A DNA stretch of 64,000 nt from Pirellulales bacterium (lineage in GTDB: Bacteria > Planctomycetota > Planctomycetia > Pirellulales > Thermoguttaceae), in assembly GCA_016935315.1 (NCBI GenBank), contig JAFGRD010000075.1, forward strand, positions 1 through 64,000, given 5' to 3'. Position numbers and translations under genes: made by a program. The notes beneath the pieces were generated by a model that ran no database searches, had not been told where the DNA came from, and was given only the letters and a program-made list of their open reading frames with translations. Shown here one piece after another: positions 1 to 64,000 of this stretch (positions are counted from its first letter, which is position 1; each line of letters starts with the position of its first letter).

Positions 1-293
1 AGAGCGCCGAGTCCTTTCCCCTTGTGCTTGCTATTGACCATCAAGCAATGGATGACAAGGTAACCCTCCGCCTCGACGGGTCTCCACGCATGACTGCCAG
101 GGGCATACTCGATCATCCCGATATCACCGAATTCGCGTGAGCGGAGCACCTTGAACCTCAAGCCTTGCGCGTAGCGCTTCTTGAGCCAATCCAACTTGCG
201 ACGACGTCCTTCGTTCTTGCCGCTCTTGTAGCGGCAGATGCCACAACCGCCGATGTTGTCGGCATTGGTGTCGATGATCTCGTACTCTTTCAT
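1..293 (-). CDS. GNAT-type N-acetyltransferase, 3' part outside the window
   Basis: Reading leftward from an ATG at 293, preceded by GGAGGA, the frame stays open to the window edge (about 97 residues). It begins MKEYEIIDTNADNIGGCGIC. Near the edge it reads VNSKHKGKGLG, which fits the acetyl-CoA pyrophosphate-binding loop of GNAT acetyltransferases (R/Q-x-x-G-x-G/A) preceded by a hydrophobic beta strand. The N-terminal GCGICRYK segment with two Cys suggests a member with an extra N-terminal piece. The substrate cannot be told. The catalytic C-terminal half is not in the window. Confidence 0.6.
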   Translation of the reverse strand, partial: MKEYEIIDTNADNIGGCGICRYKSGKNEGRRRKLDWLKKRYAQGLRFKVLRSREFGDIGMIEYAPGSHAWRPVEAEGYLVIHCLMVNSKHKGKGLGA

Positions 294-757
294 CCTGATC
301 CTCCGTTCGGTCTTGCCAGACTGGGTTGCGGGATACCACGCAGGCGTGGCGTCGACGCAACATGAATCATGGTAACCCGTTGGTCGTTCGTTGTGTTTCC
401 GCCAGAGTGATATCCAGTCTACGGAAGTCGCCTAGAGCCTCGGCAGGCCAAGGGCCATGAATGCAACCGTGTACGGCTATCGTAGTACTCCATTGGAACT
501 CGTCGACAACTTGTGATCAAGCCTCCTTGCGTGCGTCCCGATAGCTACTGTACCGAGCTTGTCTGGTATGGCGGGGAAGCAGGCAAATCTCCCCGGCGAT
601 TTTGCAGCGGGCTGAGCGTGGGAACGCCCAGGTTGAGAGGTGCGAATGAAGCGCAGCGGAGATATTGTCAAGAGTTGTGTACGGGCGGTTGAAAGGGGCG
701 GCGTACTTTGGGTGAATGAATGTTTTGCAGAACCTCATTCCCAAGGAGTACGCCACC
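294..757. other. Intergenic stretch, no gene seen
   Basis: No open frame here has coding character. Positions 655-690 should be close to the left end of the IS256-type element whose transposase starts at 758, but without the right end I cannot define the terminal inverted repeat. Confidence 0.4.
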
Positions 758-1234
758 ATGGCCGAGAGTACCACACGGTCGTTGACTTTGCCAGAAGCAA
801 CGGCGAAAGACGTGATGACCGAGATCCTCCGCAAGGGGGCGCAACAGATGTTAGCCCAGGCAATTCAGGAAGAAGTGGTTGAGTGGATCGAGCAGCGGGC
901 CGGCCTTTGCGACGCCCAGGGTCGCCACCAAGTGGTTCGTAACGGCTACCTGCCGAAGCGGACGATCACCACGGGCGTTGGCCCGGTCGAAGTCGAGCAA
1001 CCGCGAGTCCGCGATCGGCGGCCGGCCGGCGAGGCCGAGAAGTTCACATCGAGGATCTTGCCACCGTATCTGCGAAAGACGAAGAGCATCGAGGAGCTGA
1101 TTCCCTGGCTCTATCTGAAGGGCGTCAGCACGGGGGACTTCAGCGAGGCGCTGGCGGCGTTGTTGGGCGAACACGCGAAGGGGCTTTCGGCCTCGACGAT
1201 CACCCGGCTGAAAAAGGTCTGGGAGGACGAATAG
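758..1234 (+). pseudogene. IS256-family transposase, truncated to its N-terminal 158 residues
   Basis: This is the N-terminal part of a mutator-type (Transposase_mut, IS256 family) transposase. Landmarks are the block around AQQMLAQAIQEEVVEWIEQ, the RNGYLPKRTITTGVGPVEV segment and the LYLKGVSTGDFSEAL segment. Family members are about 400 residues with a DDE catalytic core that begins after the point where this frame stops (KVWEDE, stop at 1232-1234). All DDE residues are therefore missing and the protein cannot be active. The start at 758 is chosen for the AAGGAG at 743-748; an upstream ATG at 716 is in frame but has no such site. The break lies 6 bp before copy 1 of the 103-bp palindromic element. 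Confidence 0.85.
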
Positions 1235-1239
1235 GGCCT

Positions 1240-1341
1240 TATCGACGTTGGCACAGTCTATGCGCGAGGGCGACCAACGGGAGCCCGGTCTTTCCGGCGT
1301 CCCGTTGGTCGGCCTTGATCATTCGCAATGCAGACATCAAT
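1240..1341. repeat. 103-bp palindromic MITE-like element, copy 1
   Basis: This copy lies in the orientation opposite to copies 2, 3 and 5. It runs from TATCGACGTTGGCA to TGCAGACATCAATG, with the central inverted repeat CGACCAACGGGAGCCC / CGTCCCGTTGGTCGG. Its right end overlaps the last codons and the TGA stop (1337-1339) of the patatin gene. Its left end is 6 bp from the broken transposase. Confidence 0.85.
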
Positions 1342-3970
1342 GGGACACCGCGGCCGGCGGCACCGTGGCCCCCTTAGAGGTGCACTGCCGCGCCAAAGCG
1401 CCGAGCGTGTTGACCGGCTTGCCGCCGATGTCCAGGTGAATGAATCCCTTGGTCGCCGCCTCGATGCCCGCGTGATGTCCCAACGCACGGTACGCCTCGA
1501 ATTGGTCGTCGTCGAAGCACTGATCGGCCGTCGTCTCATGGGGGAACTCCGGATGTTGTCGCGCGTAGCAGCCCACCGCCACCGGGTCGTCGGCGCCGGT
1601 GCACGACGCCTTGATGTAGATTAGCCAGCCGGTATCCGCCGACCGATCGCAATCGGAGGCGGAAGCCTTGGATTCGGCGGGAGGGCAAGCGGGGTAGTGG
1701 ATCTTGCCGACCGCAAAATGCTTCCGCGAGGTGCCGGCTCCCGGCTGCGGGCGGATGTTGTCCAGATTGATGTCCACGACAACGTTTTCGTCGGCGAAGA
1801 TCTGCTGCACGGCCGCCGCAAACGACGAAAACGCGTAATCACCGTCGCACTCCGCATCGCAAACGACGATCAGCTTGCAGCGTCGCTGCAGCAGCGGATA
1901 TAGCCCCAGATTGTCGCCCGTATGGCCGCCGTCGGAAAGATGGACCAGCCGCGATTGGGCGTTGGTGGCGGCGAACATTTCGCGAAACAAACAGGCCGGC
2001 CAGAAGGTCCACAGCTCGTCATACAGGTTCCGGCGCGAGAGAATCCGGTATTCGGATTGCGGTGGCTCGTGGTACTCGGGATAGACCGGCCCGAACAGCC
2101 GCGGATTCAACAGCCAATAACCCAGGCGCACGTTCAGCAAGGTCAACGCGAACGCCGTGAAAAACGACGTTTTGCAGCCCATGCCCGACGAGGCAGCCGC
2201 TCCCGATATGGTCATCGCCGTGCAGAGTTTCGTCTGGCCGCCACGATACGTCTCCGTGGGAACGTAGCCGGTCGTCGTCGAGCCGCAGTAGTGTTTGGAA
2301 AAGATGAAGTGGTCGGATTTACGGTCCTTGCGGGCCAGGTCGCGGCTGCCGACCAGATTCAACGCACAGAGGATCAGATGGTAAGGGCTGGTGTTGGCGG
2401 CGCTGCTCTTGTCCCGTTTTCCCACGAACCGATCGTGCAGGTCGGCCACGCGCAACGGCTCGTCGTCGCGGACGATCTCCAGCCCGTTGGAACCGCCGGC
2501 CTCCGTGCGCAGGTACGTCTCCACCAGGCGGTCGCGATAGAAGTAGTGCAGCGAGATCCGGTTGATGTTGATCCCGAAACCCAAGAGGACGAACGCGCCC
2601 GGCGCCGCGACCAGGATCCAGAGGGCCGCATCGCCGAGTTGCAGCAACACCTGGGTGCAGACTACCGACGCGGCGCCGAGGAAGACCAGGACCGCCAGTG
2701 CCAACAAGATCCGCTTACCCAGCGCCCCCACCACGCTCCAGGTGCCTTGGGGTTTCGACCGACCGACCTTGGCGAGCAGTTGGATCAGTCCCAGGTCGAT
2801 GGCGAATCCGACCAGGACCTTGATCGCCCCCGACACGGTGATCGGATCGACCCACCAGACCAGCAGCGTGAAGCCCAATAACCCGAGTGTTCCCATCACG
2901 TAGTAGACGCAGACACCCTGCATGGCGCCGAAGAGCGAGCGTTTCGGGCGGTTCCAACGCTGCGAGAAGAGGGCACACACGACCAGGTACAGCCCGCCCA
3001 CGGCGCCCAAGGTCCCCAGCGAAAACGCCACCGGCGACCAGAGCTCGGAAAGCATCGGGCCGCAACCCAGACCGCCACACCTCCACGCGAGGCCGATCAC
3101 CGCAATCGTCGCGGCCATGCCCAGGCCGAAGTAGGTCAATTGTCTGCGCTCGGCCAGATCCTCGGCCGTCTCTCCGGAACGGGCGTCGGAATGTGCCAGA
3201 TCGTGAACGAACGCGTTGCGGAACGCCGCCGCGCCGTAGAGCGCACCGGCGCCCGCCGTCACCGCGCACAACACCCAGTCGGGCTGCAGGAGGACGACCA
3301 GTCGCGGCAGCTCGGACCAACGCCGGCTGGCCAGGTGGCCCCAAACAGCCTCGCCTCCGAACAGCCACAGGTAGCCATAATAGCCGCAGATCAGGGTCAG
3401 CAACGCGCTGAGCAGCAACGTCAGCAAGGCCAGCCAGCCGACGACAAACGTGCCTACCGCCCGCACGATCTCACGGCGGTAGAGCCCGCGCCCGAGTACC
3501 AGCATGTCGCCGTGTTTGCGCAAATGGTGTATCTGCTCGCAGGTGAGCAGGGGCATGCTCTGTGCATCGGGGGAGGCGGCGCTGAAGGACGATTTGCGCC
3601 CGCGGGCCGTCTCCCAGCCATGCAACGACCGCCGATCGTCGGGCCACTTCCTTTTCCGGCGCTCGAGAAGTCGCTTCTCGTCCAGCACGGTGGTCAACGA
3701 GCTAAGGCACGAGCCGACGTATCCGCCGCCGGAGACCGTGCAAAGGTAGTCGGCCAGCCGCAGGATGCCCCGCTCGGCCAGCGCCTGGAGCGCTCCCAGG
3801 CAGAACGTGGCCGAGCGGATTCCACCACCGGACAAGGCAACGCCCACCAGCGGCGCCTCCGACTGCACGCCGGCCTCCTGGCGACGCCCGTCGAGGTACT
3901 TCCGCTCTTCGTCGCGCACTTCCCGAGGGAGCGTCAGCCGCCCTTGCCTTGGATCGGTATCACTTGCCAT
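1337..3970 (-). CDS. Patatin-like phospholipase with multi-span membrane middle
   Basis: This is a probable membrane-anchored lipid acyl hydrolase of the patatin family (877 residues). The oxyanion loop SGGGIRSA is near residue 50. The putative nucleophile serine lies in TVSGGGYVGS near residue 80 instead of the usual G-x-S-x-G. The catalytic Asp appears in SDGGHTGDNLG in the C-terminal third. Between them lie about eight hydrophobic segments, so the two halves of the catalytic dyad are separated by a large membrane insertion. The start at 3970 (MASDTD) is preferred over an upstream one at 4063 because GGGAGGAT precedes it. The last two residues and the stop lie inside repeat copy 1. The substrate is unknown. 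Confidence 0.75.
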   Translation of the reverse strand: MASDTDPRQGRLTLPREVRDEERKYLDGRRQEAGVQSEAPLVGVALSGGGIRSATFCLGALQALAERGILRLADYLCTVSGGGYVGSCLSSLTTVLDEKRLLERRKRKWPDDRRSLHGWETARGRKSSFSAASPDAQSMPLLTCEQIHHLRKHGDMLVLGRGLYRREIVRAVGTFVVGWLALLTLLLSALLTLICGYYGYLWLFGGEAVWGHLASRRWSELPRLVVLLQPDWVLCAVTAGAGALYGAAAFRNAFVHDLAHSDARSGETAEDLAERRQLTYFGLGMAATIAVIGLAWRCGGLGCGPMLSELWSPVAFSLGTLGAVGGLYLVVCALFSQRWNRPKRSLFGAMQGVCVYYVMGTLGLLGFTLLVWWVDPITVSGAIKVLVGFAIDLGLIQLLAKVGRSKPQGTWSVVGALGKRILLALAVLVFLGAASVVCTQVLLQLGDAALWILVAAPGAFVLLGFGININRISLHYFYRDRLVETYLRTEAGGSNGLEIVRDDEPLRVADLHDRFVGKRDKSSAANTSPYHLILCALNLVGSRDLARKDRKSDHFIFSKHYCGSTTTGYVPTETYRGGQTKLCTAMTISGAAASSGMGCKTSFFTAFALTLLNVRLGYWLLNPRLFGPVYPEYHEPPQSEYRILSRRNLYDELWTFWPACLFREMFAATNAQSRLVHLSDGGHTGDNLGLYPLLQRRCKLIVVCDAECDGDYAFSSFAAAVQQIFADENVVVDINLDNIRPQPGAGTSRKHFAVGKIHYPACPPAESKASASDCDRSADTGWLIYIKASCTGADDPVAVGCYARQHPEFPHETTADQCFDDDQFEAYRALGHHAGIEAATKGFIHLDIGGKPVNTLGALARQCTSKGATVPPAAVSH

Positions 3971-4151
3971 GTCGACGATCCTCCCACGATGCCGCAAACC
4001 GGAACGCCGGTTGGCCGCCGTCACCAATGCTGTGCCGGGTGGTGGAGTCATTCCCCTCTGCAAGCTTATAGCTTCTCTCGGGATACCCTTTTCGATAAAT
4101 CGGCTTGCCAGTCCGCACTCCGGTGAATCGCGACGATACGATTCTCGGGCC

Positions 4152-4252
4152 TATACCGATTCTTCGCAAGCCGTATCGGCCGACCAACGGGAGCCCGGAG
4201 GACTCGGGCTCCCGTTGGTCGCTCTCGCGCATTGACGGGGCAAACGTCAATA
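4152..4252. repeat. 103-bp palindromic MITE-like element, copy 2
   Basis: The central hairpin is the best preserved of the five copies: GGCCGACCAACGGGAGCCCG is followed, after a 5-nt loop, by its complement. The right end (CAAACGTCAATA) is intact, while the left end (from TATACCGATTC) has diverged. Confidence 0.75.
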
Positions 4253-4370
4253 GGAGGGCATACCAAGTCCGTGTTCAGGTACGCGTGTTCAGTTTGGTCG
4301 TGGCCGAAATCCCGCCGAATGCCGAACCGCGCCATACCCCTGTGGAAACCCCAGGCTGCCTTGCGACCCC

Positions 4371-4473
4371 TGTCGATGTTTGCGTGGAAGATGATCCGCG
4401 CCGACCCATGGGAGGCCGGAAGATTCGGGCTCCCGTTGGTCGCCCTCGCGCATTGACTGTGCCAGCGTCAATA
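4371..4473. repeat. 103-bp palindromic MITE-like element, copy 3
   Basis: It runs from TGTCGATGTTTGCG to GCCAGCGTCAATA. The left arm of the hairpin is changed (CCGACCCATGGGAG), but the right arm CTCCCGTTGGTCG is intact. It is followed at once by the short motif AATGCCCAACTTG. Confidence 0.8.
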
Positions 4474-4474
4474 A

Positions 4475-4488
4475 GAATGCCCAACTTG
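4475..4488 (-). repeat. Core copy of the short CAAGTTGGGCATTC motif
   Basis: CAAGTTGGGCATTC on the minus strand, one base after repeat copy 3. It has the same core as the stop-codon-associated elements elsewhere in the window but lies in non-coding DNA. Confidence 0.5.
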
Positions 4489-4679
4489 TTTCTTGACAGG
4501 CCCCTGGTGGGCCGCCCGCGGTGGCCATCCCGGCGGCATGAACACCGCGATGGGCCAAGGATTGGGCCATTTTTCGGCCGAGAAGAACGCGCCTTAGGGG
4601 GCACGGGCCCCGGCAACTCGCATCAACGCGCAAAACGAACCGATTCGACGTTCCCAGCCGCAGTAACCCGGTTCGGGGC

Positions 4680-4708
4680 TTGCCCTGGCAGAAAAACTGT
4701 GCGAGAAT
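4680..4708 (+). promoter_or_regulatory. Candidate sigma70-type promoter
   Basis: TTGCCC at 4680-4685, a 17-nt spacer and GAGAAT at 4703-4708, about 60 bp before the start of the next gene. Both boxes deviate from consensus. Confidence 0.35.
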
Positions 4709-4768
4709 TTAGTTATCGACGTTTGCTCCGCGGCGCTCGTTTCTCCGACCCGCACAGAACTGCCATCC

Positions 4769-5281
4769 ATGGCCAACGCTCAGAAAAAGGCCGAACGAGA
4801 AAGAAGAGCACAGGCGTACAGAGACTTTCTCAAAAGCCTCGGGGGCGTCTCTGCGGTGGTCTACCGACCATCCGCCGCGAGCATTCTGGAGACCCTCAGC
4901 AACGCCCATCTGAGCGAACGCAACGCCGCCAGCAGCCAGCTCTCCCGAGAAGTGCTCTTGAGGGAGGATCCCCAGGCGAGCCTGCCCGAGGAGTTCTCCG
5001 ACAAGGCCGTGGTGGACTACTTGATCAACGCGGGCAGTCTTTACGCGGACGCGGCCGTCGACTATATTCTGATCTCGGATCCTGCCAGAGCCTACAAGTA
5101 TTTTCGCAAGGCGATGCTGAACTGCCGCAAGGCGGTGCAGTTGTCGGGGAACAATAGCGTCGAGTTGGGCGAAAAAGTGCGCGAGTACGCGGATCGAGCC
5201 GCGCTGATGCGCCAGAAGGTGGCGCAGAAGAACATTCGCAGAAGGAGACTGAGCCTGGGCCTTCTGTCCAGGCCACGCTAG
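4769..5281 (+). CDS. Hypothetical protein, alpha-helical, Lys/Arg-rich ends
   Basis: This is a 170-residue protein that I do not recognise. It starts with a strongly basic helix (KKAERERRAQAYRDFL). The middle looks like helical-repeat (TPR-like) pairs, for example VVDYLINAGSLYADAAVDYI and ARAYKYFRKAMLNCRKAVQL. It ends in a basic tail. No signal peptide or membrane segment is visible. The gap to the STAS gene is under 30 bp, so the two are probably one transcript and the protein may work with it in a regulatory role; that is inference only. Confidence 0.6.
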   Translation: MANAQKKAERERRAQAYRDFLKSLGGVSAVVYRPSAASILETLSNAHLSERNAASSQLSREVLLREDPQASLPEEFSDKAVVDYLINAGSLYADAAVDYILISDPARAYKYFRKAMLNCRKAVQLSGNNSVELGEKVREYADRAALMRQKVAQKNIRRRRLSLGLLSRPR

Positions 5282-5309
5282 TATGCACGAGTTCCCAGGA
5301 GTGGTCCCC

Positions 5310-5684
5310 ATGACTCAATACGAGAGGGTGAAAATCGAGGAGGTCGAAATCACGGATGTGGGTACGATCGCCGTGGTCCGTTTCTGCGGCCGGCGCATCC
5401 GAGACTTTCTGGAGATCGACGAGCTGGGCCGTGAGCTGTACGGGTTGATCAAGCAGGACGGCCGCCGGAAGCTGGTGCTGGACTTCTCGGGAGTCGAGTT
5501 TTTCTCCAGTGCGGCCATCGGCAAACTGATCTCACTGAACGGGAAGCTCAAACTCCAAAGCGGCGTGCTGAAGCTCTGTAGCGTCCGGCCGGAGCTGCTG
5601 GAGGTCTTCCGCGTCTGCCGGCTGGATCAGGTGTTCGATATCCGGCAGGATCGCGCGGACGCGTTGGCCTCGTTCTCCGACTGA
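5310..5684 (+). CDS. STAS-domain anti-sigma factor antagonist-like protein
   Basis: A 124-residue single STAS domain. The conserved loop is seen in KLVLDFSGVEFFSSAAIGKL, where the serine after FF matches the phospho-acceptor of SpoIIAA/RsbV-type antagonists. The ordered pattern of beta strands before it and the helix after it is complete. In the family, dephosphorylated antagonists bind anti-sigma kinases and free a sigma factor. No kinase or phosphatase partner gene is adjacent. The ATG at 5310 follows AGGAG at 5297-5301; an in-frame ATG at 5283 lacks a site. Confidence 0.8.
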   Translation: MTQYERVKIEEVEITDVGTIAVVRFCGRRIRDFLEIDELGRELYGLIKQDGRRKLVLDFSGVEFFSSAAIGKLISLNGKLKLQSGVLKLCSVRPELLEVFRVCRLDQVFDIRQDRADALASFSD

Positions 5685-5771
5685 TTCACCCGCCCGGGAA
5701 GCTCCACGCCGCCTTTCGATTCACGAGAGTGCCACCCGCTTTGTGACAGCCCCCGGGGAAGGCGGTTCGCC

Positions 5772-5950
5772 ATGTCCGAGTCCGTCAGTCCTCGTCGTTT
5801 CCTCCAGAAAGCCGCGTTCGGCGGCGCGGTGGCCTGAGCCTGGGCGGCTGATGGCTCGCCCGGCGAAATACCGGTCGTGGACGTGATGGGAACGGGCGGG
5901 CGCGGCACCAGCCCGGCGAAGCAGTGTCAGCAGCAGTCGAATACGGAAGT
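5772..5950 (+). pseudogene. Remnant of a Tat-exported Gfo/Idh-type oxidoreductase
   Basis: The frame starts MSESVSPRRFLQKAAFGGAV, a Tat-like leader (RRFLQK), and meets a stop at 5835-5837. It continues in the same frame with PVVDVMGTGGRGTS, which matches the start of a Gfo/Idh/MocA Rossmann fold (V-x-V-x-G-x-x-G-x-G). Homology is lost soon after. Only about 55 of some 430 expected residues remain. Confidence 0.6.
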
Positions 5951-5952
5951 AA

Positions 5953-6090
5953 CACCGGCATTCACGACTCGTTGGGGGCAACACCGTCATCGACGTGTTC
6001 AGCAGACAAACGGGAATGACGGTCAGGATTCGTGCCGACGGTACGTTTGATGCTCTGATCGAAGAAGCTATCTTGCAAGCACGATTCTAG
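5953..6090 (+). pseudogene. C-terminal fragment of an unknown, possibly toxin-like protein
   Basis: An open 45-codon fragment without its own start follows a TAA. It contains GGNTVIDVFSRQTGMTV and ends FDALIEEAILQARF. It reads like a compact C-terminal domain detached from its N-terminus. The next gene begins 18 bp after its stop, the arrangement usual for polymorphic-toxin tips and their immunity genes. Both the fragment's identity and the toxin link are inference. Confidence 0.35.
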
Positions 6091-6108
6091 GCAAACGGGG
6101 AAAAGCCG

Positions 6109-6741
6109 ATGGTATCGCATCGAGTCGAGAAACCGTCCATGGGAGGCGCCGACCTGGAGTGCTTGGGATACGAGACACTGAGGCTGAAGGACCTGGAAGC
6201 GATCTGCGACGCCGACTTCTGTTCTCAACTGCAACCGCAGGCGAAAGGTGCTTTTGCTGCGGCAGAAGATGACCACTACGCCTTCCTCGATCTGCCGCGC
6301 CTGTCGTCAGTATCGGAATTCTCTACGTGGCTCCAGGAGCGATGTGTGTCGCAGGTCTTTCTGAACTTCGTGGGCCTTCTGCTTGACTTAGAAGTGCCGA
6401 TAAGCGTCTCTGCTGACCTTATTCACAAGGTCGTTTGTATCTCCACACCGGAGAGCATGTTGTGGGGCTTCTCCGAAGATAGAAGGCTTGCCAGATTCGA
6501 GAGGCTTGGTGCTCTCTTCACCCTCTGTGAACAGGTTTGCTCCGCACGGACGCCCGTAAGCGCGATCATTGGCTCGGAGCCGTGCCACAAGGACGAAGTA
6601 CTTCTGACCAACCCAGAGAGCGCCGAGGGATTGTCGTTCATCGCCAATGAGTTCTTTTCGGAAGGCGACAAGAGGAATCTGTTTGATTGGTATGTAAACG
6701 TCTACGCGCGCCGGTGGGAGAAGGCATACGGTATTGAGTAG
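6109..6741 (+). CDS. Hypothetical protein, possible orphan immunity protein
   Basis: A 210-residue, acidic, cytoplasmic-looking protein (no signal peptide or membrane segment) that I do not recognise. The ATG at 6109 follows GGGGAAA. Its lower GC and mixed codon use set it apart from the neighbouring chromosomal genes and hint at transfer. It lies directly behind the toxin-like C-terminal fragment, which is the reason to suspect an immunity role. Ordinary accessory cargo is an equally fair reading. Confidence 0.5.
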   Translation: MVSHRVEKPSMGGADLECLGYETLRLKDLEAICDADFCSQLQPQAKGAFAAAEDDHYAFLDLPRLSSVSEFSTWLQERCVSQVFLNFVGLLLDLEVPISVSADLIHKVVCISTPESMLWGFSEDRRLARFERLGALFTLCEQVCSARTPVSAIIGSEPCHKDEVLLTNPESAEGLSFIANEFFSEGDKRNLFDWYVNVYARRWEKAYGIE

Positions 6742-6807
6742 TGGCTGTAAGCGTCCAACGAAAACCGAGACCGCGTCCCTCAAATCAGCGACCCCTTGGA
6801 GAAAGCC

Positions 6808-7314
6808 ATGTACCATCCCGCTCCCGCAACGATTGTTGTTTTCGCCTTCGCCGCGGTCGTGCTCTTCCAGGCCGGCTTCAGCGCGGGCGAACCGGAAACC
6901 AAGATGTTCTCGGTCCGTCGCATCGGCGAAGTCCAAGAGAAAAACGGACGACACTTGATCGTCGTCGACAAGCAATACCAGAAGGCTTTGCGTGGGCTGG
7001 AGGAGTGGTCGCACGTGCAAGTGATCTGGTGGTTCGACAAGAACGACACGCCCCAGAAGAGAGCCATTCTGCAAGTTCACCCCCGAGGCAACAAAAACAA
7101 CCGGCTCACGGGAGTCTTCGCCTGCCGTGCCCCGGTTCGCCCCAACCTGATCGCCTTGAGCCTTTGCAAGATTGTATCCATCCAGGATAACGTGATCGAA
7201 ATCGCGAACATCGACGCCTTCCCGGGCACGCCGGTACTCGATCTGAAACCGTATGCACCCGGTCTTGATTCGGCCTCGGACGTGAAGGTGCCACGCTGGG
7301 CAGGGCCAAAGTGA
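6808..7314 (+). CDS. TrmO/TsaA (UPF0066)-fold protein with an export signal
   Basis: A 168-residue member of the TsaA/YaeB/TrmO family. In characterised members the protein methylates N6-threonylcarbamoyladenosine at position 37 of tRNA using SAM. Family marks are the VFACRAPVRPNLIALSLC segment, the IDAFPGTPVLDLKPY segment and the ELSHVQVIWWF-like strand (here EEWSHVQVIWWF). Unexpectedly, the N-terminus (MYHPAPATIVVFAFAAVVLF) is a hydrophobic signal-like segment. The start at 6808 follows GGAGAAA. If exported it cannot act on tRNA, so its role is open. Confidence 0.75.
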   Translation: MYHPAPATIVVFAFAAVVLFQAGFSAGEPETKMFSVRRIGEVQEKNGRHLIVVDKQYQKALRGLEEWSHVQVIWWFDKNDTPQKRAILQVHPRGNKNNRLTGVFACRAPVRPNLIALSLCKIVSIQDNVIEIANIDAFPGTPVLDLKPYAPGLDSASDVKVPRWAGPK

Positions 7315-7326
7315 ACGGAGGGGGCA

Positions 7327-8508
7327 CTACTTGGCACGCGGCTCGCCGAATTGCTCGCTGGCCTCGACCAGCGCGGCGAGATTGGCCGGCGGGACGCGGG
7401 GCGAGACCGAGCAGGCGCTGCTGAGGATGTAGCCGCCGCCGCGGCTGCCGACCTCCAGCCGCCAAAGCGCGTCGCGGCGAACCTCCGCGGGCGATTTGGC
7501 CAAAAGCGTGTGGACCGGATCGACGTTACCCTTGAAGAAGAGCCGATCGCCCAGGCGGCGTTTGGCGTCCTCCAGATCAACGCTGCCCAGCGGCGGCGGA
7601 TCGAGCGTGTCGATGCCGTCGGTGCCGGTCTCGGCCATCAACTCCAGCCGATCGCCGATGTCGCCGCAGGTGTGCGTGTAGACGGGCACCTCTTCCCGGT
7701 GAAGACGGGCAACGACTTCCGCTTCGTAGGGCAGCACGAACTCCTCGTACTGGCGGGGCGAGATGAAGCCGCCGCCGGCAAACGCCGACGAGATCAGCAC
7801 CGCATCGACCCCGCGGCGGGCTTGCCACACGCCCAGGTCGGCCGTTCCGCGCGTATACGCGGCCAAGATCGCCCGGCATCGGTCCGGCTCGTCGAGCAGG
7901 TACATCAACGCCCGCTGGTAGCCGAATAACTCGAGCAGTTGCGTAAACGGCGAGAAGATCTCGCTATGCACGGAAACCGACTGGCCCACCTCGCCGACGA
8001 CCAGGTCGATGGTGCGCAGCAGGTAGTCGGGCCAGTAGTCGTCGTGGTCGGGCTGGTACGGCTGAAGGCCGAAGTGGAACGGGTACTTCAGCCCGCCCAG
8101 GCAATGCGGATCGTCGTAGTAGATCCGCTCGGGATCAACCTGGTCGACGGACGGGCGGCAGTCGCCGCCGGGTCGGAAGTGCTGCACGTTGTCGTCGGCC
8201 GGGCATTGGGCCGTGTCGCCGGTGGTGAAGCGGACCGTTTGGCTGCCGTCGGCTGCCGTCTCGATACGATCGACGTACCGCATCCAATCCGGATCGCGGC
8301 CCGGCAGGTTGATCAGGATGCCGTCGAACCGATAGCGCCGTTGCAGCGTGATCAGCGCTCGGGCGAATCCTTCGCTGGTGAACCAGATCTCCGCGGGGGC
8401 CACGTCGGTATTGAGCAGATAATGGCCGATGGCCAGTTGGCACATTACCGGCAGGCGATCGACCGGCCCATGCCGCATGGCTGCTTCGATGCGCTGTTTG
8501 CCGGTCAT
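7327..8508 (-). CDS. Uroporphyrinogen decarboxylase (URO-D) family protein
   Basis: A 393-residue TIM-barrel protein of the URO-D/methyltransferase superfamily. Recognisable are the VPVYTHTCGDIGDRLELM region and the FFKGNVDPVHTLL loop. Planctomycete members of this branch are usually found in catabolic clusters and are more likely corrinoid- or methyl-transfer-related than haem-synthetic. The start at 8508 (MTGKQRIEAAM) fits the family N-terminus; an earlier in-frame start at 8604 would overlap the PfpI gene. It is the last gene of the minus-strand set with PfpI, sugar isomerase and Gfo/Idh. Confidence 0.75.
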   Translation of the reverse strand: MTGKQRIEAAMRHGPVDRLPVMCQLAIGHYLLNTDVAPAEIWFTSEGFARALITLQRRYRFDGILINLPGRDPDWMRYVDRIETAADGSQTVRFTTGDTAQCPADDNVQHFRPGGDCRPSVDQVDPERIYYDDPHCLGGLKYPFHFGLQPYQPDHDDYWPDYLLRTIDLVVGEVGQSVSVHSEIFSPFTQLLELFGYQRALMYLLDEPDRCRAILAAYTRGTADLGVWQARRGVDAVLISSAFAGGGFISPRQYEEFVLPYEAEVVARLHREEVPVYTHTCGDIGDRLELMAETGTDGIDTLDPPPLGSVDLEDAKRRLGDRLFFKGNVDPVHTLLAKSPAEVRRDALWRLEVGSRGGGYILSSACSVSPRVPPANLAALVEASEQFGEPRAK

Positions 8509-8539
8509 GGCGGCGCTCCGGTGCCTCGGCCCCAACCTC

Positions 8540-9109
8540 CTAGCCGCCTTTCCGCTTTCGCGCCTCGACCAGCATCTTGATCCACGGGCCGATGTATTGG
8601 CCATGGTCGTGGTAGGTCCGGCCGCTGACCAGGTTGCCGTCGATCACGCAGGCCTCGTCGACGAACGTTCCGCCACAGACTTCCAGGTCGAACTTGCACT
8701 TGGCCACGGTGGCCATCTGCCGCCCTCGCACGCAGTCGGCATAGGCGGGAATCTCGACGCCGTGGCAGACGCAGCCGACCGGCTTGTTTGTCTCGAAGAA
8801 GTGCCGCGTGATCCGCACCAGGTCTTCGTCGTAGCGGATGTACTCCGGCGCCCGGCCTCCGGAGAAGAAGATGCCCAGATATTCCTCCGGGTTGACGTCG
8901 GCGAAGGCCACGTCGGCCTCGATCGTGTAGCCTTCCCACTCCTTGGTGATCGTCCAGCCGGGCTTGACTTCATGCAGGACCATCTGGTAGCGGCGGCGCT
9001 GGGGCGCGGCGACCACCGGCTGGAAGCCTTCCTCCTTGAGCCGATAGTAGGGATACAGCGTGTCGACGGTCTCGGTGGCGTCGCCGACGATGACGAGCAC
9101 TTTCTCCAT
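8540..9109 (-). CDS. DJ-1/PfpI family protein
   Basis: A 189-residue class-I glutamine-amidotransferase-like fold of the DJ-1/PfpI family. The nucleophile elbow is GCVCHGVEI, with the second Cys as the likely active-site cysteine and the following His beside it. An acidic residue in IFFSGGRAPEYIR occupies the usual Glu/Asp-bearing loop. Known members act as deglycases, chaperones or amidases; which applies here cannot be told. The ATG at 9109 follows AGGAG. The gene lies between URO-D and the sugar isomerase, probably in one transcript. Confidence 0.8.
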   Translation of the reverse strand: MEKVLVIVGDATETVDTLYPYYRLKEEGFQPVVAAPQRRRYQMVLHEVKPGWTITKEWEGYTIEADVAFADVNPEEYLGIFFSGGRAPEYIRYDEDLVRITRHFFETNKPVGCVCHGVEIPAYADCVRGRQMATVAKCKFDLEVCGGTFVDEACVIDGNLVSGRTYHDHGQYIGPWIKMLVEARKRKGG

Positions 9110-9127
9110 GGGCAGCTCCTTTGCAGG

Positions 9128-10084
9128 TCAGGTTTTCGTCCGAGTGTGCAGTCGCGCGATGTCGTTCAGGTAGCGACGTGCCCGGTTGATCTCGGCGGTC
9201 ACGGCCGCCGGCGGTTCGAGAATGGGGATGCCGCGGGGCACCGGGTGCATGAAGATCTCGGTCAGGCCGCGGTAATCGCTCCGCCTCAGCGCCGCGAGAA
9301 TCGTCCCGAAATCCAGGGGCCCCCGCCCCGGCATCTGCAACAACTCGTCCTCCTTGGGCAGCTTCTGCGTGGAACCCTTGCCGTGCTGTTGGGCATAGAA
9401 GAACTTCACCTTCGGGCCCAGGTCGGCGGCGATACCCGCAATCAGCCCGGCGTCCTGCCGCAGGTGGTGCGGGGCCAGGGCCACGCCCAGCCAGTCGGAC
9501 CGCGCCATCTCGCCGAACCAGCGGATCGAGTCGGGCGACTCAATCAGGCTGTTGGCATGGTTCTCGACGGCGATCAGGCAACCCGTCTCCTCGGCGACCG
9601 CTGCGTGCGGCTTCATCGCCTCGGCAAACGCACCCACCGCCTGTTTCAACTCCGCGCCGGCGAGGCCCTTCGGCCCCCGGGCTCCGCAGACCAGCACCAC
9701 GCCGGGCCCCGCGATGCGGCGGGCAAAGTGCATCTCGTCCCGCAGGCCGAACGGCCCCAGGGTGTAGCACGCGATGCCTCCCAACTTCACGCCGTGGATT
9801 GCCAGCAACTCGGCGAAGTGATCGTGGCCCATGGCCTCGATCTGCTCGCGCTGGTTGCCGTGGACCTTCGGCCAGATGTCGATGTGCTTGGCGCCGGTCT
9901 TCTTCACCTCCGGCAAGATCTGCTCCAACGGGGCGTAGCCGTACAGGGCCGATGCCAGCACGTAGTCCAAACGCCACGAGGGCGGCTCGGCGGCAATGGC
10001 CGCGTGGCGGACAACGCCGCCGCTGGCGATCGACCCGGCCGCCTTGGCCAGAAAACGTCGCCGGCTGAGGCCCGTGTTTTCCAT
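9128..10084 (-). CDS. Tat-exported sugar phosphate isomerase/epimerase-like protein
   Basis: A 318-residue xylose-isomerase-like TIM barrel (AP_endonuc_2 family). It has a Tat leader: SRRRFLAKAAGSIASGG follows a short N-region. Metal-binding residues typical of the family are suggested by CLIAVENHANSL (Glu/His), VALAPHHLRQDAG and the terminal GLTEIFMHP segment. Such exported isomerase-like proteins accompany Gfo/Idh oxidoreductases in planctomycete carbohydrate clusters, as here. The reaction is not known. Confidence 0.75.
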   Translation of the reverse strand: MENTGLSRRRFLAKAAGSIASGGVVRHAAIAAEPPSWRLDYVLASALYGYAPLEQILPEVKKTGAKHIDIWPKVHGNQREQIEAMGHDHFAELLAIHGVKLGGIACYTLGPFGLRDEMHFARRIAGPGVVLVCGARGPKGLAGAELKQAVGAFAEAMKPHAAVAEETGCLIAVENHANSLIESPDSIRWFGEMARSDWLGVALAPHHLRQDAGLIAGIAADLGPKVKFFYAQQHGKGSTQKLPKEDELLQMPGRGPLDFGTILAALRRSDYRGLTEIFMHPVPRGIPILEPPAAVTAEINRARRYLNDIARLHTRTKT

Positions 10085-10168
10085 GATTCTGTCCGATGCA
10101 TCTGCCGGCCAGGCGGCCTCCGCAGAGCGGCATTTCGCGCGCCGGCCAAGCAGCCGGGCCTGCCGGGC

Positions 10169-11461
10169 CTAGGCGATTTCAAATCCCTTGCGTTGCGGGC
10201 GGGTGAGCCAGGTGTTCGCCTCGTCGTCGCCGATGAACAGCTCCTGCTGCGGGTCCCACTGCAACGGCCGGCCCAGCCGCATGGAAATGTTGGCCAGATG
10301 GCAGGTGGTGGCGCTGCGGTGCTGGCTCGGGGCGTCGGAGATCGGCGTGCCGCGCGAGCGGACGCAGTCGAAAAAGTTGCCCATGTGGTTGACGATGGCA
10401 TCGAGCTTCCCCACCCGCTCGGGACGCGAAAGATCGTCGTGGTCGTACAGTGTGAACTGCTCCCGGGGCAGCGGCTCGTCCTTGAGATGGTCCACGGGCG
10501 CGCCGGCGATGGTGCCGCGGTTGACGAAGATGCGCCCCGCCTCGCCCTCGAACATCACGCCTATGCGGCCGCTGTCGAGAATCTCCAGCTCGACGCCGTC
10601 GGGATAGCGCAGCTTGGCGCTCATTCGCGTGGCGACGTTGTAGCCGTCGGGCACGCCGGGCAGCTCGGCCCGGCCGTCGATTTCCACGGGATCGGCGTCG
10701 ATGGCCCACTGGGCGATGTCGACGTGGTGAGCACCCCAGTCGGTCATCTTGCCGCCGGAGTACTCGTACCACCAGCGGAACGTGTAATGGCATCGCTGCT
10801 CGACGTAGGGCACCGCGGGCGTCTGTCCTTGCCAGAGGTCCCAGTTGAGGTGCTCCGGCACCGGCCTGGCCGGAAAGGGCCCACCGGCCGGGTTGGGATC
10901 CGTGGTGCAGGTCACCTTCCGCAGCTTGCCGATCCGACCCTGGCGGACCATTTCCACTGCCAGGCGGAAGCGGTGGTCGCTTCGCTGCCACGACCCGACC
11001 TGGACCACGCGGCCGGTTTGGCGGACGACCCGGCAAAGGACCTTTCCTTCGTCGATCGTCAGCGTCAGGGGCTTTTCGATATAGACGTCCTTGCCCGCCC
11101 GGCAGGCGTCGATCACCATCTTCGTATGCCAGTGGTCGGGTGTGGCGATCAGCACCACGTCGACGTCTTTGCGATCCAGCAGCCGCCGGTAGTCCTCGGA
11201 AATGGCCGGCGTGCTGCCGAAGCTCGCGCGGGCCTGCTCGCGGACGTGCCGGTCGACGTCGCTGATGGCCACGACGTCGCCGTAGTCTCGGGCCTTCTCC
11301 GTAATTACCGAACCCTGATAGCGCATGCCGACGGCACCGATTCCCGGGCGATCGTTTTTCGCCGCTGCCGGCGACTGCCCTCGGGCGTCGGTGGTGAAGA
11401 CGTAAGGCGTGACGGCGCCGACCGCGGCCGTTTTCAGGAAAGTCCGACGGGTGGGTTCCAT
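10169..11461 (-). CDS. Tat-exported Gfo/Idh/MocA family oxidoreductase
   Basis: A 430-residue NAD(P)-dependent oxidoreductase of the Gfo/Idh/MocA family. The leader MEPTRRTFLKTAAVGAV has the twin arginines. The Rossmann fold starts at PGIGAVGMRYQGS. The dinucleotide-domain signature EKPLTLTIDEGK carries the family's conserved Lys of the EKP motif. A planctomycete-type C-terminal dimer/substrate domain follows (YTFRWWYEYSGGKMTDWGAH). The start is the ATG at 11461, where the Tat leader begins. It is first in a set with a sugar isomerase, PfpI and URO-D, which suggests processing of an unusual sugar in the periplasm. Confidence 0.85.
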   Translation of the reverse strand: MEPTRRTFLKTAAVGAVTPYVFTTDARGQSPAAAKNDRPGIGAVGMRYQGSVITEKARDYGDVVAISDVDRHVREQARASFGSTPAISEDYRRLLDRKDVDVVLIATPDHWHTKMVIDACRAGKDVYIEKPLTLTIDEGKVLCRVVRQTGRVVQVGSWQRSDHRFRLAVEMVRQGRIGKLRKVTCTTDPNPAGGPFPARPVPEHLNWDLWQGQTPAVPYVEQRCHYTFRWWYEYSGGKMTDWGAHHVDIAQWAIDADPVEIDGRAELPGVPDGYNVATRMSAKLRYPDGVELEILDSGRIGVMFEGEAGRIFVNRGTIAGAPVDHLKDEPLPREQFTLYDHDDLSRPERVGKLDAIVNHMGNFFDCVRSRGTPISDAPSQHRSATTCHLANISMRLGRPLQWDPQQELFIGDDEANTWLTRPQRKGFEIA

Positions 11462-11486
11462 GTCTGCGAGGCCCTTCGACTCATGG

Positions 11487-11500
11487 GAATGCCCAACTTG
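11487..11500 (-). repeat. Core copy of the short CAAGTTGGGCATTC motif
   Basis: CAAGTTGGGCATTC on the minus strand, about 25 bp upstream of the Gfo/Idh start and 160 bp past the stop of the next minus-strand gene. It is the same core as at 4475-4488. Confidence 0.5.
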
Positions 11501-11657
11501 CTTTTCCACGGGCCCCAACGGACTGGAATGCGGCCGCTGGCTGCACGCAGTGGGGCCACGTGGCAGAGCCATCGTAGCAGCTTCCCCGGCGCGATGCAAG
11601 GGGCCGCACCGGCTGGGCACAAACGGCGACGCGCTGGACTCCTGCCCCGGCGGGCGG

Positions 11658-12074
11658 CTATTCCTCGCTCGCTTGGACGTCGAGTTGCAGCCACAAATCC
11701 CAGCCGCGCAGGGCGGCAGCGGCGATGGCTCTTTTCCGGGCGAGCTCTGCGCGGTTGCGGACGGCCTCGGGAGCGACCAGCCCCGGCGGATACCTCACCT
11801 GAATCGCGATCGTGTCCGGCTTCGACGGATCGTACGCATAGTAGACGCCCACGGGCGACTTGTGGATTGTGGCCTGCGCTTCTTCGACGTTCAGACTCAA
11901 GCAGAGCCACTCACCGCAGGTCGTCACGTATGGGGAAGCCCCGCCGTCGGACTTGTCCGCCCCGAACAGGACTGCCGTCGTGGCCAGCAGGGCCACGGCG
12001 ATCGAAGCCGGGACCACGCAGCGGCGAAGGGAATCAAGACGACGGACTCGGGCCGGCAACTGGTTCGATTTCAT
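11658..12074 (-). CDS. Small secreted hypothetical protein
   Basis: A 138-residue protein with a basic N-terminus and one hydrophobic segment (VVPASIAVALLATTAVLFGA) that serves as signal peptide or anchor. The rest is a small domain with two Cys (TTCGEWLCLSL), which may form a disulphide. I do not recognise the family. The ATG at 12074 follows GGAGGT closely, so it is preferred over an earlier Met. It stands apart from the Gfo/Idh gene by about 200 bp. Confidence 0.6.
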   Translation of the reverse strand: MKSNQLPARVRRLDSLRRCVVPASIAVALLATTAVLFGADKSDGGASPYVTTCGEWLCLSLNVEEAQATIHKSPVGVYYAYDPSKPDTIAIQVRYPPGLVAPEAVRNRAELARKRAIAAAALRGWDLWLQLDVQASEE

Positions 12075-12503
12075 CAAAACACCTCCCATCAAGACAAAGC
12101 GATTAGTCCTACCTATGGTGGCTGAAGTCGCCAGACTTCAGATTCGGGACACTCCGTCTGCACGGCAATCCGGATTCCTGCCGAGTTCTTGCGGATTCAG
12201 CTACAAGTCGGCCCGGGCCGCCGCTTGGCCGTGGACTCTGACAAGACAACTATAGGTCCTGTAACGCGGCACACCGCGGGTTAGCGGATTATGCGCCGTG
12301 CATGGCATAAGCCGGCACGGTGCCTGCAACTCGCTCCTTTTCGCCGGGCCCTTGACATCCAGCGGCGGCCGAGCACACAATCTGCCATGTGCTTTCGCCG
12401 TTTTGCCCTTCGTGCACTTCTTTCATATAGGCCCAGGTGCCGTCTTTTCAGGAAGTGCAGACCCTTTGTGCCGGCGGCGCCGGCCGACGACTGTGTGACG
12501 ACC
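12075..12503. other. Divergent intergenic region with one dispersed repeat
   Basis: It separates two divergent genes. Besides the palindrome-containing repeat at 12112-12150, no gene, RNA or clear promoter pair was seen. Confidence 0.5.
12112..12150 (+). repeat. 38-bp dispersed repeat with CTGAAGTCG/CGACTTCAG palindrome, copy 1
   Basis: It reads CCTATGGTGGCTGAAGTCG and then CCAGACTTCAGATTCGGGAC. It matches in about 34 of 39 positions the complement of 34799-34836. The core is a near-perfect inverted repeat able to form a short hairpin. Confidence 0.7.
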
Positions 12504-14639
12504 ATGTACACTCGATCTGGCAGGAAGACGCATATCCGAAGGATAGGACTAGAAACCCTCTTGCTGCTCTTGCCGGCCTGGCTTGCTGCGGCGGCACAAC
12601 CCGGCGGCGATCCGCCGAGCATCGATGCCCGGCAACCGATGCTCCGCCCGCCCGCCGAATCGCGGCACTGGGACGCGTGGCGAGGGGCGTTGGGTCGCTG
12701 GCGCCGCGATGCCCGGGCTTCGCTGAGTTACGACGACACCCTCTATCGCCGTGCCGATCTCCGCTGGGTCGGCCGCGACTTCAACTGCGCGTTCGTGATG
12801 CTTTGGGACGAGACGTGCTGGGATCACCGGAAAGGCCGCTTCACGCCCGAAGCGTTTCTCGAAGAAGGGCGGAGACGCTTTGGCGGTTTCGACAGCGTGG
12901 TGTTCTGGCACGCGTATCCACGGATCGGATTCGACCGGCGAAACCAGTTCGATTTCTATCGCGACATGCCCGGCGGACTGGAAGGCCTGCGACAATTGTC
13001 GAACTCGCTGCACGCCCATGGCGTGAAGGTCTTTCTGGACTACAACCCTTGGGACCGCGGCACGCGACGGGAACCGCGCGACGATCTGCCCGTGCTGGCC
13101 GATTTGGTGGCGGCCATCGAGGCCGATGGAGTCTTTCTCGACACGCTGCACGCCGGCTCCGGCGAGTTTCGCCGGCTGCTCGACGCGGCCCGGCCGGGCG
13201 TGGCGCTGGAAAGCGAGCTGGCCCTGGGCGTCGAGCGGATCCACGACCATCACCTCTCCTGGGCCCAGTGGTTCGTCAAGTCGGAGGATCGCGGGCCGGT
13301 CGGCGTGTTGCGCAACAAGTGGTTCGAACGCGGACACATGCAGCACTTCATCAACCGTTGGGATCACGACCACACGGCCGAGTTGCACGCCGCCTGGCTC
13401 AACGGGGCCGGGATGCTGATTTGGGAAAACGTGTTCGGGCAGCTCCGCCTCTGGTCGGCTCGCGACCGTTCGATTCTGCGGACCATGGTGCCCATCCAGC
13501 GGCGCTTCGCCGACGTGTTCGGCGCCGAAGACTGGACGCCGTTGGTTCCCACGCTCAGCCCCGGTGTTTGCGCCGGCTTGTGGAGCCGCCGGGGCGTGCG
13601 ACTCTGGACGCTGGCCAACGTGACCGACGAACCGGCCGAGGGAAGCCTGCTGCGGATCGAGCGACGGCCCGGCGAAGAGTGCTTCGACCTGGTGGCGGGA
13701 ACTCGCCTTGCGGCGGACGACGCGTCCCAGCAGATCACGGTCCGGGGACCGATCCCGCCCCGGGGCATCGGGGCCGTGTTGGCCGCCGAGCCGAAGATGC
13801 TGGGCGACGACTTCGATCGGTTTCTGGTATCTCAAGCGAAGCGGGCCGCCGCGGCCGACTGGGACTCTTCCACGGCGACGCCTTCGGAGGTGCTTCGGCC
13901 GGTGGACAGGACGAAACCTCACGCGGCCGATCGGCTGCCCCCGGAGATGGTGGCCGTGCCGGCCACGACGTTCACCATGGAGGTGACGTTCAGCTCGCGC
14001 GAAGTGGGGCGGTACGAAAGTCCGCTGAAGCGGAACGTCCGCCTGCGGCCGTTTGCGGTGGACCTTGCGCCGGTGACCAACGCTCAATTCGGCCGGTTCC
14101 TGGGCGATAGCAACTATCGCCCTCAAAAAGGCGAGAACTTTCTCAGGCACTGGCAAGATGGCCGTCCGCCGATTGGCAAGGAGGATCATCCGGTGGTGTA
14201 CGTCGATCTGGACGACGCCAGGGCGTACGCGGCCTGGGCCGGCAAGCGGCTACCGACCGAGGAGGAGTGGCAGCTTGCCGCCGGCGGCCGGGAGTGCCTG
14301 CTGTACCCTTGGGGAAACGTGTTCGACGCGGCCCGCTGCAACGGGGATTCCTCCGGCTCCACGACGCCGGTACGGGCGTTTCCGGCCGGGCGCTCGCCGC
14401 TGGGGCTGTACGACATGTGCGGCAACACGTGGGAGTGGACCGAGAGCGAGCGACACGACGGCCGCTCGCGGTTCTGCGTCCTTAAAGGCGGCTCGTTCTA
14501 CAAGGCCGAGGGCTCCCACTGGTATGCCGACGGCGGCCCGCAGCCGGTTCGGCAGGCGGCCAAGTTTCTGTTGATGTGGCCGGGCTTGGACCGCTGCGGC
14601 ACAATCGGTTTTCGCTGCGTGGTCGATCTGGCGCCGTAG
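12504..14639 (+). CDS. Secreted TIM-barrel-like protein fused to a formylglycine-generating-enzyme (FGE)-fold domain
   Basis: A 711-residue exported protein whose signal peptide contains LETLLLLLPAWLAAAA. Residues of about 40-460 look like a glycosidase-type barrel with VKVFLDYNPWDRG, DGVFLDTL and ALESELALG at strand ends, followed by a beta-rich module. Residues of about 478-711 are an FGE/SUMF1 (C-type-lectin-like) domain: MVAVPATTFTME, VTNAQFGRFL, GKRLPTEEEWQLAAGG, GLYDMCGNTWEWTES and the terminal GTIGFRCV. The paired catalytic cysteines of true FGEs before the last motif are absent, so sulfatase activation is unlikely. The ATG at 12504 is where the signal peptide begins. Confidence 0.75.
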   Translation: MYTRSGRKTHIRRIGLETLLLLLPAWLAAAAQPGGDPPSIDARQPMLRPPAESRHWDAWRGALGRWRRDARASLSYDDTLYRRADLRWVGRDFNCAFVMLWDETCWDHRKGRFTPEAFLEEGRRRFGGFDSVVFWHAYPRIGFDRRNQFDFYRDMPGGLEGLRQLSNSLHAHGVKVFLDYNPWDRGTRREPRDDLPVLADLVAAIEADGVFLDTLHAGSGEFRRLLDAARPGVALESELALGVERIHDHHLSWAQWFVKSEDRGPVGVLRNKWFERGHMQHFINRWDHDHTAELHAAWLNGAGMLIWENVFGQLRLWSARDRSILRTMVPIQRRFADVFGAEDWTPLVPTLSPGVCAGLWSRRGVRLWTLANVTDEPAEGSLLRIERRPGEECFDLVAGTRLAADDASQQITVRGPIPPRGIGAVLAAEPKMLGDDFDRFLVSQAKRAAAADWDSSTATPSEVLRPVDRTKPHAADRLPPEMVAVPATTFTMEVTFSSREVGRYESPLKRNVRLRPFAVDLAPVTNAQFGRFLGDSNYRPQKGENFLRHWQDGRPPIGKEDHPVVYVDLDDARAYAAWAGKRLPTEEEWQLAAGGRECLLYPWGNVFDAARCNGDSSGSTTPVRAFPAGRSPLGLYDMCGNTWEWTESERHDGRSRFCVLKGGSFYKAEGSHWYADGGPQPVRQAAKFLLMWPGLDRCGTIGFRCVVDLAP

Positions 14640-14662
14640 TCGCAGCGGCGGGACGGCGGCAG

Positions 14663-14686
14663 CCCCTGTTCTTCTGCGAGTCCTCA
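14663..14686 (-). repeat. Stop-associated short element, copy A
   Basis: In the sense of the gene ending here, the TGA stop is followed at once by GGACTCGCAGAAGAACAGGG. The first 13 nt after the stop are identical to those at the copy near 41745. Confidence 0.65.
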
Positions 14687-15178
14687 GCGGAGGCGACGTC
14701 TCTTTCTGGCCAGCAGCTTGCGGACGGGCCGACGGCGGACGATCCATACGGCCAGCCATAGCAGGCTCTCGGTCATGCCCAGGACGAACGGGACCGACGT
14801 CAGCACGACTACCAGACACAACACGGCCGTAGACAGAAAGCGTCCGCCATCGCCGGTGCGGGCTGCCGAGCCGCGCTCGACGGCGACCACCAGCCAGCGG
14901 ACCAGCCCGAAATAGAGTGCGGCGAAGACGGTCAGGAAGAACAGCGAACCGAGACCGAATTGGCCGAGGCGCCCGTCGTTGCGCACCGCCCAGAGCGTCA
15001 GCCAGGCCAGGGCCAGCCCGCTACAGAAAAGCGCCCCGCCGATCACCGCCGGCAGGACGACGAGAAAGGAGTGTCCGGTGGTGCTGCGGAGCATCGCGGC
15101 GACCAAGGCCAGGTAGGCCAGGCCGATCAGGAGTTGCCCCAACAGGCGTCGACGGCTGGTCGGCTGGACGTTGGACAT
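14684..15178 (-). CDS. Four-span integral membrane protein, unknown
   Basis: A 164-residue protein with four hydrophobic segments (LIGLAYLALVAAML, FLVVLPAVIGGALFCSGLAL, LFFLTVFAALYFGLV and VLCLVVVLTSVPFVLGM) and a strongly basic C-terminus (RKLLARKRRRLR), expected to face the cytoplasm. I do not recognise the family. The start at 15178 (MSNVQ) gives a typical N-terminus; a longer frame to 15283 is open but unsupported. It follows the beta-CASP gene on the same strand. Confidence 0.6.
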   Translation of the reverse strand: MSNVQPTSRRRLLGQLLIGLAYLALVAAMLRSTTGHSFLVVLPAVIGGALFCSGLALAWLTLWAVRNDGRLGQFGLGSLFFLTVFAALYFGLVRWLVVAVERGSAARTGDGGRFLSTAVLCLVVVLTSVPFVLGMTESLLWLAVWIVRRRPVRKLLARKRRRLR

Positions 15179-15261
15179 GGGCACGGTTCCCCGGTTGCGG
15201 GAGGATCTCCCGTTTGCTGGCAAGACTCCTGGAAGACTCCCATGTGGCCGTCTTGTGTCGT

Positions 15262-15283
15262 GTTGCCCAACCTCGCTCCTCAA
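15262..15283 (-). repeat. Stop-associated short element, copy C (diverged)
   Basis: About 7 nt past the TAG of the beta-CASP gene, in its sense direction, the sequence reads TGAGGAGCGAGGTTGGGCAA. It shares the GGTTGGGCA end and the GGA-GCGAG start with the other copies. Confidence 0.4.
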
Positions 15284-15290
15284 CGGCCGG

Positions 15291-16709
15291 CTACGTCAAT
15301 TCGACCATCTGCTGGTACTCGGGCACGGTGACGTCCCAGCCCAGCTTCTGGCGGATGTGCCGGGCGAGCGTGAGCGACTCCTCCTCTTCGCCGTGGGTGA
15401 GAAACAGTCGCTTCGGCGGCGTCTGGAAGTGCTTTAGCCAGCGCATCAGGGCCCCCCGGTCGGCGTGGCCGGAGAAGCCGAAGACCTGCTCCACCCGGGC
15501 CTTCACCCAAAGCTGGCGACCGTGGATGCGGACCTCTTGGCTACCGTCGAGGATCTGCCGGCCCAGCGTGCCGTGGGCCTGGTATCCGACGAAGAGGATC
15601 GTGCATTCCGGGCGAATGATGTTCTGGCGAAGGTGAAACTTGATCCGCCCGGCCGTGCACATGCCCGAGGTCGCCAGGATCACGGCCGGCCCCTTGTGGC
15701 GGTTGATCGCCTTCGACTCGTCGATCGTGCGGACCATCGTCAGCCCCGGAAACCGCAGCGGCGCGTCGCCGTTGGCGATCATTTGCCAGGTCTCCAGGTC
15801 GAAGCACTCGCGGTGGCGGCGAAAGACGGCCGTGACGTCGGCCGCCATGGGGCTGTCGAGGAACACGGGTACCGGCGGAATCCGGCCGCCGAGCCTGAGC
15901 CGGCTGAGGTGATAGATCAGCTCTTGGGAGCGTTCGATTGCGAAGACGGGCACCACCACGTTGCCGCCGGCCTCGACCGTCTGGTTGATCACCGCTTCGA
16001 GCTGCGACTCGATGTCGCCGCGGTCTTCGTGGTCGCGGTCGCCGTAGGTCGATTCCATCACGAGGAAATCGGCTTGGGTGGGCATGGCCGGGTCGCGAAC
16101 CAGCGGCTTGCCCTGCTGGCCGACATCGCCGGAGAAGAGCAGCCGCCGCGGCTCGCCGTTGTCGCGGACCCGAAGCTCGATCATGGCCGAGCCCAGGATA
16201 TGGCCGGCGTCGTGGAACACGACCGAGGTGTCGTCGCTGAGCGGGACGTTCTGCTCGTAGGAGACGGGCTTCAACAGCGGCAGCGTCCGCTGGACGTCCT
16301 CGACCGTATACAGCGGCTTCTCAGGGTATTTGCCTTTGCGGCGCTCTTTGCGGTGGCGACGCCGCTTGTAGGCCGCGTCTTCCATCTGAATCTCGGCCGA
16401 GTCGCGCAGCACCAACTCGACCAGATCGGCCGAGGCCGCCGTCGTGATGATCGGCCCCCGAAAACCCTCTCGGACCAGCTTCGGCGTCAGGCCGCAATGG
16501 TCGACGTGGGCGTGGGTCAGCAACAGCGCATCCACGTCCCGTGCGCGCACCGGACTCGGCTCCCAGTTGCGTCCCAGGTAGGCCCGCTCCTGAAAAAGGC
16601 CGCAATCGACCAACACCTTGGCGCCGTCGGCCTCGACGTAGTACTGCGAGCCGGTCACCTGCCGGGCAGCCCCCAGGAATTGCAGCTTCACGGTGCGTGT
16701 CTCTCTCAC
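15291..16709 (-). CDS. Metallo-beta-lactamase/beta-CASP family nuclease-like protein
   Basis: A 472-residue protein of the MBL-fold beta-CASP (CPSF/Ysh1-like) RNase group. The metal-binding motif is LLLTHAHVDHCGLTP; further ligands lie in HDAGHILGSAM and LLFSGDVG. The beta-CASP insert includes PVFAIERSQELIYHL and VILATSGMCTAGR. The RNA-metabolising C-terminal motif is FGFSGHADRGAL followed by FLTHGEEE. Bacterial relatives are exo- or endoribonucleases or of unknown substrate. The GTG at 16709 is used; a second GTG at 16691, preceded by AGAGAGA, is an equally good start. Confidence 0.85.
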   Translation of the reverse strand: MRETRTVKLQFLGAARQVTGSQYYVEADGAKVLVDCGLFQERAYLGRNWEPSPVRARDVDALLLTHAHVDHCGLTPKLVREGFRGPIITTAASADLVELVLRDSAEIQMEDAAYKRRRHRKERRKGKYPEKPLYTVEDVQRTLPLLKPVSYEQNVPLSDDTSVVFHDAGHILGSAMIELRVRDNGEPRRLLFSGDVGQQGKPLVRDPAMPTQADFLVMESTYGDRDHEDRGDIESQLEAVINQTVEAGGNVVVPVFAIERSQELIYHLSRLRLGGRIPPVPVFLDSPMAADVTAVFRRHRECFDLETWQMIANGDAPLRFPGLTMVRTIDESKAINRHKGPAVILATSGMCTAGRIKFHLRQNIIRPECTILFVGYQAHGTLGRQILDGSQEVRIHGRQLWVKARVEQVFGFSGHADRGALMRWLKHFQTPPKRLFLTHGEEEESLTLARHIRQKLGWDVTVPEYQQMVELT

Positions 16710-16760
16710 GGGGTCGGAGGCGTGCCGGGGGCTCGCGTCCGGGTTTTACGTCGCAGCCCT

Positions 16761-16793
16761 AAGAATGCCCAACTCATTCTCTCGCGACTTCTA
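16761..16793 (-). repeat. Stop-associated short element, copy B
   Basis: In the sense of the dehydrogenase gene ending at 16791, TAG is followed by AAGTCGCGAGAGAATGAG and then TTGGGCATTCTTA. It has the same layout as the copies at 41745 and 59849, with more changes in the first half. Confidence 0.5.
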
Positions 16794-17708
16794 TCGTTTC
16801 CTCCAATCGACGTCGGCCAACGAGGCCAAGGCCAGCATCAAGGCGTGGGTGCCGTCGCGACCGTGACCCTGGGCCTGCAGCGCGAGATACAACTGGTGGG
16901 CCAAGGCCAGCCCCGGCATCGAGAGACCCATCCGCTTCGATTCATCCAACGCTATGCCCATGTCCTTGATGAAGTGCTCGACGAAGAAACCGGGATCGAA
17001 ATTGTTGGCGATGACGCGGGTGCCGAGATTCGACAGCGACCAGCTTCCGGCGGCGCCGGAGGCCACCGACTGCATCACGGTCTCCAAGTCCAGCCCGGCC
17101 TTGTGGCCGTATAGCAGCCCCTCGCAAACGCCGATCATGTTGGTGGCGATCAGCACCTGGTTGACCATCTTCGTGTGTTGTCCGGCGCCGGGCCCGCCCT
17201 GGTGGACGATCGTCTTGCCCATTGCTTCCCAGCAGGGCCGCAAGGCCTCGACCGCTTCTTCTTCGCCGCCGATCATGATCGAGAGCCGGGCCTCGCGGGC
17301 GCCGACGTCGCCGCCGGAGACGGGCGCGTCGACGCTGTGAACGTCGATCTGGGCGGCGGCCTTGGCGATCTCCACCGCCAGCGAGGGCTCGCTGGTGGTC
17401 ATGTCGACGACAAGGCTTCCCGGCCGGCACCCGGCCAGCACGCCGCCGTCGCCGAGAAACACGCTCCGCACGTCGGCCGGGTAGCCGACGATGGCGAAGA
17501 CCACGTGGGAGGCCTCGGCCACGGCCTTGGGGCTCTCTGCCCACCGGGCGCCGGAGTCGAGCAGCTTCCGGGCTTTCTCCTTGGTCCGATTGAAGACGGT
17601 GGCCGAAAAACCGGCTTCGATCAGGTGGCCGCACATGCTGGAGCCCATCACGCCGGTCCCGATCCATCCGATCCGGGTTTCACCCGGGGTCACCTTCATC
17701 ACGCCCAT
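16791..17708 (-). CDS. NAD(P)-dependent beta-hydroxyacid dehydrogenase (3-hydroxyisobutyrate dehydrogenase type)
   Basis: A 305-residue dehydrogenase. The N-terminal Rossmann signature is [17 protein letters not shown]. The substrate-binding signature is [12 protein letters not shown]. The catalytic Lys lies in [13 protein letters not shown], and the all-helical C-terminal domain ends with the usual [10 protein letters not shown] and [10 protein letters not shown] segments. Substrates in this family include 3-hydroxyisobutyrate, tartronate semialdehyde and D-glycerate-type acids; the neighbours do not decide between them. The ATG at 17708 follows AAGGAAAG. Confidence 0.9.
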
Positions 17709-17828
17709 GCGTTGCTTTCCTTCTTGCGTGTTCTATCCAAACAAAATGCTGAGCCATGAATCGCAGAATCGAGATACCCTCGACCCCGCATCATCCACGA
17801 TTCAGCACGGGGCACTCCTCGTTTTCGC

Positions 17829-18512
17829 TTACGTCCACCGGTGCTCGGGTCGCTGGAGGATCTCGCTGATGACGATCGCCTGGCGGAGATTGGTGGGGCT
17901 GCTCAACAGGGCGGGCAGGCCGGCGGCGGCAGGGACGGGCAGATGCTCGATGCGGTCTTCGGGCTCCGAGGGGGCTTCCGCCCGGGGCGAAGCGGCCGCC
18001 TCGCCGGGAACGGCCGTCAGTTGGCTCACTTCGTGATCGAACGTCTTGTGCAGACGGTCCTCGATCCTCTCGTCGGAATGAGCCACTTCCGTGCCGAGCT
18101 GAGAGCTCCGCTGCTTGAACTTCCCCGCATCGAGAAACTGGCCCACATGCTCTTGCACTTCGTTGCCGAGGGCCCGAGGGCGGGCAACCTCGGCCTCGAC
18201 GGGCTGGGCGACGACGACTTGGGCCGTGGCGGGTCGTCGGGCCGGCTGTGGTGGAGGTGGCGGCGGTTGCTGACCGCCCCGGCGTTGGGCCGCCCGACGC
18301 AGGAATTCGCCGATCTCGTCCTCGACGTCCCCGGCGACCGGCTGACCCTGGCCGCGGGGAGCGGGCGGCCTGCGCGGAGCCGGCTTCTGCTGCCCTTTGA
18401 CCCCCTTGCCGAGCAATTGCAGGATGGCCGGGACGACGATGAACAAGATCACGACGGCGATCCCGATCAGGTCGTCCCAACCTTGGGCCCAGAGCGGGGC
18501 GAAGTGGATCAT
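17829..18512 (-). CDS. Membrane-anchored Pro-rich hypothetical protein next to flotillin
   Basis: A 227-residue protein with one N-terminal membrane helix ([20 protein letters not shown]) and a long soluble tail. The tail has a Pro/Gln linker containing six consecutive prolines, a helical middle part and a short conserved-looking end ([14 protein letters not shown]). I do not recognise a family. Its start ATG overlaps the flotillin stop by 4 nt (18509-18512), so the two are translationally coupled and probably function together at membrane microdomains; this is inferred from context only. Confidence 0.7.
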
Positions 18513-19567
18513 GCCGCACTTCCCTCCTTGCCGCCGACCGGTACGCCGGCCTTGGCGATGGCGGTCCGCATCTCGGTGTCCGCGCGAATGTTGCCCAGCT
18601 TGTAGTAATCCACGATGCCCAGCGTGCCGTCGCGGAAGGCCTGCGAGATGGCCTTGGGCACTTCGGCCTCGGCCTCGACCACTTTGGCCCGGCTCTCCTC
18701 GATCTGGGCGATGTTTTCCTGCTCTTCGGCCACGGCCATGGCGCGGCGTCCTTCCGCATTGGCCCGGGCGACCCGCATGTCGGCCTCCGCCTGATCGGCC
18801 TGGAGGCGGGCACCGATGTTCTCACCCACGTCGACGTCGGCGATGTCGATCGAGACGATTTCGAAGGCGGTTTGCGAATCGAGGCGGCGCCCGAGCACGA
18901 TCTTGGAGATCCGGTCGGGGTTCTCGAGGACCTCGGTGTGCAAACCGGCCGAACCGATCGCGCTGACGATGCCCTCGCCCACGCGGGCGACAATCGTCTC
19001 TTCGGTGGCCCCGCCGATCAATTGCTGCAGGTTGGCCCGGACCGTGACGCGGGCCTTGACTTTTAGCTGGATGCCGTTTTGAGCAACGCCGTCGAGCGAA
19101 TCTCGGCCGGAGCCGCGCACCGGGCAGTCGATCACCTTGGGATAGACGCTGGTCTGAACGGCCTCGAGCACGTTGCGCCCGGCCAGGTCGATTGCCGCCG
19201 CCAGCTTGAAATCGAGATCGAGCAGCTTGGCCTTCTTGGCCGCGATCAGCGCCCGAATGACCAGCGGCACGTTGCCGCCGGCCAGATAATGGGCCTCCAG
19301 GGCCTTGGAGGTCACGCCGCTGTCGTCGTCGATGCCGGCTTGCACGGCCATGATCTTGCTGCGGACGATCACCGCCGGGTTGACCTTGCGGAAGGTCATC
19401 CCCAGCAGGTCGAAGATTCCGATGCTGGCGCCGGTGGTTTTGGCCTGGATCCAGAGGCCGAAATATCGGGCAAAGATCGCCAGAGCGATCAGGCCGAGGA
19501 TGATGCCGACCACGATGGCGATGATGATCCCCATCTGGACGGGATCGACTTGGGCAAGGAATGCCAT
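18509..19567 (-). CDS. floA: Flotillin-like protein FloA
   Basis: A 352-residue FloA-type flotillin, which scaffolds functional membrane microdomains. An N-terminal membrane-associated hydrophobic segment ([20 protein letters not shown]) is followed by an SPFH domain ([37 protein letters not shown]). A long helical coiled part rich in Ala/Glu comes next ([20 protein letters not shown]). It ends in the family's [20 protein letters not shown]. The start at 19567 follows AAGGAG. Downstream genes on the same strand and the two NfeD genes upstream form the flotillin/NfeD set known from many bacteria. Confidence 0.93.
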
Positions 19568-19692
19568 GGCGCGCTCCTTCAGCACATGAATGTTTGCCTT
19601 CGGCGGCCCTCCCGGCGGAAGCCCGGCCGGCTTTTTTCAAGGGGTCGGGTCGCCCCTTTCTGCCGCCTGTTTATCCGTATCGGCCTGTGTTG

Positions 19693-20262
19693 TCAACCCG
19701 GCGAGTCGTCGAAGGGGCTCTCAAACGGTCTCATTAGGGGGTCTTCGGCGTCCTCCGACGGCTCTTCGGCGCTTAGCGGTCGGACCACCGCCCGGCGGCC
19801 CCGGACCTCGATCACACGGACCGGCTGGCCGGCTTCGATGGGCATTCCTTCACTGACGGCATCGACGGTCAGCCCATCGATCGTGATCGCGCCTCCGGGA
19901 AGCATCTTGCATTTGGCCCGGGCGACCTGGCCGATGAAGCCTTTCAGACGCTCTCTGCGTGGGTCTTCCGGCAGCACGTCGTCGCTGCTTGGCGCCATCA
20001 GAAGGACGCGCCGGCCCATGGCGGTTTTGGGCCAGACCTTCAGCGCGCCGACGACCAGCGCCGGCAGTCCCACCAGCGCCACGCCGAGGATGACGAACCC
20101 CACCCACGTATGGCCTTCCTGTTGGAAGCCCATGAAAATGGCCGCCAGGATCGCGCTGAACGAAAGGAAGCCGAGGATGCCGGCCGAGGGGAAAAAGACC
20201 TCCAAGATGGCCAGCCCCAGTCCCAGCACCAACAGCAGAATTGCCCAGACCCAGGGATCCAT
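19693..20262 (-). CDS. NfeD-like membrane protein (short form)
   Basis: A 189-residue protein with hydrophobic segments at about residues 3-65 (VWAILLLVLGLGLAILEVFF, ILGFLSFSAILAAIF, FVILGVALVGLPALVVGAL) and a C-terminal OB-fold domain (FIGQVARAKCKMLPGGAITI to PVRVIEVRGRRAVVRPL). NfeD proteins bind stomatin/flotillin partners. It lies 125 bp upstream of floA on the same strand. The last 25 residues are an acidic tail without a known role. Confidence 0.85.
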   Translation of the reverse strand: MDPWVWAILLLVLGLGLAILEVFFPSAGILGFLSFSAILAAIFMGFQQEGHTWVGFVILGVALVGLPALVVGALKVWPKTAMGRRVLLMAPSSDDVLPEDPRRERLKGFIGQVARAKCKMLPGGAITIDGLTVDAVSEGMPIEAGQPVRVIEVRGRRAVVRPLSAEEPSEDAEDPLMRPFESPFDDSPG

Positions 20263-20356
20263 GTGTTTGCCTTGACGATTCCCATGCCTTCTGATCGGGA
20301 AACACCACGAAAATCAACGCCATCTTAAGTCAGCATGCAAGGCAAGAGCAAGGCCG

Positions 20357-22606
20357 CTAACTCCCCTCCACCGCCCGCACGACGATGCGGTTGCCGTGGA
20401 CTTCGACGACTTCGATCTCGGTGCCGCGGGCAACGACGTCGCCGTCGGTGATCACGTCGACGAGCATCGTTCCGAATCGGGCCTTTCCGCTGGGGGTCAA
20501 CTGGGTGGTGGTGGTTCCCCGGCTGCCGACGAAGTCGCCCAGCTCGACCAGCGACTCGCGGCGGCTGATGCTTTCGGCCTCCTCGCCCTCGGGCGGCTGC
20601 AACATCATGCGATTGAACAGCGGCGCGCGCGGCAGCCACCGCCGCAGCAAGAAGGCCGTGGCGACGATTCCCACCCCGGCGCCGGCGACCGTCAACAGCG
20701 ACCACTGTAGCTGGTCGTACTGTTGTTGGTTGTGGGGAAGCACGAAGGTCTGGCTGGCGAGAATCAACGAGATCAACACAAGGCATCCTCCGCCGAGACC
20801 GAAAATGCCGAACCCCGGCAGCACGAAGATCTCCAGCAACAGGCAGGCCACGCCGGCGACAAACAACGTGATTTCCAGCCAGCCGGCCGTTCCTCCCAGA
20901 TAGTGGCTCCAGAAAAACAACAGGAAGCACACCGTGGCCACAAATCCGCCCACGCCGATCCCGGGGGCGTGCAGTTCGGCATACAGGGCCACGAAGGCGA
21001 TCATCAGCACCAGGGCCGAAACGCCCGGCGAGGCCAAGGCGTCGATCAGGAAATCGGCCCAACTGGACTCCAGCACGACCAACTCGTCCAGGCCGTAGTA
21101 CCGCTGGAATTCTTCGAGGTCTTCGGCCGTGCGATTGGCCAGCCCGTACTCTACCGCCCGCGTGCCGTCGACCAGCAGCGTCTCGTTGGGACGCGTGATC
21201 GGCATCCCCTTCTCCCATGCCGGACCGTTGGGGTCGGCTTGCCGCAGCTCCTTGAGCTCTTCGTCGCAGAAGTATCCCACCTCGCCCGGCCGCGCGCAGC
21301 GATAGACCTCCAACTGCGGATTGATCATGGCCACCGGCAGCGACCAGGACCTTCCCCGCCAAGGCCCGTCCGGGTTGCGGATGCTCTGTTGGGCGTACTC
21401 GATCTCTTCCGCGGAAAGTCTCGACGCCTCCGACCCGCCCAGCTTCGCCCGCGGGTGCATCACGACCTGGTCGCAAGCCAGGGCGACCAGCGCCGCGTCG
21501 GAACGGGCCTGCAGGGGAATGTAGGCCACGGTGCGGACCCGGCTGGGATCCAACCCCACCAGGAACTCGGCCAGCCCGTGGATGCTGTCTTCCGGCGACC
21601 CGCCCAGACTGTCGATCCACACGCAAACGAAGTTCACCTCGCCCGCCTGAACCTTGTCCTTGATCGCATTCTCGAGCTGCCGGACCATGCTGGCGTTGAT
21701 GGGGCCCCGCAAATCGACGCGGACCGGCTGCCAGTGGCGGACCAGCGACGGGTCTTCTTCCATGGCGTCCGGGGGCAACTCCAGGACCTTGGCGACCTCG
21801 GCGCGGGAGTCGGGCAGGTAGCCCACGAAGTCGAGCCGCCGGGCCTCGTCGCCGGTGAAGCGACCCGCGCCCGCAGCGGACAACTCCCGCAAGGGTTGTT
21901 CCGATTTGATCGTGCGGACCTCGCGCAGCGCGTCAAGCTCCTGCGGCAATACGTACTCCGTGCTGATCTCGGTCTCCACTTTCAACACGTCCAGCGACGG
22001 GTCGAGCAGCCACAAGGCCACGTTGACGGGAATCGTCCGGCGGCGCTCGGCGATTTCGGTGTAGGCGCTTCGCTCGGTCGGGCCGATGGGCTCCGGGCCG
22101 GCGCTGACCGGGCCGAGCTCGGCCTCGCCGGGCATCATGATCTGGTCGCAGGCCAGCGCCACCAGCACGGCGTGTCCGCGGATCGACTCCGGCACGTAGG
22201 CCACCGTCTGGGCCGCGTTGAGCTCGCTTCCGGCAAGGAAGCGAGCCAGTCCCAACGCCACGGAGAACTCGGTCCCGGAGAAATCGTCCCGGTCTTCCGG
22301 CACGCCGAACTCGAAGATCAGCACGGGCCGGGCGTTTTCCTTGCGGGCCTTCTCGATCACGCGGCGGACGAACTGCTTTACCCGGCCGGCTTCCTCGGCC
22401 GTGATCGGCTGGAGAATGCGGATTGTGCGGCCCAAACGGGCCGGAGTGTCCGCTGCCGGCACGTCGGCGGCCTTGGCTTCCGGCTGGTCCTGCGCGGCGG
22501 TGACGGCGGACACATGGCAACAGACCAGCCCCAGGGCAGCAATCGCCCCAGCGACAATTCGCCAGGCTGACGGGCAAGCGTGGTCTATAACGGGCGGCAA
22601 CGTCAT
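20357..22606 (-). CDS. Membrane-bound ClpP-class serine protease of the long NfeD family, with two protease-like domains
   Basis: A 749-residue protein. The order is signal peptide, first ClpP/SDH-like domain (ALVALACDQIMM-like block VLVALACDQIMMPGEAELG), second such domain (INASMVRQLENAIKD, FVCVWIDSLGGSPEDS, AALVALACDQVVMHPRAKLGG), four to five membrane helices (ALVLMIAFVALYAELHAPGIGVGG, ...), and a C-terminal NfeD OB domain. Known relatives cleave stomatin. The Ser/Lys dyad is hard to place: the second domain has QARSDAALVALA where a Ser-Ala-G is expected. The start at 22606 (MTLPPV) is the first ATG; a TTG lies 9 codons upstream. Confidence 0.85.
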   Translation of the reverse strand: MTLPPVIDHACPSAWRIVAGAIAALGLVCCHVSAVTAAQDQPEAKAADVPAADTPARLGRTIRILQPITAEEAGRVKQFVRRVIEKARKENARPVLIFEFGVPEDRDDFSGTEFSVALGLARFLAGSELNAAQTVAYVPESIRGHAVLVALACDQIMMPGEAELGPVSAGPEPIGPTERSAYTEIAERRRTIPVNVALWLLDPSLDVLKVETEISTEYVLPQELDALREVRTIKSEQPLRELSAAGAGRFTGDEARRLDFVGYLPDSRAEVAKVLELPPDAMEEDPSLVRHWQPVRVDLRGPINASMVRQLENAIKDKVQAGEVNFVCVWIDSLGGSPEDSIHGLAEFLVGLDPSRVRTVAYIPLQARSDAALVALACDQVVMHPRAKLGGSEASRLSAEEIEYAQQSIRNPDGPWRGRSWSLPVAMINPQLEVYRCARPGEVGYFCDEELKELRQADPNGPAWEKGMPITRPNETLLVDGTRAVEYGLANRTAEDLEEFQRYYGLDELVVLESSWADFLIDALASPGVSALVLMIAFVALYAELHAPGIGVGGFVATVCFLLFFWSHYLGGTAGWLEITLFVAGVACLLLEIFVLPGFGIFGLGGGCLVLISLILASQTFVLPHNQQQYDQLQWSLLTVAGAGVGIVATAFLLRRWLPRAPLFNRMMLQPPEGEEAESISRRESLVELGDFVGSRGTTTTQLTPSGKARFGTMLVDVITDGDVVARGTEIEVVEVHGNRIVVRAVEGS

Positions 22607-22962
22607 CGGAGGACCGTCCCGGCGGTGACACAAAACCCGCCTATTGACTCTTGCACGCTCAATGCACGAGGGCGACCAACGGGTACCCGACTTGTCCGGC
22701 CCCCCGTTGATCGGCCTGGATCATTCACAGTGCAAACATCAATAAGTGTTTACCATGACAGGGTTTTCGACAGTAGATTATAGGCCGTCGGCCCGGCGCG
22801 TCAATCGGGGGTGCCCCGCTGCCGACGGCCTTTGCCCTTTTGCGAGAACGCGCCCCCGGCCGCAACAGGCGGCGCGAGGCTTCCCGACGAGCGGAGCCGT
22901 CTACTTGGAGCTTCGCCGCCGTTGGCCGAATATTGCCCCGAATCGCGGGCCAGGCCCCACGC
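22607..22962. other. Gene-free stretch with repeat copy 4
   Basis: It holds the 103-bp element at 22643-22745. The remaining 220 bp show no gene or recognisable site. Confidence 0.5.
22643..22745. repeat. 103-bp palindromic MITE-like element, copy 4
   Basis: It runs from TATTGACTCTTGCA to CAGTGCAAACATCAATA, in the same orientation as copy 1. The terminal inverted repeat is nearly perfect (TATTGA...TCAATA). The hairpin arms GACCAACGGGTACCC / CCCCCCGTTGATCGG carry compensable changes. Confidence 0.85.
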
Positions 22963-23889
22963 TTACCGCGTGTTGGTGCGACCCGGCTGCTGACCGATCT
23001 GTGGGGCGGAAGCCGGTCTGACGACCGTCTGCCAGTCCGACGGGGCCACGGCACGAAACGGATCGCCCTTGAAAACCCGCAGCGGATCGTTCACCACGAT
23101 GCCAAAGAACTGGTAGGCCGTGTGGCTCTTGCCGTTGGGTAGATAGATGTCCATGGCGAACGGCATCATGTTTCGCGTGGTCAGGATCAACTCGGCGCGG
23201 GAGAAATTGGCGGCGTCCGGGGCGAAGCGGGGGTAGGCCTCGAGCCAGATTTCGCCGGTGCGCCCCTCCGGCGGCTGGATCACGCGAAGGAAATAACGCT
23301 GCTTCATCTTGGCGGCCTCGGCCCCGAACAGAAACGGCAAGGGACCGTCGGCAATCGCCTTGCCGCGCAGGTCCGGCGGCAATTGGTGCTGCGTGAGCTT
23401 CTTCTCGACGTAGTTGAATTCGTGGATCCACTGGCCGTCGCAAATCCATTTCTCCGCCCGCTGGCCCTCGATCTCAAAGCTCCCCTTGTCCGGCGCGGCG
23501 TACTTGACCTTGCCCTGGTCGACGTACTTGGGCTTGTTCGGATCGCCGAACACTGGATCGTATTCCCAGCGGGTGAAATTCGACTCGAACGTGGTCACGC
23601 GGGCGCTGTGTTGTTCCCACGCCTTGAGCACCTGGTCCAAGTAGGCCTCCTGCTGCGGCGTCAGTTGAAACGGCGCCCGCGGCTGGGGCGTCGGCGTCGG
23701 CGCCCGTTGCTGGAGCGTCGGGTACTGCGGCACGACCGGTTGGTCCGGTCGAAGGGGCGGGCGACGCCCGGAGGCCGCCGAATTGGCCGCCGGGCCAACG
23801 GTCTGCGCCTCGGTCGCAACGGGCAGCAGCCAAACGGCGATTGCCAGAAGCCCCACGAGCACGGTTCCGAAACCGGTTCGCAACAGCAT
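22963..23889 (-). CDS. TIGR03009-family planctomycete secreted protein
   Basis: A 308-residue exported protein with a signal peptide (VLVGLLAIAVWLLPVATEAQ), a Pro/Gln-rich linker (about residues 45-80) and a domain that matches the planctomycete-restricted TIGR03009 family: QQEAYLDQVLKAWEQHS, FTRWEYDPVFG, KVKYAAPDKGSFEI, EKWICDGQWIHEFNY, LPFLFGAEA. The fold resembles outer-membrane lipoprotein carrier-like (LolA/LolB) proteins; the function is not established. The start at 23889 follows GGGAGGGAA. It is divergent from the glycosyltransferase. Confidence 0.85.
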   Translation of the reverse strand: MLLRTGFGTVLVGLLAIAVWLLPVATEAQTVGPAANSAASGRRPPLRPDQPVVPQYPTLQQRAPTPTPQPRAPFQLTPQQEAYLDQVLKAWEQHSARVTTFESNFTRWEYDPVFGDPNKPKYVDQGKVKYAAPDKGSFEIEGQRAEKWICDGQWIHEFNYVEKKLTQHQLPPDLRGKAIADGPLPFLFGAEAAKMKQRYFLRVIQPPEGRTGEIWLEAYPRFAPDAANFSRAELILTTRNMMPFAMDIYLPNGKSHTAYQFFGIVVNDPLRVFKGDPFRAVAPSDWQTVVRPASAPQIGQQPGRTNTR

Positions 23890-24155
23890 GGGTTCCCTCC
23901 CATTGATCCAGTGAGCAGCGGGCCGGCCGCCGCAAGCAGTGCTAGCAGCCCGTCCTTGGTTGGTAGACCGACAAAGGTCACACGATTCTAGCAGGATCGA
24001 GCCGGGGCCTCCATGGCAGTTTGGGCAACGTTTGCACTTCCTGCAGAACAGCCGCGCCGATATCATGTTCCGCGGTTGCCTGCCGCCGGCGGCCTCGTGC
24101 CGCGCCGCACGGAAGCACCACGGCAGCCGCTCTCACGCCGCAAGGACGCGATTTA

Positions 24156-25292
24156 GTGAAGATCGCTCTGATCCACGACTGGCTCACCGGCATGCGGGGC
24201 GGCGAGAAGTGTCTCGAGGTGCTCTGCCGCCGCTTTCCGGAAGCTCGGCTGTTCACGCTGTTGCGCAAGCCGGGCAGCACCTCGCCGGCAATCGAGCGGA
24301 TGCGGATCACTACCAGCTTCCTGCAGCGGTTGCCCGGCGCGACCCGGCATTACCGATTCCTGCTGCCGCTGATGCCCTCGGCGGTCGAGCGGCTGGAAAT
24401 CCCCGGTGACGTGGACCTGGTGCTGAGCCTCAGCCATGCGGTGGCCAAGAGCGTGAAGCCGCCACCCGGCGTGCCGCACGTCTGCTATTGCTTCACGCCG
24501 ATGCGTTACGCCTGGCATCGCCGGGCCGACTATTTCTGCGTTTCCGGCCGATTCCGGCGAACGCCGATCGGCGTGGTCCGCAACGCCGTGCTCGACCGGA
24601 TCCGCCAATGGGACCGAGACCGCAGCGATCGCGTGACCCATTTCGTGGCCATCAGCCGAACGGTGGCCGACCGGATCGCCGAGTGCTACGGCCGCCCCAG
24701 CAGCGTCATCTATCCGCCGGTCGATACCCGCTTCTACACGCCGGCGCCTCCGTCGGGCGGCGTCGGCCGCGAGGATTTCTATTTGTGCGTCTCGGCGTTG
24801 GTGCCCTACAAGCGGGTCGACCTGGCCATCGAGGCCTGCAACCGGCACCAGCGGCGGCTGGTCGTCATCGGGGACGGACCCCGACAGCGGCAGCTTGCCC
24901 GGCAGGCCGGACCGACCGTGACCCTGACCGGCTGGCTCGGCAACGAGCAGATTCGCGACCACCTGCGACGTGCCCGGGCGTTGCTGTTTCCCGGAAACGA
25001 GGATTTCGGCATCGTACCGTTGGAGGCCCAGGCCTGCGGCGCGCCGGTCATCGCACTGGGCCAAGGCGGCGCGACGGAAACGGTGTTGCCGGCCAACGAG
25101 CGGACCACGGGCACCGGCTGGTTCTTCGACGAGCAGACGCCCGAGTCGCTCTACCGTGCCATCGAGCGTTTCGAGACCCAATCCGAGCGTTTCGACGCCC
25201 ATCTGTCCAGACGCCAGGCCGAGCGATTTGCCATGGAACGTTTCGAGCGGGAACTGGTGACGTTCCTGGAGCAGGTCGCCGAAGCGGCGTGA
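24156..25292 (+). CDS. Glycosyltransferase family 4
   Basis: A 378-residue GT-B glycosyltransferase. The N-terminus VKIALIHDWLTGMRGGEKCL has the glycine-rich acceptor-side loop. HVCYCFTPMRYAWHRRADYF is typical of a GT4 branch acting in polysaccharide or lipid-linked glycan synthesis. The nucleotide-sugar E-x7-E motif is in NEDFGIVPLEAQACGAPVIA. A Rossmann half precedes it (YLCVSALVPYKRVDLAIEAC). The GTG at 24156 is chosen because the fold begins there and AAGGA precedes it. Only 18 bp separate it from ldhA, so the two are probably cotranscribed although functionally unrelated. Confidence 0.85.
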   Translation: MKIALIHDWLTGMRGGEKCLEVLCRRFPEARLFTLLRKPGSTSPAIERMRITTSFLQRLPGATRHYRFLLPLMPSAVERLEIPGDVDLVLSLSHAVAKSVKPPPGVPHVCYCFTPMRYAWHRRADYFCVSGRFRRTPIGVVRNAVLDRIRQWDRDRSDRVTHFVAISRTVADRIAECYGRPSSVIYPPVDTRFYTPAPPSGGVGREDFYLCVSALVPYKRVDLAIEACNRHQRRLVVIGDGPRQRQLARQAGPTVTLTGWLGNEQIRDHLRRARALLFPGNEDFGIVPLEAQACGAPVIALGQGGATETVLPANERTTGTGWFFDEQTPESLYRAIERFETQSERFDAHLSRRQAERFAMERFERELVTFLEQVAEAA

Positions 25293-25310
25293 CCGTGGAG
25301 ACCAACATCG

Positions 25311-26321
25311 ATGGACATCGCCGTATTCAGCACCAAACCCTACGATCGGCAATTCCTTGAAGAGGCCAACCAGCAAGCGGGCCACAGGCTGGTCTTCTTC
25401 GAGCCACGGCTGACACAACAGACTTGCCCCTTGGCCGACGGTTTCCCGGCCGTCTGCGCGTTCGTCAACGACGAACTGGACGCGGGCGTGCTGCTGACTT
25501 TGTGGAAACACGGGACGCGGCTGATCGCCATGCGCTGTGCCGGCTTCAACAACGTCGACCTGCGATCGGCCGGCCAATTGGGGCTGACGATCACCCGTGT
25601 CCCCGCCTACTCGCCCCGCGCCGTTGCCGAACACACGGTGGGCTTGATCCTCGCGCTGGCCCGCAAGTTGCACAAGGCCTACAACCGGGTGCGCGAGGGC
25701 AACTTCGCTCTGGACGGCCTGCTGGGCTTTGAACTGAACGGGCATACGGCCGGCGTGATCGGCACGGGGAAGATCGGTGCCATCGCCGCGCAAATCCTGG
25801 CCGGGTTCGATTGCCGGCTGTTGGCCCACGACGTCGCCGAGAATCCTGCGCTGCAATCGATCGGGGGCCGCTACGTCACACTCGACGAACTGTTCGCCCA
25901 GTCCGATCTGATCACCCTGCATTGCCCGCTGGTTCCCCAAACCTTCCATCTGATCAACGACGAGGCCCTCGCCAAGATGAAGCAGGGCGTGATGTTGATC
26001 AACACCAGTCGCGGCAAGCTGATCGATACGGAGGCGGTGGTGCGGGCGTTGAAGTCGGGCAAGATCGGCTCGCTGGGGCTGGACGTCTACGAGGAAGAGG
26101 CCGACTTGTTCTTCGAGGACCTCTCCAATCGCGTGATCCAGGACGACGTCTTCGCCAGGATGCTCACCTTCCCCAACGTCATCATCACCGGTCACCAGGC
26201 GTTCTTCACGCACCGCGCCTTGCAGGCCATCGCCGAAGAAACGCTGGCCAACGTCACCGCATTCGAGCAAGGCCAAGCACCGCTGGGCACGATTACCGCG
26301 GCGATGGTGAAAAGACCCTGA
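25311..26321 (+). CDS. ldhA: D-lactate dehydrogenase, fermentative (2-hydroxyacid dehydrogenase family)
   Basis: A 336-residue enzyme reducing pyruvate to D-lactate with NADH. It follows LdhA from end to end: [57 protein letters not shown], the Rossmann loop [18 protein letters not shown], the catalytic Arg/Glu/His triad in [27 protein letters not shown] and ITGHQAFFT. The length matches the family. GGAGA precedes the ATG. It indicates mixed-acid fermentation capacity. Confidence 0.93.
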
Positions 26322-26408
26322 CGCCGAGAGGAAGCTGACGCCGAGACGGTGTTGAACATGCAACGCCGCGTGCCCAAGGTGGCGTGGCCAGCGGCAGCGG
26401 CCGTTGGA

Positions 26409-27893
26409 TTAGGGGAACCGCAGCTCCAACACGTAGGCTTCCCACTGCTTCTGAAAGGCCGCCATGTCCTCGCGGTCGAGGACCGCACGCAGCGTCTCGT
26501 AGCCGGTCGGATCCTTCTGGTGATCAGCGTGGAAGCGGCGATAGAACGTCTCCAGCAGGCCGTGTTCCTGGAGATAGTAACAGAGGTAACGGGCCTGGGC
26601 GTAGTTGGTGCCTTTGTCCATCCGGTAGAACCCGGTGTCGGTGGTCGAGCAGAGCGTCTTGAACGAAGGCACCTGCTTCCGGCGAATCGCCTCCTGCAAC
26701 CCGGCCAGCCGCCAGTTGGTCAGCCCCACGATCCGGCCCTCCCGCGAGGCGCTCTGTTCGTAGAGCGAGCCGAGGCCTTCGTTCATCCACGCCGGGCACT
26801 CGGGGAAATTGGCGGCCACGAAAGGATGAACGATTTCGTGGACCAGCGTGCCGCCCCCGGTGGCAATGTTCATGATCAGCGACCGCTCGGCGTGCGAATA
26901 GTAGCCGAACGGCGTCGAGGGGTCGTGGTTGAAAATGCTCTTGCAGTGCTTGCGGTAGCTGGTGTCGTCCTTGAACAGCCAGATGTCGAGAATCGCGGTC
27001 GGGTCCTTGGTGAAATAGGCCTGCTTGAGCCGATCGACGGCCCACTTCACCGTTCCCTCGGCACGGCGCTTGACCACCGCCGGCGATTCGTCGCCGACGA
27101 CGACGAACGGGTGCTGGATCACGACGGTAAACCCTCGGGGCACCCTCTTACCCAGTTGCATCAGGTGCTGTGCGTAGTCGGCCGCGGTGAAGGTCTCGGC
27201 CGCCTCGCCCGGCCTCAGTTGCCCCGGCTCGAGCCGCAGCCGGATCAACGTCCACTGTTTGGCGTCGTATTTCAACGGCCAGAGCTTCAAGAGGGTCGCC
27301 CGCTCCATGCGGCGATAGGTCCCGTCCGCCTCGGCCGGCTCGTGGTAGATCACCTGGTCCGATGCGGCGTCGTAGCCGAGCACGAGCCGGAAGTGCTCGG
27401 ACGCGCCGGGCCGCTCGTCGTAGTGCGTACAGACGATCGAGGGAACGCCGGCCGCCAGGTCGGCGTGCAGGGCCTTCCAGTGCGCCTGCAGAGCGTCGTC
27501 GAAGGCGGCCGCCGGGATCTGGTACCAGACCGGACCGGCGCGAAACCCGATGGTTTTCAGTGCGGCGGCCAATTCCCTGGTATGACATCCCCTGGCCAGC
27601 ATCGGGTCGAGGCCCGCACAATCGAACACGTAATCCTGATCCACCCGCTGGCCGAGTTTCCGCAGAAACATGGCCGCACAGGCTTCACCGCAGAAATCGG
27701 GCTTCTGGCGGATGTGGGGCACATCGCGGATCAGCACGTCGGCGAGCCTTTCCGAGGGCGCGGGATCGGCGGCCTTGGGGGAGGAATCCTGGTCCGCCTT
27801 CTTCGGCTGGCCGGGAAACGCGGCACCGAAGATCGCCACGATCAACGCGGCCAGGACAACGGGAGTCGCGACGATCAATCGGCGGGCGTGCAC
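26409..27893 (-). CDS. Secreted/anchored fusion of a C39-like cysteine peptidase domain and a DUF1570-type gluzincin
   Basis: A 494-residue protein. An N-terminal hydrophobic signal/anchor (RLIVATPVVLAALIVAIFGA) is followed by a papain-like C39 domain with the nucleophile Cys in KPDFCGEACAAMFL, SIVCTHYD and the His in the ASEHFRLVLGYD block. From about residue 260 a metallopeptidase domain follows, with HEIVHPF (HExxH) and downstream Glu candidates in WMNEGLGSLYEQ. Both catalytic motifs look intact. The GTG at 27893 follows AGGAAA; an upstream ATG at 27944 is in frame. It converges with ldhA. Confidence 0.75.
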   Translation of the reverse strand: MHARRLIVATPVVLAALIVAIFGAAFPGQPKKADQDSSPKAADPAPSERLADVLIRDVPHIRQKPDFCGEACAAMFLRKLGQRVDQDYVFDCAGLDPMLARGCHTRELAAALKTIGFRAGPVWYQIPAAAFDDALQAHWKALHADLAAGVPSIVCTHYDERPGASEHFRLVLGYDAASDQVIYHEPAEADGTYRRMERATLLKLWPLKYDAKQWTLIRLRLEPGQLRPGEAAETFTAADYAQHLMQLGKRVPRGFTVVIQHPFVVVGDESPAVVKRRAEGTVKWAVDRLKQAYFTKDPTAILDIWLFKDDTSYRKHCKSIFNHDPSTPFGYYSHAERSLIMNIATGGGTLVHEIVHPFVAANFPECPAWMNEGLGSLYEQSASREGRIVGLTNWRLAGLQEAIRRKQVPSFKTLCSTTDTGFYRMDKGTNYAQARYLCYYLQEHGLLETFYRRFHADHQKDPTGYETLRAVLDREDMAAFQKQWEAYVLELRFP

Positions 27894-28159
27894 GGCTGGT
27901 GTTTCCTGTCGTCTATCCTGAGTTCGGATGGGCGGCCGCCCCATGCGACGGCCGCTCGGTGCGATCGTACCGTACGATTAGGACGCAAGTCCACGGAGAT
28001 TGGTTCCCATCGGCCGGCTGCGACGTTATATGTCCGCAGTAGCGGAGCCTAGTTGACCGGCGGCCCCACACTCGGCGGCCGCCGGTGCGCTTAGCACGTG
28101 TTCGATGAATCGGGGTACACACTTAGACGCAAGTCATTTTAAGAAAAGGAGTTATGGTT

Positions 28160-29284
28160 ATGGTGCGGCACCGGGCTGTGTTGGCGTCCCTGTTGGCAAC
28201 GGTTCTTGGGACCATATGTGTACCCCTGGTGCGAGGGGAATCTGCCGAAGAGTCGCCCCCAGCCGGCGCAGAGAACGCCGAGAAATCGATCACGGTGTTT
28301 CCCGTCGTGATCAAACCCCAGACGAAGCTGGTCTCCGACCTGCCGAAGCGGGTCGCGGCCGTGGTCGGGTTGATGTTGGAGAGGGCGGGGGTCGAGGACG
28401 TCGAGCTCTCGGACACGCTGTTCACTTCGCCGGAGACCGACGACGTCGGCCAGATTGCGGCCGATTTTGCCAAGCTGATCCGTGAGAAGCCGCCCGAGAC
28501 TCAATACGCCCTCTACGCCGAGATCCTGGGCACGCCGCAGACCGGCCCGCGGCAAATCCGTACGATCCTGGTCGACCGCGACGGCAAGGTCATCCTGGCG
28601 GCGCGCGACGACGAGAAAACCTATGCCGACACCGGCAAGGTCCGGCCCAAGGACCCGATGACCTGCAGCCTGTTTGTGGCCAACAAGTTGCGGAAGCAGT
28701 GGAACCTGGCCGACCCGTTGCGAAAGGACGCCCCGCAGGGCAAGATGGCCCGGCACTGGGACGAGGAAGCCGGCTTGCCGCCGAAAGCGGAAATCGCCGC
28801 CATCAAGGGCCGGATGGAAACGCTCTTGAAGAACCGCGCCACCAGCCGGTTCGTCGTGTATCCCGTGCGCATCGGCACGGCCGCCGACAAGCAGTGTGCG
28901 GTGAAGCTGGCCGCGATGCTCAGCGAGCAAGATATCTGCCGAGCGGTTGCCGCCGACCTTGATCCAAAGCTACAGATTCCAGGCAACCCCAACGAGCAGA
29001 AGGTCCTCTGGGACACGGCCCGGGCCTTTCGCCGCTTCGTGCGAGAGAACCCGCCCCGGGAAGACTACGCCGTGTATGCCGACTACGGCATTGGACGGTC
29101 CGCCGCCGGCAAGATGAAGGTGGGGCACGTCCACGTGATTGTCTGTGATCGGGCGGGTGAGTGGGTGCTTCTGGATTACGAGAACTCGCACCATGCCGAC
29201 TTCCAGGCGATCGGGCCGGAGTCGCCGGACGACTGCAACCGGCTGGTCGTCAGGCGGGCGCAAGGGGCGATTGCCCAACAGTAA
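28160..29284 (+). CDS. Secreted protein with a tandemly duplicated domain, unknown
   Basis: A 374-residue exported protein with signal peptide AVLASLLATVLGTICVPLV. Two related domains follow. One is at about residues 40-175 (ITVFPVVIKPQTKLV..., IREKPPETQYALYAEILG, ILVDRDGKVILAARDD). The other is at about 225-370 (FVVYPVRIGTAADKQ..., RENPPREDYAVYADYGIG, VIVCDRAGEWVLLDYEN). No catalytic motif is recognised. Two ATGs (28154, 28160) lie behind AAAGGAG; the second has the better spacing. It may share a transcript with the next gene. Confidence 0.65.
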   Translation: MVRHRAVLASLLATVLGTICVPLVRGESAEESPPAGAENAEKSITVFPVVIKPQTKLVSDLPKRVAAVVGLMLERAGVEDVELSDTLFTSPETDDVGQIAADFAKLIREKPPETQYALYAEILGTPQTGPRQIRTILVDRDGKVILAARDDEKTYADTGKVRPKDPMTCSLFVANKLRKQWNLADPLRKDAPQGKMARHWDEEAGLPPKAEIAAIKGRMETLLKNRATSRFVVYPVRIGTAADKQCAVKLAAMLSEQDICRAVAADLDPKLQIPGNPNEQKVLWDTARAFRRFVRENPPREDYAVYADYGIGRSAAGKMKVGHVHVIVCDRAGEWVLLDYENSHHADFQAIGPESPDDCNRLVVRRAQGAIAQQ

Positions 29285-29319
29285 ACACTCCAGCCCCAAA
29301 CACGAAAGGGACCCATCTC

Positions 29320-32007
29320 ATGACCGGTCGATGGCTGCTGATTTCGGCGTTTTCCGTAACGGTGCTCGCCGGGGCTTCCCGGCTCCCGGCCGCGGAAGAG
29401 ACAACACCGGCCAAAACGGCCCAAGCGTGGACGTTCGACGAGGCCATGACGCAAATGCGGCTCAATCCCGACGACGCCTACTTGCAGTATGTGGCGCTGC
29501 AGCTCGGCCGCAATCAGGGAAAGACCGATCAGGTCTACGGTGAGATTCAGGACGCCAATCGGCGCCGGCGTCGCGGATGGCGCTCGGACCGCCCGGTCGA
29601 TCTGTTTGCCATGTTCACCGGCGCCCTGGCCGTTCAGGAGGCGCTGCAACTGGACACGATGCGAATCGACGATACGCAACTCCGCAAGGAGCCGGCCGGC
29701 CTCCGTGAGGAGAAGACTCCACTGGCCGACCTGGCAGGCCCGACGATCAAGAGCCACCCCTGGGGCAAGATGCTGGCCGCCCAACGCGTGGCCGGAAACA
29801 CGCCCCAGGTCTCGCCGCTGGCCATGTGCGTGCCGGAGGATCAGTACTTCCTGCTCTTCCGCTCGCTGACCAAGCTGCTTGAGGGCGTCGACGTGGCCGA
29901 CCTCTGGGGCGCCCACCTCTTCAGCCAGGGGGCGAAGTCGGCCAAAACACAACAGACCAGCCTACGGCTGAAACAACAACTGGCGATGGAAACCGACCTG
30001 CTGACGCGGCCTTTCTACGATATGGTAGTCGACGAGGTGGCCATCACGGGCAACGATCTCTATTTCCGCGAGGGAAGCGACGTCACCGTGCTGTTTTCGG
30101 TGAAACAGCCCGACGTGTTCCGGGCGCGGATGGACGGCTTCCTGCAATCGGCCGAACAGTCGCGGCGCGACACCGTACGCTCGACCGGGACAATCAGCGG
30201 CGTGGAATACGTCCAGGTGGCCACGCCCGATCGCGCGATCCACGTCTTCTCGGCCTATCCCAAACCGACGCTGCATGTGCGCAGCAACTCCAAGGCGGCG
30301 CTGCAACGGGTGCTGGAGGCGATTGCCGGGCAGGGAGACGTCGGGCGATTAGGCGAGGCGACCGAGTTCAAGTACATCCGCACGCTGATGGCCCGCGGCG
30401 ACCAGAAAGAAGACGGGTTCGTCTATCTCTCCGATCCGTTCATTCGCCGACTCGTCGGGCCGCAAGTGAAGCTGACCGAGCGGCGCCGCATGGTCTGCTA
30501 TAACCACCTGCGGATGATCGGCCACGCGGCCATGCTCTATCGCACCCAGTTCGGCAAGGCGCCCCAGTCGCTGGAAGCACTGGCCGAAAGCGACTGCGCC
30601 CCGTGCGTTTTCGGCTCCGAAGGGTTGCGGTGTCCCTGTGGCGGACAGTACGAGCTTTCCAAGGACGGCACCACGGGCGTCTGCTCCCATCACGGCCACA
30701 CCGCGCAACTGGTGCCGTGTCTGGAGATCCCGCTGAAGCGGGTCACCGACGCGGAAGCCAAACAGTACAGACAGTTCGTCGAGAGCTACAGCCGCTATTG
30801 GCGCCGGTTCTTCGACCCCATCGCGATCCGCGTTCAACTGACGCCCGGAAGCTACCGGGCCGAAACGATCGTCCTGCCGATGATCGACAACACGGTCTAC
30901 AGCGGTCTGGCGGCGACGCTCGGCGGCGAGCCGGAACCGCTGGACGCCCTGCCCGTGCCCAAGCGAAACGTCTTCAGCATGGCGCTGCGGCTCAACAAGC
31001 AGCCGTTGCTCCAATCGCGGCAGCCGGTGCTGGAGATCCTGTCCGGTTTCCATCGGGCGAAGATTGAAGTGCCGCCGGGAGGCGTGACGATCGAAGAGTT
31101 CCTCGCCAAGGGCATCGGCAACCAGATCGGCATGCACGTCTACGACGCCTCGCCCTTCTTCGATTTCAATCTGACCGGCTTCTTGGGCGAAGTGGTGGGC
31201 TCGTTCAGTGGCGGCGGCGGTTTCAACGACGAGATGATCCCCATCAGCTTCCTGATCGCTTCGCTGAACGCGCCGGTCTACGTGGCCGTGCCGGTCGAGG
31301 ACGCCCCAATCGTGGACCAGTTCCTCGACCAACTCGATGGCATGCTGGCCGCCCTGGCAAGGCAGCCGGCCCGGGGCGGGTGGTTCAACCTCGACTACGA
31401 TTTCTACCGTGTCCCGCTCAAGGGACAGGACGATCGAATACGCTGCTACGCCGTGCAGTTCGGCCCGATCAAGTGGCGAGTGTTTTTCGCCCGACTCGGC
31501 GACGGGCTCTACCTGGCCAGCAAACGGTTCATTCTGGAGGATCTGGCTGCCATCGAGGCAAAACAGGCCGACACGGGCCCGGTCGCCCACGCCATGATTC
31601 GCATCCGCCCGGAGCACTGGAAGGACGTTCTGCCGGCGTTTCGGCTCGGCTGGGCGGAGAGCAGCCGCACGGCCTGCCTGAACAACCTGGGGCCGCTCTC
31701 GTCGGTGGCTCGGGCGATGCGGGCCTCGGACGGCGACGGCGTGAAGCCGGCGGAGATTCACGGCCGGGCCGACGCCCTGCACGCAGTCCACTTCTTCTGC
31801 CCCGACGGCGGCAAATACGCGGTTTCGCCCGACGGCAAACAAGTAACCTGCAGCGTGCACGGCTCGGCAATCGCCCCACGGCAACTCGCTGCCCCCGCCC
31901 CGAGGAGCCCGATGGGCCGGTTGATGAAAGACTTTGGCGGCGCCACCGCTGAACTGACGTTCCTGGAGGACGGCCTGCACGCGGTCGTCACGATCGACCG
32001 CAAGTAA
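29320..32007 (+). CDS. Large secreted planctomycete protein (DUF3352-like), with two Cys/Gly-rich pilin-like modules
   Basis: An 895-residue exported protein. The signal peptide WLLISAFSVTVLAGASRLPA is followed by a long alpha/beta region resembling DUF3352-type proteins (DEVAITGNDLYFREGSDVTV). Two separate modules have the spacing seen in planctomycete pseudopilin-like tails: CPCGGQYELSKDG...CSHHGH near residue 445 and FFCPDGGKYAVSPDG...CSVHGS near 825. The function is unknown. The ATG at 29320 follows GAAAGGG. It is adjacent to other secreted proteins on the same strand. Confidence 0.65.
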   Translation: MTGRWLLISAFSVTVLAGASRLPAAEETTPAKTAQAWTFDEAMTQMRLNPDDAYLQYVALQLGRNQGKTDQVYGEIQDANRRRRRGWRSDRPVDLFAMFTGALAVQEALQLDTMRIDDTQLRKEPAGLREEKTPLADLAGPTIKSHPWGKMLAAQRVAGNTPQVSPLAMCVPEDQYFLLFRSLTKLLEGVDVADLWGAHLFSQGAKSAKTQQTSLRLKQQLAMETDLLTRPFYDMVVDEVAITGNDLYFREGSDVTVLFSVKQPDVFRARMDGFLQSAEQSRRDTVRSTGTISGVEYVQVATPDRAIHVFSAYPKPTLHVRSNSKAALQRVLEAIAGQGDVGRLGEATEFKYIRTLMARGDQKEDGFVYLSDPFIRRLVGPQVKLTERRRMVCYNHLRMIGHAAMLYRTQFGKAPQSLEALAESDCAPCVFGSEGLRCPCGGQYELSKDGTTGVCSHHGHTAQLVPCLEIPLKRVTDAEAKQYRQFVESYSRYWRRFFDPIAIRVQLTPGSYRAETIVLPMIDNTVYSGLAATLGGEPEPLDALPVPKRNVFSMALRLNKQPLLQSRQPVLEILSGFHRAKIEVPPGGVTIEEFLAKGIGNQIGMHVYDASPFFDFNLTGFLGEVVGSFSGGGGFNDEMIPISFLIASLNAPVYVAVPVEDAPIVDQFLDQLDGMLAALARQPARGGWFNLDYDFYRVPLKGQDDRIRCYAVQFGPIKWRVFFARLGDGLYLASKRFILEDLAAIEAKQADTGPVAHAMIRIRPEHWKDVLPAFRLGWAESSRTACLNNLGPLSSVARAMRASDGDGVKPAEIHGRADALHAVHFFCPDGGKYAVSPDGKQVTCSVHGSAIAPRQLAAPAPRSPMGRLMKDFGGATAELTFLEDGLHAVVTIDRK

Positions 32008-32146
32008 CCGAGGAGCACGGTCAACCGGGCTTCTCTATCGCGGGCTGAGCCCGCAACCCAAAGGGACCTGCAAACACGCGCGCACGGTGCGCAGACGTTG
32101 CAGCACACGAATCTAGACCCGAGGCAGTTGCGCAAGGAGCCGAACC

Positions 32147-34438
32147 ATGAGAATCATGTCAGGCCTTGCTGGCGTTCTCGCGACGCTGGCCGTTTTCACA
32201 GCCACGGCCGTCGGGGCCGCGGCGGCCGAGCCGGCTGATCCGATCGAGCCGGCCGGTTCAATCACCGGCAAAGTGCTCGACGCGGACGGCAAGCCCGTCG
32301 CCGATGTCATGGTCATGTTGTGCCAGCAGTCCACGGGAGTTCCTTTCGTCCAAGGAGCACAACACACGCTGGTTGAGGCCTTTCTGGACCGCTCGCCGCA
32401 GAGGGAGTTGGCCTTCTCGCTCAGCGACGACCGGGGTCGATTCGCCTTCGACAAGCTCCCGCTGGGCCGCTACCGGCTGGTTGCCCAGTCGTGGAGAGAC
32501 GCCAAGCCCGCGAAAGGTCTGATGGAAGTCCACGGCGAGCTGCTCGAGCTCCGGGGGATTGCCGAAAACGTGGAGGTCGCCGCCGGCGCCTCGCCTGAGG
32601 TCGCAATCCGTCCGCTGGGCACCGGCATCTTGCGGCTCGACGAAGACATGCCCAATGATTGGACCGTGCTGGTGCTCAGCACATCGCCACCCCGGGCCGA
32701 CCCGATTCTCGGTTGGGTCGGCTGGGGCGGGCCGCTGGTTGCCAACCTGCTCGGCGCCCACCGCATGCCGAAGGGAAAGACGACGGTCTACGGGCTGCCG
32801 GAGGGCAAGGTCCACTTCGTCCTGTTCGCCAACGACGACAGTCCCGGCTTCGGGGCCGGCGAGGCCAACGTGAAGTCGGGGAAGATCACCGACGCCTACG
32901 CGCCGATCGTGGCCGGCTGGTCCGACGGCCGGCACGACCCGCCGCCACGGCTGGTGCCGCTGTTTAATCAGGTTAAGTCATTGGCGCAGGAAAAGGACTT
33001 CTCGTTGCCCGAGCTTCTACGAAAACACGGGATCGAACTCAACTGGAAGGGAATCATGAACTCCCAGGCGGAGATCAGCCGGCATCTGTCCACGCAGATC
33101 GAGCTGCCCGACGGCACCAAGACCACGTTCGGCGACCTCATGGCAATCGTCGGCTACCTGGAGCTGCAACGAGCCGTCGAGCGCCGCCAGGCCCAGGCGC
33201 GGGCCCGCGCCGGACAGCCGTCCGGCGAAGGCTCCGAGCCGACCGGCAAGGAGCGAGCCGGTTACGAAGAGACGCTGATCGATCTGCACCGGCACCTGGG
33301 ACAAAGCTATCCGTGTCTTGAGCTGAAGAAGATCGACTGGCAGGCGGTCGGCGAAACGCTGCTGCCGCAGGCGAAAGAGGTCACCACCGACGAGCAGTTC
33401 GGGCTGTTGTGCCTGGAGCTGGTCGCCCGGCTGGAAGACAGTCACGCCGTTGTGGGCGAAGGGACCGCCAACCCGCCGACTCCCCCGTTTCCCCAGTGGG
33501 ATCCCGGCTTCGCGTGCCTGATCGACGATCGACAGCAGCCGGTGGTGTACTACGTCGATGGCAACTCGCCGGCCGAGGCGGCGGGCGTGTGCGTCGGCAT
33601 GACCGTCCTGTCGGTCAACGGCCTTGCGGCGGGCGAAGCCATCCAGCAGTGCATGCAGCACACCCGCAAGTATTGGGGTTATTCCAGCGACCGCTATCTG
33701 CGCTATCAGGCGGCCCGCTGGTTTCCGCGGCAAATGGAGCGGGGGGCCAAGGTAACGGTCGAAGTGCAATCGCCCGACGGCAAGAAGCAGACGCTTGAAA
33801 TGCCCGCCACCTTGGGCGTTCGCTACCTGCCGCGGCTGCCGGTGCCGATCGCCGGCGTGTCTGATTCGGGCAACGTCTCGTGGACCATGTTGGACGATCA
33901 GATCGGATACATCTACGTGCGGCGAATCCGGGCCGACTTGACTGAGCAACTGGATCGGGCCGTCGCGCAGTTGAAGGACGCCCGGGGGATGATCGTCGAT
34001 GTGCGGGGCAACAGCGGCGGCGGATTCGACGCCAGCCGGGCCCACCGCAATTTCGCGCCCGACGACGACCAGGAGCCCGAGCGGCCCCGGTTCCACGGCC
34101 CGATGGCCTTGGTTATCGACAGCCGCTGCATCAGTGCCGGCGAGGGCTGGGCCTCGTGGTTCATCGCCCATCGTCGAGCCAGGGTCTTCGGAGAGGCCAC
34201 GGCGGGGGCTTCCGCCCGCAAACAGACCTACACGCTGAAGAACGGCCTCTACACGGTGACTTTTCCCGTCAAGGCCTATCGGGGGTTCCTCAGCCGACCG
34301 ATCGAACGCCGGGGCCTGGAGCCGGACGTGCCGCTGCGCCAGAGCGCCGGCGACCTGACCGAAGGCCGCGATACGGTGCTGGAAGCGGCCCGAACGCACC
34401 TCCTCGGCGAGTCAAGCGGCTCGGGGGCCGGTCGGTAG
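32147..34438 (+). CDS. S41-family C-terminal processing protease with N-terminal carboxypeptidase-regulatory-like domain
   Basis: A 763-residue exported protein. The signal peptide is followed by a CarboxypepD_reg-like beta sandwich (SITGKVLDADGKPVADVMVM ... GRFAFDKLPLGRYRLVAQS), a long linker, a PDZ domain (YYVDGNSPAEAAGVCVGMTV) and the tail-specific protease domain (MIVDVRGNSGGGFDASRAH). The nucleophile Ser is in DSRCISAGEGWAS, and the GEATAGASARKQ segment carries a possible general-base Lys. The ATG at 32147 follows AAGGAG. Substrates are likely C-terminal tails of periplasmic proteins. Confidence 0.85.
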   Translation: MRIMSGLAGVLATLAVFTATAVGAAAAEPADPIEPAGSITGKVLDADGKPVADVMVMLCQQSTGVPFVQGAQHTLVEAFLDRSPQRELAFSLSDDRGRFAFDKLPLGRYRLVAQSWRDAKPAKGLMEVHGELLELRGIAENVEVAAGASPEVAIRPLGTGILRLDEDMPNDWTVLVLSTSPPRADPILGWVGWGGPLVANLLGAHRMPKGKTTVYGLPEGKVHFVLFANDDSPGFGAGEANVKSGKITDAYAPIVAGWSDGRHDPPPRLVPLFNQVKSLAQEKDFSLPELLRKHGIELNWKGIMNSQAEISRHLSTQIELPDGTKTTFGDLMAIVGYLELQRAVERRQAQARARAGQPSGEGSEPTGKERAGYEETLIDLHRHLGQSYPCLELKKIDWQAVGETLLPQAKEVTTDEQFGLLCLELVARLEDSHAVVGEGTANPPTPPFPQWDPGFACLIDDRQQPVVYYVDGNSPAEAAGVCVGMTVLSVNGLAAGEAIQQCMQHTRKYWGYSSDRYLRYQAARWFPRQMERGAKVTVEVQSPDGKKQTLEMPATLGVRYLPRLPVPIAGVSDSGNVSWTMLDDQIGYIYVRRIRADLTEQLDRAVAQLKDARGMIVDVRGNSGGGFDASRAHRNFAPDDDQEPERPRFHGPMALVIDSRCISAGEGWASWFIAHRRARVFGEATAGASARKQTYTLKNGLYTVTFPVKAYRGFLSRPIERRGLEPDVPLRQSAGDLTEGRDTVLEAARTHLLGESSGSGAGR

Positions 34439-34691
34439 CACGGCAACGCCAGCGGCCCTGGACGGCCCGTCGTGCAACGCGGGGGCGTCCGTTTCCCCGT
34501 CGACTACCGGGCCCGAAAGCGGTAACATGGTGCAGGGTGGTGCCGCTTGGCCCCAATGTTGCGCGCCGGTGCGTTGCCTGCACGTTGAGCAGCCGGCGGT
34601 GTTTGCCGGGTTGCTGCAGCAGGGGGATTCGCCGAAAATCAGCCCTTGTTGGCCGCCTGCCACCCCCATGGAATTCAAGTTGCTGCGATAC

Positions 34692-34794
34692 TATTGATGT
34701 CTGCATTGCGAGTGATTAAGGCCAGCCCACGAGAGGCCGGAGAAATCGGGCTTCCGTTGGTCATCCTCGCGCATTGACTGTGCAAACGTCAATA
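34692..34794. repeat. 103-bp palindromic MITE-like element, copy 5
   Basis: It runs from TATTGATGTCTGCATTGCG to TGCAAACGTCAATA. Both termini are well preserved. The left hairpin arm has drifted (CCAGCCCACGAGAG) while the right arm (CTTCCGTTGGTCA) is close to consensus. Confidence 0.85.
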
Positions 34795-34798
34795 AACG

Positions 34799-34836
34799 GT
34801 CCCGGATCTGAAGTCTCGCGACTTCAGCTACCATGG
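34799..34836 (-). repeat. 38-bp dispersed repeat with CTGAAGTCG/CGACTTCAG palindrome, copy 2
   Basis: The complement reads CCATGGTAGCTGAAGTCGCG and then AGACTTCAGATCCGGGAC, nearly identical to 12112-12150. It lies 5 bp from repeat copy 5 and about 45 bp before the response regulator start. Confidence 0.7.
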
Positions 34837-34882
34837 GCTGAGATGTCACCCGAGTACACGTAACACTTTTCCCCAGTCTGCC

Positions 34883-35572
34883 ATGGCTCGCGAGAACATA
34901 CTGGTGGTCGAGGACGAAGAGGAAATCCAGGAGCTGGTCCGCTACAACCTGGAGAAGGAAGGCTACGGGGTCGTCTGCGTCGAATCGGGCGAGGAGGCTC
35001 TGCGACTGGCGGTGCAGGAGTCCCCGAATCTGATCCTGCTGGATCTGATGCTGCCGGGAATCGACGGCTTGGAAGTGTGCCGCCGGCTGAAGCGTGATGC
35101 GGCCACCGGGGCGATCCGTATCGTGATGCTCACCGCCAAGGGCGAAGAAGCCGACATCGTGACCGGGCTGGAGATGGGGGCCGACGATTACATCACCAAG
35201 CCTTTCAGCCCGCGGGTCCTGATCGCCCGGATCCGGGCCGTGCTGCGGAGGATGCCCGGTTCGACGGAAGAGGACGAGGCGACGGCGATTCGGATTCACA
35301 ACCTGGTGATTCATCCCGGGCGTCACGAAGTATTGGTCGATGGTCAGCCGGTGGAGCTGACGGCCACGGAGTTTCGCGTGTTGCACGTATTGGTCCGGCG
35401 GCCCGGCTGGGTGTTCACCCGATATCAGATCGCCGGCGCCGTGCACGGCGGCGACAACGTGGTCACCGACCGTTCGGTCGACGTGCAGATCGTCGGTTTG
35501 CGGAAACGGCTGGGATCGGCCGGTCGCTACATCGAGACCGTCCGCAGCGTGGGCTACCGATTCAAGGAATAA
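34883..35572 (+). CDS. phoB: OmpR/PhoB-family response regulator
   Basis: A 229-residue regulator. The receiver domain (residues 1-120) has an acidic pair in VVEDEEE, phospho-acceptor Asp54 in LILLDLMLPG, Thr in VMLTAKGEE and Lys in YITKPFSPR. The C-terminal winged helix ends with SVDVQIVGLRKRLG and IETVRSVGYRFKE, typical of OmpR/PhoB. It is the first gene of a pair with the histidine kinase 2 bp downstream. The symbol rests on similarity and on the PhoR-like partner; no pst or phoU genes are in the window, so a phosphate signal is likely but unproven. Confidence 0.8.
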   Translation: MARENILVVEDEEEIQELVRYNLEKEGYGVVCVESGEEALRLAVQESPNLILLDLMLPGIDGLEVCRRLKRDAATGAIRIVMLTAKGEEADIVTGLEMGADDYITKPFSPRVLIARIRAVLRRMPGSTEEDEATAIRIHNLVIHPGRHEVLVDGQPVELTATEFRVLHVLVRRPGWVFTRYQIAGAVHGGDNVVTDRSVDVQIVGLRKRLGSAGRYIETVRSVGYRFKE

Positions 35573-35574
35573 TC

Positions 35575-37749
35575 ATGCGCAAGACCCGCCTGTTCTGGCA
35601 GCTCTATCCCTCCTATTTGATCATCGCACTGTTGCCGCTGATCGCCGTGATCTGGTACGCCTCCGGCGCCCTGCAGCAGTTCTACCACGACCAGACCCTG
35701 TCCGAGTTGCAGGCCCGGGCCCTGTTGCTGGAAGAGGAAATCCGCATGCTGCTGGTCGCCGAGCAATTCGACCGCGTCGACGCCATCTGCAAGGAGCTGG
35801 GCGGGAAGACGTCGACCCGGGTGACCGTGGTGCTTCCCGACGGCAAGGTTGTCGGCGACACCCGCCAATCACCTGCCGGCATGGAGAACCACGCCGACCG
35901 CCCCGAGATCATCGGGGCCCTGGCCGGGCAGATCCGCGCCGCGGTGCGCTACAGCGAAACACTCAAAAAGAACCTAATGTACGTGGCCGTTCCCGTTCGG
36001 CAGGACGACCGGACGATCGGCGCGGTGCGGACCTCGCTGTCGGCGGCCTTCTCGCTGAGGCAATTCTACCTCGACCGGACGGTCAGCGATCTTCAGACCC
36101 GGGCGCGGCTGGTCGAGGACGAGATGCTTCAGGTGTGGCAAGATGAAGGTCCCCAAGGCGTCGACCGCTTGTGCAAAAAGCTCGGAAGTAACGCCGCGAC
36201 GCGAGTTACGGTGATTCTGCCCGACGGCAAGGTCATCGGCGACTCGGAGGAGTCGCCCGAGAAAATGGACAACCACTCCGACCGCCGCGAGATGATCGAT
36301 GCGCGGGCCGGGGGCACGGGCAGGGCGCTGCGACATAGCCATACACTGAGCCAGGACATGATGTACGTGGCGATTCCGGTCAAGGTCGAGCAGCAGGTCG
36401 CGTTCATCCTGAGGATGTCGATTCCCGCCACGACGATTGATCGGGCCGTGAGCTCGATCCGCCGCAACATCCTGGCGGGGGCCGTCGTGGTCCTTCTGCT
36501 GGTCGCCGGCGTGAGCTTGATCGTCTCCCGCCGGATCAGCCGCCCCCTGGAACAACTCAAGCTCGGCGCGGGGCGATTTGCCGCCGGCGACCTCGACCAC
36601 AAGCTGCCGGTGGCCCGCTCACAGGAAATCGGCGCGCTGGCCGAGACGCTGAACCAGATGGCCACCGAGCTGGACGACCGGATCCGTGCCGTGGTGCGGC
36701 AGCGCAATGAGCGCGAAGCCATCCTCTCCAGCATGGTCGAAGGCGTGTTGGCCGTGGACTTGCGGCAGCGGTTGATCAGTCTCAACGAGGCGGGCGCCAA
36801 GCTGCTCGGGGTCGACGCCCGGACCGCCCACGGGCGAACGCTCCAGGAAGTCGTCCGCAACGAACCGCTCCAGAAGCTGGTGGCCGCCGTGCTTGCCAGC
36901 CGGGAGCCGATGGAGGAGGAGATTGTCTTTTTCGACAACGAGAACCGTTTCCTTCAGGCCTACGGCACGGTGCTAGGTGATGCCTCGGGGCAATTGTTCG
37001 GTGTGTTGCTGGTATTGCACGACGTGACGCGGATCCGGCGGCTGGAAAGCGTTCGCCACGATTTCGTTGCCAACGTGTCCCACGAGTTGAAAACGCCGGT
37101 GACCTCGATCAAGGGCTTCGTGGAAACGCTGCTCGACGGCGCCATGCACAGTCCCGAGGATACCGAACGGTTCCTGCAGATCGTCGCCGGACAGACCGAT
37201 CGCCTCAGCGCGATCATCGACGACCTGCTCGACCTGTCGCGGATCGAAAAGGAGGCCGGACGGGCCGAAATCGCCTTGGCGCAGGGGCCCATCAAAAACG
37301 TGCTGGAAGCGGCTTGCGAATTGTGCCGCAACAAGGCCTCCCAGAAGGAAATCGAGTTCGAGCTGACCTGCGACGACGCCCTGCAGGCCGCCATCAACCC
37401 ACCGCTCTTAGAGCAGGCCGTCGTCAATCTGATCGACAACGCCATTAAGTACAGCCCCGCCGGAAAACCGATTCACCTTGTCGCCGCCCGCAACGAAGCC
37501 GAGATCGTCATCTGCGTGCGCGATCACGGTTGCGGCATTCCGGCCGAGCACCTGCCGCGGCTGTTTGAGCGATTCTACCGGGTCGACAAGGCGCGCAGCC
37601 GAAAGCTCGGCGGCACCGGGCTGGGGCTGGCAATCGTCAAGCACATCGCCCAGGCCCACGGAGGACGCGCCAGCGTCGACAGCACCCCAAATCAGGGGAG
37701 CACGTTCGCGATCCATCTGCCGTGTGCTCGAACACCCGTGGACGCCTAG
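35575..37749 (+). CDS. phoR: PhoR-type sensor histidine kinase with a duplicated extracytoplasmic sensor
   Basis: A 724-residue membrane kinase. The first helix (LIIALLPLIAVIWYA) is followed by two related extracytoplasmic segments (about residues 33-160 and 162-290), sharing FYHDQT/FYLDRT, VTVVLPDGKVVGD/VTVILPDGKVIGD and MYVAVPV/MYVAIPV. Then come a second membrane helix (ILAGAVVVLLLVAGVSLIV), HAMP, PAS, HisKA with phospho-acceptor His503 (VSHELKTP) and HATPase_c (LLEQAVVNLIDNAIKYS, GTGLGLAIVKHIA). The PhoR-like layout fits the adjacent PhoB-like regulator. The gene is translationally close-coupled, 2 bp after its partner. Confidence 0.85.
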   Translation: MRKTRLFWQLYPSYLIIALLPLIAVIWYASGALQQFYHDQTLSELQARALLLEEEIRMLLVAEQFDRVDAICKELGGKTSTRVTVVLPDGKVVGDTRQSPAGMENHADRPEIIGALAGQIRAAVRYSETLKKNLMYVAVPVRQDDRTIGAVRTSLSAAFSLRQFYLDRTVSDLQTRARLVEDEMLQVWQDEGPQGVDRLCKKLGSNAATRVTVILPDGKVIGDSEESPEKMDNHSDRREMIDARAGGTGRALRHSHTLSQDMMYVAIPVKVEQQVAFILRMSIPATTIDRAVSSIRRNILAGAVVVLLLVAGVSLIVSRRISRPLEQLKLGAGRFAAGDLDHKLPVARSQEIGALAETLNQMATELDDRIRAVVRQRNEREAILSSMVEGVLAVDLRQRLISLNEAGAKLLGVDARTAHGRTLQEVVRNEPLQKLVAAVLASREPMEEEIVFFDNENRFLQAYGTVLGDASGQLFGVLLVLHDVTRIRRLESVRHDFVANVSHELKTPVTSIKGFVETLLDGAMHSPEDTERFLQIVAGQTDRLSAIIDDLLDLSRIEKEAGRAEIALAQGPIKNVLEAACELCRNKASQKEIEFELTCDDALQAAINPPLLEQAVVNLIDNAIKYSPAGKPIHLVAARNEAEIVICVRDHGCGIPAEHLPRLFERFYRVDKARSRKLGGTGLGLAIVKHIAQAHGGRASVDSTPNQGSTFAIHLPCARTPVDA

Positions 37750-37760
37750 CGCCCCGCAAT

Positions 37761-40700
37761 TCACGGGCCTTCGTACTTCTTTCCGCCCGACGCAATCGCC
37801 GAACGCATCTCGCACTCGACCTCCAGCCGCGTTTGGTACTTGGCCTCCTGGGTGATCTCGGCCTGGTCGACCAGCCGGAAGTCGGGCATGTCGGCCCGGG
37901 GACGCCCGACGAGCATCTGCCGGCCGGCCTCGATGATGGCCAACGCTTCCCGGTAAGCCGGGTCGCTCTTGTCGGCAAACCGCGCCAGGCAAAGGCTCAC
38001 TTCCGGCCGCGTGAAGCTCACGTGGCAAGAGAGTTCCTGGTCGCCGAGATTCACGCCGGTCAATTCGCTCAGCCGCTTCAGTTGCTCGTCACCGAGCGGC
38101 GAGCGGCCGTAGCGGTTCTCACGATAGGCGCTGGCGTAGTCGGGATAGTAGGGGGCGTTGATGTCGATCCAGGTAACGATGCGGTGGAAATCCTCCTTGT
38201 CCAGCCGGATCTCCTTGTCGTGCTCCGGATTGCGGTGGCCCTCCAGAAGCACCTCGGCCAACGAGCTGGCGTGAGAACCCCAGCTTTTCGGCGGCAGCGT
38301 TTGGAACGGCCCGGCACCGGGCACGTTGACCAGCCGCTTCGTCCGCAGCTCGAGGTACGACGTATTGAAGATCAACCCCAGATCGCCGGCCAGGTTCAGC
38401 GTCTGGCCCGCTGACCGGCCGTAGTCGTGGCACGACACGCAGTGCTTGTCGAACACCGGTTGGACCTCGACCAGATAGCCGAAGTTTCGCGCGGGGCCGT
38501 ACCACGGCCGAGGCTGGCTTGGCGGGCGCCGCATGGCCAGCGGCTGGCCGTGGTAGGGGATGCTGATCCGCCGGTTTTCGTGGCAGCCGATGCACCCGGC
38601 CGACTCGCCCGGCCGCACGATCGTGCCGCTCCGCATCGACTGGATCATCATCCCCTGCTCGTCGAGTAGCTGGAAGTAGACGAACGTGTCGGCCGGCACG
38701 GCGAAGTAAGCGCTGCCGTCCTTCTCCACCGGCACGGTGCCCACGATCCGTTTGTTGTTGAAATCGTCGAAGGCCATGCCGGGGGCCTGCGTGCCGCTGC
38801 CTTGCCAGTTCTGCTGTGTCCAGAACCGTTTCTCCGGCGACTCGACCACGCGCAGTTGCTTCACCGTGCCGCGCTCGACGGCCTCCATGCCCGTGCCTTC
38901 GTAGACGTCCGAGAGGTAGTAATACCCTTCCTTCCTGGCCAGGTCGATTCGCGGCGGAATGGCGATCGGCCGGCCGCGCGGCGCCAGCGGCATGGGATCG
39001 AAGCAGCCGGGCTCTTCGGCATGCAGCAGGATCTCGTTGCCGAACAGATCCAGCAGGTACAGACCCATCTGCTCGCCTTGGCCGATCATCCGCGAGCAAA
39101 GAAAGTACTTGTCCGAGAGCGGATAGGGGTCTTCGTACTTGGGGCTGACCCGCGTGAACGTGTCGTAGTTTCCCTGGCCGACCAGGTCGATGGCCTCCAC
39201 CGGCCAGGTGCGAATCACGGGCGTCTTGCCGTCGATTCCCAGGCGGCGGTCGACGATGGCCAGCGCGCCCCAGGGACGATCGTGGCAAGACGAGAAGTTG
39301 CAGATCAGCCGCTCCGTGCCGGGAATCACCCGATTGTCGAGCACGCCGCCGGGCGAATTCGTGTTGTTGCCCCAATAGACCACGTGGTTCGTGCCGTCGG
39401 GATTGCAGGTCCACACACCCTGGGCATCACCGAAGTTGCGGTCGACGTATTCCCAGCGGTCGTAGATGATCCGCCCGTCGGGCATCACCGCCGGGTGGCC
39501 TTCGTGCAGCGTGCTGTGCCCGATCTGTTGCACGTTTGCCCCGTCGGCGTCCATCGTGAACAGGTTGCACATGATGTGCCGGTTGCACATGCAAAACTTC
39601 GGCTCCCGGGTCGAGGCGAAGAGGATTCGCCCGTCGGGCAGATAGATCGGATCGATGTCGGAGATGCCCGAACCGAAGGTGAGCTGTTTCAGGCCGTTGC
39701 CGTCGGCTTCCATCTCGTAGAGGTGATAGTCGTCCGAAGGGTCGCGGCGCATCGAAAACAGCACGCGCCGGCCGTCGTAGCCGACGTCGGGATCGCGGGC
39801 GACCCCTTCGGGAAGCGCGAGCAGGGTTTTCACCGCGCCGTCGCGTCGGAAGTCGATCAGCTTGACTGCCCCGCCGCCGGTGAAGCTGCCGGTGTTGATT
39901 TCGCCCGTCTGAAACATCGTGGCCGTGTTGTGGTGGTCCGAGCGGTATTGCCGGCGAACCACGAACAGGATCGGCTGCCCGCTCACCAGCGGATTGGCCA
40001 ACAAGGCCTCCCGGGCCAGTGCGCAGAGCTCTTGCCGCAGTGTGTCGGCCTGCCGGCCGCTGGCCCGGGCGATCTGCTCCTGCAGCCGGTCGAGCCGGGC
40101 AAGGTACTCCCGCCCCTTGGGATAGCGGTTCCCGAAACTCGCGACCAGGTCCTCGACGGCCGCCCGGAGCGATGCCTCGGCGGACTGCGAAGCCGCCAGC
40201 AGCCCTTGGCGCATCCGCTGCCGGCGCAACTGCTCGAGCGAAGCGAAGCGGGCCTTGGTGGCCTCCTCGTCGATCCGCCCGGAGGCAGAGAAATCGTCGA
40301 ACGAGACGTGGCCCCAGCCGCCCGTGTTCTGGTCCACCACGCGCAGGAAGACCCGTCGGCCCAGCAGATCCTCGGCGTCCCAGGTTGCGCGAAACAGGGT
40401 TTCCGTGTTTTGCCCGCGGGCCTGGAAGACCTCCTTCCCGTCTTTCGTACATAACGCCACGTAGGTGTCGCGATGGTTGCCGCCGCCGACCAGGAAGGAG
40501 ACGGCCGGCCCGTCGAGCACGAACACGGGTGACTCCATGACGCCGGTCATCTCGTCGGTGCGCGGGCCGGTGCGTTCAAGCGTGGTCAGATAATACTCAC
40601 CCTGCTTGTTGTACCGGACGCTGGGGCGGTTGTAGAAGAATTCCTGGCTGCCGACGAGCTTGCCGAACTCGCCTTCGACGACGCGCCAACCTTGCACGTC

Positions 40701-40844
40701 GCCGGTCTCGAAATCGAAGACCACCCGGCTCGGCCTCTCGGCTTCGGCGCTGACGGTTTCGGCGGCCGGCGCGTCCGAAGCGAGCAGGCAACCACACCCG
40801 ATCGTCAGCCACATGCACAGCCACAAACGGTCCATTCTCATCAT
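37761..40844 (-). CDS. Secreted beta-propeller protein with two c-type haem motifs (hydrazine-synthase-alpha-like architecture)
   Basis: A 1027-residue exported protein. The signal peptide is followed by a beta-sandwich (residues about 40-190), a helical linker (200-290) and TolB/PD40-like propeller blades (GYDGRRVLFSMRRDPSDDYH, YLPDGRILFASTREP, VMPDGRIIYDRWEY). A C-terminal cytochrome-like part has two CxxCH haem sites, CIGCH near residue 752 and CVSCH near 802. Planctomycete proteins of this layout have been assigned to a hydrazine-synthase-alpha-like group. There are no other anammox genes here, so a general redox or carbohydrate-related role is likelier. The ATG at 40844 follows GAGGGAG. 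Confidence 0.7.
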   Translation of the reverse strand: MMRMDRLWLCMWLTIGCGCLLASDAPAAETVSAEAERPSRVVFDFETGDVQGWRVVEGEFGKLVGSQEFFYNRPSVRYNKQGEYYLTTLERTGPRTDEMTGVMESPVFVLDGPAVSFLVGGGNHRDTYVALCTKDGKEVFQARGQNTETLFRATWDAEDLLGRRVFLRVVDQNTGGWGHVSFDDFSASGRIDEEATKARFASLEQLRRQRMRQGLLAASQSAEASLRAAVEDLVASFGNRYPKGREYLARLDRLQEQIARASGRQADTLRQELCALAREALLANPLVSGQPILFVVRRQYRSDHHNTATMFQTGEINTGSFTGGGAVKLIDFRRDGAVKTLLALPEGVARDPDVGYDGRRVLFSMRRDPSDDYHLYEMEADGNGLKQLTFGSGISDIDPIYLPDGRILFASTREPKFCMCNRHIMCNLFTMDADGANVQQIGHSTLHEGHPAVMPDGRIIYDRWEYVDRNFGDAQGVWTCNPDGTNHVVYWGNNTNSPGGVLDNRVIPGTERLICNFSSCHDRPWGALAIVDRRLGIDGKTPVIRTWPVEAIDLVGQGNYDTFTRVSPKYEDPYPLSDKYFLCSRMIGQGEQMGLYLLDLFGNEILLHAEEPGCFDPMPLAPRGRPIAIPPRIDLARKEGYYYLSDVYEGTGMEAVERGTVKQLRVVESPEKRFWTQQNWQGSGTQAPGMAFDDFNNKRIVGTVPVEKDGSAYFAVPADTFVYFQLLDEQGMMIQSMRSGTIVRPGESAGCIGCHENRRISIPYHGQPLAMRRPPSQPRPWYGPARNFGYLVEVQPVFDKHCVSCHDYGRSAGQTLNLAGDLGLIFNTSYLELRTKRLVNVPGAGPFQTLPPKSWGSHASSLAEVLLEGHRNPEHDKEIRLDKEDFHRIVTWIDINAPYYPDYASAYRENRYGRSPLGDEQLKRLSELTGVNLGDQELSCHVSFTRPEVSLCLARFADKSDPAYREALAIIEAGRQMLVGRPRADMPDFRLVDQAEITQEAKYQTRLEVECEMRSAIASGGKKYEGP

Positions 40845-40939
40845 GGCACGCTCCCTCGTAATGCCCAGACGTCATCGCCATCGTTGCCCGCACGGGCCGA
40901 TGCCACGCGGCAGGCGGATTCGCAGCGGCTTCCATTATA

Positions 40940-41662
40940 CTAGGGCAACTCGGCGGTAATCAAGAACACCGGCAGGTGGACCACGCGACCGGCTTCGGCG
41001 CAGGTGCCATCGGCCGCTTCGATCTGCCTCAGCGACCGTTTCTCCGCACCGGTCAGCGGCAGCCCCCGCAACAAGTCGAACCGCGCCGCCGACGGCGATT
41101 GGAGACGCTCCAACAGGTCCACGCGCGTTCGAAACCCGGCGTCGGCCAGCAGACCCGGCAGCTTGCGCCCGATATGCGGATCGGCCCCGGCGCGGCGCAG
41201 CGCCGACAGCCACAGATCGCATGTGGCGATCTCCGGCGGATGTTCGATCATTCCGCCGTAGTCGGGCTCGACGGCCACCAGCACGCCGCCCGGGCAAAGC
41301 ACGCGCCGAATCTCCCCGACCGCCGCCGTCGCGTCCAGCCACATCAGCGCCAATTGGCAGAAAACCAGCTCGAAGACGTCGTCGGCAAACGGCAATCGTG
41401 TCGCGTCGCCACAGATTCGCCATGCGCCAGCCAGCGCCCCGGTGTCTTCGCACAGCGCTTGACGCGCGCGATCCAGCGCGACCACGGTCCCGCTGCCACG
41501 CTGCACCAGCTCGCCGGTGACCGCTCCGCGGCCGCAAGCCAGATCGAGCACGCGCCGGCGCCGAGCGATCCCAACACGGCGCAACAACCGCGCCCGGGCG
41601 GGCGCAAGCCAGCCGGCCTGCTGTTTCAACAACGCCTGCGCCGGCAGGGCCGCTTCGTTCAT
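40940..41662 (-). CDS. Class I SAM-dependent methyltransferase
   Basis: A 240-residue methyltransferase. Motif I is RRVLDLACGRGAVTGELV and the acidic loop after strand 2 is VVALDRARQAL. A GDATRLPFADDVFELVFC stretch carries motifs II and III, and the post-motif is VLCPGGVLVAVEPDYGG. It belongs to the Methyltransf_11/25 type; the substrate is unknown. The ATG at 41662 begins where homology should; a longer frame is open upstream but would include repeat-derived sequence. It is the last gene behind the radical SAM cluster on the same strand, 82 bp after the Cys-Ala-tailed protein. Confidence 0.8.
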   Translation of the reverse strand: MNEAALPAQALLKQQAGWLAPARARLLRRVGIARRRRVLDLACGRGAVTGELVQRGSGTVVALDRARQALCEDTGALAGAWRICGDATRLPFADDVFELVFCQLALMWLDATAAVGEIRRVLCPGGVLVAVEPDYGGMIEHPPEIATCDLWLSALRRAGADPHIGRKLPGLLADAGFRTRVDLLERLQSPSAARFDLLRGLPLTGAEKRSLRQIEAADGTCAEAGRVVHLPVFLITAELP

Positions 41663-41716
41663 CGTTGTGCCTGGAAAACACTGCCAAGGACTCGCAAGAC
41701 GGCAAGCCCTCCCATG

Positions 41717-41748
41717 TGTGCCCAACTTGCTCTTCTGCGAGTCCTTAC
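41717..41748 (-). repeat. Stop-associated short element, copy D
   Basis: In the sense of the Cys-Ala-tailed gene, TAA is followed directly by GGACTCGCAGAAGAGCAAG and then TTGGGCACA. About 26 of 32 positions match copy E at the superoxide reductase gene. Confidence 0.65.
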
Positions 41749-43619
41749 CGGCCGCCGCCGGCACATGCGCACGCGCACGCACACCCTGCGCACGCACAGG
41801 CGCATCCGCCGCCCCCGCCGCCACCTCCGCCTCCGCTGGCGGCCGCTTCGCCGAGGGCCTGGAAGAACTCTCCGGTCACCTTGTCGGCCCCGCTGAGGTT
41901 GAGGAAACCGCCGGCGGGCCTGGCCACGTTCAGCGAGCCGGGCGAAATGGACGTGGCCATGCTGCCCATGGTGTTTTCAGCCCAGCCGGAAAACGACGCC
42001 GCCACGTCGCCGAAGCTCGTCTGGCCGGGGATGCTCGGCGCGCCGCCGCCCGCCGGCACACCTCCGGAGGACGGGGCACCGAGTCCGCGAATCCAGATCG
42101 GCCGGTAGGGCCGCCCATAGTCAAACACCCGGCCGTGGTCTTCCCCCATCAGGATCCACTCGAAGTTGCGGTCGATCGCCTTTTCGCGTTGGGCCAGGTC
42201 ACCGACGGCGCTGGCCTGGTCGCACGCGCGGCGGACGATGCTGCGGTAATAATCCTGGGTGTCGGACAGATCAAACCCTTTCATGCGCGCGGCGGCACGC
42301 TCGATCAACTTTCGCAGCGGCACGCTGAAGTTGATCTGTTGGAGCGGCTTGCCCGGGTTGTGCTGGATCAGATAGAGGAAGCCGTGCTCGTACTTGTGGA
42401 CCACCGTGCCCTTCTTCTGCCCCACGTTGCGGTAGAAGCGGTAGCGATCTGCCACCGTGGCCGAAGGCGTCTCCGTCGGGATCAGGAAATCCTGGTCCAC
42501 TTCGACGATCAGCGGATCAGCCTGTTGCTGGCGGAGCATGCCCTTCTTGAGCATGCCGAAGACGACCAGCCCCAGGACCTTCGCGACAGGCAGCTCGAGC
42601 AGCGCGGCGGCCTCCGGAGCGGTCAGACCTCGCTTGATCCCGCCGCCTTCCACCTGGGCGACCGGCGGCATGTAGTGGACCTTGCGCCGGGCCAGGGACC
42701 ATTCGTTAAAGCCGATCAGCACGAACACCGTCGGCATCGAGAGCAGGTGCAGCCCCGGGCTGAGGTAGAACACGAAGCACGCGACTGCCGAGAGGACGAC
42801 CCACACGGATATTCCGGTTCCCCCGGTAAAACGGAAGAAAAGCAGACCGAACGCTACCAGGAAAACAATCGCGACGGTGACCCGCGCCCCTTTCGATTCG
42901 CGGAACCACTTCAGCAGCAGATCGAGCTTGCTGAGCACGACCACGCGATCGAGGCCGCGTTTGGGGAAGGAGACGGCCACCAGGTGCGGCCCGTCGAGCC
43001 GATCCGCCGGCCAGTCCCAGCCCACCAGCGCGCCGTCGTCCGTGGCGGCCTTGCTGGTGAACTTCAGACCCTGGTGCAGGGCCTCTTCCGGTTTCACGCT
43101 GCGGGGCAACTGAACGGCCACCTGGATGTGCGTGTTGCCCTGGAGGCTGCTGCCGTCGAACCACGTCGGCGTAATCCGCAGCGAGGCCAGCTCGGCGTTG
43201 GTGGTGTCCTGGAAGACCATCTCCGGCATATCGAACTCGACGTGCAGCGTGCCTTCCCGGCCGGGCTGGATGGTGCCGGCGCCCATGGGAATCTCGAAGC
43301 CGCAGTCGATGTAGGTCGAGTGGGCCGCGCCGCCGAGCGGCCGCCCACCGGACGAAGCCTGGATGTTGCCCAGATCGTAGCCCTTGTGCGGCGTGCCGAT
43401 GTCGACCACGTCGATCGCATGGGCGCCGGGGTGGTTGCGGAACGTGATGTCGTAGGCGATATGGACCGAGGCGTCCGGCCGGACGCTGACCAGCATCTGG
43501 AGCTTTGGCACACCGAAACGGTAGTCCTGGGCCGCGGCCGCCCTGCCCGACAGCACGACGCTCCCACCGCAGAGCACGGCCAGCGCGGCCGCGACAAAAA
43601 CCGATTGCAGTTGCTTCAT
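41745..43619 (-). CDS. Membrane protein (DUF2207/TIGR04222-like layout) with a Gly10 and Cys-Ala repeat tail
   Basis: A 624-residue protein. The signal peptide (SVFVAAALAVLCGGSVVLSG) is followed by an extracytoplasmic beta domain (about 25-230), two or three membrane helices (VTVAIVFLVAFGLLFF, VWVVLSAVACFVFYL, LLSMPTVFVLIGF) and a cytoplasmic winged-helix-like part (GLTAPEAAALLELPVAKVL). The tail is exceptional: residues 596-605 are ten glycines, 606-620 hold seven cysteines alternating with alanine around one glycine, and the protein ends GGGR. The layout resembles DUF2207/TIGR04222 proteins, which also end in low-complexity Gly or Gly-Cys tails. It follows the two SPASM genes by 57 bp. The ATG at 43619 has GGAAG ahead. 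Confidence 0.75.
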   Translation of the reverse strand: MKQLQSVFVAAALAVLCGGSVVLSGRAAAAQDYRFGVPKLQMLVSVRPDASVHIAYDITFRNHPGAHAIDVVDIGTPHKGYDLGNIQASSGGRPLGGAAHSTYIDCGFEIPMGAGTIQPGREGTLHVEFDMPEMVFQDTTNAELASLRITPTWFDGSSLQGNTHIQVAVQLPRSVKPEEALHQGLKFTSKAATDDGALVGWDWPADRLDGPHLVAVSFPKRGLDRVVVLSKLDLLLKWFRESKGARVTVAIVFLVAFGLLFFRFTGGTGISVWVVLSAVACFVFYLSPGLHLLSMPTVFVLIGFNEWSLARRKVHYMPPVAQVEGGGIKRGLTAPEAAALLELPVAKVLGLVVFGMLKKGMLRQQQADPLIVEVDQDFLIPTETPSATVADRYRFYRNVGQKKGTVVHKYEHGFLYLIQHNPGKPLQQINFSVPLRKLIERAAARMKGFDLSDTQDYYRSIVRRACDQASAVGDLAQREKAIDRNFEWILMGEDHGRVFDYGRPYRPIWIRGLGAPSSGGVPAGGGAPSIPGQTSFGDVAASFSGWAENTMGSMATSISPGSLNVARPAGGFLNLSGADKVTGEFFQALGEAAASGGGGGGGGGGCACACAGCACACACAGGGR

Positions 43620-43676
43620 GGTTCTTCCCGTTTTGTAGCACTTCAGCCAAAGTCGCCTCTTGTCGGGGCGCATCGA

Positions 43677-45041
43677 TCACTCATCCTCGACTCTCCTCCC
43701 GTCGGCCCAGCCGGCCGGATTGCGGGGACAATCGGCCGCGCAGATGGCCAGCCCCGGACAGTCATCGCAGTGGGTGTCGGACTCGACCCGGCGGCGATAC
43801 CGGCAAAACACCTCGCTGTTGCGGATCGTCTCCCAGGCATCCTTCAGCAGGTTGCCCGCGGAGACGTGCGGTCCGCGGGCGGGAATTACCGAGCCGTCGG
43901 GCTCGACGCGGACGGCGTGGTCGCCGCCTGCGCGAGGCCCGCGGCGGACATGAGCCGCCAGCGAGCTGCCCAGGTGGAACCGCACCGGCGGATACCAGAG
44001 GTAACGCACGCTGGACTCTTCGGCCGACTCTTCGACGAGCCGGGCGGCCTCGATCAACTCGTCGGCCCGCAAGGCGCCGCCGGTCGACTTGCCCTCGGTC
44101 ATGGCTACCGCGTAGAACGCGGCGTTGCCGACGCCTCGCGACGCCAGCGACTGGAGCGTCTCTTCGATGCCCTCCAGGGTGCTTTCCACCAGGGCCACCT
44201 CGGCCACGGGACAGACCTCGTTTTCGCCCAGTTCGACCATGGCCCGCGTCGCCTGCTCGTGATCGCCGCTTCCGGCCAGGGCGTCGTGGACTTCCGGCTG
44301 CGCGGAAAGGTATGTCAGGTCGACGTGATCGACGCCGGCCCGGGCCAGATCGCGAAGGAGCGTTCCCGCCGCCAGGACACTGCCCTGGCCGCGAACGCCG
44401 GCGATCAACCCCAGGTCTTCCGCCCGCTCGACCGCCCGCACCAACGCGGCGGCGTCCGGGTCTTCGCCGGCGACCAGCGTCACGTGCGGGATACCCAGCT
44501 CCCAGAGCCGGTCGAGGATCGGCACCAGCAGCTCCGGCTCGGCCAGCGGCAGGTCGGCCGACAGCGGCCGGTCCAGCGGGGCCAACTCCGGTGAGAAGGC
44601 GGGGTCGGCTAGGTTGAGGATCGGGTAGTTGTCGCCCGGGCTGGTCAACTCGGTGAGGATCCGGTCGAGGCGGTCCACGTCGGCGGCGGCCTGGGCGGGC
44701 GTCACGCCGCGGAAACTCCGCACCAGGCGGTCGGCGATTACCGCAGGCCGCTCGCCTTCCAGCAGCCCCTTGGCGATGATCACGCCCGAGGCCCGCAGGT
44801 GCGTCGCGGCCGAAGCATTGGCCAACAGCACGCCGCCGGTCGAATCGACCCGAAGGTGGAACCGCGTAAAGGTCCCATTTGCCTCGCGCAGATAGTGGTA
44901 CAAGCCGGGTTTGACGCCGGCCTTCTCCAGCGGCAAAAGCGTCCGCGGCCGCAAGGCGTTGATAAGTTGCCGAAAACTCATCGGCTCCCGCGACACTCGG
45001 GGGCCTAATATCGCCGCCTTCATCAGTTGCCTGAGGTCCAT
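43677..45041 (-). CDS. SPASM-domain protein related to radical SAM maturases but lacking the CxxxCxxC cluster motif
   Basis: A 454-residue paralogue of the upstream enzyme. Residues about 30-130 resemble its PqqD-like N-domain (FHLRVDSTGGVLLANASAAT, LVRSFRGVTP). Where the radical SAM CxxxCxxC should be, the strand reads YPILNLADPAFSPELAPLD without any cysteine. The barrel pattern continues (PHVTLVAGEDPDAAALVRAV). A C-terminal SPASM cysteine set remains (YRRRVESDTHCDDCPGLAIC, AADCP). It probably cannot bind the catalytic 4Fe-4S cluster and may be a regulatory or substrate-binding partner. It starts 6 bp after the active paralogue. Confidence 0.75.
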   Translation of the reverse strand: MDLRQLMKAAILGPRVSREPMSFRQLINALRPRTLLPLEKAGVKPGLYHYLREANGTFTRFHLRVDSTGGVLLANASAATHLRASGVIIAKGLLEGERPAVIADRLVRSFRGVTPAQAAADVDRLDRILTELTSPGDNYPILNLADPAFSPELAPLDRPLSADLPLAEPELLVPILDRLWELGIPHVTLVAGEDPDAAALVRAVERAEDLGLIAGVRGQGSVLAAGTLLRDLARAGVDHVDLTYLSAQPEVHDALAGSGDHEQATRAMVELGENEVCPVAEVALVESTLEGIEETLQSLASRGVGNAAFYAVAMTEGKSTGGALRADELIEAARLVEESAEESSVRYLWYPPVRFHLGSSLAAHVRRGPRAGGDHAVRVEPDGSVIPARGPHVSAGNLLKDAWETIRNSEVFCRYRRRVESDTHCDDCPGLAICAADCPRNPAGWADGRRVEDE

Positions 45042-45047
45042 CGGAGG

Positions 45048-46580
45048 TCACCACCCTTCTTGTGCTGTGAGCAAGGGGTCGTCGGCCGTCGCTTCCGGGC
45101 GTTCGGCCATCAGCTTGGGGCTGTCGGCCGGAGAAAACGGCGCCGCCTCGTTCTCGCGACCATGAATCCCGCAGTTTGCGTGCTCCCTCTCGATCCGGCA
45201 TCCGCCGGCGCAAAGCGGCAAATCGGGGCATTGCCAACACGCCTCGGGCAGCCCGCAGCCGCGCGGATCGGCTACCCGGTGGCGAAAACTCCGGAACAGA
45301 TCGCTGCGCCAGATCGTCGCCCACCGATCGCGAAGGATATTGCCCGCGGCCGAGTAATACGATTGACACGGCAACACGTCGCCGTTGGGTTCGATGCACA
45401 CGGAGTATTCGGCCGCGTTGCAGCGCCGGGGGCCGAGTTCCAGCTCGACCGGCGAGAGCCGACAGTAGGCGGTGGGCGTGTACCAGAGAAATCGCATTCC
45501 CAGCTCGGCCGCTCGATCGCGGACGGCGACCAGCACGGCGGCCATGTCGGCCTCGGCCAGCGCCTCGCGGCTGGTGCGCCCGCCGCCCGAGTAGATCATG
45601 CCGTTGAAGGCGAAGGTGCGCAGCCCCTGGGCGTGTAGGAACTCGACGATCTGCTCTGCGTGGCCGGCGTTTTGCCGCGTCAGCGTGGTGTTGGTGATCG
45701 TGTGCAGCCCGGCGGCCAGCGAGTTCTCGATGCCGCCGGTCGTCTCCAAGAACGAATCGGCCGCGGTCATGGCATTGTGCACCTCGGGCCGGTGCGATCC
45801 GAGCGTGATCTGCACGTGGTTCAGCCCGGCCCGGGCGAGCGACTCGACAAACGGCCTGTCCGCGAGCCGCCGGCCGTTGGTGTTCAGGCCGGCGACCAGG
45901 CCGAGCCGCCGGGCGCGGTCGATCAGCCGCGTCAGGTCGTCGAACAACGTCGGCTCGCCCCCGGTGAAGATCACGTGAGGCACACCCACCCGGGCGAGCT
46001 TCCCCAAAACGCGATTCCAATCCCGCGGCGAGAGCGACCGCATGGCTGCCCGCTGGGGCTGGTTGTAGCAATGTGGGCAGGCGTTGTTGCAGCCGTAGGT
46101 CAGTGCCAGGTCGGCCTTGTAGGGTGCACGAACGGGCGTGCTGAACAGGGGCGTTCTGGCCAGTTCGTCCCGCCCACAGGTCGAACACGCGGCGGTCGTA
46201 GTCGCCAGATGTTCGACCAGCGCGTAGATCCGTGCGGACTGACGGCGAAGCAGCGCGGGCTCGACGCCGCGGAAGTGGGCCCGCAATACGACCGCGGCCC
46301 GATCCGCCGGCACCTTCTCCAGGGCCAGGCGGGCCATCAACGCGGCGGTCGGGTTTAGGTGGATCGCATCCGTCACGTCGACCAGCAGCACGCCTGAACC
46401 ATCGGATTCGATCCGCAGATGGATTCGTCGTCGGCCGCCGGGAGGGTACACGTCGTAGGCGAACAGGCCGGGCCGCACCGGCAACAGCCTGCCGGCGGCG
46501 GCCCGCCATCCAAGCCAGTCACGCCGCAAGGCGTCGAGCAGACGTCGGGCGATGCGGCCGGTCCGGCCAGTCGTCACCAT
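45048..46580 (-). CDS. Radical SAM/SPASM enzyme with PqqD-like N-terminal domain
   Basis: A 510-residue enzyme. Residues about 30-125 look like a PqqD/RRE-type peptide-binding domain (GVLLVDVTDAIHLNPTAALM, VVLRAHFRGVEP). Radical SAM motif: Cys164, Cys168 and Cys171 in YGCNNACPHCY, followed by the SAM-binding GGE in VIFTGGEPTLFDD. The SPASM/twitch auxiliary-cluster cysteines are CNAAEYSVC, VLPCQSYYS, CGLPEACWQCPDLPLC and AGGC. Relatives modify peptides or proteins. The start at 46580 follows GGAGG and overlaps the zinc-ribbon gene by 7 nt, so translation is coupled. Confidence 0.88.
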   Translation of the reverse strand: MVTTGRTGRIARRLLDALRRDWLGWRAAAGRLLPVRPGLFAYDVYPPGGRRRIHLRIESDGSGVLLVDVTDAIHLNPTAALMARLALEKVPADRAAVVLRAHFRGVEPALLRRQSARIYALVEHLATTTAACSTCGRDELARTPLFSTPVRAPYKADLALTYGCNNACPHCYNQPQRAAMRSLSPRDWNRVLGKLARVGVPHVIFTGGEPTLFDDLTRLIDRARRLGLVAGLNTNGRRLADRPFVESLARAGLNHVQITLGSHRPEVHNAMTAADSFLETTGGIENSLAAGLHTITNTTLTRQNAGHAEQIVEFLHAQGLRTFAFNGMIYSGGGRTSREALAEADMAAVLVAVRDRAAELGMRFLWYTPTAYCRLSPVELELGPRRCNAAEYSVCIEPNGDVLPCQSYYSAAGNILRDRWATIWRSDLFRSFRHRVADPRGCGLPEACWQCPDLPLCAGGCRIEREHANCGIHGRENEAAPFSPADSPKLMAERPEATADDPLLTAQEGW

Positions 46581-46915
46581 TTCGGCTCCTCCTCGATCTG
46601 GTAGGCGGCGCCGCAGAACTCGCACTGCACGAACACGGCGCCGGCTTTGACGACGATCGATTGCTTGCTGAGGCTTCCGCCGCAAGCCCGGCAGGTCATA
46701 TCCTGAAGATTCACGTCGCCGGAGAGATCGATCTTCTGCACCACGGTAGTGATCGACTCCTTGGGCTTCTGCATGGCCAACCAGACCAGGGCCCCGGCCG
46801 CGGCCATCAGCACCACGCCGACCACCACCCGCACGATCTGGCCCTGGGCCCCCACGACGAACAGCAGCCCCAGCAGCCCCAGCAGTGCAGCCAGCGGATA
46901 AGCAATCAATTTCAT
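46574..46915 (-). CDS. Small membrane protein with zinc ribbon
   Basis: A 113-residue protein with two membrane helices at residues about 4-45 (AYPLAALLGLLGLLFVVGA, VVVGVVLMAAAGALVWLAM), then a cytoplasmic linker and a zinc-ribbon pair (CRACGG and CEFCGAAYQIEEEPKW). It is the first gene of the radical SAM cluster and overlaps the next gene by 7 nt. It may recruit the maturase to the membrane, where the Cys-Ala-tailed protein resides; this is inference. Confidence 0.7.
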   Translation of the reverse strand: MKLIAYPLAALLGLLGLLFVVGAQGQIVRVVVGVVLMAAAGALVWLAMQKPKESITTVVQKIDLSGDVNLQDMTCRACGGSLSKQSIVVKAGAVFVQCEFCGAAYQIEEEPKW

Positions 46916-47014
46916 GGGATTCGCGTCAGTCTTCGTGTTCTCGTGGATCGCGCTGCCCGATCCAGGCTCCGTCTCTCCCGCACCACCGGGTCTGCCGGCA
47001 CGGCGAGATCCCGA

Positions 47015-48085
47015 TCAGTACTGCCGCAGGAGATCGAGCATCTTGCGGTCGAGCCGGTGGCCGTGGAGGTCTTCGTACGGGACGTCGTTGCGGCCGCTGT
47101 CGACCACGCCGAAGGAACCGCGCAGGTTCCAGAGGGCCCAGCCCCAGCCGGCCTCTTGCCACAGCTCGAGGAAGTCGCGCATCCACCGCAACGCCACGGC
47201 GTGGGGCGTCCGGTTGAAGCACCCCCATTCGCCCACGTGGACACCGACGCCGCGCTGGGCCAGCTTCTTCCACGGCAGGATCTTGTTCTGGTAGAGCCAG
47301 TCGCGGTCGATCACCCGCTCGCCCTGCTTCAGCGGCCAGGTCGGCTCGGGCCAACGCTGGCCATTGACCCAGGACGCCTGGTAGTGGCTCAGCTCCATGG
47401 GGTCGTAACCCCGGGTGCTCTGGGCAATGCCCAGATCGGCCAGTTCCAACAGCGGCTCGCGCCCCCATTGCAGCCCGTCGGATACGACCAGCCGCTGGGG
47501 ATCGACCTCGCGGATGGCCGCAACCACGCGGCGGGCAACCTTGGCGTAGTCATCCGGATCAATCCGCGCCGGCTCGTTGACCAGATCGAAGCTGACCTGC
47601 GTGGACGGGATGCCCTGGTATCGCTTGGCGAATTGAGACCACTGGAAGTCGAACTGCTTCTGGGCCTCCTCGTCGGTCCAGAGATTGAGCTTCTCCGGCG
47701 GCGAGGCCACCGTATAGCCCGGTGCCCGATGCAGGTTCAGATCGACGTGGATCCCGTGCTTGCGACCGAACGCGACCGCCTGGTCGATCTCTTTGAGCAC
47801 CTTCTCGTCGAGCCTGTAGGGGTCGTCCGAGTCGGTCCAGCAACGGTAGTCCATCGGCAGCCGCACGAAGTCGAATCCCCACTCGGCCATCCAGGCAAAG
47901 TCGGATTCGACGAACGGCTGGTTGCGTCCGGCGTTGAACTTTTCCAGCAGGTTGAATCCACGCCATCGCGGCAGCTTGCGAGCAAGCTGGGCCGCATCCG
48001 GTTGCGGGGCGGCGTGGGCCGACGGTCCGACAAGCGCCGCGGCCGTGCCGGTGGCTGCCGCTTTGAGGAAATCGCGTCGTCTCAT
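47015..48085 (-). CDS. Tat-exported GH5 glycoside hydrolase (cellulase-type)
   Basis: A 356-residue family-5 glycosidase. The leader MRRRDFLKAAATGTAAALVG is Tat-type. GH5 landmarks are WRGFNLLEKF, WGFDFVRLPMDYRCW, the acid/base Glu in VSFDLVNEPAR and the nucleophile Glu in GVHVGEWGCFN. The barrel ends with WALWNLRGSFGVVDSG. Substrate specificity among beta-1,4-glucans, mannans and others cannot be told. The ATG at 48085 follows GAGAGA. It lies about 100 bp upstream of the radical SAM cluster on the same strand and may share its transcript. Confidence 0.88.
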   Translation of the reverse strand: MRRRDFLKAAATGTAAALVGPSAHAAPQPDAAQLARKLPRWRGFNLLEKFNAGRNQPFVESDFAWMAEWGFDFVRLPMDYRCWTDSDDPYRLDEKVLKEIDQAVAFGRKHGIHVDLNLHRAPGYTVASPPEKLNLWTDEEAQKQFDFQWSQFAKRYQGIPSTQVSFDLVNEPARIDPDDYAKVARRVVAAIREVDPQRLVVSDGLQWGREPLLELADLGIAQSTRGYDPMELSHYQASWVNGQRWPEPTWPLKQGERVIDRDWLYQNKILPWKKLAQRGVGVHVGEWGCFNRTPHAVALRWMRDFLELWQEAGWGWALWNLRGSFGVVDSGRNDVPYEDLHGHRLDRKMLDLLRQY

Positions 48086-48436
48086 GGGTCTCTCGATGGG
48101 GCAAGGAGTTAAAGGGATATTCGCCCCGGCTTCAGGCGCATTGGCCGCTTGCCGGCGGGGCGCCACCCATCATGCGCCATCCGGACGCCGGTGGCAATGA
48201 TCCCGGTCAGTGGCCCGGGCCCGCCGAAGCCATGGGATTCCGAAGCCGCTTGGATCGGCGCAACTTGTTTCTGAGAAATGCCTTGCGAAGCTGCTGGTTG
48301 GCCGGGGCCGATGCGTAACAGACGAAACTTCACGATGTTTTCCGCGATTCATGCACGCTCGGACGGACAAATTGCCACTATTGTCTTTGGAAGGGCTCCG
48401 TTTCCGACTCTCCCAAACCGAAAGACCGGTGTTGCC
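48086..48436. other. Divergent intergenic region
   Basis: About 350 bp between divergent genes. No repeat, RNA or good promoter pair was recognised. Confidence 0.4.
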
Positions 48437-50776
48437 ATGCGACTTACGCTTCGAACCCTGTTGGCCTATATCGACGGTATTCTCGAACCGGACGATGCCG
48501 AGGAAATCGGCAAGAAAATCGAGGAAAGCGAGTTTGCCAAGGGCCTGCTGCACCGCGCACGGGACGTCACGCGGCGGCTCCGCCTGGCGGCACCCAGCCT
48601 GACCGACCGCGGGCCGGGGCTCGACGCCAATACGGTGGCCGAGTACCTCGACAACACCCTGCACGACAACCGCGTTCCCGACTTTGAGAAGGTTTGCCTC
48701 GAATCCGACGTCCATCTGGCCGAGGTCGCTTCGTGCCACCAGATCCTGACGCTGGTCCTGGGCGAGGCGGCCGAGATCGAACCGGAGGCCAGGCGACGGA
48801 TGTATCTCTTGCCCGCGTTGCGGGCCGCCGACGCCGAGTTGCAAGATCCGGCGTCCGTCGAGCAATCCGATCGAGAGACTGCTTTATCCGAGGAAACGTG
48901 GGGCTCATCGAAACGGCGCCGGCGAAGGCTGATGGTTCCCGAGTACCTCCGCGAATCTCGCCGAAAGCGGCGTTGGCTGCCGGCGGTGGCCGCCCTGCTG
49001 GTCATGGCCGGCGGCCTTGGGCTCGTGTTGGCCGCCACCGGCCAGTTCTCGCGAGACAGCCGGCTGATGCTCTTGCTGTTTGGCCCGGAGCACGCCGAGG
49101 TGGCCCTGGAGCCGAATGCCGATCCCTCGGTGCCGTCGAAAGAGCCTGCGGACGATACGGGGCAAAGCAGCCAACCGCAGCCGCTCGTGGAACCGGGGGC
49201 TGAATTGCCGGAGCCCGGAGTTCCGGGGGATCTGCCGTCGTCGGAGCCGTCGTCGGAGCCGTCGCTGGAACAGGCCCCGCTGCCGGGAGCACCCGCGGAA
49301 GTGCCTCCGGTCATCGATCCGCTGCCCGTGGCGCCCTTGCCGCCGGATTCGCGAAACCCGCCGATCGTGCCGCCGGTGCCGACCGTGGATCCCGGCGAAC
49401 CCGCGTCCGGCGTCACGGAGCCTGGCATGGGACCCGATCCGAGCGCCGTTGCCGACCCGAGCTTGGTGATCGACCCGAACACGGGCACAGGCCTCGATCC
49501 CGGTGCGGTTGTCGATCCCGGTGCGGTTGTCGATCCCGGTGCAGGCACCCCGCCTGCGGAAACGGCGCCCGAGCCAGACGAGCCCGCGACGGCGATGGGC
49601 GCGTTGATGTCGGAGCAGCAGGTTCTCTTGCGCTACGACGCAGAGTCGAGCCTTTGGCAGCGTGTGCCGCCGCAGGGGATTCTGGCCGCGAAGCGACGGT
49701 TGATTTCGCTGCCGACCTACCGTCCCAAGATCACGCTCAGTGCGGGCGTGACGCTGCAACTGGTCAACGGCACCCAAATTGAGCTGTTGCCGGAAGATGC
49801 GCAGGGACCGGTGGGGCTGCAGGTCGAGTACGGCCGCGTGTTGATCAGTCCCTTGGCCGAAGCGGGAAAACAAGTGCGTGTGGTGTTTGGCGGGCGGGCC
49901 GGCGTAATCACTTTCGCCGACGCCGAATCGACGGCTGCCTTGGAGATCACGCCGACGCACAGACCGGGAACCGACCCGGAAAACGGCCAGAGATTCACCT
50001 CCGCACGGCTGTACGCGAAGTCGGGGCATTTGCTTTGGCAAGAAGGAGCCGGGCAGGCCGCCATCCCAGTCGAGGCGAACTCCTGCCTGGTGCTCGACGA
50101 CCAGCCGACTCAACTCCCGGTCGTCGTGCAGAAGTATCCCAAGTGGATATCTGGTGATCCGGCTGCGGCACCGGACCGTCGCCGGGCTTCGGGCCTACTG
50201 GAGTTGTCTCTGTCTTCGGATCGTCCCGCCAGTCTGGTGTTGATGGAGCTGACCGAGCACAGCCAGAAGGAACTGCGCTGGTTGGCCACCCAATGCCTGG
50301 CTTGTGTCGGCCAGTTTGAGCCCATGGCCGTGGTGCTGAACGATCCCGATCATCGGATTGCTTGGCCGGACTACGTCGCGGAGTTCCGTTTGGCCGTTGC
50401 GAGGTCTCCCGAGTTGGCTGCCAAGGTCCGAGAGGCTTTGCAGAAGCACTATGGGCAGGACGCCTCCGTCTTGTTTCGCATGCTCTGGGGCTACACGAAC
50501 GAGGATTTGGCCGCTGGCGAAGATCGGGAACTGGTCGAGTCGCTCGACCACGAGACCCTGGCGGTTCGCGTGCTGAGTTTTGAGAACCTGGTCGAGATTA
50601 CCAACGGCGCACGGCTCTACTACAAGCCGGAAGCCACGGCCGCCAATCGGAGACGCCCGATCCGCGACTGGCAGCAGTGGCTTCAGGAGGGCAAGATCCG
50701 CTATGCCGCACCGGTCGAAAGCCCCAAGAAGACCGCGGCCGCCCAGACTCCGCCACCGGAAGACGCAGGTCCGTGA
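48437..50776 (+). CDS. Planctomycete single-pass membrane protein with Pro-rich periplasmic linker, anti-sigma-like N-terminus
   Basis: A 779-residue protein. Residues 1-125 are helical and begin MRLTLRTLLAYIDGILEPDD, a layout like the N-terminal cytoplasmic part of planctomycete anti-sigma-type proteins, but without a clear zinc motif. One membrane helix follows (WLPAVAALLVMAGGLGLVLA). Residues about 210-380 are Pro/Glu/Asp-rich with short repeats. The C-terminal part has a FecR-like beta region (ITLSAGVTLQLVNGTQIELL) and a helical end. The ATG at 48437 begins the family-like N-terminus; an earlier in-frame one at 48278 does not. Confidence 0.6.
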   Translation: MRLTLRTLLAYIDGILEPDDAEEIGKKIEESEFAKGLLHRARDVTRRLRLAAPSLTDRGPGLDANTVAEYLDNTLHDNRVPDFEKVCLESDVHLAEVASCHQILTLVLGEAAEIEPEARRRMYLLPALRAADAELQDPASVEQSDRETALSEETWGSSKRRRRRLMVPEYLRESRRKRRWLPAVAALLVMAGGLGLVLAATGQFSRDSRLMLLLFGPEHAEVALEPNADPSVPSKEPADDTGQSSQPQPLVEPGAELPEPGVPGDLPSSEPSSEPSLEQAPLPGAPAEVPPVIDPLPVAPLPPDSRNPPIVPPVPTVDPGEPASGVTEPGMGPDPSAVADPSLVIDPNTGTGLDPGAVVDPGAVVDPGAGTPPAETAPEPDEPATAMGALMSEQQVLLRYDAESSLWQRVPPQGILAAKRRLISLPTYRPKITLSAGVTLQLVNGTQIELLPEDAQGPVGLQVEYGRVLISPLAEAGKQVRVVFGGRAGVITFADAESTAALEITPTHRPGTDPENGQRFTSARLYAKSGHLLWQEGAGQAAIPVEANSCLVLDDQPTQLPVVVQKYPKWISGDPAAAPDRRRASGLLELSLSSDRPASLVLMELTEHSQKELRWLATQCLACVGQFEPMAVVLNDPDHRIAWPDYVAEFRLAVARSPELAAKVREALQKHYGQDASVLFRMLWGYTNEDLAAGEDRELVESLDHETLAVRVLSFENLVEITNGARLYYKPEATAANRRRPIRDWQQWLQEGKIRYAAPVESPKKTAAAQTPPPEDAGP
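49495..49546 (+). repeat. 18-bp in-frame tandem repeat
   Basis: The unit CGATCCCGGTGCGGTTGT is repeated almost three times and encodes DPGAVV steps in the Pro/Asp-rich linker. A 12-bp repeat (CCGTCGTCGGAG) lies nearby at about 49237-49264. Confidence 0.8.
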
Positions 50777-51164
50777 TTGCGTCGACGATCGTGCCGGCCA
50801 GGCCGTCCACCACGCATGCCGGTGGTCCGGGGTCAGCCTCTGGTATCGGTTCCGACCAGTCGTGCCGCATCAGCGAGCAAGAATCCACCCGGCGGGTGGG
50901 GTTAACTCCCGATAAGCGGCACGACCCCCAATCCATACAGGCAGTCTCCCCCCTCAGACTGGAACGTGCTGGTTTGTCACGCGAGATCCCTTGCGCAAAT
51001 GCCCGGAGAAGCTAAACTGGGTTGAATAGGGGGATCTGCGGTGCACGGACCCCTGCTTTGCGTTTGTCTAGCTCGGGAGGCGTCGCTAGAATAGTAAGTT
51101 TGATTGTCAGTGGACGACAGGCGGCCAGGACCTCCCGCGGGAGTTCTTTCAAGGAGTTGACTCG
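50777..51164. other. Intergenic region upstream of hpf
   Basis: About 390 bp. Apart from the promoter at 51064-51092, no gene or RNA was recognised. Confidence 0.5.
51064..51092 (+). promoter_or_regulatory. Sigma70-type promoter of the hpf-ptsN-ptsH-ptsI operon
   Basis: TTGTCT at 51064-51069, a 17-nt spacer and TAGAAT at 51087-51092, about 70 bp before the GTG of hpf. Both boxes match consensus in at least four of six positions with optimal spacing. Confidence 0.6.
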
Positions 51165-51518
51165 GTGCAGATCAAGATTTCGACCCGACACGGGCACGTC
51201 AGCGAAGAAACCCAGGCCAAGATCACCAGTAAGATGGAGAAACTGACCCGCTTTTTCGATCGCCTCACCACGATCGAGGTGACCGTCGATCTGGAGCACC
51301 GGGATAATCCCAGTGTCGATCTGCGCGTATCAGCGGAACACAAGCACGATTTCGTGGCGACCGTTCGATCGGGCGAGCTGATGGCCTCGGTCGACAACGT
51401 GATTGACAAAATGGAACAGCAGTTGCGCAAATACAAGGAGCGAGTCCAAGACCGTCATCGCAGTTCCGCGCCCCGCCAGACGAAAGCAGCCAGCCCGGTC
51501 GAGCCGGACAGTCTGTGA
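51165..51518 (+). CDS. hpf: Ribosome hibernation promoting factor (short HPF/RaiA type)
   Basis: A 117-residue protein of the HPF/YfiA family, which binds the decoding region of 30S and inactivates ribosomes under stress. It begins MQIKISTRHGHVSEETQAKI; the strand IEVTVDLEHRDNPSVDL and the VDNVIDKMEQQLRKYKERVQ helix are typical. It lacks the long C-terminal dimerisation domain, so it is the short form. The GTG at 51165 follows AAGGAG with ideal spacing. It opens an operon with PTS genes, the association also seen around rpoN in many Gram-negatives. Confidence 0.9.
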   Translation: MQIKISTRHGHVSEETQAKITSKMEKLTRFFDRLTTIEVTVDLEHRDNPSVDLRVSAEHKHDFVATVRSGELMASVDNVIDKMEQQLRKYKERVQDRHRSSAPRQTKAASPVEPDSL

Positions 51519-51614
51519 GGCAACCGGTCGAGCACCGACCGCTGGCAGGACCCTTGGGCCGGATGGGCCGGAATCGGAAACGGGAAGAGAACAAGGCAGA
51601 AGGAGAATACGTGA

Positions 51615-52088
51615 ATGAAGTTTGCGGACTTTGTCAGCCGTGAGGCAATTCGCGCCCATTTGGACGCCCATGATAAAGAAGGGACCATTCGGGAAATGGT
51701 CCAGGCACTTCTCGACGCGGGGCAGATTCAGGCCGACGAATTTGAGAGCATTATCAAGGCGATTCTCAAGCGGGAGGAACTCGGCAGCACCGGAATCGGC
51801 CGCGGTGTTGCCGTTCCCCATACCAAGCATCTGAGCGTCGACCGTTTGGTCGGCACGGTGGCGATCAGCAGTGAGGGGGTCGATTTCGCCAGCCTCGACG
51901 GCGAAACCGTCCAACTGTTTTTCCTGTTGATTTCTCCCCCCGATCGTCCGGGAGATCACCTCAGGGCTCTGGAAAACATCTCGCGACAACTTCGAGATGA
52001 TACATTCTGCAGGTTCCTCAAGCAGGCCAAAAGCGCCGAAGAGATTCAGCAACTATTGGACGAAGCCGACAATAACCAGTTCGGGTGA
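51615..52088 (+). CDS. ptsN: PTS IIA component, fructose/nitrogen type
   Basis: A 157-residue EIIA (PTS_EIIA type 2). The phospho-acceptor histidine is His69 in [22 protein letters not shown] just before it and [12 protein letters not shown] after it are family marks. No IIB or IIC gene lies in the operon, so it most likely serves in regulatory phosphorelay (PTS-Ntr-like), not in sugar import. It lies about 95 bp after hpf. Confidence 0.9.
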
Positions 52089-52312
52089 TCCTCGGAGCCG
52101 GATCCTGCCGGGGGATCTGGTTCGCCTCGCGGCCCGTCGGCGACGACCATCGTGGGTGGGTCCGCTGCGAGCTTCGACCGAGCAACCTTCGGTAGCGCGT
52201 TCAGGCCTCGTGCAGGTAGGTAGTCAGTTTCTCTTGATTCCTCTGTTGAGAGCTTTCCACAATCGTCGCCCCCACGGGCCGGTCTTTCCCTTCGACTCGT
52301 CGGTCCCTAACC

Positions 52313-52624
52313 ATGTGCCAACCCAAATCATCCAGGACGGTGGTGGTCACCAACAGCGAAGGCCTCCACGCCCGAGCAGCAACCCTGGTTGCCGAGTTGG
52401 TCCGTCGGTTCCACTCCCAGGTGGAGTTGGCCAAGGACTGCGAGCGGGTGCAAGGAACCGAGGTGCTTCAGATTCTTTCGCTGGGGGCCGCTCAAGGCGA
52501 GCAACTGATCCTGGAAGCCCGCGGCGAGGACGCGGAAGACGTGCTCGACGCCTTGGTTGAGCTGTTCGGCAGTAATTTTGCCGAAGGCGGGAAGAAATCG
52601 GAAGAAACGGAGCACTCATCGTAG
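52313..52624 (+). CDS. ptsH: HPr phosphocarrier, regulatory serine replaced
   Basis: A 103-residue HPr. The PEP-dependent site is His19 in [10 protein letters not shown]. The helix-2 region that carries regulatory Ser46 in Gram-positive HPr (31 residues after the histidine) has Glu50 here ([10 protein letters not shown]). HPr kinase could not phosphorylate it there, and the acidic residue might mimic a constant phosphoserine. The C-terminus has an extra Lys/Glu-rich tail. It lies about 225 bp after ptsN and just upstream of ptsI. Confidence 0.92.
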
Positions 52625-52649
52625 GTGGGTGACGCCGCGAAGGACGCGC

Positions 52650-54392
52650 ATGCAGAAATTACAGGGTATTGCCGTTTCGCCGGGCGTGGCCATCGGGGAA
52701 GCGCTGGTGATGGACAACGAGGGATTCCGCATCCCTCGCCGGTTCGTCACGCGTGATACCGTCGAAGACGAGTTGGAGCGACTCGAAGGGGCCATCGCCG
52801 CCGCCAGCCGGGAGATCGAACGCAATTGCGAGGCGGTCTCTCAGGAATTGGGCGAGCAGTACGGCGCCATCTTCAAAGCCCATCTGCAAATGCTTCAGGA
52901 CTCGCGGCTCCGAAGCGAGCTGGAGGAGATGATCCGCCAGCGCCACTACTCGCCCGAATATGCCGTCAGCCGCACGCTGCGCCGCTATGCCCAGGTCTTC
53001 GGAAGGCTGGAGAGTTCCTATCTGGCCGAGCGGGCCAACGACATCTTCGACATCGAAAAACGGTTGCTCCGCCACCTGCTGGGACGCCGCCGCGAAGGAA
53101 TCTCCCATCTCAGCTCGGCGGTGCTCGTGCTGGCACACAACCTCACCCCCAGCGAAACGGCAAACCTCGACCGCCGCTTCGTCCGCGGGTTCGTCACCGA
53201 GATCGGCGGCCCGGGCGGACACACGGCCATTGTGGCCGAGGCCCTCGAGATTCCCGCCGTGGTGGGAACCGGGCCGTTTCTGACCGAGGTCTCCGGCGGC
53301 GACCAGGTGATCATCGACGGCGACAAGGGCCTGGTGATCCTCCAGCCTGACGAAGAGACGGTGGCCAGGTACCGGCACGAAGCCGAAGAAATCCGCTCCA
53401 TGGCCGTGCGGCTGGAATCGCTCCGCGACCTGCCGGCCGAGACCGCCGACGGCGTCCGCCTGCAACTGCTCGGTAACATCGAATTCCCGTACGAGGTGGA
53501 TCACTGTATCGACCGCGGGGCCGACGGCGTGGGCCTGTACCGAACCGAGTTCCTCTACCTCGGCAGCGAAACCGAGCCGACCGAGGAAGTCCACTACCAG
53601 GCGTATTCCCAAGTCGTTCGGGCGATGGGCGACAAACCGGTCACCATCCGCACGTTCGACCTGGGGGCCGACAAGGTGCCCCATCTGCCCGAGCCCGAGG
53701 ACGAACGCAATCCCTTCCTCGGGCTGCGAAGCATCCGGCTGGCGCTGCGGAATCTGCCGCTGTTTCGCACGCAGTTGCGCGCCGCGCTGCGGGCGAGTGC
53801 TCTGGGCAACGTGCGGATCATGTTTCCGCTGGTCTCCACGCTCCTGGAGCTGCGCCAGGCCAAAATGGTCTTGGCCGACGTGATGGAGGACCTTGAAGAA
53901 CACGGCATCGCGTTCCGGCGCGACCTGCACATCGGTATGATGGTCGAGGTCCCGGCGGCCGTGATGATGATCGAACACTTCGTCGAGGAAGTCGATTTCG
54001 TCAGCATCGGAACCAACGATCTAATTCAGTACACGCTGGCCGTCGACCGCAGCAACCGAGACGTGGTCGGTTTGTACAATCCGGCCGATCCGTCGATCCT
54101 GAAGCTGATCACGATGACGATCGAGGCGGCCAACCGTAAGCCGATTCCGGTCAATCTGTGTGGGCAGATGAGCGGCAGTCCCATGTACACGATGTTGCTG
54201 TTGGGTATGGGGTTGCGGCGCTTCAGCGTCACCCCCAGCGCGATTCCCGAAATCAAGAACGTCTGCCGCCACGTCACCATCGAGCAGTGCCAGGCCGTGG
54301 CTGCCCGGGTGAGGTCGCTGGAGAACGCGCGCGATATCAACAGCTATCTGAAGGAGGAATTGAAAAGACGCGTGCCGGTATTGGGGCAGTAG
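52650..54392 (+). CDS. ptsI: PTS enzyme I (phosphoenolpyruvate-protein phosphotransferase)
   Basis: A 580-residue enzyme I. The N-terminal HPr-binding and phosphohistidine domains carry active-site His191 in [17 protein letters not shown]. The C-terminal PEP-binding barrel shows [38 protein letters not shown] and the conserved Cys in [11 protein letters not shown]. Full length for the family. It feeds phosphate to ptsH and then to ptsN upstream. Confidence 0.94.
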
Positions 54393-54636
54393 AAGTTTGA
54401 TGAAGACAGTTCGTCGGGACATGGGGTCGCCGTCGGCCCCGTGTTTCCGAAAACACCCCGAAGCGGCGGTTGACACATTCCGATCGTCGCCGGTTGGGTG
54501 AAAGCGATTCAATCGGGTTTCCGCCGGCGGCGGCGGAAACGGTAAATCACGTGGATTCACCGCCAAAGAACGCCCGCGGCGGTCGAATCCGAAGGACTCT
54601 CCACCACGATAGACCGTGGCGGGGAAACTCGAACCA

Positions 54637-55266
54637 ATGGTTCGACAACGAGTACGCATTCGATTCTGCAAGCAGGGAGACCTGCGCCTGATCGGACACC
54701 GGGACCTGATGCGGTGCTTCGAGCGGATGGCTCGTCGTGCCGGCTTGCCGCTGGCAATGAGCCAGGGATTTCATCCCAAGCCGCGGATGACCTTTCCCCT
54801 GGCCCTGGCGGTTGGGATCGAGGGAACCAACGAAGTGATGGAACTCGAGCTGACCGAATCTCTCTCTGCCGAGGAGGTGACCGGGCGACTGAGGTCGCAG
54901 ACGCCGCCGGGGCTGACGATCCGTTCGGTGGAAGTGCTGCCGCAAGGCGGCAAGAAGGCCGAGGTCCGCAGCGTTTGCTACCAGATGCCGATTCCATCGC
55001 CCTGCCGCGATGGCCTGCCCGAGAAAATCGACCAACTCCTGGCCCGTGCCTCCCACCCAGTGCAACGCCCGAACCGGACGACCCCCTTCGACTTGCGCCC
55101 GCTCCTTCAAGAGCTGGCCCTGCGGGAGGGAGTTCTCTCGATGCGGCTGCGAACCGGCCGGCAACAGAGCGCCCGGCCGAGTGAGGTGCTGGAGGCCCTG
55201 GGGTTGGCCGCGGTCGAGCTTCAGGGGGCCCATCTGAGGCGCACTGCCGTGGAGATCGACGCATGA
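54637..55266 (+). CDS. TIGR03936/DUF2344 family protein
   Basis: A 209-residue protein matching the DUF2344 (TIGR03936) family: RVRIRFCKQGDLRLIGHRDL, LAMSQGFHPKPRMTFPLALA and VEVLPQGGKKAE. In other bacteria it is fused to or next to a radical SAM protein and upstream of rng-rplU, as here with rng 100 bp downstream. The biochemical role is not established. A GTG at 54616 is an alternative start; the ATG at 54637 is closest to the family N-terminus. The preceding 240 bp show no gene. Confidence 0.85.
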   Translation: MVRQRVRIRFCKQGDLRLIGHRDLMRCFERMARRAGLPLAMSQGFHPKPRMTFPLALAVGIEGTNEVMELELTESLSAEEVTGRLRSQTPPGLTIRSVEVLPQGGKKAEVRSVCYQMPIPSPCRDGLPEKIDQLLARASHPVQRPNRTTPFDLRPLLQELALREGVLSMRLRTGRQQSARPSEVLEALGLAAVELQGAHLRRTAVEIDA

Positions 55267-55368
55267 CGCTTCCGCGCCCACAATCCGATCGAACACGGTC
55301 GGGCCGTCTCCCGCCTTCTGCCGGACGAATGCGTGCTGGCTTGTCGTATCGAACAAGAAAGCACAACC

Positions 55369-57006
55369 ATGAAACAAGAAATGCTTATCAACGTTTCGCA
55401 GCCGGAGGAATGCCGGATCGCGATCGTTGAAGATGGAGCCCTGGAAGAGCTCTACGTCGAACGGGCCGGTCAAGACAGTTACGTCGGAAACATCTACAAG
55501 GGAGTCGTCGTCAATCTGGAGCCCAGCATCCAGGCCGCCTTCGTCGATTTCGGCGTCGGGCGCAACGGGTTCCTGCACATCAGCGACGTCGAGCCCCAAT
55601 ACTTCCGCCAAGGTGGCTACGACCCGGCCGGATCCAATGGGTCGCGACGCAGCGGCAGCCGTTCCGCCAACGCCCCGACGGACCCGGACGACGACATCGA
55701 CGATGAGCCCGACGGCCACCCGCCTCGCCAGCGAGGCTTCCGCCCCGGCGGACGCCCCCGCTTCAAACCGCCGATCCAGGACATCCTCCGACGCGGCGAT
55801 GAAGTGTTGGTCCAGGTGATCAAGGAAGGCATCGGCACCAAAGGCCCCACTCTCTCAACCTATATCAGCATTCCGGGGCGATACCTGGTGCTGATGCCCG
55901 CCTTGGGACGGATCGGCGTCTCGCGAAAGATCGAGGACGACGACACCCGCCGCCGCCTGCGATCGATCATGCTCGAGTTGAATCCTCCCAAAGGCGTCGG
56001 TTTCATCGTCCGCACCGCCGGGTCCGACCGGACCAAGCGCGAGCTCTCCCGCGACCTGGCCTACTTGCTGCGGCTCTGGAAAGTCATCGTGCGGCGGATC
56101 AAGAAGCTCCCGGCTCCGGTCGACATCTACGAAGAGAGCGATATGATCATCCGCACCATTCGCGATATCTTCACCGGCGACGTCGACACGATCTACATCG
56201 ATGAGCCGTCGGCCTATGAACGGGCACGCGAGTTCCTGCAACTGGTCATGCCCCGATACGTCAGCCGCCTGCAACTCTACGAAGGCAAGGAACCGCTGTT
56301 CCACAAATACCGCCTCGACGAAGAGATCGCGAAGATGTACCAGCGCACCGTGCCGCTGAAGGCGGGCGGGTCGATTGTGATCGACCAGACCGAAGCCTTG
56401 GTGGCCATCGACGTCAACAGCGGCAGCTTCCGCGCCGACGACTCGGCCGAGGAAACCGCCTACCAGATGAACCTCCTGGCCGCCAAGGAAATCGCCCGGC
56501 AAATCCGGCTCCGCGATCTCGGCGGCGTGGTCGTCAACGATTTCATCGACATGCGCAAGGAGAAGCATCGCCGGGGGGTGGAGCGGGCGCTGCGCGACGC
56601 CGTGCGGCGCGATCGGGCACGAACAAAGATCCTGCGCACCAGCCCTTTCGGGCTGGTCGAAATGACCCGACAGAGGATCCGTCCCAGTCTCAAACGAAGC
56701 GTCTTCACCGATTGTCCGTGCTGCCGCGGGGCTGCCGTCGTCAAGACGCCCGAAAGCATGGCCATCGAGGTGATTCGTCTGCTGATCCTCGCCAGCCAGA
56801 GCCCGCACATCGCCCGTGTTACCGTGACCGTGGCCGGCGATGTCGCCGATTATCTGAACAACCGGAAACGCCGCCAGTTGGCCCGACTGGAGGAAGAGGG
56901 AGGCATGACGATGCAAATCATTGACGCCAAAGGGGTTCCGCCGGAACACCTGGTGATCGAATGCCGCGACGCGGAAGATCGGGAAGTGAAGTTTCCTCAG
57001 CCTTAG
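55369..57006 (+). CDS. rng: Ribonuclease G/E
   Basis: A 545-residue endoribonuclease of the RNase E/G family for rRNA maturation and mRNA decay. The N-terminal S1/RNase H-like region includes YVGNIYKGVVVNLEPSIQAA and GRNGFLHISDVEP. Catalytic metal-binding Asp residues are in LVAIDVNSGSFRAD and VVNDFIDMRKEK. The zinc-link cysteines are in TDCPCCRGAA. A Pro/Gly/Asp-rich insertion of about 50 residues (55615-55770) splits the S1 domain. No long RNase E-type C-terminal scaffold is present, so it is closer to RNase G. The start at 55369 is the first ATG of the family N-terminus. Confidence 0.92.
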   Translation: MKQEMLINVSQPEECRIAIVEDGALEELYVERAGQDSYVGNIYKGVVVNLEPSIQAAFVDFGVGRNGFLHISDVEPQYFRQGGYDPAGSNGSRRSGSRSANAPTDPDDDIDDEPDGHPPRQRGFRPGGRPRFKPPIQDILRRGDEVLVQVIKEGIGTKGPTLSTYISIPGRYLVLMPALGRIGVSRKIEDDDTRRRLRSIMLELNPPKGVGFIVRTAGSDRTKRELSRDLAYLLRLWKVIVRRIKKLPAPVDIYEESDMIIRTIRDIFTGDVDTIYIDEPSAYERAREFLQLVMPRYVSRLQLYEGKEPLFHKYRLDEEIAKMYQRTVPLKAGGSIVIDQTEALVAIDVNSGSFRADDSAEETAYQMNLLAAKEIARQIRLRDLGGVVVNDFIDMRKEKHRRGVERALRDAVRRDRARTKILRTSPFGLVEMTRQRIRPSLKRSVFTDCPCCRGAAVVKTPESMAIEVIRLLILASQSPHIARVTVTVAGDVADYLNNRKRRQLARLEEEGGMTMQIIDAKGVPPEHLVIECRDAEDREVKFPQP

Positions 57007-57084
57007 CCCTTGAATGCCCCGGCTGCGGTCAGCTACACTATAGGGCTGTCGAATTCGAAACGATAGAAAGCCGAGGGTTGCACC

Positions 57085-57399
57085 ATGTACGCAATCATTC
57101 AGGATGGCGGTCGCCAGTTCAAGGTGGAAGAGGGCCAAGAGCTGGATGTGGATTATCGCGAAGTGTCCACCGGCGATGAGCTGGCGTTTGACCGTGTGTT
57201 GGCCTATCGCGACGACGACGGCCTGAAACTGGGGCAACCGACCCTCGGGGCGGCAACCGTCACCGCCGAAGTCCTTTCGGTCAGCCAAGGCCCCAAGCTG
57301 GTCGTGCAGAAGTATCGCCGGCGGAAGAACTCTCGGACCAAAACGGGCCATCGCCAACTCCATACGCGGGTGAAAATTCGCAAGATTAAAGTCAGCTAG
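57085..57399 (+). CDS. rplU: 50S ribosomal protein bL21
   Basis: A 104-residue bL21: MYAIIQDGGRQFKVEEGQEL, a central beta domain, and the basic end VVQKYRRRKNSRTKTGHRQL / TRVKIRKIKVS. The ATG at 57085 follows GAGGG. The usual partner rpmA (bL27) does not follow; about 330 bp of apparently non-coding DNA and a Fur-family gene come next. Confidence 0.95.
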   Translation: MYAIIQDGGRQFKVEEGQELDVDYREVSTGDELAFDRVLAYRDDDGLKLGQPTLGAATVTAEVLSVSQGPKLVVQKYRRRKNSRTKTGHRQLHTRVKIRKIKVS

Positions 57400-57727
57400 C
57401 AACCCGTTTGGCAGCAGGGACTTATCTCGGCGTTGCACAAGCCCACGACGCTGGGTGCCCCGCGGTTCGGCCGCTTCCTGCATGCGGTCGGCTAACTGAG
57501 TTGACTTGACTTCTTCTCCGCGCGCCGCCGCCCCCCCCGGGGCGTTCTTGCGGCTGCGTCGCTGCGCAACACTGCAAGACGCGCCGCGCAGAGGCCCGTG
57601 CGCGGTTGCCCTGCCAAGGTGGGGCCTTCTCTGTGTCCGCCAGGCCCCATTCTCTCGGTGTGGCGATTAGGCCCTTGACCGAACTTCTTAAATAGTAATA
57701 CTTCTTGTTAGTAATAGGAACGCGAGC
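57400..57727. other. Intergenic gap where rpmA would be expected
   Basis: Nothing resembling bL27 is readable in any frame. The stretch is GC-rich until about 57660, then turns AT-rich at the Fur-gene promoter. Confidence 0.55.
57675..57716 (+). promoter_or_regulatory. Promoter with AT-rich direct repeats, probable Fur/PerR-type operator
   Basis: TTGACC (57675-57680) and TAATAC (57696-57701) are spaced 15 nt apart. The 8-mer TAGTAATA occurs twice, at 57693-57700 and 57709-57716, within an island that is far more AT-rich than its surroundings, immediately upstream of the regulator gene. Autoregulation would explain the placement. Confidence 0.45.
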
Positions 57728-58165
57728 ATGAGCCACCGCAAGCTCCCCAGAAACACGCGACAGCGGGAAGTCATTTTGGAGGAGCTTCGCAAGCTCACCT
57801 CGCACCCGACCGCAACGGGGCTCTACGCGATGGTCCGCAGGCGCCTTCCCAAAGTGAGCCTCGGCACCGTGTACAGGAACCTCGAGCTGTTGGTCCAGCA
57901 GGGCGTCATTCGGAAGTTGGAGTTCAGCGGAAGCGAGGCCCGATTCGATGGCAACACCGAACAGCACGATCACATCCGCTGTGTTCGTTGTGGGCGGATG
58001 GACGATCTTGGAGGGGGGCCTCTTGAGTTGACCGATGGAAAGCACCATGATTGCGATGGGTACAAGGTGCTCGGCTACCGTTTGGTTCTTCTGGGCGTCT
58101 GCCCCCGGTGCAACGCCGAACGGGCGGGCGAAGACGCCGAAGCGTCGCCGGGCGAAGAAGAGTAA
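57728..58165 (+). CDS. Fur-family transcriptional regulator (PerR/Fur type)
   Basis: A 145-residue regulator. The winged helix is at residues 5-80 (TRQREVILEELRKLTSHPTA, VSLGTVYRNLELLVQQGVI). Metal site: the His-rich EQHDHIRCVRCG. Structural zinc: CVRC with CPRC. The N-terminal His and the Asp in SEARFDGN are in PerR-like positions, so peroxide or iron sensing are both possible. It heads a run of iron- and peroxide-related genes (ferritin, peroxiredoxin, superoxide reductase), which are its likely targets. The C-terminus is extended and acidic. Confidence 0.85.
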   Translation: MSHRKLPRNTRQREVILEELRKLTSHPTATGLYAMVRRRLPKVSLGTVYRNLELLVQQGVIRKLEFSGSEARFDGNTEQHDHIRCVRCGRMDDLGGGPLELTDGKHHDCDGYKVLGYRLVLLGVCPRCNAERAGEDAEASPGEEE

Positions 58166-58243
58166 TCACCGACGGAAACACGGGACGCGACCAGGTGGTC
58201 CGTTCGCAAAAATGTCACCTAGCTGTGGAAAGGAAAGCAGATT

Positions 58244-58753
58244 ATGCTAAGCCCGAGAATGCAGGCAGCGCTGAACAAACAGGTTAATGCGGAGTTGTTC
58301 TCCTCCTACCTGTATCTGTCGATGTCCGCCTACTTCGAGTCGACGAGCATGGCCGGCATGGCCCAATGGGTGAGGATACAGGCCCAGGAGGAGTTGGGGC
58401 ACGCGATGAAATTCTACGACTACATCAACGAGCGCAACGGCCGCGTGGCCTTGGCCCAGATCGAAAGCCCCAAGACGGAGTGGAAATCTCCGTTGGACGT
58501 CTTCGAGGACATTTACGCGCACGAGCAGAAGGTGACGGCCTTGATCCACGGACTGGTCGACCTGGCCATTGCCGAAAAAGACCACGCCACGGAGACCTTT
58601 CTCCAGTGGTTCGTCACCGAACAAGTAGAGGAAGAGTCTGCCGCGGCGACCCTCGTGGACCGGCTGAAGCTGGTCGGCGACAACGGCGTGGCGCACTTCA
58701 TGCTCGATGGGCAACTCGGCCAGCGCGCGCCCACGCCCGCGGCGGGTGAATGA
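58244..58753 (+). CDS. ftnA: Ferritin (non-haem, FtnA type)
   Basis: A 169-residue bacterial ferritin storing iron and consuming peroxide. Ferroxidase-centre residues are visible: Glu in NKQVNAELFSSYLYLSMSAY, Glu/His in QEELGHAMKFYDYIN and Glu/Gln in FLQWFVTEQVEEESAA. The length is normal. The ATG at 58244 follows AAAGGAA. It is the second gene of the stress island. Confidence 0.93.
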   Translation: MLSPRMQAALNKQVNAELFSSYLYLSMSAYFESTSMAGMAQWVRIQAQEELGHAMKFYDYINERNGRVALAQIESPKTEWKSPLDVFEDIYAHEQKVTALIHGLVDLAIAEKDHATETFLQWFVTEQVEEESAAATLVDRLKLVGDNGVAHFMLDGQLGQRAPTPAAGE

Positions 58754-58822
58754 TGCCGTTTTTCGATCTGGTGTGAAACGTTATTGAGAAAACAACCGTT
58801 TTGAAGCGAAAGGACCCTTACC

Positions 58823-59410
58823 GTGTCTGCTTTGGTTACTCAGCCAGCCCCCGACTTCACCGCCCAGGCGGTGATGCCCGACAATTCGTTCGCCGAACTG
58901 ACCCTCTCGTCGTACCGCGGCAAGTACGTCGTGTTGTTTTTCTATCCGTTGGACTTCACCTTCGTTTGCCCGTCGGAGATCATTGCCTTCGACAAGGCGC
59001 TGGCGAAGTTCGAGGCGAAGAACGCCCAGGTGATCGGCGTCTCGGTCGACTCTCATTTCACCCACCTGGCGTGGAAGAACACGCCGGTCAATCAAGGAGG
59101 GATCGGACCGGTCAAGTATCCGCTGGTGGCCGATCTGAGCAAGAGCATTGCGCGTGATTACAGCGTGTTGTTCAACGACGAAGTGGCCTTGCGCGGGCTG
59201 TTCCTGATCGACAGGGAAGGCGTGATTCGCCACGCGTTGGTGAACGACTTGCCGCTGGGACGCAACGTGGACGAGGCCTTGCGGATCCTCGAAGCGCTCC
59301 AGTTTACCGAAGAACACGGCGACGTTTGCCCGGCCAATTGGCATCAGGGTGAAGACGCCATGAAACCCACGGCCGAAGGCGTTGCCGAGTACTTGGCGGC
59401 GCACGCGTAG
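58823..59410 (+). CDS. ahpC: 2-Cys peroxiredoxin (AhpC/Prx1 type)
   Basis: A 195-residue thiol peroxidase. Peroxidatic Cys49 in [14 protein letters not shown] and resolving Cys169 in [16 protein letters not shown], with the [13 protein letters not shown] segment between, place it in the typical 2-Cys AhpC/Prx1 group. The GTG at 58823 follows AAAGGA. No AhpF or dedicated reductase gene is adjacent. Confidence 0.92.
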
Positions 59411-59468
59411 CCCGACGATCCGTCCGAGTCGATTCGACATTCCACCCTTCACGAAAGGAAAGCAAACG

Positions 59469-59849
59469 GTGGCGACTGCAAGATCTCAGGTCTATCGGTG
59501 CAGCGTATGCGGCAATACGGTCGAGGTCGTTCATTCCGGAGGCGGCACGCTCGTCTGTTGCGGCGTTCCGATGGAATTGTTGAGCGAGAACACGACCGAC
59601 GCTGCCCAGGAGAAACACGTTCCCGTCCTGGAAAAGGTCGCCGGCGGGATCCAAGTCCAGGTCGGCTCCGTGGCCCACCCCATGGAAGACAACCACTATA
59701 TCGAATGGATCGAAGTGCTGGCCGACGGCAAGACTTATCGCCAGTATCTCCAGCCGGGCGCGGAACCGGTGGCCGTTTTCCCCATCGAAGCAGAAGACGT
59801 TACCGCCCGCGAGCTCTGCAACCTTCACGGGCTGTGGAAAGGTGAGTAG
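59469..59849 (+). CDS. dfx: Desulfoferrodoxin (2Fe superoxide reductase)
   Basis: A 126-residue superoxide reductase reducing superoxide to peroxide without making oxygen. The N-terminal rubredoxin-like centre I has CSVCG and the Cys-Cys pair in LVCCGVPM. The catalytic centre II ligands are in [14 protein letters not shown] and the final CNLHG. Both centres are present, so it is the two-iron class. The GTG at 59469 follows GAAAGGAAA. It points to an anaerobic or microaerophilic host. Confidence 0.95.
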
Positions 59850-59877
59850 GGGCTCGCAGAAGGACAAGTTGGACATA
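59846..59877 (+). repeat. Stop-associated short element, copy E
   Basis: The TAG of the superoxide reductase gene is followed by GGGCTCGCAGAAGGACAAG and then TTGGACATA. It has the same layout and orientation as copy D. Confidence 0.65.
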
Positions 59878-59962
59878 GGAGGGAGGCGCGGACTTCTCTG
59901 TCCTGGTCCGCCCGGCGGGAGCTAGGCGGCAGCCCTTTTGACGAGGGAAAACAACTGCCGTG

Positions 59963-61267
59963 ATGAACACTGTCGTAGGCATTGCACTGCAAAGCTGGCT
60001 GGTGCTGGGGCAAATGGCTCCTTACCTGTTGTTCGGCTTTCTCATGGCCGGCCTGCTCTCGGTCTGCATCTCGCCGCAGTGGGTGGAACGACACTTGGGC
60101 TCGGAAGGAGCCGGGCCCGTCCTGAAGGCCGCACTGTTCGGCGTACCGTTGCCGCTGTGCTCGTGTTCGGTGATCCCGGTCTCGGCCTCCATGTATCGCC
60201 ACGGGGCCAGCCGCGCCGCAACTTCCGCCTTCCTGCTGTCCACTCCCCAAACCGGCGCGGACAGCATCGCGATCACGTACGCTTTGCTGGGGCCGGTCTT
60301 CGCCGTGTTCCGGCCGGTTGTCGCCCTGTTGACCGGATTGCTGGGCGGATACGTGGTCCAACTGTTCGACACCCCCGGCGGTGGCAACGGTTCAGACGGG
60401 CCTCGCACGCCGGCGTGCACCGAGGCCTGTTGCCAAGGCAACGGCTCGGGAAACCCTCTGACGCGAATCCTCCGCTACGGATTGATCACCTTGCCGCGGG
60501 ACATCGGAGTGGCCTTGCTGATCGGCGTGCTCATCGCGGGGACCATCGCGGTGCTGGTTCCCCAGGGCCGCCTGGAGGCTTATGTCGGTGTTGGGATCGG
60601 CTCGATCCTGCTGATGATGGCGGCCGGAGTGCCGGTCTACGTGTGCGCCAGTGCCTCGGTGCCCATCGCGGCCGGGTTCATCCACTTGGGGGTGTCGCCC
60701 GGTGCCGCGTTGGCGTTCCTCGTCGCCGGCCCCGCCACCAACGCCGCCACCTGCACCACGATCTGGCGGCTGTTGGGGCGGCGAACCGCCGTGCTGTATC
60801 TGCTGAGCGTCGCCGTCAGTGCCATCGCCGGTGGGATGCTGCTGAATTGGCTGATTCCCACCATGCGGGCACCCATTCCTGAGCTCGGTTCCCACGTCCA
60901 CGAAACTCATGGCATCGGTTGGCTCGCTCATGCAGGAGCGATCACCCTGCTCGGGGTGATGGGGTTCTCCTATCTGGTGACGGCTTGGGACAGGAAGTCT
61001 CGTACAGAAAACGGCGACCAGCCGGAGGGGACCGGGACTCTGCTGGGCCGGGAACGGCTCGAAATGTCGGTCCGCGGCATGAGTTGCAGCCACTGCGCCG
61101 ACGCGGTTCGCCACGCGTTGGCCGAGTGTGCGGGCGTGAGTTCGGCGGAAGTGGACGCCGCAGGCGGCCGGGCCGTGGTCACCGGCGAATACCTCAACCG
61201 AGAACAACTGGTGGCGGCCGTCGCCCAACTGGGATATACTGCCGGGTTTTCCGAGAAAGGAGACTGA
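59963..61267 (+). CDS. SO_0444-type metal permease with C-terminal HMA domain
   Basis: A 434-residue integral membrane protein of the DUF318/SO_0444 (Cu/Zn efflux) type with eight or more helices. Marks are the Cys pair in PLCSCSVIPVSASM, the STPQTGADS loop and the later GVPVYVCASASVPIA and AGPATNAATC segments. A Cys-rich loop (PACTEACCQGNG) may bind metal. Residues about 360-434 are a heavy-metal-associated domain with GMSCSHCADAVR. The metal is probably a soft or divalent transition ion. The stop overlaps the start of the flavodiiron gene by 1 nt. A GTG at 59960 is an equally possible start. Confidence 0.85.
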   Translation: MNTVVGIALQSWLVLGQMAPYLLFGFLMAGLLSVCISPQWVERHLGSEGAGPVLKAALFGVPLPLCSCSVIPVSASMYRHGASRAATSAFLLSTPQTGADSIAITYALLGPVFAVFRPVVALLTGLLGGYVVQLFDTPGGGNGSDGPRTPACTEACCQGNGSGNPLTRILRYGLITLPRDIGVALLIGVLIAGTIAVLVPQGRLEAYVGVGIGSILLMMAAGVPVYVCASASVPIAAGFIHLGVSPGAALAFLVAGPATNAATCTTIWRLLGRRTAVLYLLSVAVSAIAGGMLLNWLIPTMRAPIPELGSHVHETHGIGWLAHAGAITLLGVMGFSYLVTAWDRKSRTENGDQPEGTGTLLGRERLEMSVRGMSCSHCADAVRHALAECAGVSSAEVDAAGGRAVVTGEYLNREQLVAAVAQLGYTAGFSEKGD

Positions 61268-62457
61268 TGAACACCACGCTGCGAGAGAGGATCGATTGGG
61301 TGGGGTGCGTGGACTGGACGGTCCGCGACTTCCACAGCTACGACACTGAAGAGGGCACCACCTACAACGCGTATCTCATTCGCGACGAGAAGACGGCGCT
61401 GATCGATACGGTCAAAGCGCCCTTCGCCGACGAATTGCTCCGCAACGTCGCGGCGCTGAAGCCGCTTTCCGAGATCGACCTGGTCGTCTGCAACCACGCC
61501 GAGCCCGACCACAGCGGCGCGCTGCCTCGCGTGATGACTGCCCTGCCGCAAGCCACGCTGGTGTGCGACAAGCGATGCCGGGCTGCCTTGGCGCAACACT
61601 TCGATACCTCGTCCTGGAGATTCCAGATCGTCGCCGAAGGAGATTCTCTTTCCCTGGGCCGGCGCACGCTTGCCTTCGTCGAAACGCCCATGGTCCATTG
61701 GCCCGAATCGATGTTCACCTATGTCCCGGAAGAGAAGCTGTTGTTTTCGATGGATGCCTTCGGGCAGCACTACGCCTCGTCGGAGCGGTTTGACGACGAA
61801 CTACCCTTGGGCACGATCCTGGATGAGGCGAAGGCCTACTACGCCAACATCGTGATGCCCTACGGCAAGCAGGTGGTCGAGTGCCTGGCCAAGGCTGCCG
61901 AGTTGGAGATCGAAATGATCGCGACCAGCCATGGCCTGATCTGGCGCAGCCACGTGGCCGACATCGTCGCCGCCTATCGTGATTGGTCGGCCGGCCGGCC
62001 CAAGGCCAAGGTCCTGGTGATCTACGACACGATGTGGCAGAGCACGGACGAGATGGCCCGGGCGATCCTGCAGGGCGCCTCGCAACCCGGCGTGCAAGCG
62101 AAGTTGATCAACATCCGGCGGTCGAGCCTCACGCGCATCGCGACCGAAGTCCTCGATGCGGCCGCGATCGCCTTTGGCTCGGCCACGCTCAACCGCATGA
62201 TGATGCCCATGGCGGGCGCCGTGCTGACCTACCTGAAGGGTTTGCGCCCGGTGGACAAAGCCGGTTTCGCGTTCGGCTCGTACGGCTGGGGCAGGGGCGG
62301 GCCCGAGGCGATTGAGGAGTGGCTGCAAGCGATGCCGTGGGAGATCCTGCGCAAACCGCTGAAGGCCCAGTACCGTCCCACGCCCGAAATCATCGAGGAG
62401 TGCCTCGCGGCAGGCCGGCTGCTGGCCGATCAGGCCGTCCGCAAGGCTGCCGGGTGA
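61267..62457 (+). CDS. fprA: Flavodiiron protein (FprA type)
   Basis: A 396-residue A-type flavoprotein reducing O2 or NO to water or N2O. The N-terminal beta-lactamase-like diiron domain has the ligands in NHAEPDHSGALP (H-x-E-x-D-H), VHWPESMFTYV, the FSMDAFGQHYAS segment and ATSHGLIWR. The C-terminal flavodoxin domain begins near VLVIYDTMWQSTDEMA and has the GSATLNRMMMP and GSYGWGRGG loops. The ATG at 61267 overlaps the permease TGA (TGATG). It completes the O2/ROS defence set. Confidence 0.94.
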   Translation: MNTTLRERIDWVGCVDWTVRDFHSYDTEEGTTYNAYLIRDEKTALIDTVKAPFADELLRNVAALKPLSEIDLVVCNHAEPDHSGALPRVMTALPQATLVCDKRCRAALAQHFDTSSWRFQIVAEGDSLSLGRRTLAFVETPMVHWPESMFTYVPEEKLLFSMDAFGQHYASSERFDDELPLGTILDEAKAYYANIVMPYGKQVVECLAKAAELEIEMIATSHGLIWRSHVADIVAAYRDWSAGRPKAKVLVIYDTMWQSTDEMARAILQGASQPGVQAKLINIRRSSLTRIATEVLDAAAIAFGSATLNRMMMPMAGAVLTYLKGLRPVDKAGFAFGSYGWGRGGPEAIEEWLQAMPWEILRKPLKAQYRPTPEIIEECLAAGRLLADQAVRKAAG

Positions 62458-63006
62458 TCTCGTCCAGTGGGCAAGCAGAACGCGCCAGGGGCAGAGTCTC
62501 TATTGCCCTGCCAGCTTGCCCTGTCTTGCACGTCTTTCGGTTCTCTCTGGCTTAACTGTCGGGGCGAAAAAATCTTCCAGAATCGCCCGGAGCACCTCGG
62601 CGGGGCTTCGGAGAATCTCAAACGCCATAACTTATTGGAGTCAAAGGGCTTCGTGCAGCACGGTCAACGGCGACGGGACTGGTCCGCGAGGAGGAGGTTT
62701 GCCGCAAACTCAGGCGGGAACGTGTGTTAGGAAGACTTTTCCACCCGTCATTGACCCCGCACGAGATCTGGGTAAACTTTGACCGATACACCTGTATGTT
62801 GTGGTTGTTAGGGCATCGGGTACAATATATTGGTGTTACGCATCGAATTCAGCTTCTCCCCGTTCGAGGGGATCGGGGTGATCGATTTCGTCCTAATGGA
62901 GGGTTTTCTTTCGGTCCACAACGCCGGATTGCTGATATCGAGTGTGTACTTATGTATACTGAATTGCACGGATGCCCCAGTTCTTCACTGAAGAAGGAAG
63001 TCAGTC
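62458..63006. other. Non-coding leader region of nrdJ
   Basis: About 550 bp of which the first 300 show no gene. The last 200 are AT-richer and hold the promoter and NrdR-like site. No cobalamin riboswitch B12-box (GCCACTG) was recognised. Confidence 0.5.
62799..62832 (+). promoter_or_regulatory. Promoter overlapped by an NrdR-like palindrome
   Basis: TTGTGG (62799-62804), a 16-nt spacer and TACAAT (62821-62826). The perfect palindrome CAATATATTG at 62823-62832 matches the core of the known NrdR box (CWATATATWG) and overlaps the -10 box. A weaker ATACACCTGTATGT lies 34 bp upstream. Repression of ribonucleotide reductase genes by NrdR through such boxes is established knowledge. Confidence 0.6.
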
Positions 63007-64000
63007 ATGGAGAATCCGGATAGCCAAGCCAGCAAGGCATCGGTCATGACGGCCGAGGAATCTATCCAAGAGACGGCCGAAACATCCCACAGCGGGTTGG
63101 CCATCGAGGAAGTCTTTTGCCCGGCCGACATGGCCGATCCCTTCGACACGGTCGAATGGGATCTCCGCACGGCCGCCATCAAGGGAGAGGGCGGCGAAGT
63201 CCTCTTCGAGCAGACCGATTGCGAGGTGCCGGCTGCCTGGAGCCAGTTGGCTGCCAACGTGGTCGCCAACAAGTATTTCTACGGTGAAGTCAACACCTCG
63301 GAGCGGGAAACGAGCGTGCGGCAGTTGATTCATCGCGTCTGCCGCACGATCGCCGATTGGGGCATTCACGACGGTTACTTCGCCTCGGCCGAAGACGGCC
63401 AGTGCTTCTACCGCGAGTTGACCTGGCTCTGTCTGCACCAGCATGCCTCGTTCAACTCGCCCGTCTGGTTCAACGTGGGTCTGTATCACCAGTACGGCGT
63501 GAAGGGCGCCATGTGCAATTGGCACTGGGACGCCGAGCAGGAGGAGATTGCCCAGCCGGAAAACCCGTACGAGTATCCCCAGGGCTCGGCCTGCTTCATC
63601 CAGAGTGTCCGCGACAACATGGAGGACATCATGGAGCTGGCCCGCAGCGAAGCCATGCTCTTCAAGTTCGGCTCGGGCACGGGCACGGACCTCTCGACGC
63701 TGCGGTCGCACCGGGAGAAGCTTTCCGGCGGGGGGCGACCTTCGGGCCCGCTGTCGTTCATGCGCGTCTACGACCAGATCGCGGCGGTGGTCAAGAGCGG
63801 TGGCAAGACCCGCCGGGCCGCCAAGATGCAGTCGATCAAGGACTGGCACCCCGACGTGATGGAGTTCATTGAGTGCAAGAACCGGGAAGAGAAGAAGGTC
63901 CGGCTGATGATCGAAGAGGGCTACGATCCCCTCGAGGCCTACGAGACCGTTCCGTTCCAGAACGCCAACCTCTCGGTCCGTCTCAGCGATGCCTTCATGA
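63007..64000 (+). CDS. nrdJ: Vitamin-B12-dependent (class II) ribonucleotide reductase, N-terminal part
   Basis: The first 331 residues of an adenosylcobalamin-dependent reductase; the frame is open to the window end. Recognised are PAAWSQLAANVVANKYFYGE, TWLCLHQHASFNSPVWFNVG, YPQGSACFIQSVRDNMEDIM (disulphide cysteine region), EAMLFKFGSGTGTDLSTLRS and GGKTRRAAKMQSIKDWHPDV. Enzymes of this type make deoxynucleotides with or without oxygen, fitting the anaerobic gear upstream. The ATG at 63007 follows GGAAG. Confidence 0.93.
   Translation, partial: MENPDSQASKASVMTAEESIQETAETSHSGLAIEEVFCPADMADPFDTVEWDLRTAAIKGEGGEVLFEQTDCEVPAAWSQLAANVVANKYFYGEVNTSERETSVRQLIHRVCRTIADWGIHDGYFASAEDGQCFYRELTWLCLHQHASFNSPVWFNVGLYHQYGVKGAMCNWHWDAEQEEIAQPENPYEYPQGSACFIQSVRDNMEDIMELARSEAMLFKFGSGTGTDLSTLRSHREKLSGGGRPSGPLSFMRVYDQIAAVVKSGGKTRRAAKMQSIKDWHPDVMEFIECKNREEKKVRLMIEEGYDPLEAYETVPFQNANLSVRLSDAFM

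Follow-up and report, generated by a model that had tools for sequence, protein, structure and literature searches.

Membrane proteins with cysteine-containing C-terminal tails have already been proposed as targets of peptide-modifying enzymes. TIGR04222 membrane proteins, whose Ser/Gly-rich tails contain Cys, are proposed substrates of MNIO enzymes, and Pirellula staleyi provides a planctomycete example of such systems (PMC12452194). Radical SAM (rSAM) enzymes of TvgB/TvgA and other systems act repeatedly on a repeated short core motif, and Asp-Cys repeats of unknown fate are listed as well (PMC9062424). Moreover, an rSAM enzyme may modify a protein subunit that functions in place: QhpD installs several Cys thioethers in QhpC, a subunit of quinohemoprotein amine dehydrogenase (PMC7876137). 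Cys-tailed membrane proteins have thus been proposed as substrates before, and repeated-motif and protein-subunit substrates of rSAM enzymes are known. What appears to be unusual in the locus analysed here is the class of substrate, together with the existence of two repeat types, each matched to its own enzymes. We consider it likely that the locus is a dedicated cassette for post-translational modification that acts on a full-length, membrane-anchored protein, with the Cys-repeat C-terminus as its substrate. Literature searches on this system, on DUF2207 or Thermanaerothrix together with radical SAM, on ACGX and on the tail strings returned no description of it; the matches to the tail strings were apparently DNA letters in unrelated papers.

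Within the window, by which we mean the whole 64,000-nucleotide stretch of Pirellulales DNA that was analysed, the cassette consists of five genes, all on the minus strand. As an earlier note on this DNA had described, neighbours are spaced, in gene order, by a 7-nt overlap and then by gaps of 6, 57 and 82 bp, and the reading frames are open, without internal stops. The first gene (46574..46915) encodes ZnR, a 113-aa membrane protein with N-terminal TM segments and a C-terminal double CxxC, which has homologues in both Planctomycetota and Chloroflexota and a nearly invariant C-terminal PKW. It is followed by a 510-aa rSAM/SPASM protein (45048..46580), its 454-aa paralogue (43677..45041), the 624-aa tail protein (41745..43619) and a 240-aa class I methyltransferase (40940..41662; PF08241, 64.1 bits), the last also lying next to the other genes in most homologous clusters. 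The gene order is shared by planctomycetes of the same family. In Anaerolineae the arrangement is compact and reads ZnR, tail protein, rSAM, paralogue, methyltransferase; the isolates Thermanaerothrix daxensis and Pelolinea submarina were among the carriers found by a protein-based scan of named genomes. Outside the cassette, a cellulase-like gene (47015-48166) adjoins ZnR, and a counterpart with 66% identity adjoins ZnR in genome G053 (L073:1210-2313), possibly making it a conserved neighbour. In three Anaerolineaceae, the cassette lies beside an apparent NAD-dependent DNA ligase gene (L059:5607-7667, L060:390-2411 and L062:5648-7702), which suggests that it occupies a stable position on the chromosome and is inherited vertically.

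The tail protein ends in ten glycines (residues 596-605; 41805..41834) followed by the tail proper, CACACAGCACACACAGGGR (residues 606-624; 41748..41804), in which seven Cys alternate with Ala before a terminal GGGR and the stop codon. The earlier note had read this end correctly; it is the sole run of at least three consecutive CA dipeptides in the six frames of the window, and CACAGGGR followed by a stop matches once in the whole 7.1-Mb genome. Upstream of the tail are a signal peptide, a β-rich extracytoplasmic domain, three predicted TM helices and a cytosolic domain. The AlphaFold2 model, of limited quality (mean pLDDT about 72, pTM 0.44), places the β-rich domain at residues 34-225 and the TM helices at 243-311, followed by a helical domain and a disordered end. 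By hydropathy, the Chloroflexota homologues have a single TM segment. Since the number of TM helices after the signal peptide is odd in both cases, the tail is predicted to be located in the cytosol. The cytosolic domain is conserved between the phyla, with E324, G325, G327 and K329-T333 invariant. In several genomes the tail protein is duplicated in tandem, each copy having its own full CA tail (L057:5241-9246, L177:6523-10293 and L178:6193-10053).

The family assignment of the tail protein is less straightforward. No Pfam or NCBIfam model matched the protein of the window, including TIGR04222 (cut-off 43 bits; the best of 18 homologues reached an E-value of 0.008 and a relative with the second tail type, described below, 37.4 bits) and DUF2207 (PF09972/PF20990). 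Assignment to either family was therefore rejected, and the label "DUF2207/TIGR04222-like" used in the earlier note is valid only by way of distant relatives such as the protein at locus L197, which scores 29.1 against the DUF2207 cut-off of 24.4. Foldseek was uninformative, the best matches being β-sandwich regions of M1 aminopeptidases and oligosaccharyltransferase subunits with TM-scores of about 0.2. Anaerobic sulfatases are modified at a CxPxR/CxAxR motif; the CAGGGR end of the tail does not fit it.

The enzyme next to ZnR is, as anticipated, an intact rSAM/SPASM protein, predicted to be a peptide maturase. It has the cluster motif CNNACPHC (residues 164-171; 46068..46091), a radical SAM domain (PF04055, 86.5 bits) and a full SPASM domain (PF13186, 41.6 bits against a cut-off of 21.5), and its cluster cysteines are invariant in an alignment of 20 homologues. 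Its N-terminal region is putatively PqqD-like, with a score of 13.0 that is below the Pfam cut-off of 23.4, whereas a sister rSAM of the second type reaches 31.4. The top NCBIfam match is TIGR04347, the degenerate pseudo-SAM/SPASM homologue of Halobacteria, with a score (105.6 bits) far below the cut-off of 525; the match to TIGR04340, the ACGX system model, is likewise below threshold (60.3 bits against 400). None of the five genes matched MNIO models. The second SPASM protein has a different character. CxxxCxxC is absent in every homologue, the PF04055 match is below the cut-off, and the Chloroflexota proteins also lack the C-terminal Cys cluster; we therefore regard it as a pseudo-rSAM. Its AlphaFold2 model (pLDDT 75.6) comprises a barrel and a PqqD/RRE-like winged-helix domain of β-strands followed by three helices (residues 46-133; 44643..44906), and the best PDB matches, with TM-scores of about 0.5, are the RRE-carrying SkfB and SuiB. 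SkfB, SuiB and CteB, RRE-rSAM-SPASM/Twitch peptide maturases, have the same three-domain layout as this model, but they are active enzymes working on short precursors, whereas the paralogue here is degenerate.

The tail and the rSAM are genetically inseparable. Among 99 relatives, the genomes with the tail protein, with the pseudo-rSAM and with the rSAM (>600 bits) are an identical set of 12; the joint occurrence of the tailed protein and the SPASM pair, which the earlier note had made a test of its proposal, is thus complete. Between planctomycetes and Chloroflexota, the identity is 0.82 in the tail and 0.17-0.33 in segments of the body. A DNA pattern for the last eight residues alone (CACAGGGR plus stop) was detected in 28 of 400 Chloroflexota and 2 of 392 Planctomycetota genomes; the reversed pattern was detected in 0 and 1, respectively, which for Chloroflexota places the tail far above chance. 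At all 27 Chloroflexota tail loci that were fetched, an rSAM with an intact CxxxCxxC is adjacent; the pseudo-rSAM and ZnR are each present at 26 and the methyltransferase at 23. The 28th genome is that of T. daxensis, where the rSAM also lies beside the tail (L059), and the second planctomycete, G783, from another family, has the rSAM, tail and methyltransferase.

Profile searches against 249 Anaerolineae led to the same picture. The tail-protein profile gave 30 strong matches, every one ending in a CA tail, and all 30 genomes reappear among the 34 that the rSAM profile picked out with 583-695 bits. The remaining four showed no tail. In three of them the rSAM sits at a contig edge; the fourth, G892, is a clear exception, with several kb on each side of the rSAM and the tail absent, although this draft MAG may lack it. 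In G1035, G969, G1086 and G923 (second copy) the rSAM and the tail are on separate contigs, and close linkage is therefore unnecessary for their co-occurrence. Fisher values for the association (1e-15 and 1e-34) are only indicative and overstate it, because they ignore phylogeny and the genomes are not phylogenetically independent; most of the genomes are MAGs. Six genomes drawn from Anaerolineae (G1036, G1077, G977, G1012, G1048 and G931; loci L177, L178, L179, L181, L182 and L183) have planctomycete-type clusters in gene order and tail type, with an rSAM falling within the planctomycete clade, which suggests either whole-cassette transfer between phyla or MAG contamination. A further locus, L194:990-4409 (G923:C353), encodes a protein of the Ser/Thr kinase-AAA type with a C-terminal stretch of ~140 residues that is similar to the tail region of the Chloroflexota proteins and likewise finishes in the CA tail. 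An rSAM and a methyltransferase of its own lie downstream, while ZnR and the membrane body were not found at this locus. The tail-proximal sequences differ from those of the second tail gene of the same genome (G923:C52), so a chimera with that gene is rejected; a tail-domain fusion is possible, as is misassembly or a foreign chimera in this single MAG contig.

A further key finding is a sister system. Five weak body matches in the search of 249 Anaerolineae end in a different tail, a (Cys-His-Ser-Ala)n repeat (type II, as opposed to the type I CA tail), and wherever the contig continues, a homologous rSAM with CxxxCxFC lies downstream. In the rSAM profile search, the scores form a second group at about 267-338 bits. 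Twenty-four loci of this group were then fetched, chosen by the rSAM alone; four are cut by a contig end, and at all 20 testable ones a CHSAC-repeat tail protein is encoded directly upstream. At most of these, a two-CxxC membrane protein lies downstream. The type II arrangement is also present in G066, a planctomycete of the window's order (L264), whose protein (L264:9679-11589) is a pure (CHSA)n array at its end, closing with CVSGGAH. A search for CHSACHSAC retrieved two genomes, with an rSAM adjoining in both, and G114 has both tail types. The L197 (6086-10992 and 11030-12940) and L199 loci encode, besides a two-CxxC membrane protein, a conserved coiled-coil-like protein of ~387 aa and a true DUF2207 protein whose long Gly tail is free of Cys. 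In a tree of 98 family rSAMs and one outgroup, the type II enzymes all fall within a single clade (SH-aLRT 99) and the type I enzymes all within another (96); within type I, the (CA)nG(CA)4 tails group in one clade of 20 (99), L183 being the single exception. Immediately ahead of the third cluster Cys, 54/54 type I rows have His and 27/27 type II rows have Phe (CxxxCxHC versus CxxxCxFC). Tail type thus matches rSAM clade, and this co-variation is the strongest argument that the enzyme recognises the tail. Because the tail and the rSAM co-occur in two phyla and sister tails pair with sister rSAMs, the tail is very probably the substrate of its partner rSAM, in agreement with what the earlier note had proposed for the full-length protein. 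One point needs amending, however: since the second SPASM protein is catalytically degenerate and some lineages do without it, the core consists of the tail and the rSAM, usually accompanied by ZnR and the methyltransferase.

Could the tail owe its existence to something other than modification? Slippage in GC-rich TGCGCC repeats beside a chance rSAM neighbour might be suspected, as the tail changes length only by whole CA units, with (CA)2-5 ahead of the central Gly (once Ala) and (CA)3-4 behind it. Yet when 72 distinct tail DNAs were compared pairwise over their last ten codons (CACACAGGGR), all 14,799 codon differences proved synonymous and none changed an amino acid. The pattern used to collect this set required GGGR and the Cys positions but placed no constraint on the Ala positions; each of the six Arg codons and of the three stops occurs, while the GGGR end remains exact. 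Together with conservation across two phyla and the reversed-pattern control, these data rule out a low-complexity artefact, to which we assign practically no weight. A more serious alternative, though still an improbable one, is that the tail is unmodified and serves as a metal- or Fe-S-binding, redox or assembly motif, the rSAM acting on another partner in the same pathway, such as ZnR, the product of the methyltransferase or a small molecule. CxC-type repeats are plausible metal ligands, the two-CxxC ZnR accompanies nearly all clusters of both types, and a conserved Cys tail might show equal conservation without being modified. This scenario fits less well with the type I tail and rSAM persisting without ZnR or the pseudo-rSAM nearby (L194, L201/L141 and L202/L142), with the repeat type tracking both the rSAM clade and the cluster-motif residue, and with the RRE/PqqD-like domains, which imply a peptide substrate.

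The tail might also be modified and then cut off the membrane protein to be released as a small peptide, that is, as a leader-less RiPP. A Gly-rich linker does precede the core, and the tandem tail genes could raise the peptide yield. We nevertheless find this version even harder to credit than an unmodified tail. Classical RiPP systems have a short, leader-bearing precursor and a protease or exporter, whereas here the precursor would be a 624-aa membrane protein and no protease or peptide exporter recurs in the clusters; moreover, the cytosolic domain is itself conserved between phyla, and the tail is predicted to be cytosolic. The retained membrane body and the missing protease or exporter favour use in place.

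Our preferred reading, modification of a tail that stays on its protein, has parallels in the described systems but coincides with none of them. In TIGR04222/MNIO systems, too, the C-terminal low-complexity Cys region of a membrane protein is the proposed substrate of a neighbouring enzyme. That enzyme, however, is an MNIO with PME-type 2 partners rather than an rSAM/SPASM protein, and the tails are predicted to be periplasmic and have no fixed repeat. TIGR04117, the "Cys-Xaa-Xaa-Xaa repeat radical SAM target protein", has Cys at every fourth residue, as do the (CHSA)n tails, and the G066 tail matches it weakly (20.6 bits, below the cut-off of 50). That model covers 98 positions, whereas here the repeat ends a membrane protein of ~600 aa, and in type I Cys occupies every second residue. 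Substrates of the TvgA type are peptide precursors in which a TVGG motif is converted to cyclopropylglycine, and not full-length membrane proteins. QhpC carries a leader of 28 residues, which is cleaved off, and its acceptors are Asp/Glu, whereas the CA tail offers only Ala and Gly.

We envisage that the tail protein inserts with the β domain outside, leaving the tail in the cytosol alongside the enzymes. The PqqD/RRE-like domains of the rSAM, and of the pseudo-rSAM where present, would bind the substrate by its cytosolic part, probably through the ~140 residues that precede the tail; the pseudo-rSAM would then probably be a substrate-holding partner. The rSAM with its SPASM clusters could act repeatedly along the Cys-Ala or Cys-His-Ser-Ala units, and the methyltransferase would add a further group, perhaps to the tail. 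The RRE-rSAM-SPASM layout, the Cys-rich repeats and the presence of only Ala and Gly neighbours in type I make bonds from Cys sulfur to carbon the most plausible chemistry, although we assign thioethers to Ala or Gly only tentatively. The product would be a stiff, multiply bridged or metal-binding tail kept on the membrane protein and used in place, neither cleaved nor exported.

Maturases of the rSAM/SPASM type have mostly been studied on short, trimmed and exported peptides, while the matched family described here points to full-length membrane-protein substrates. The family includes two tail chemistries and cultured hosts, its tails are short, invariant and repeated, and through it DUF2207-like proteins of unknown function gain a biochemical handle. 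More speculatively still, DUF2207-like membrane proteins may carry at their cytosolic ends an enzyme-built tail that is a protein-bound poly-thioether or a poly-Cys cofactor. It would come in two repeat chemistries, Cys-Ala and Cys-His-Ser-Ala, produced by the two sister rSAM clades, and could be moved to other proteins, a Ser/Thr kinase for example. Across Chloroflexota and Planctomycetota, such a tail would represent an unrecognised kind of peptide cofactor or sensor element that works in place.
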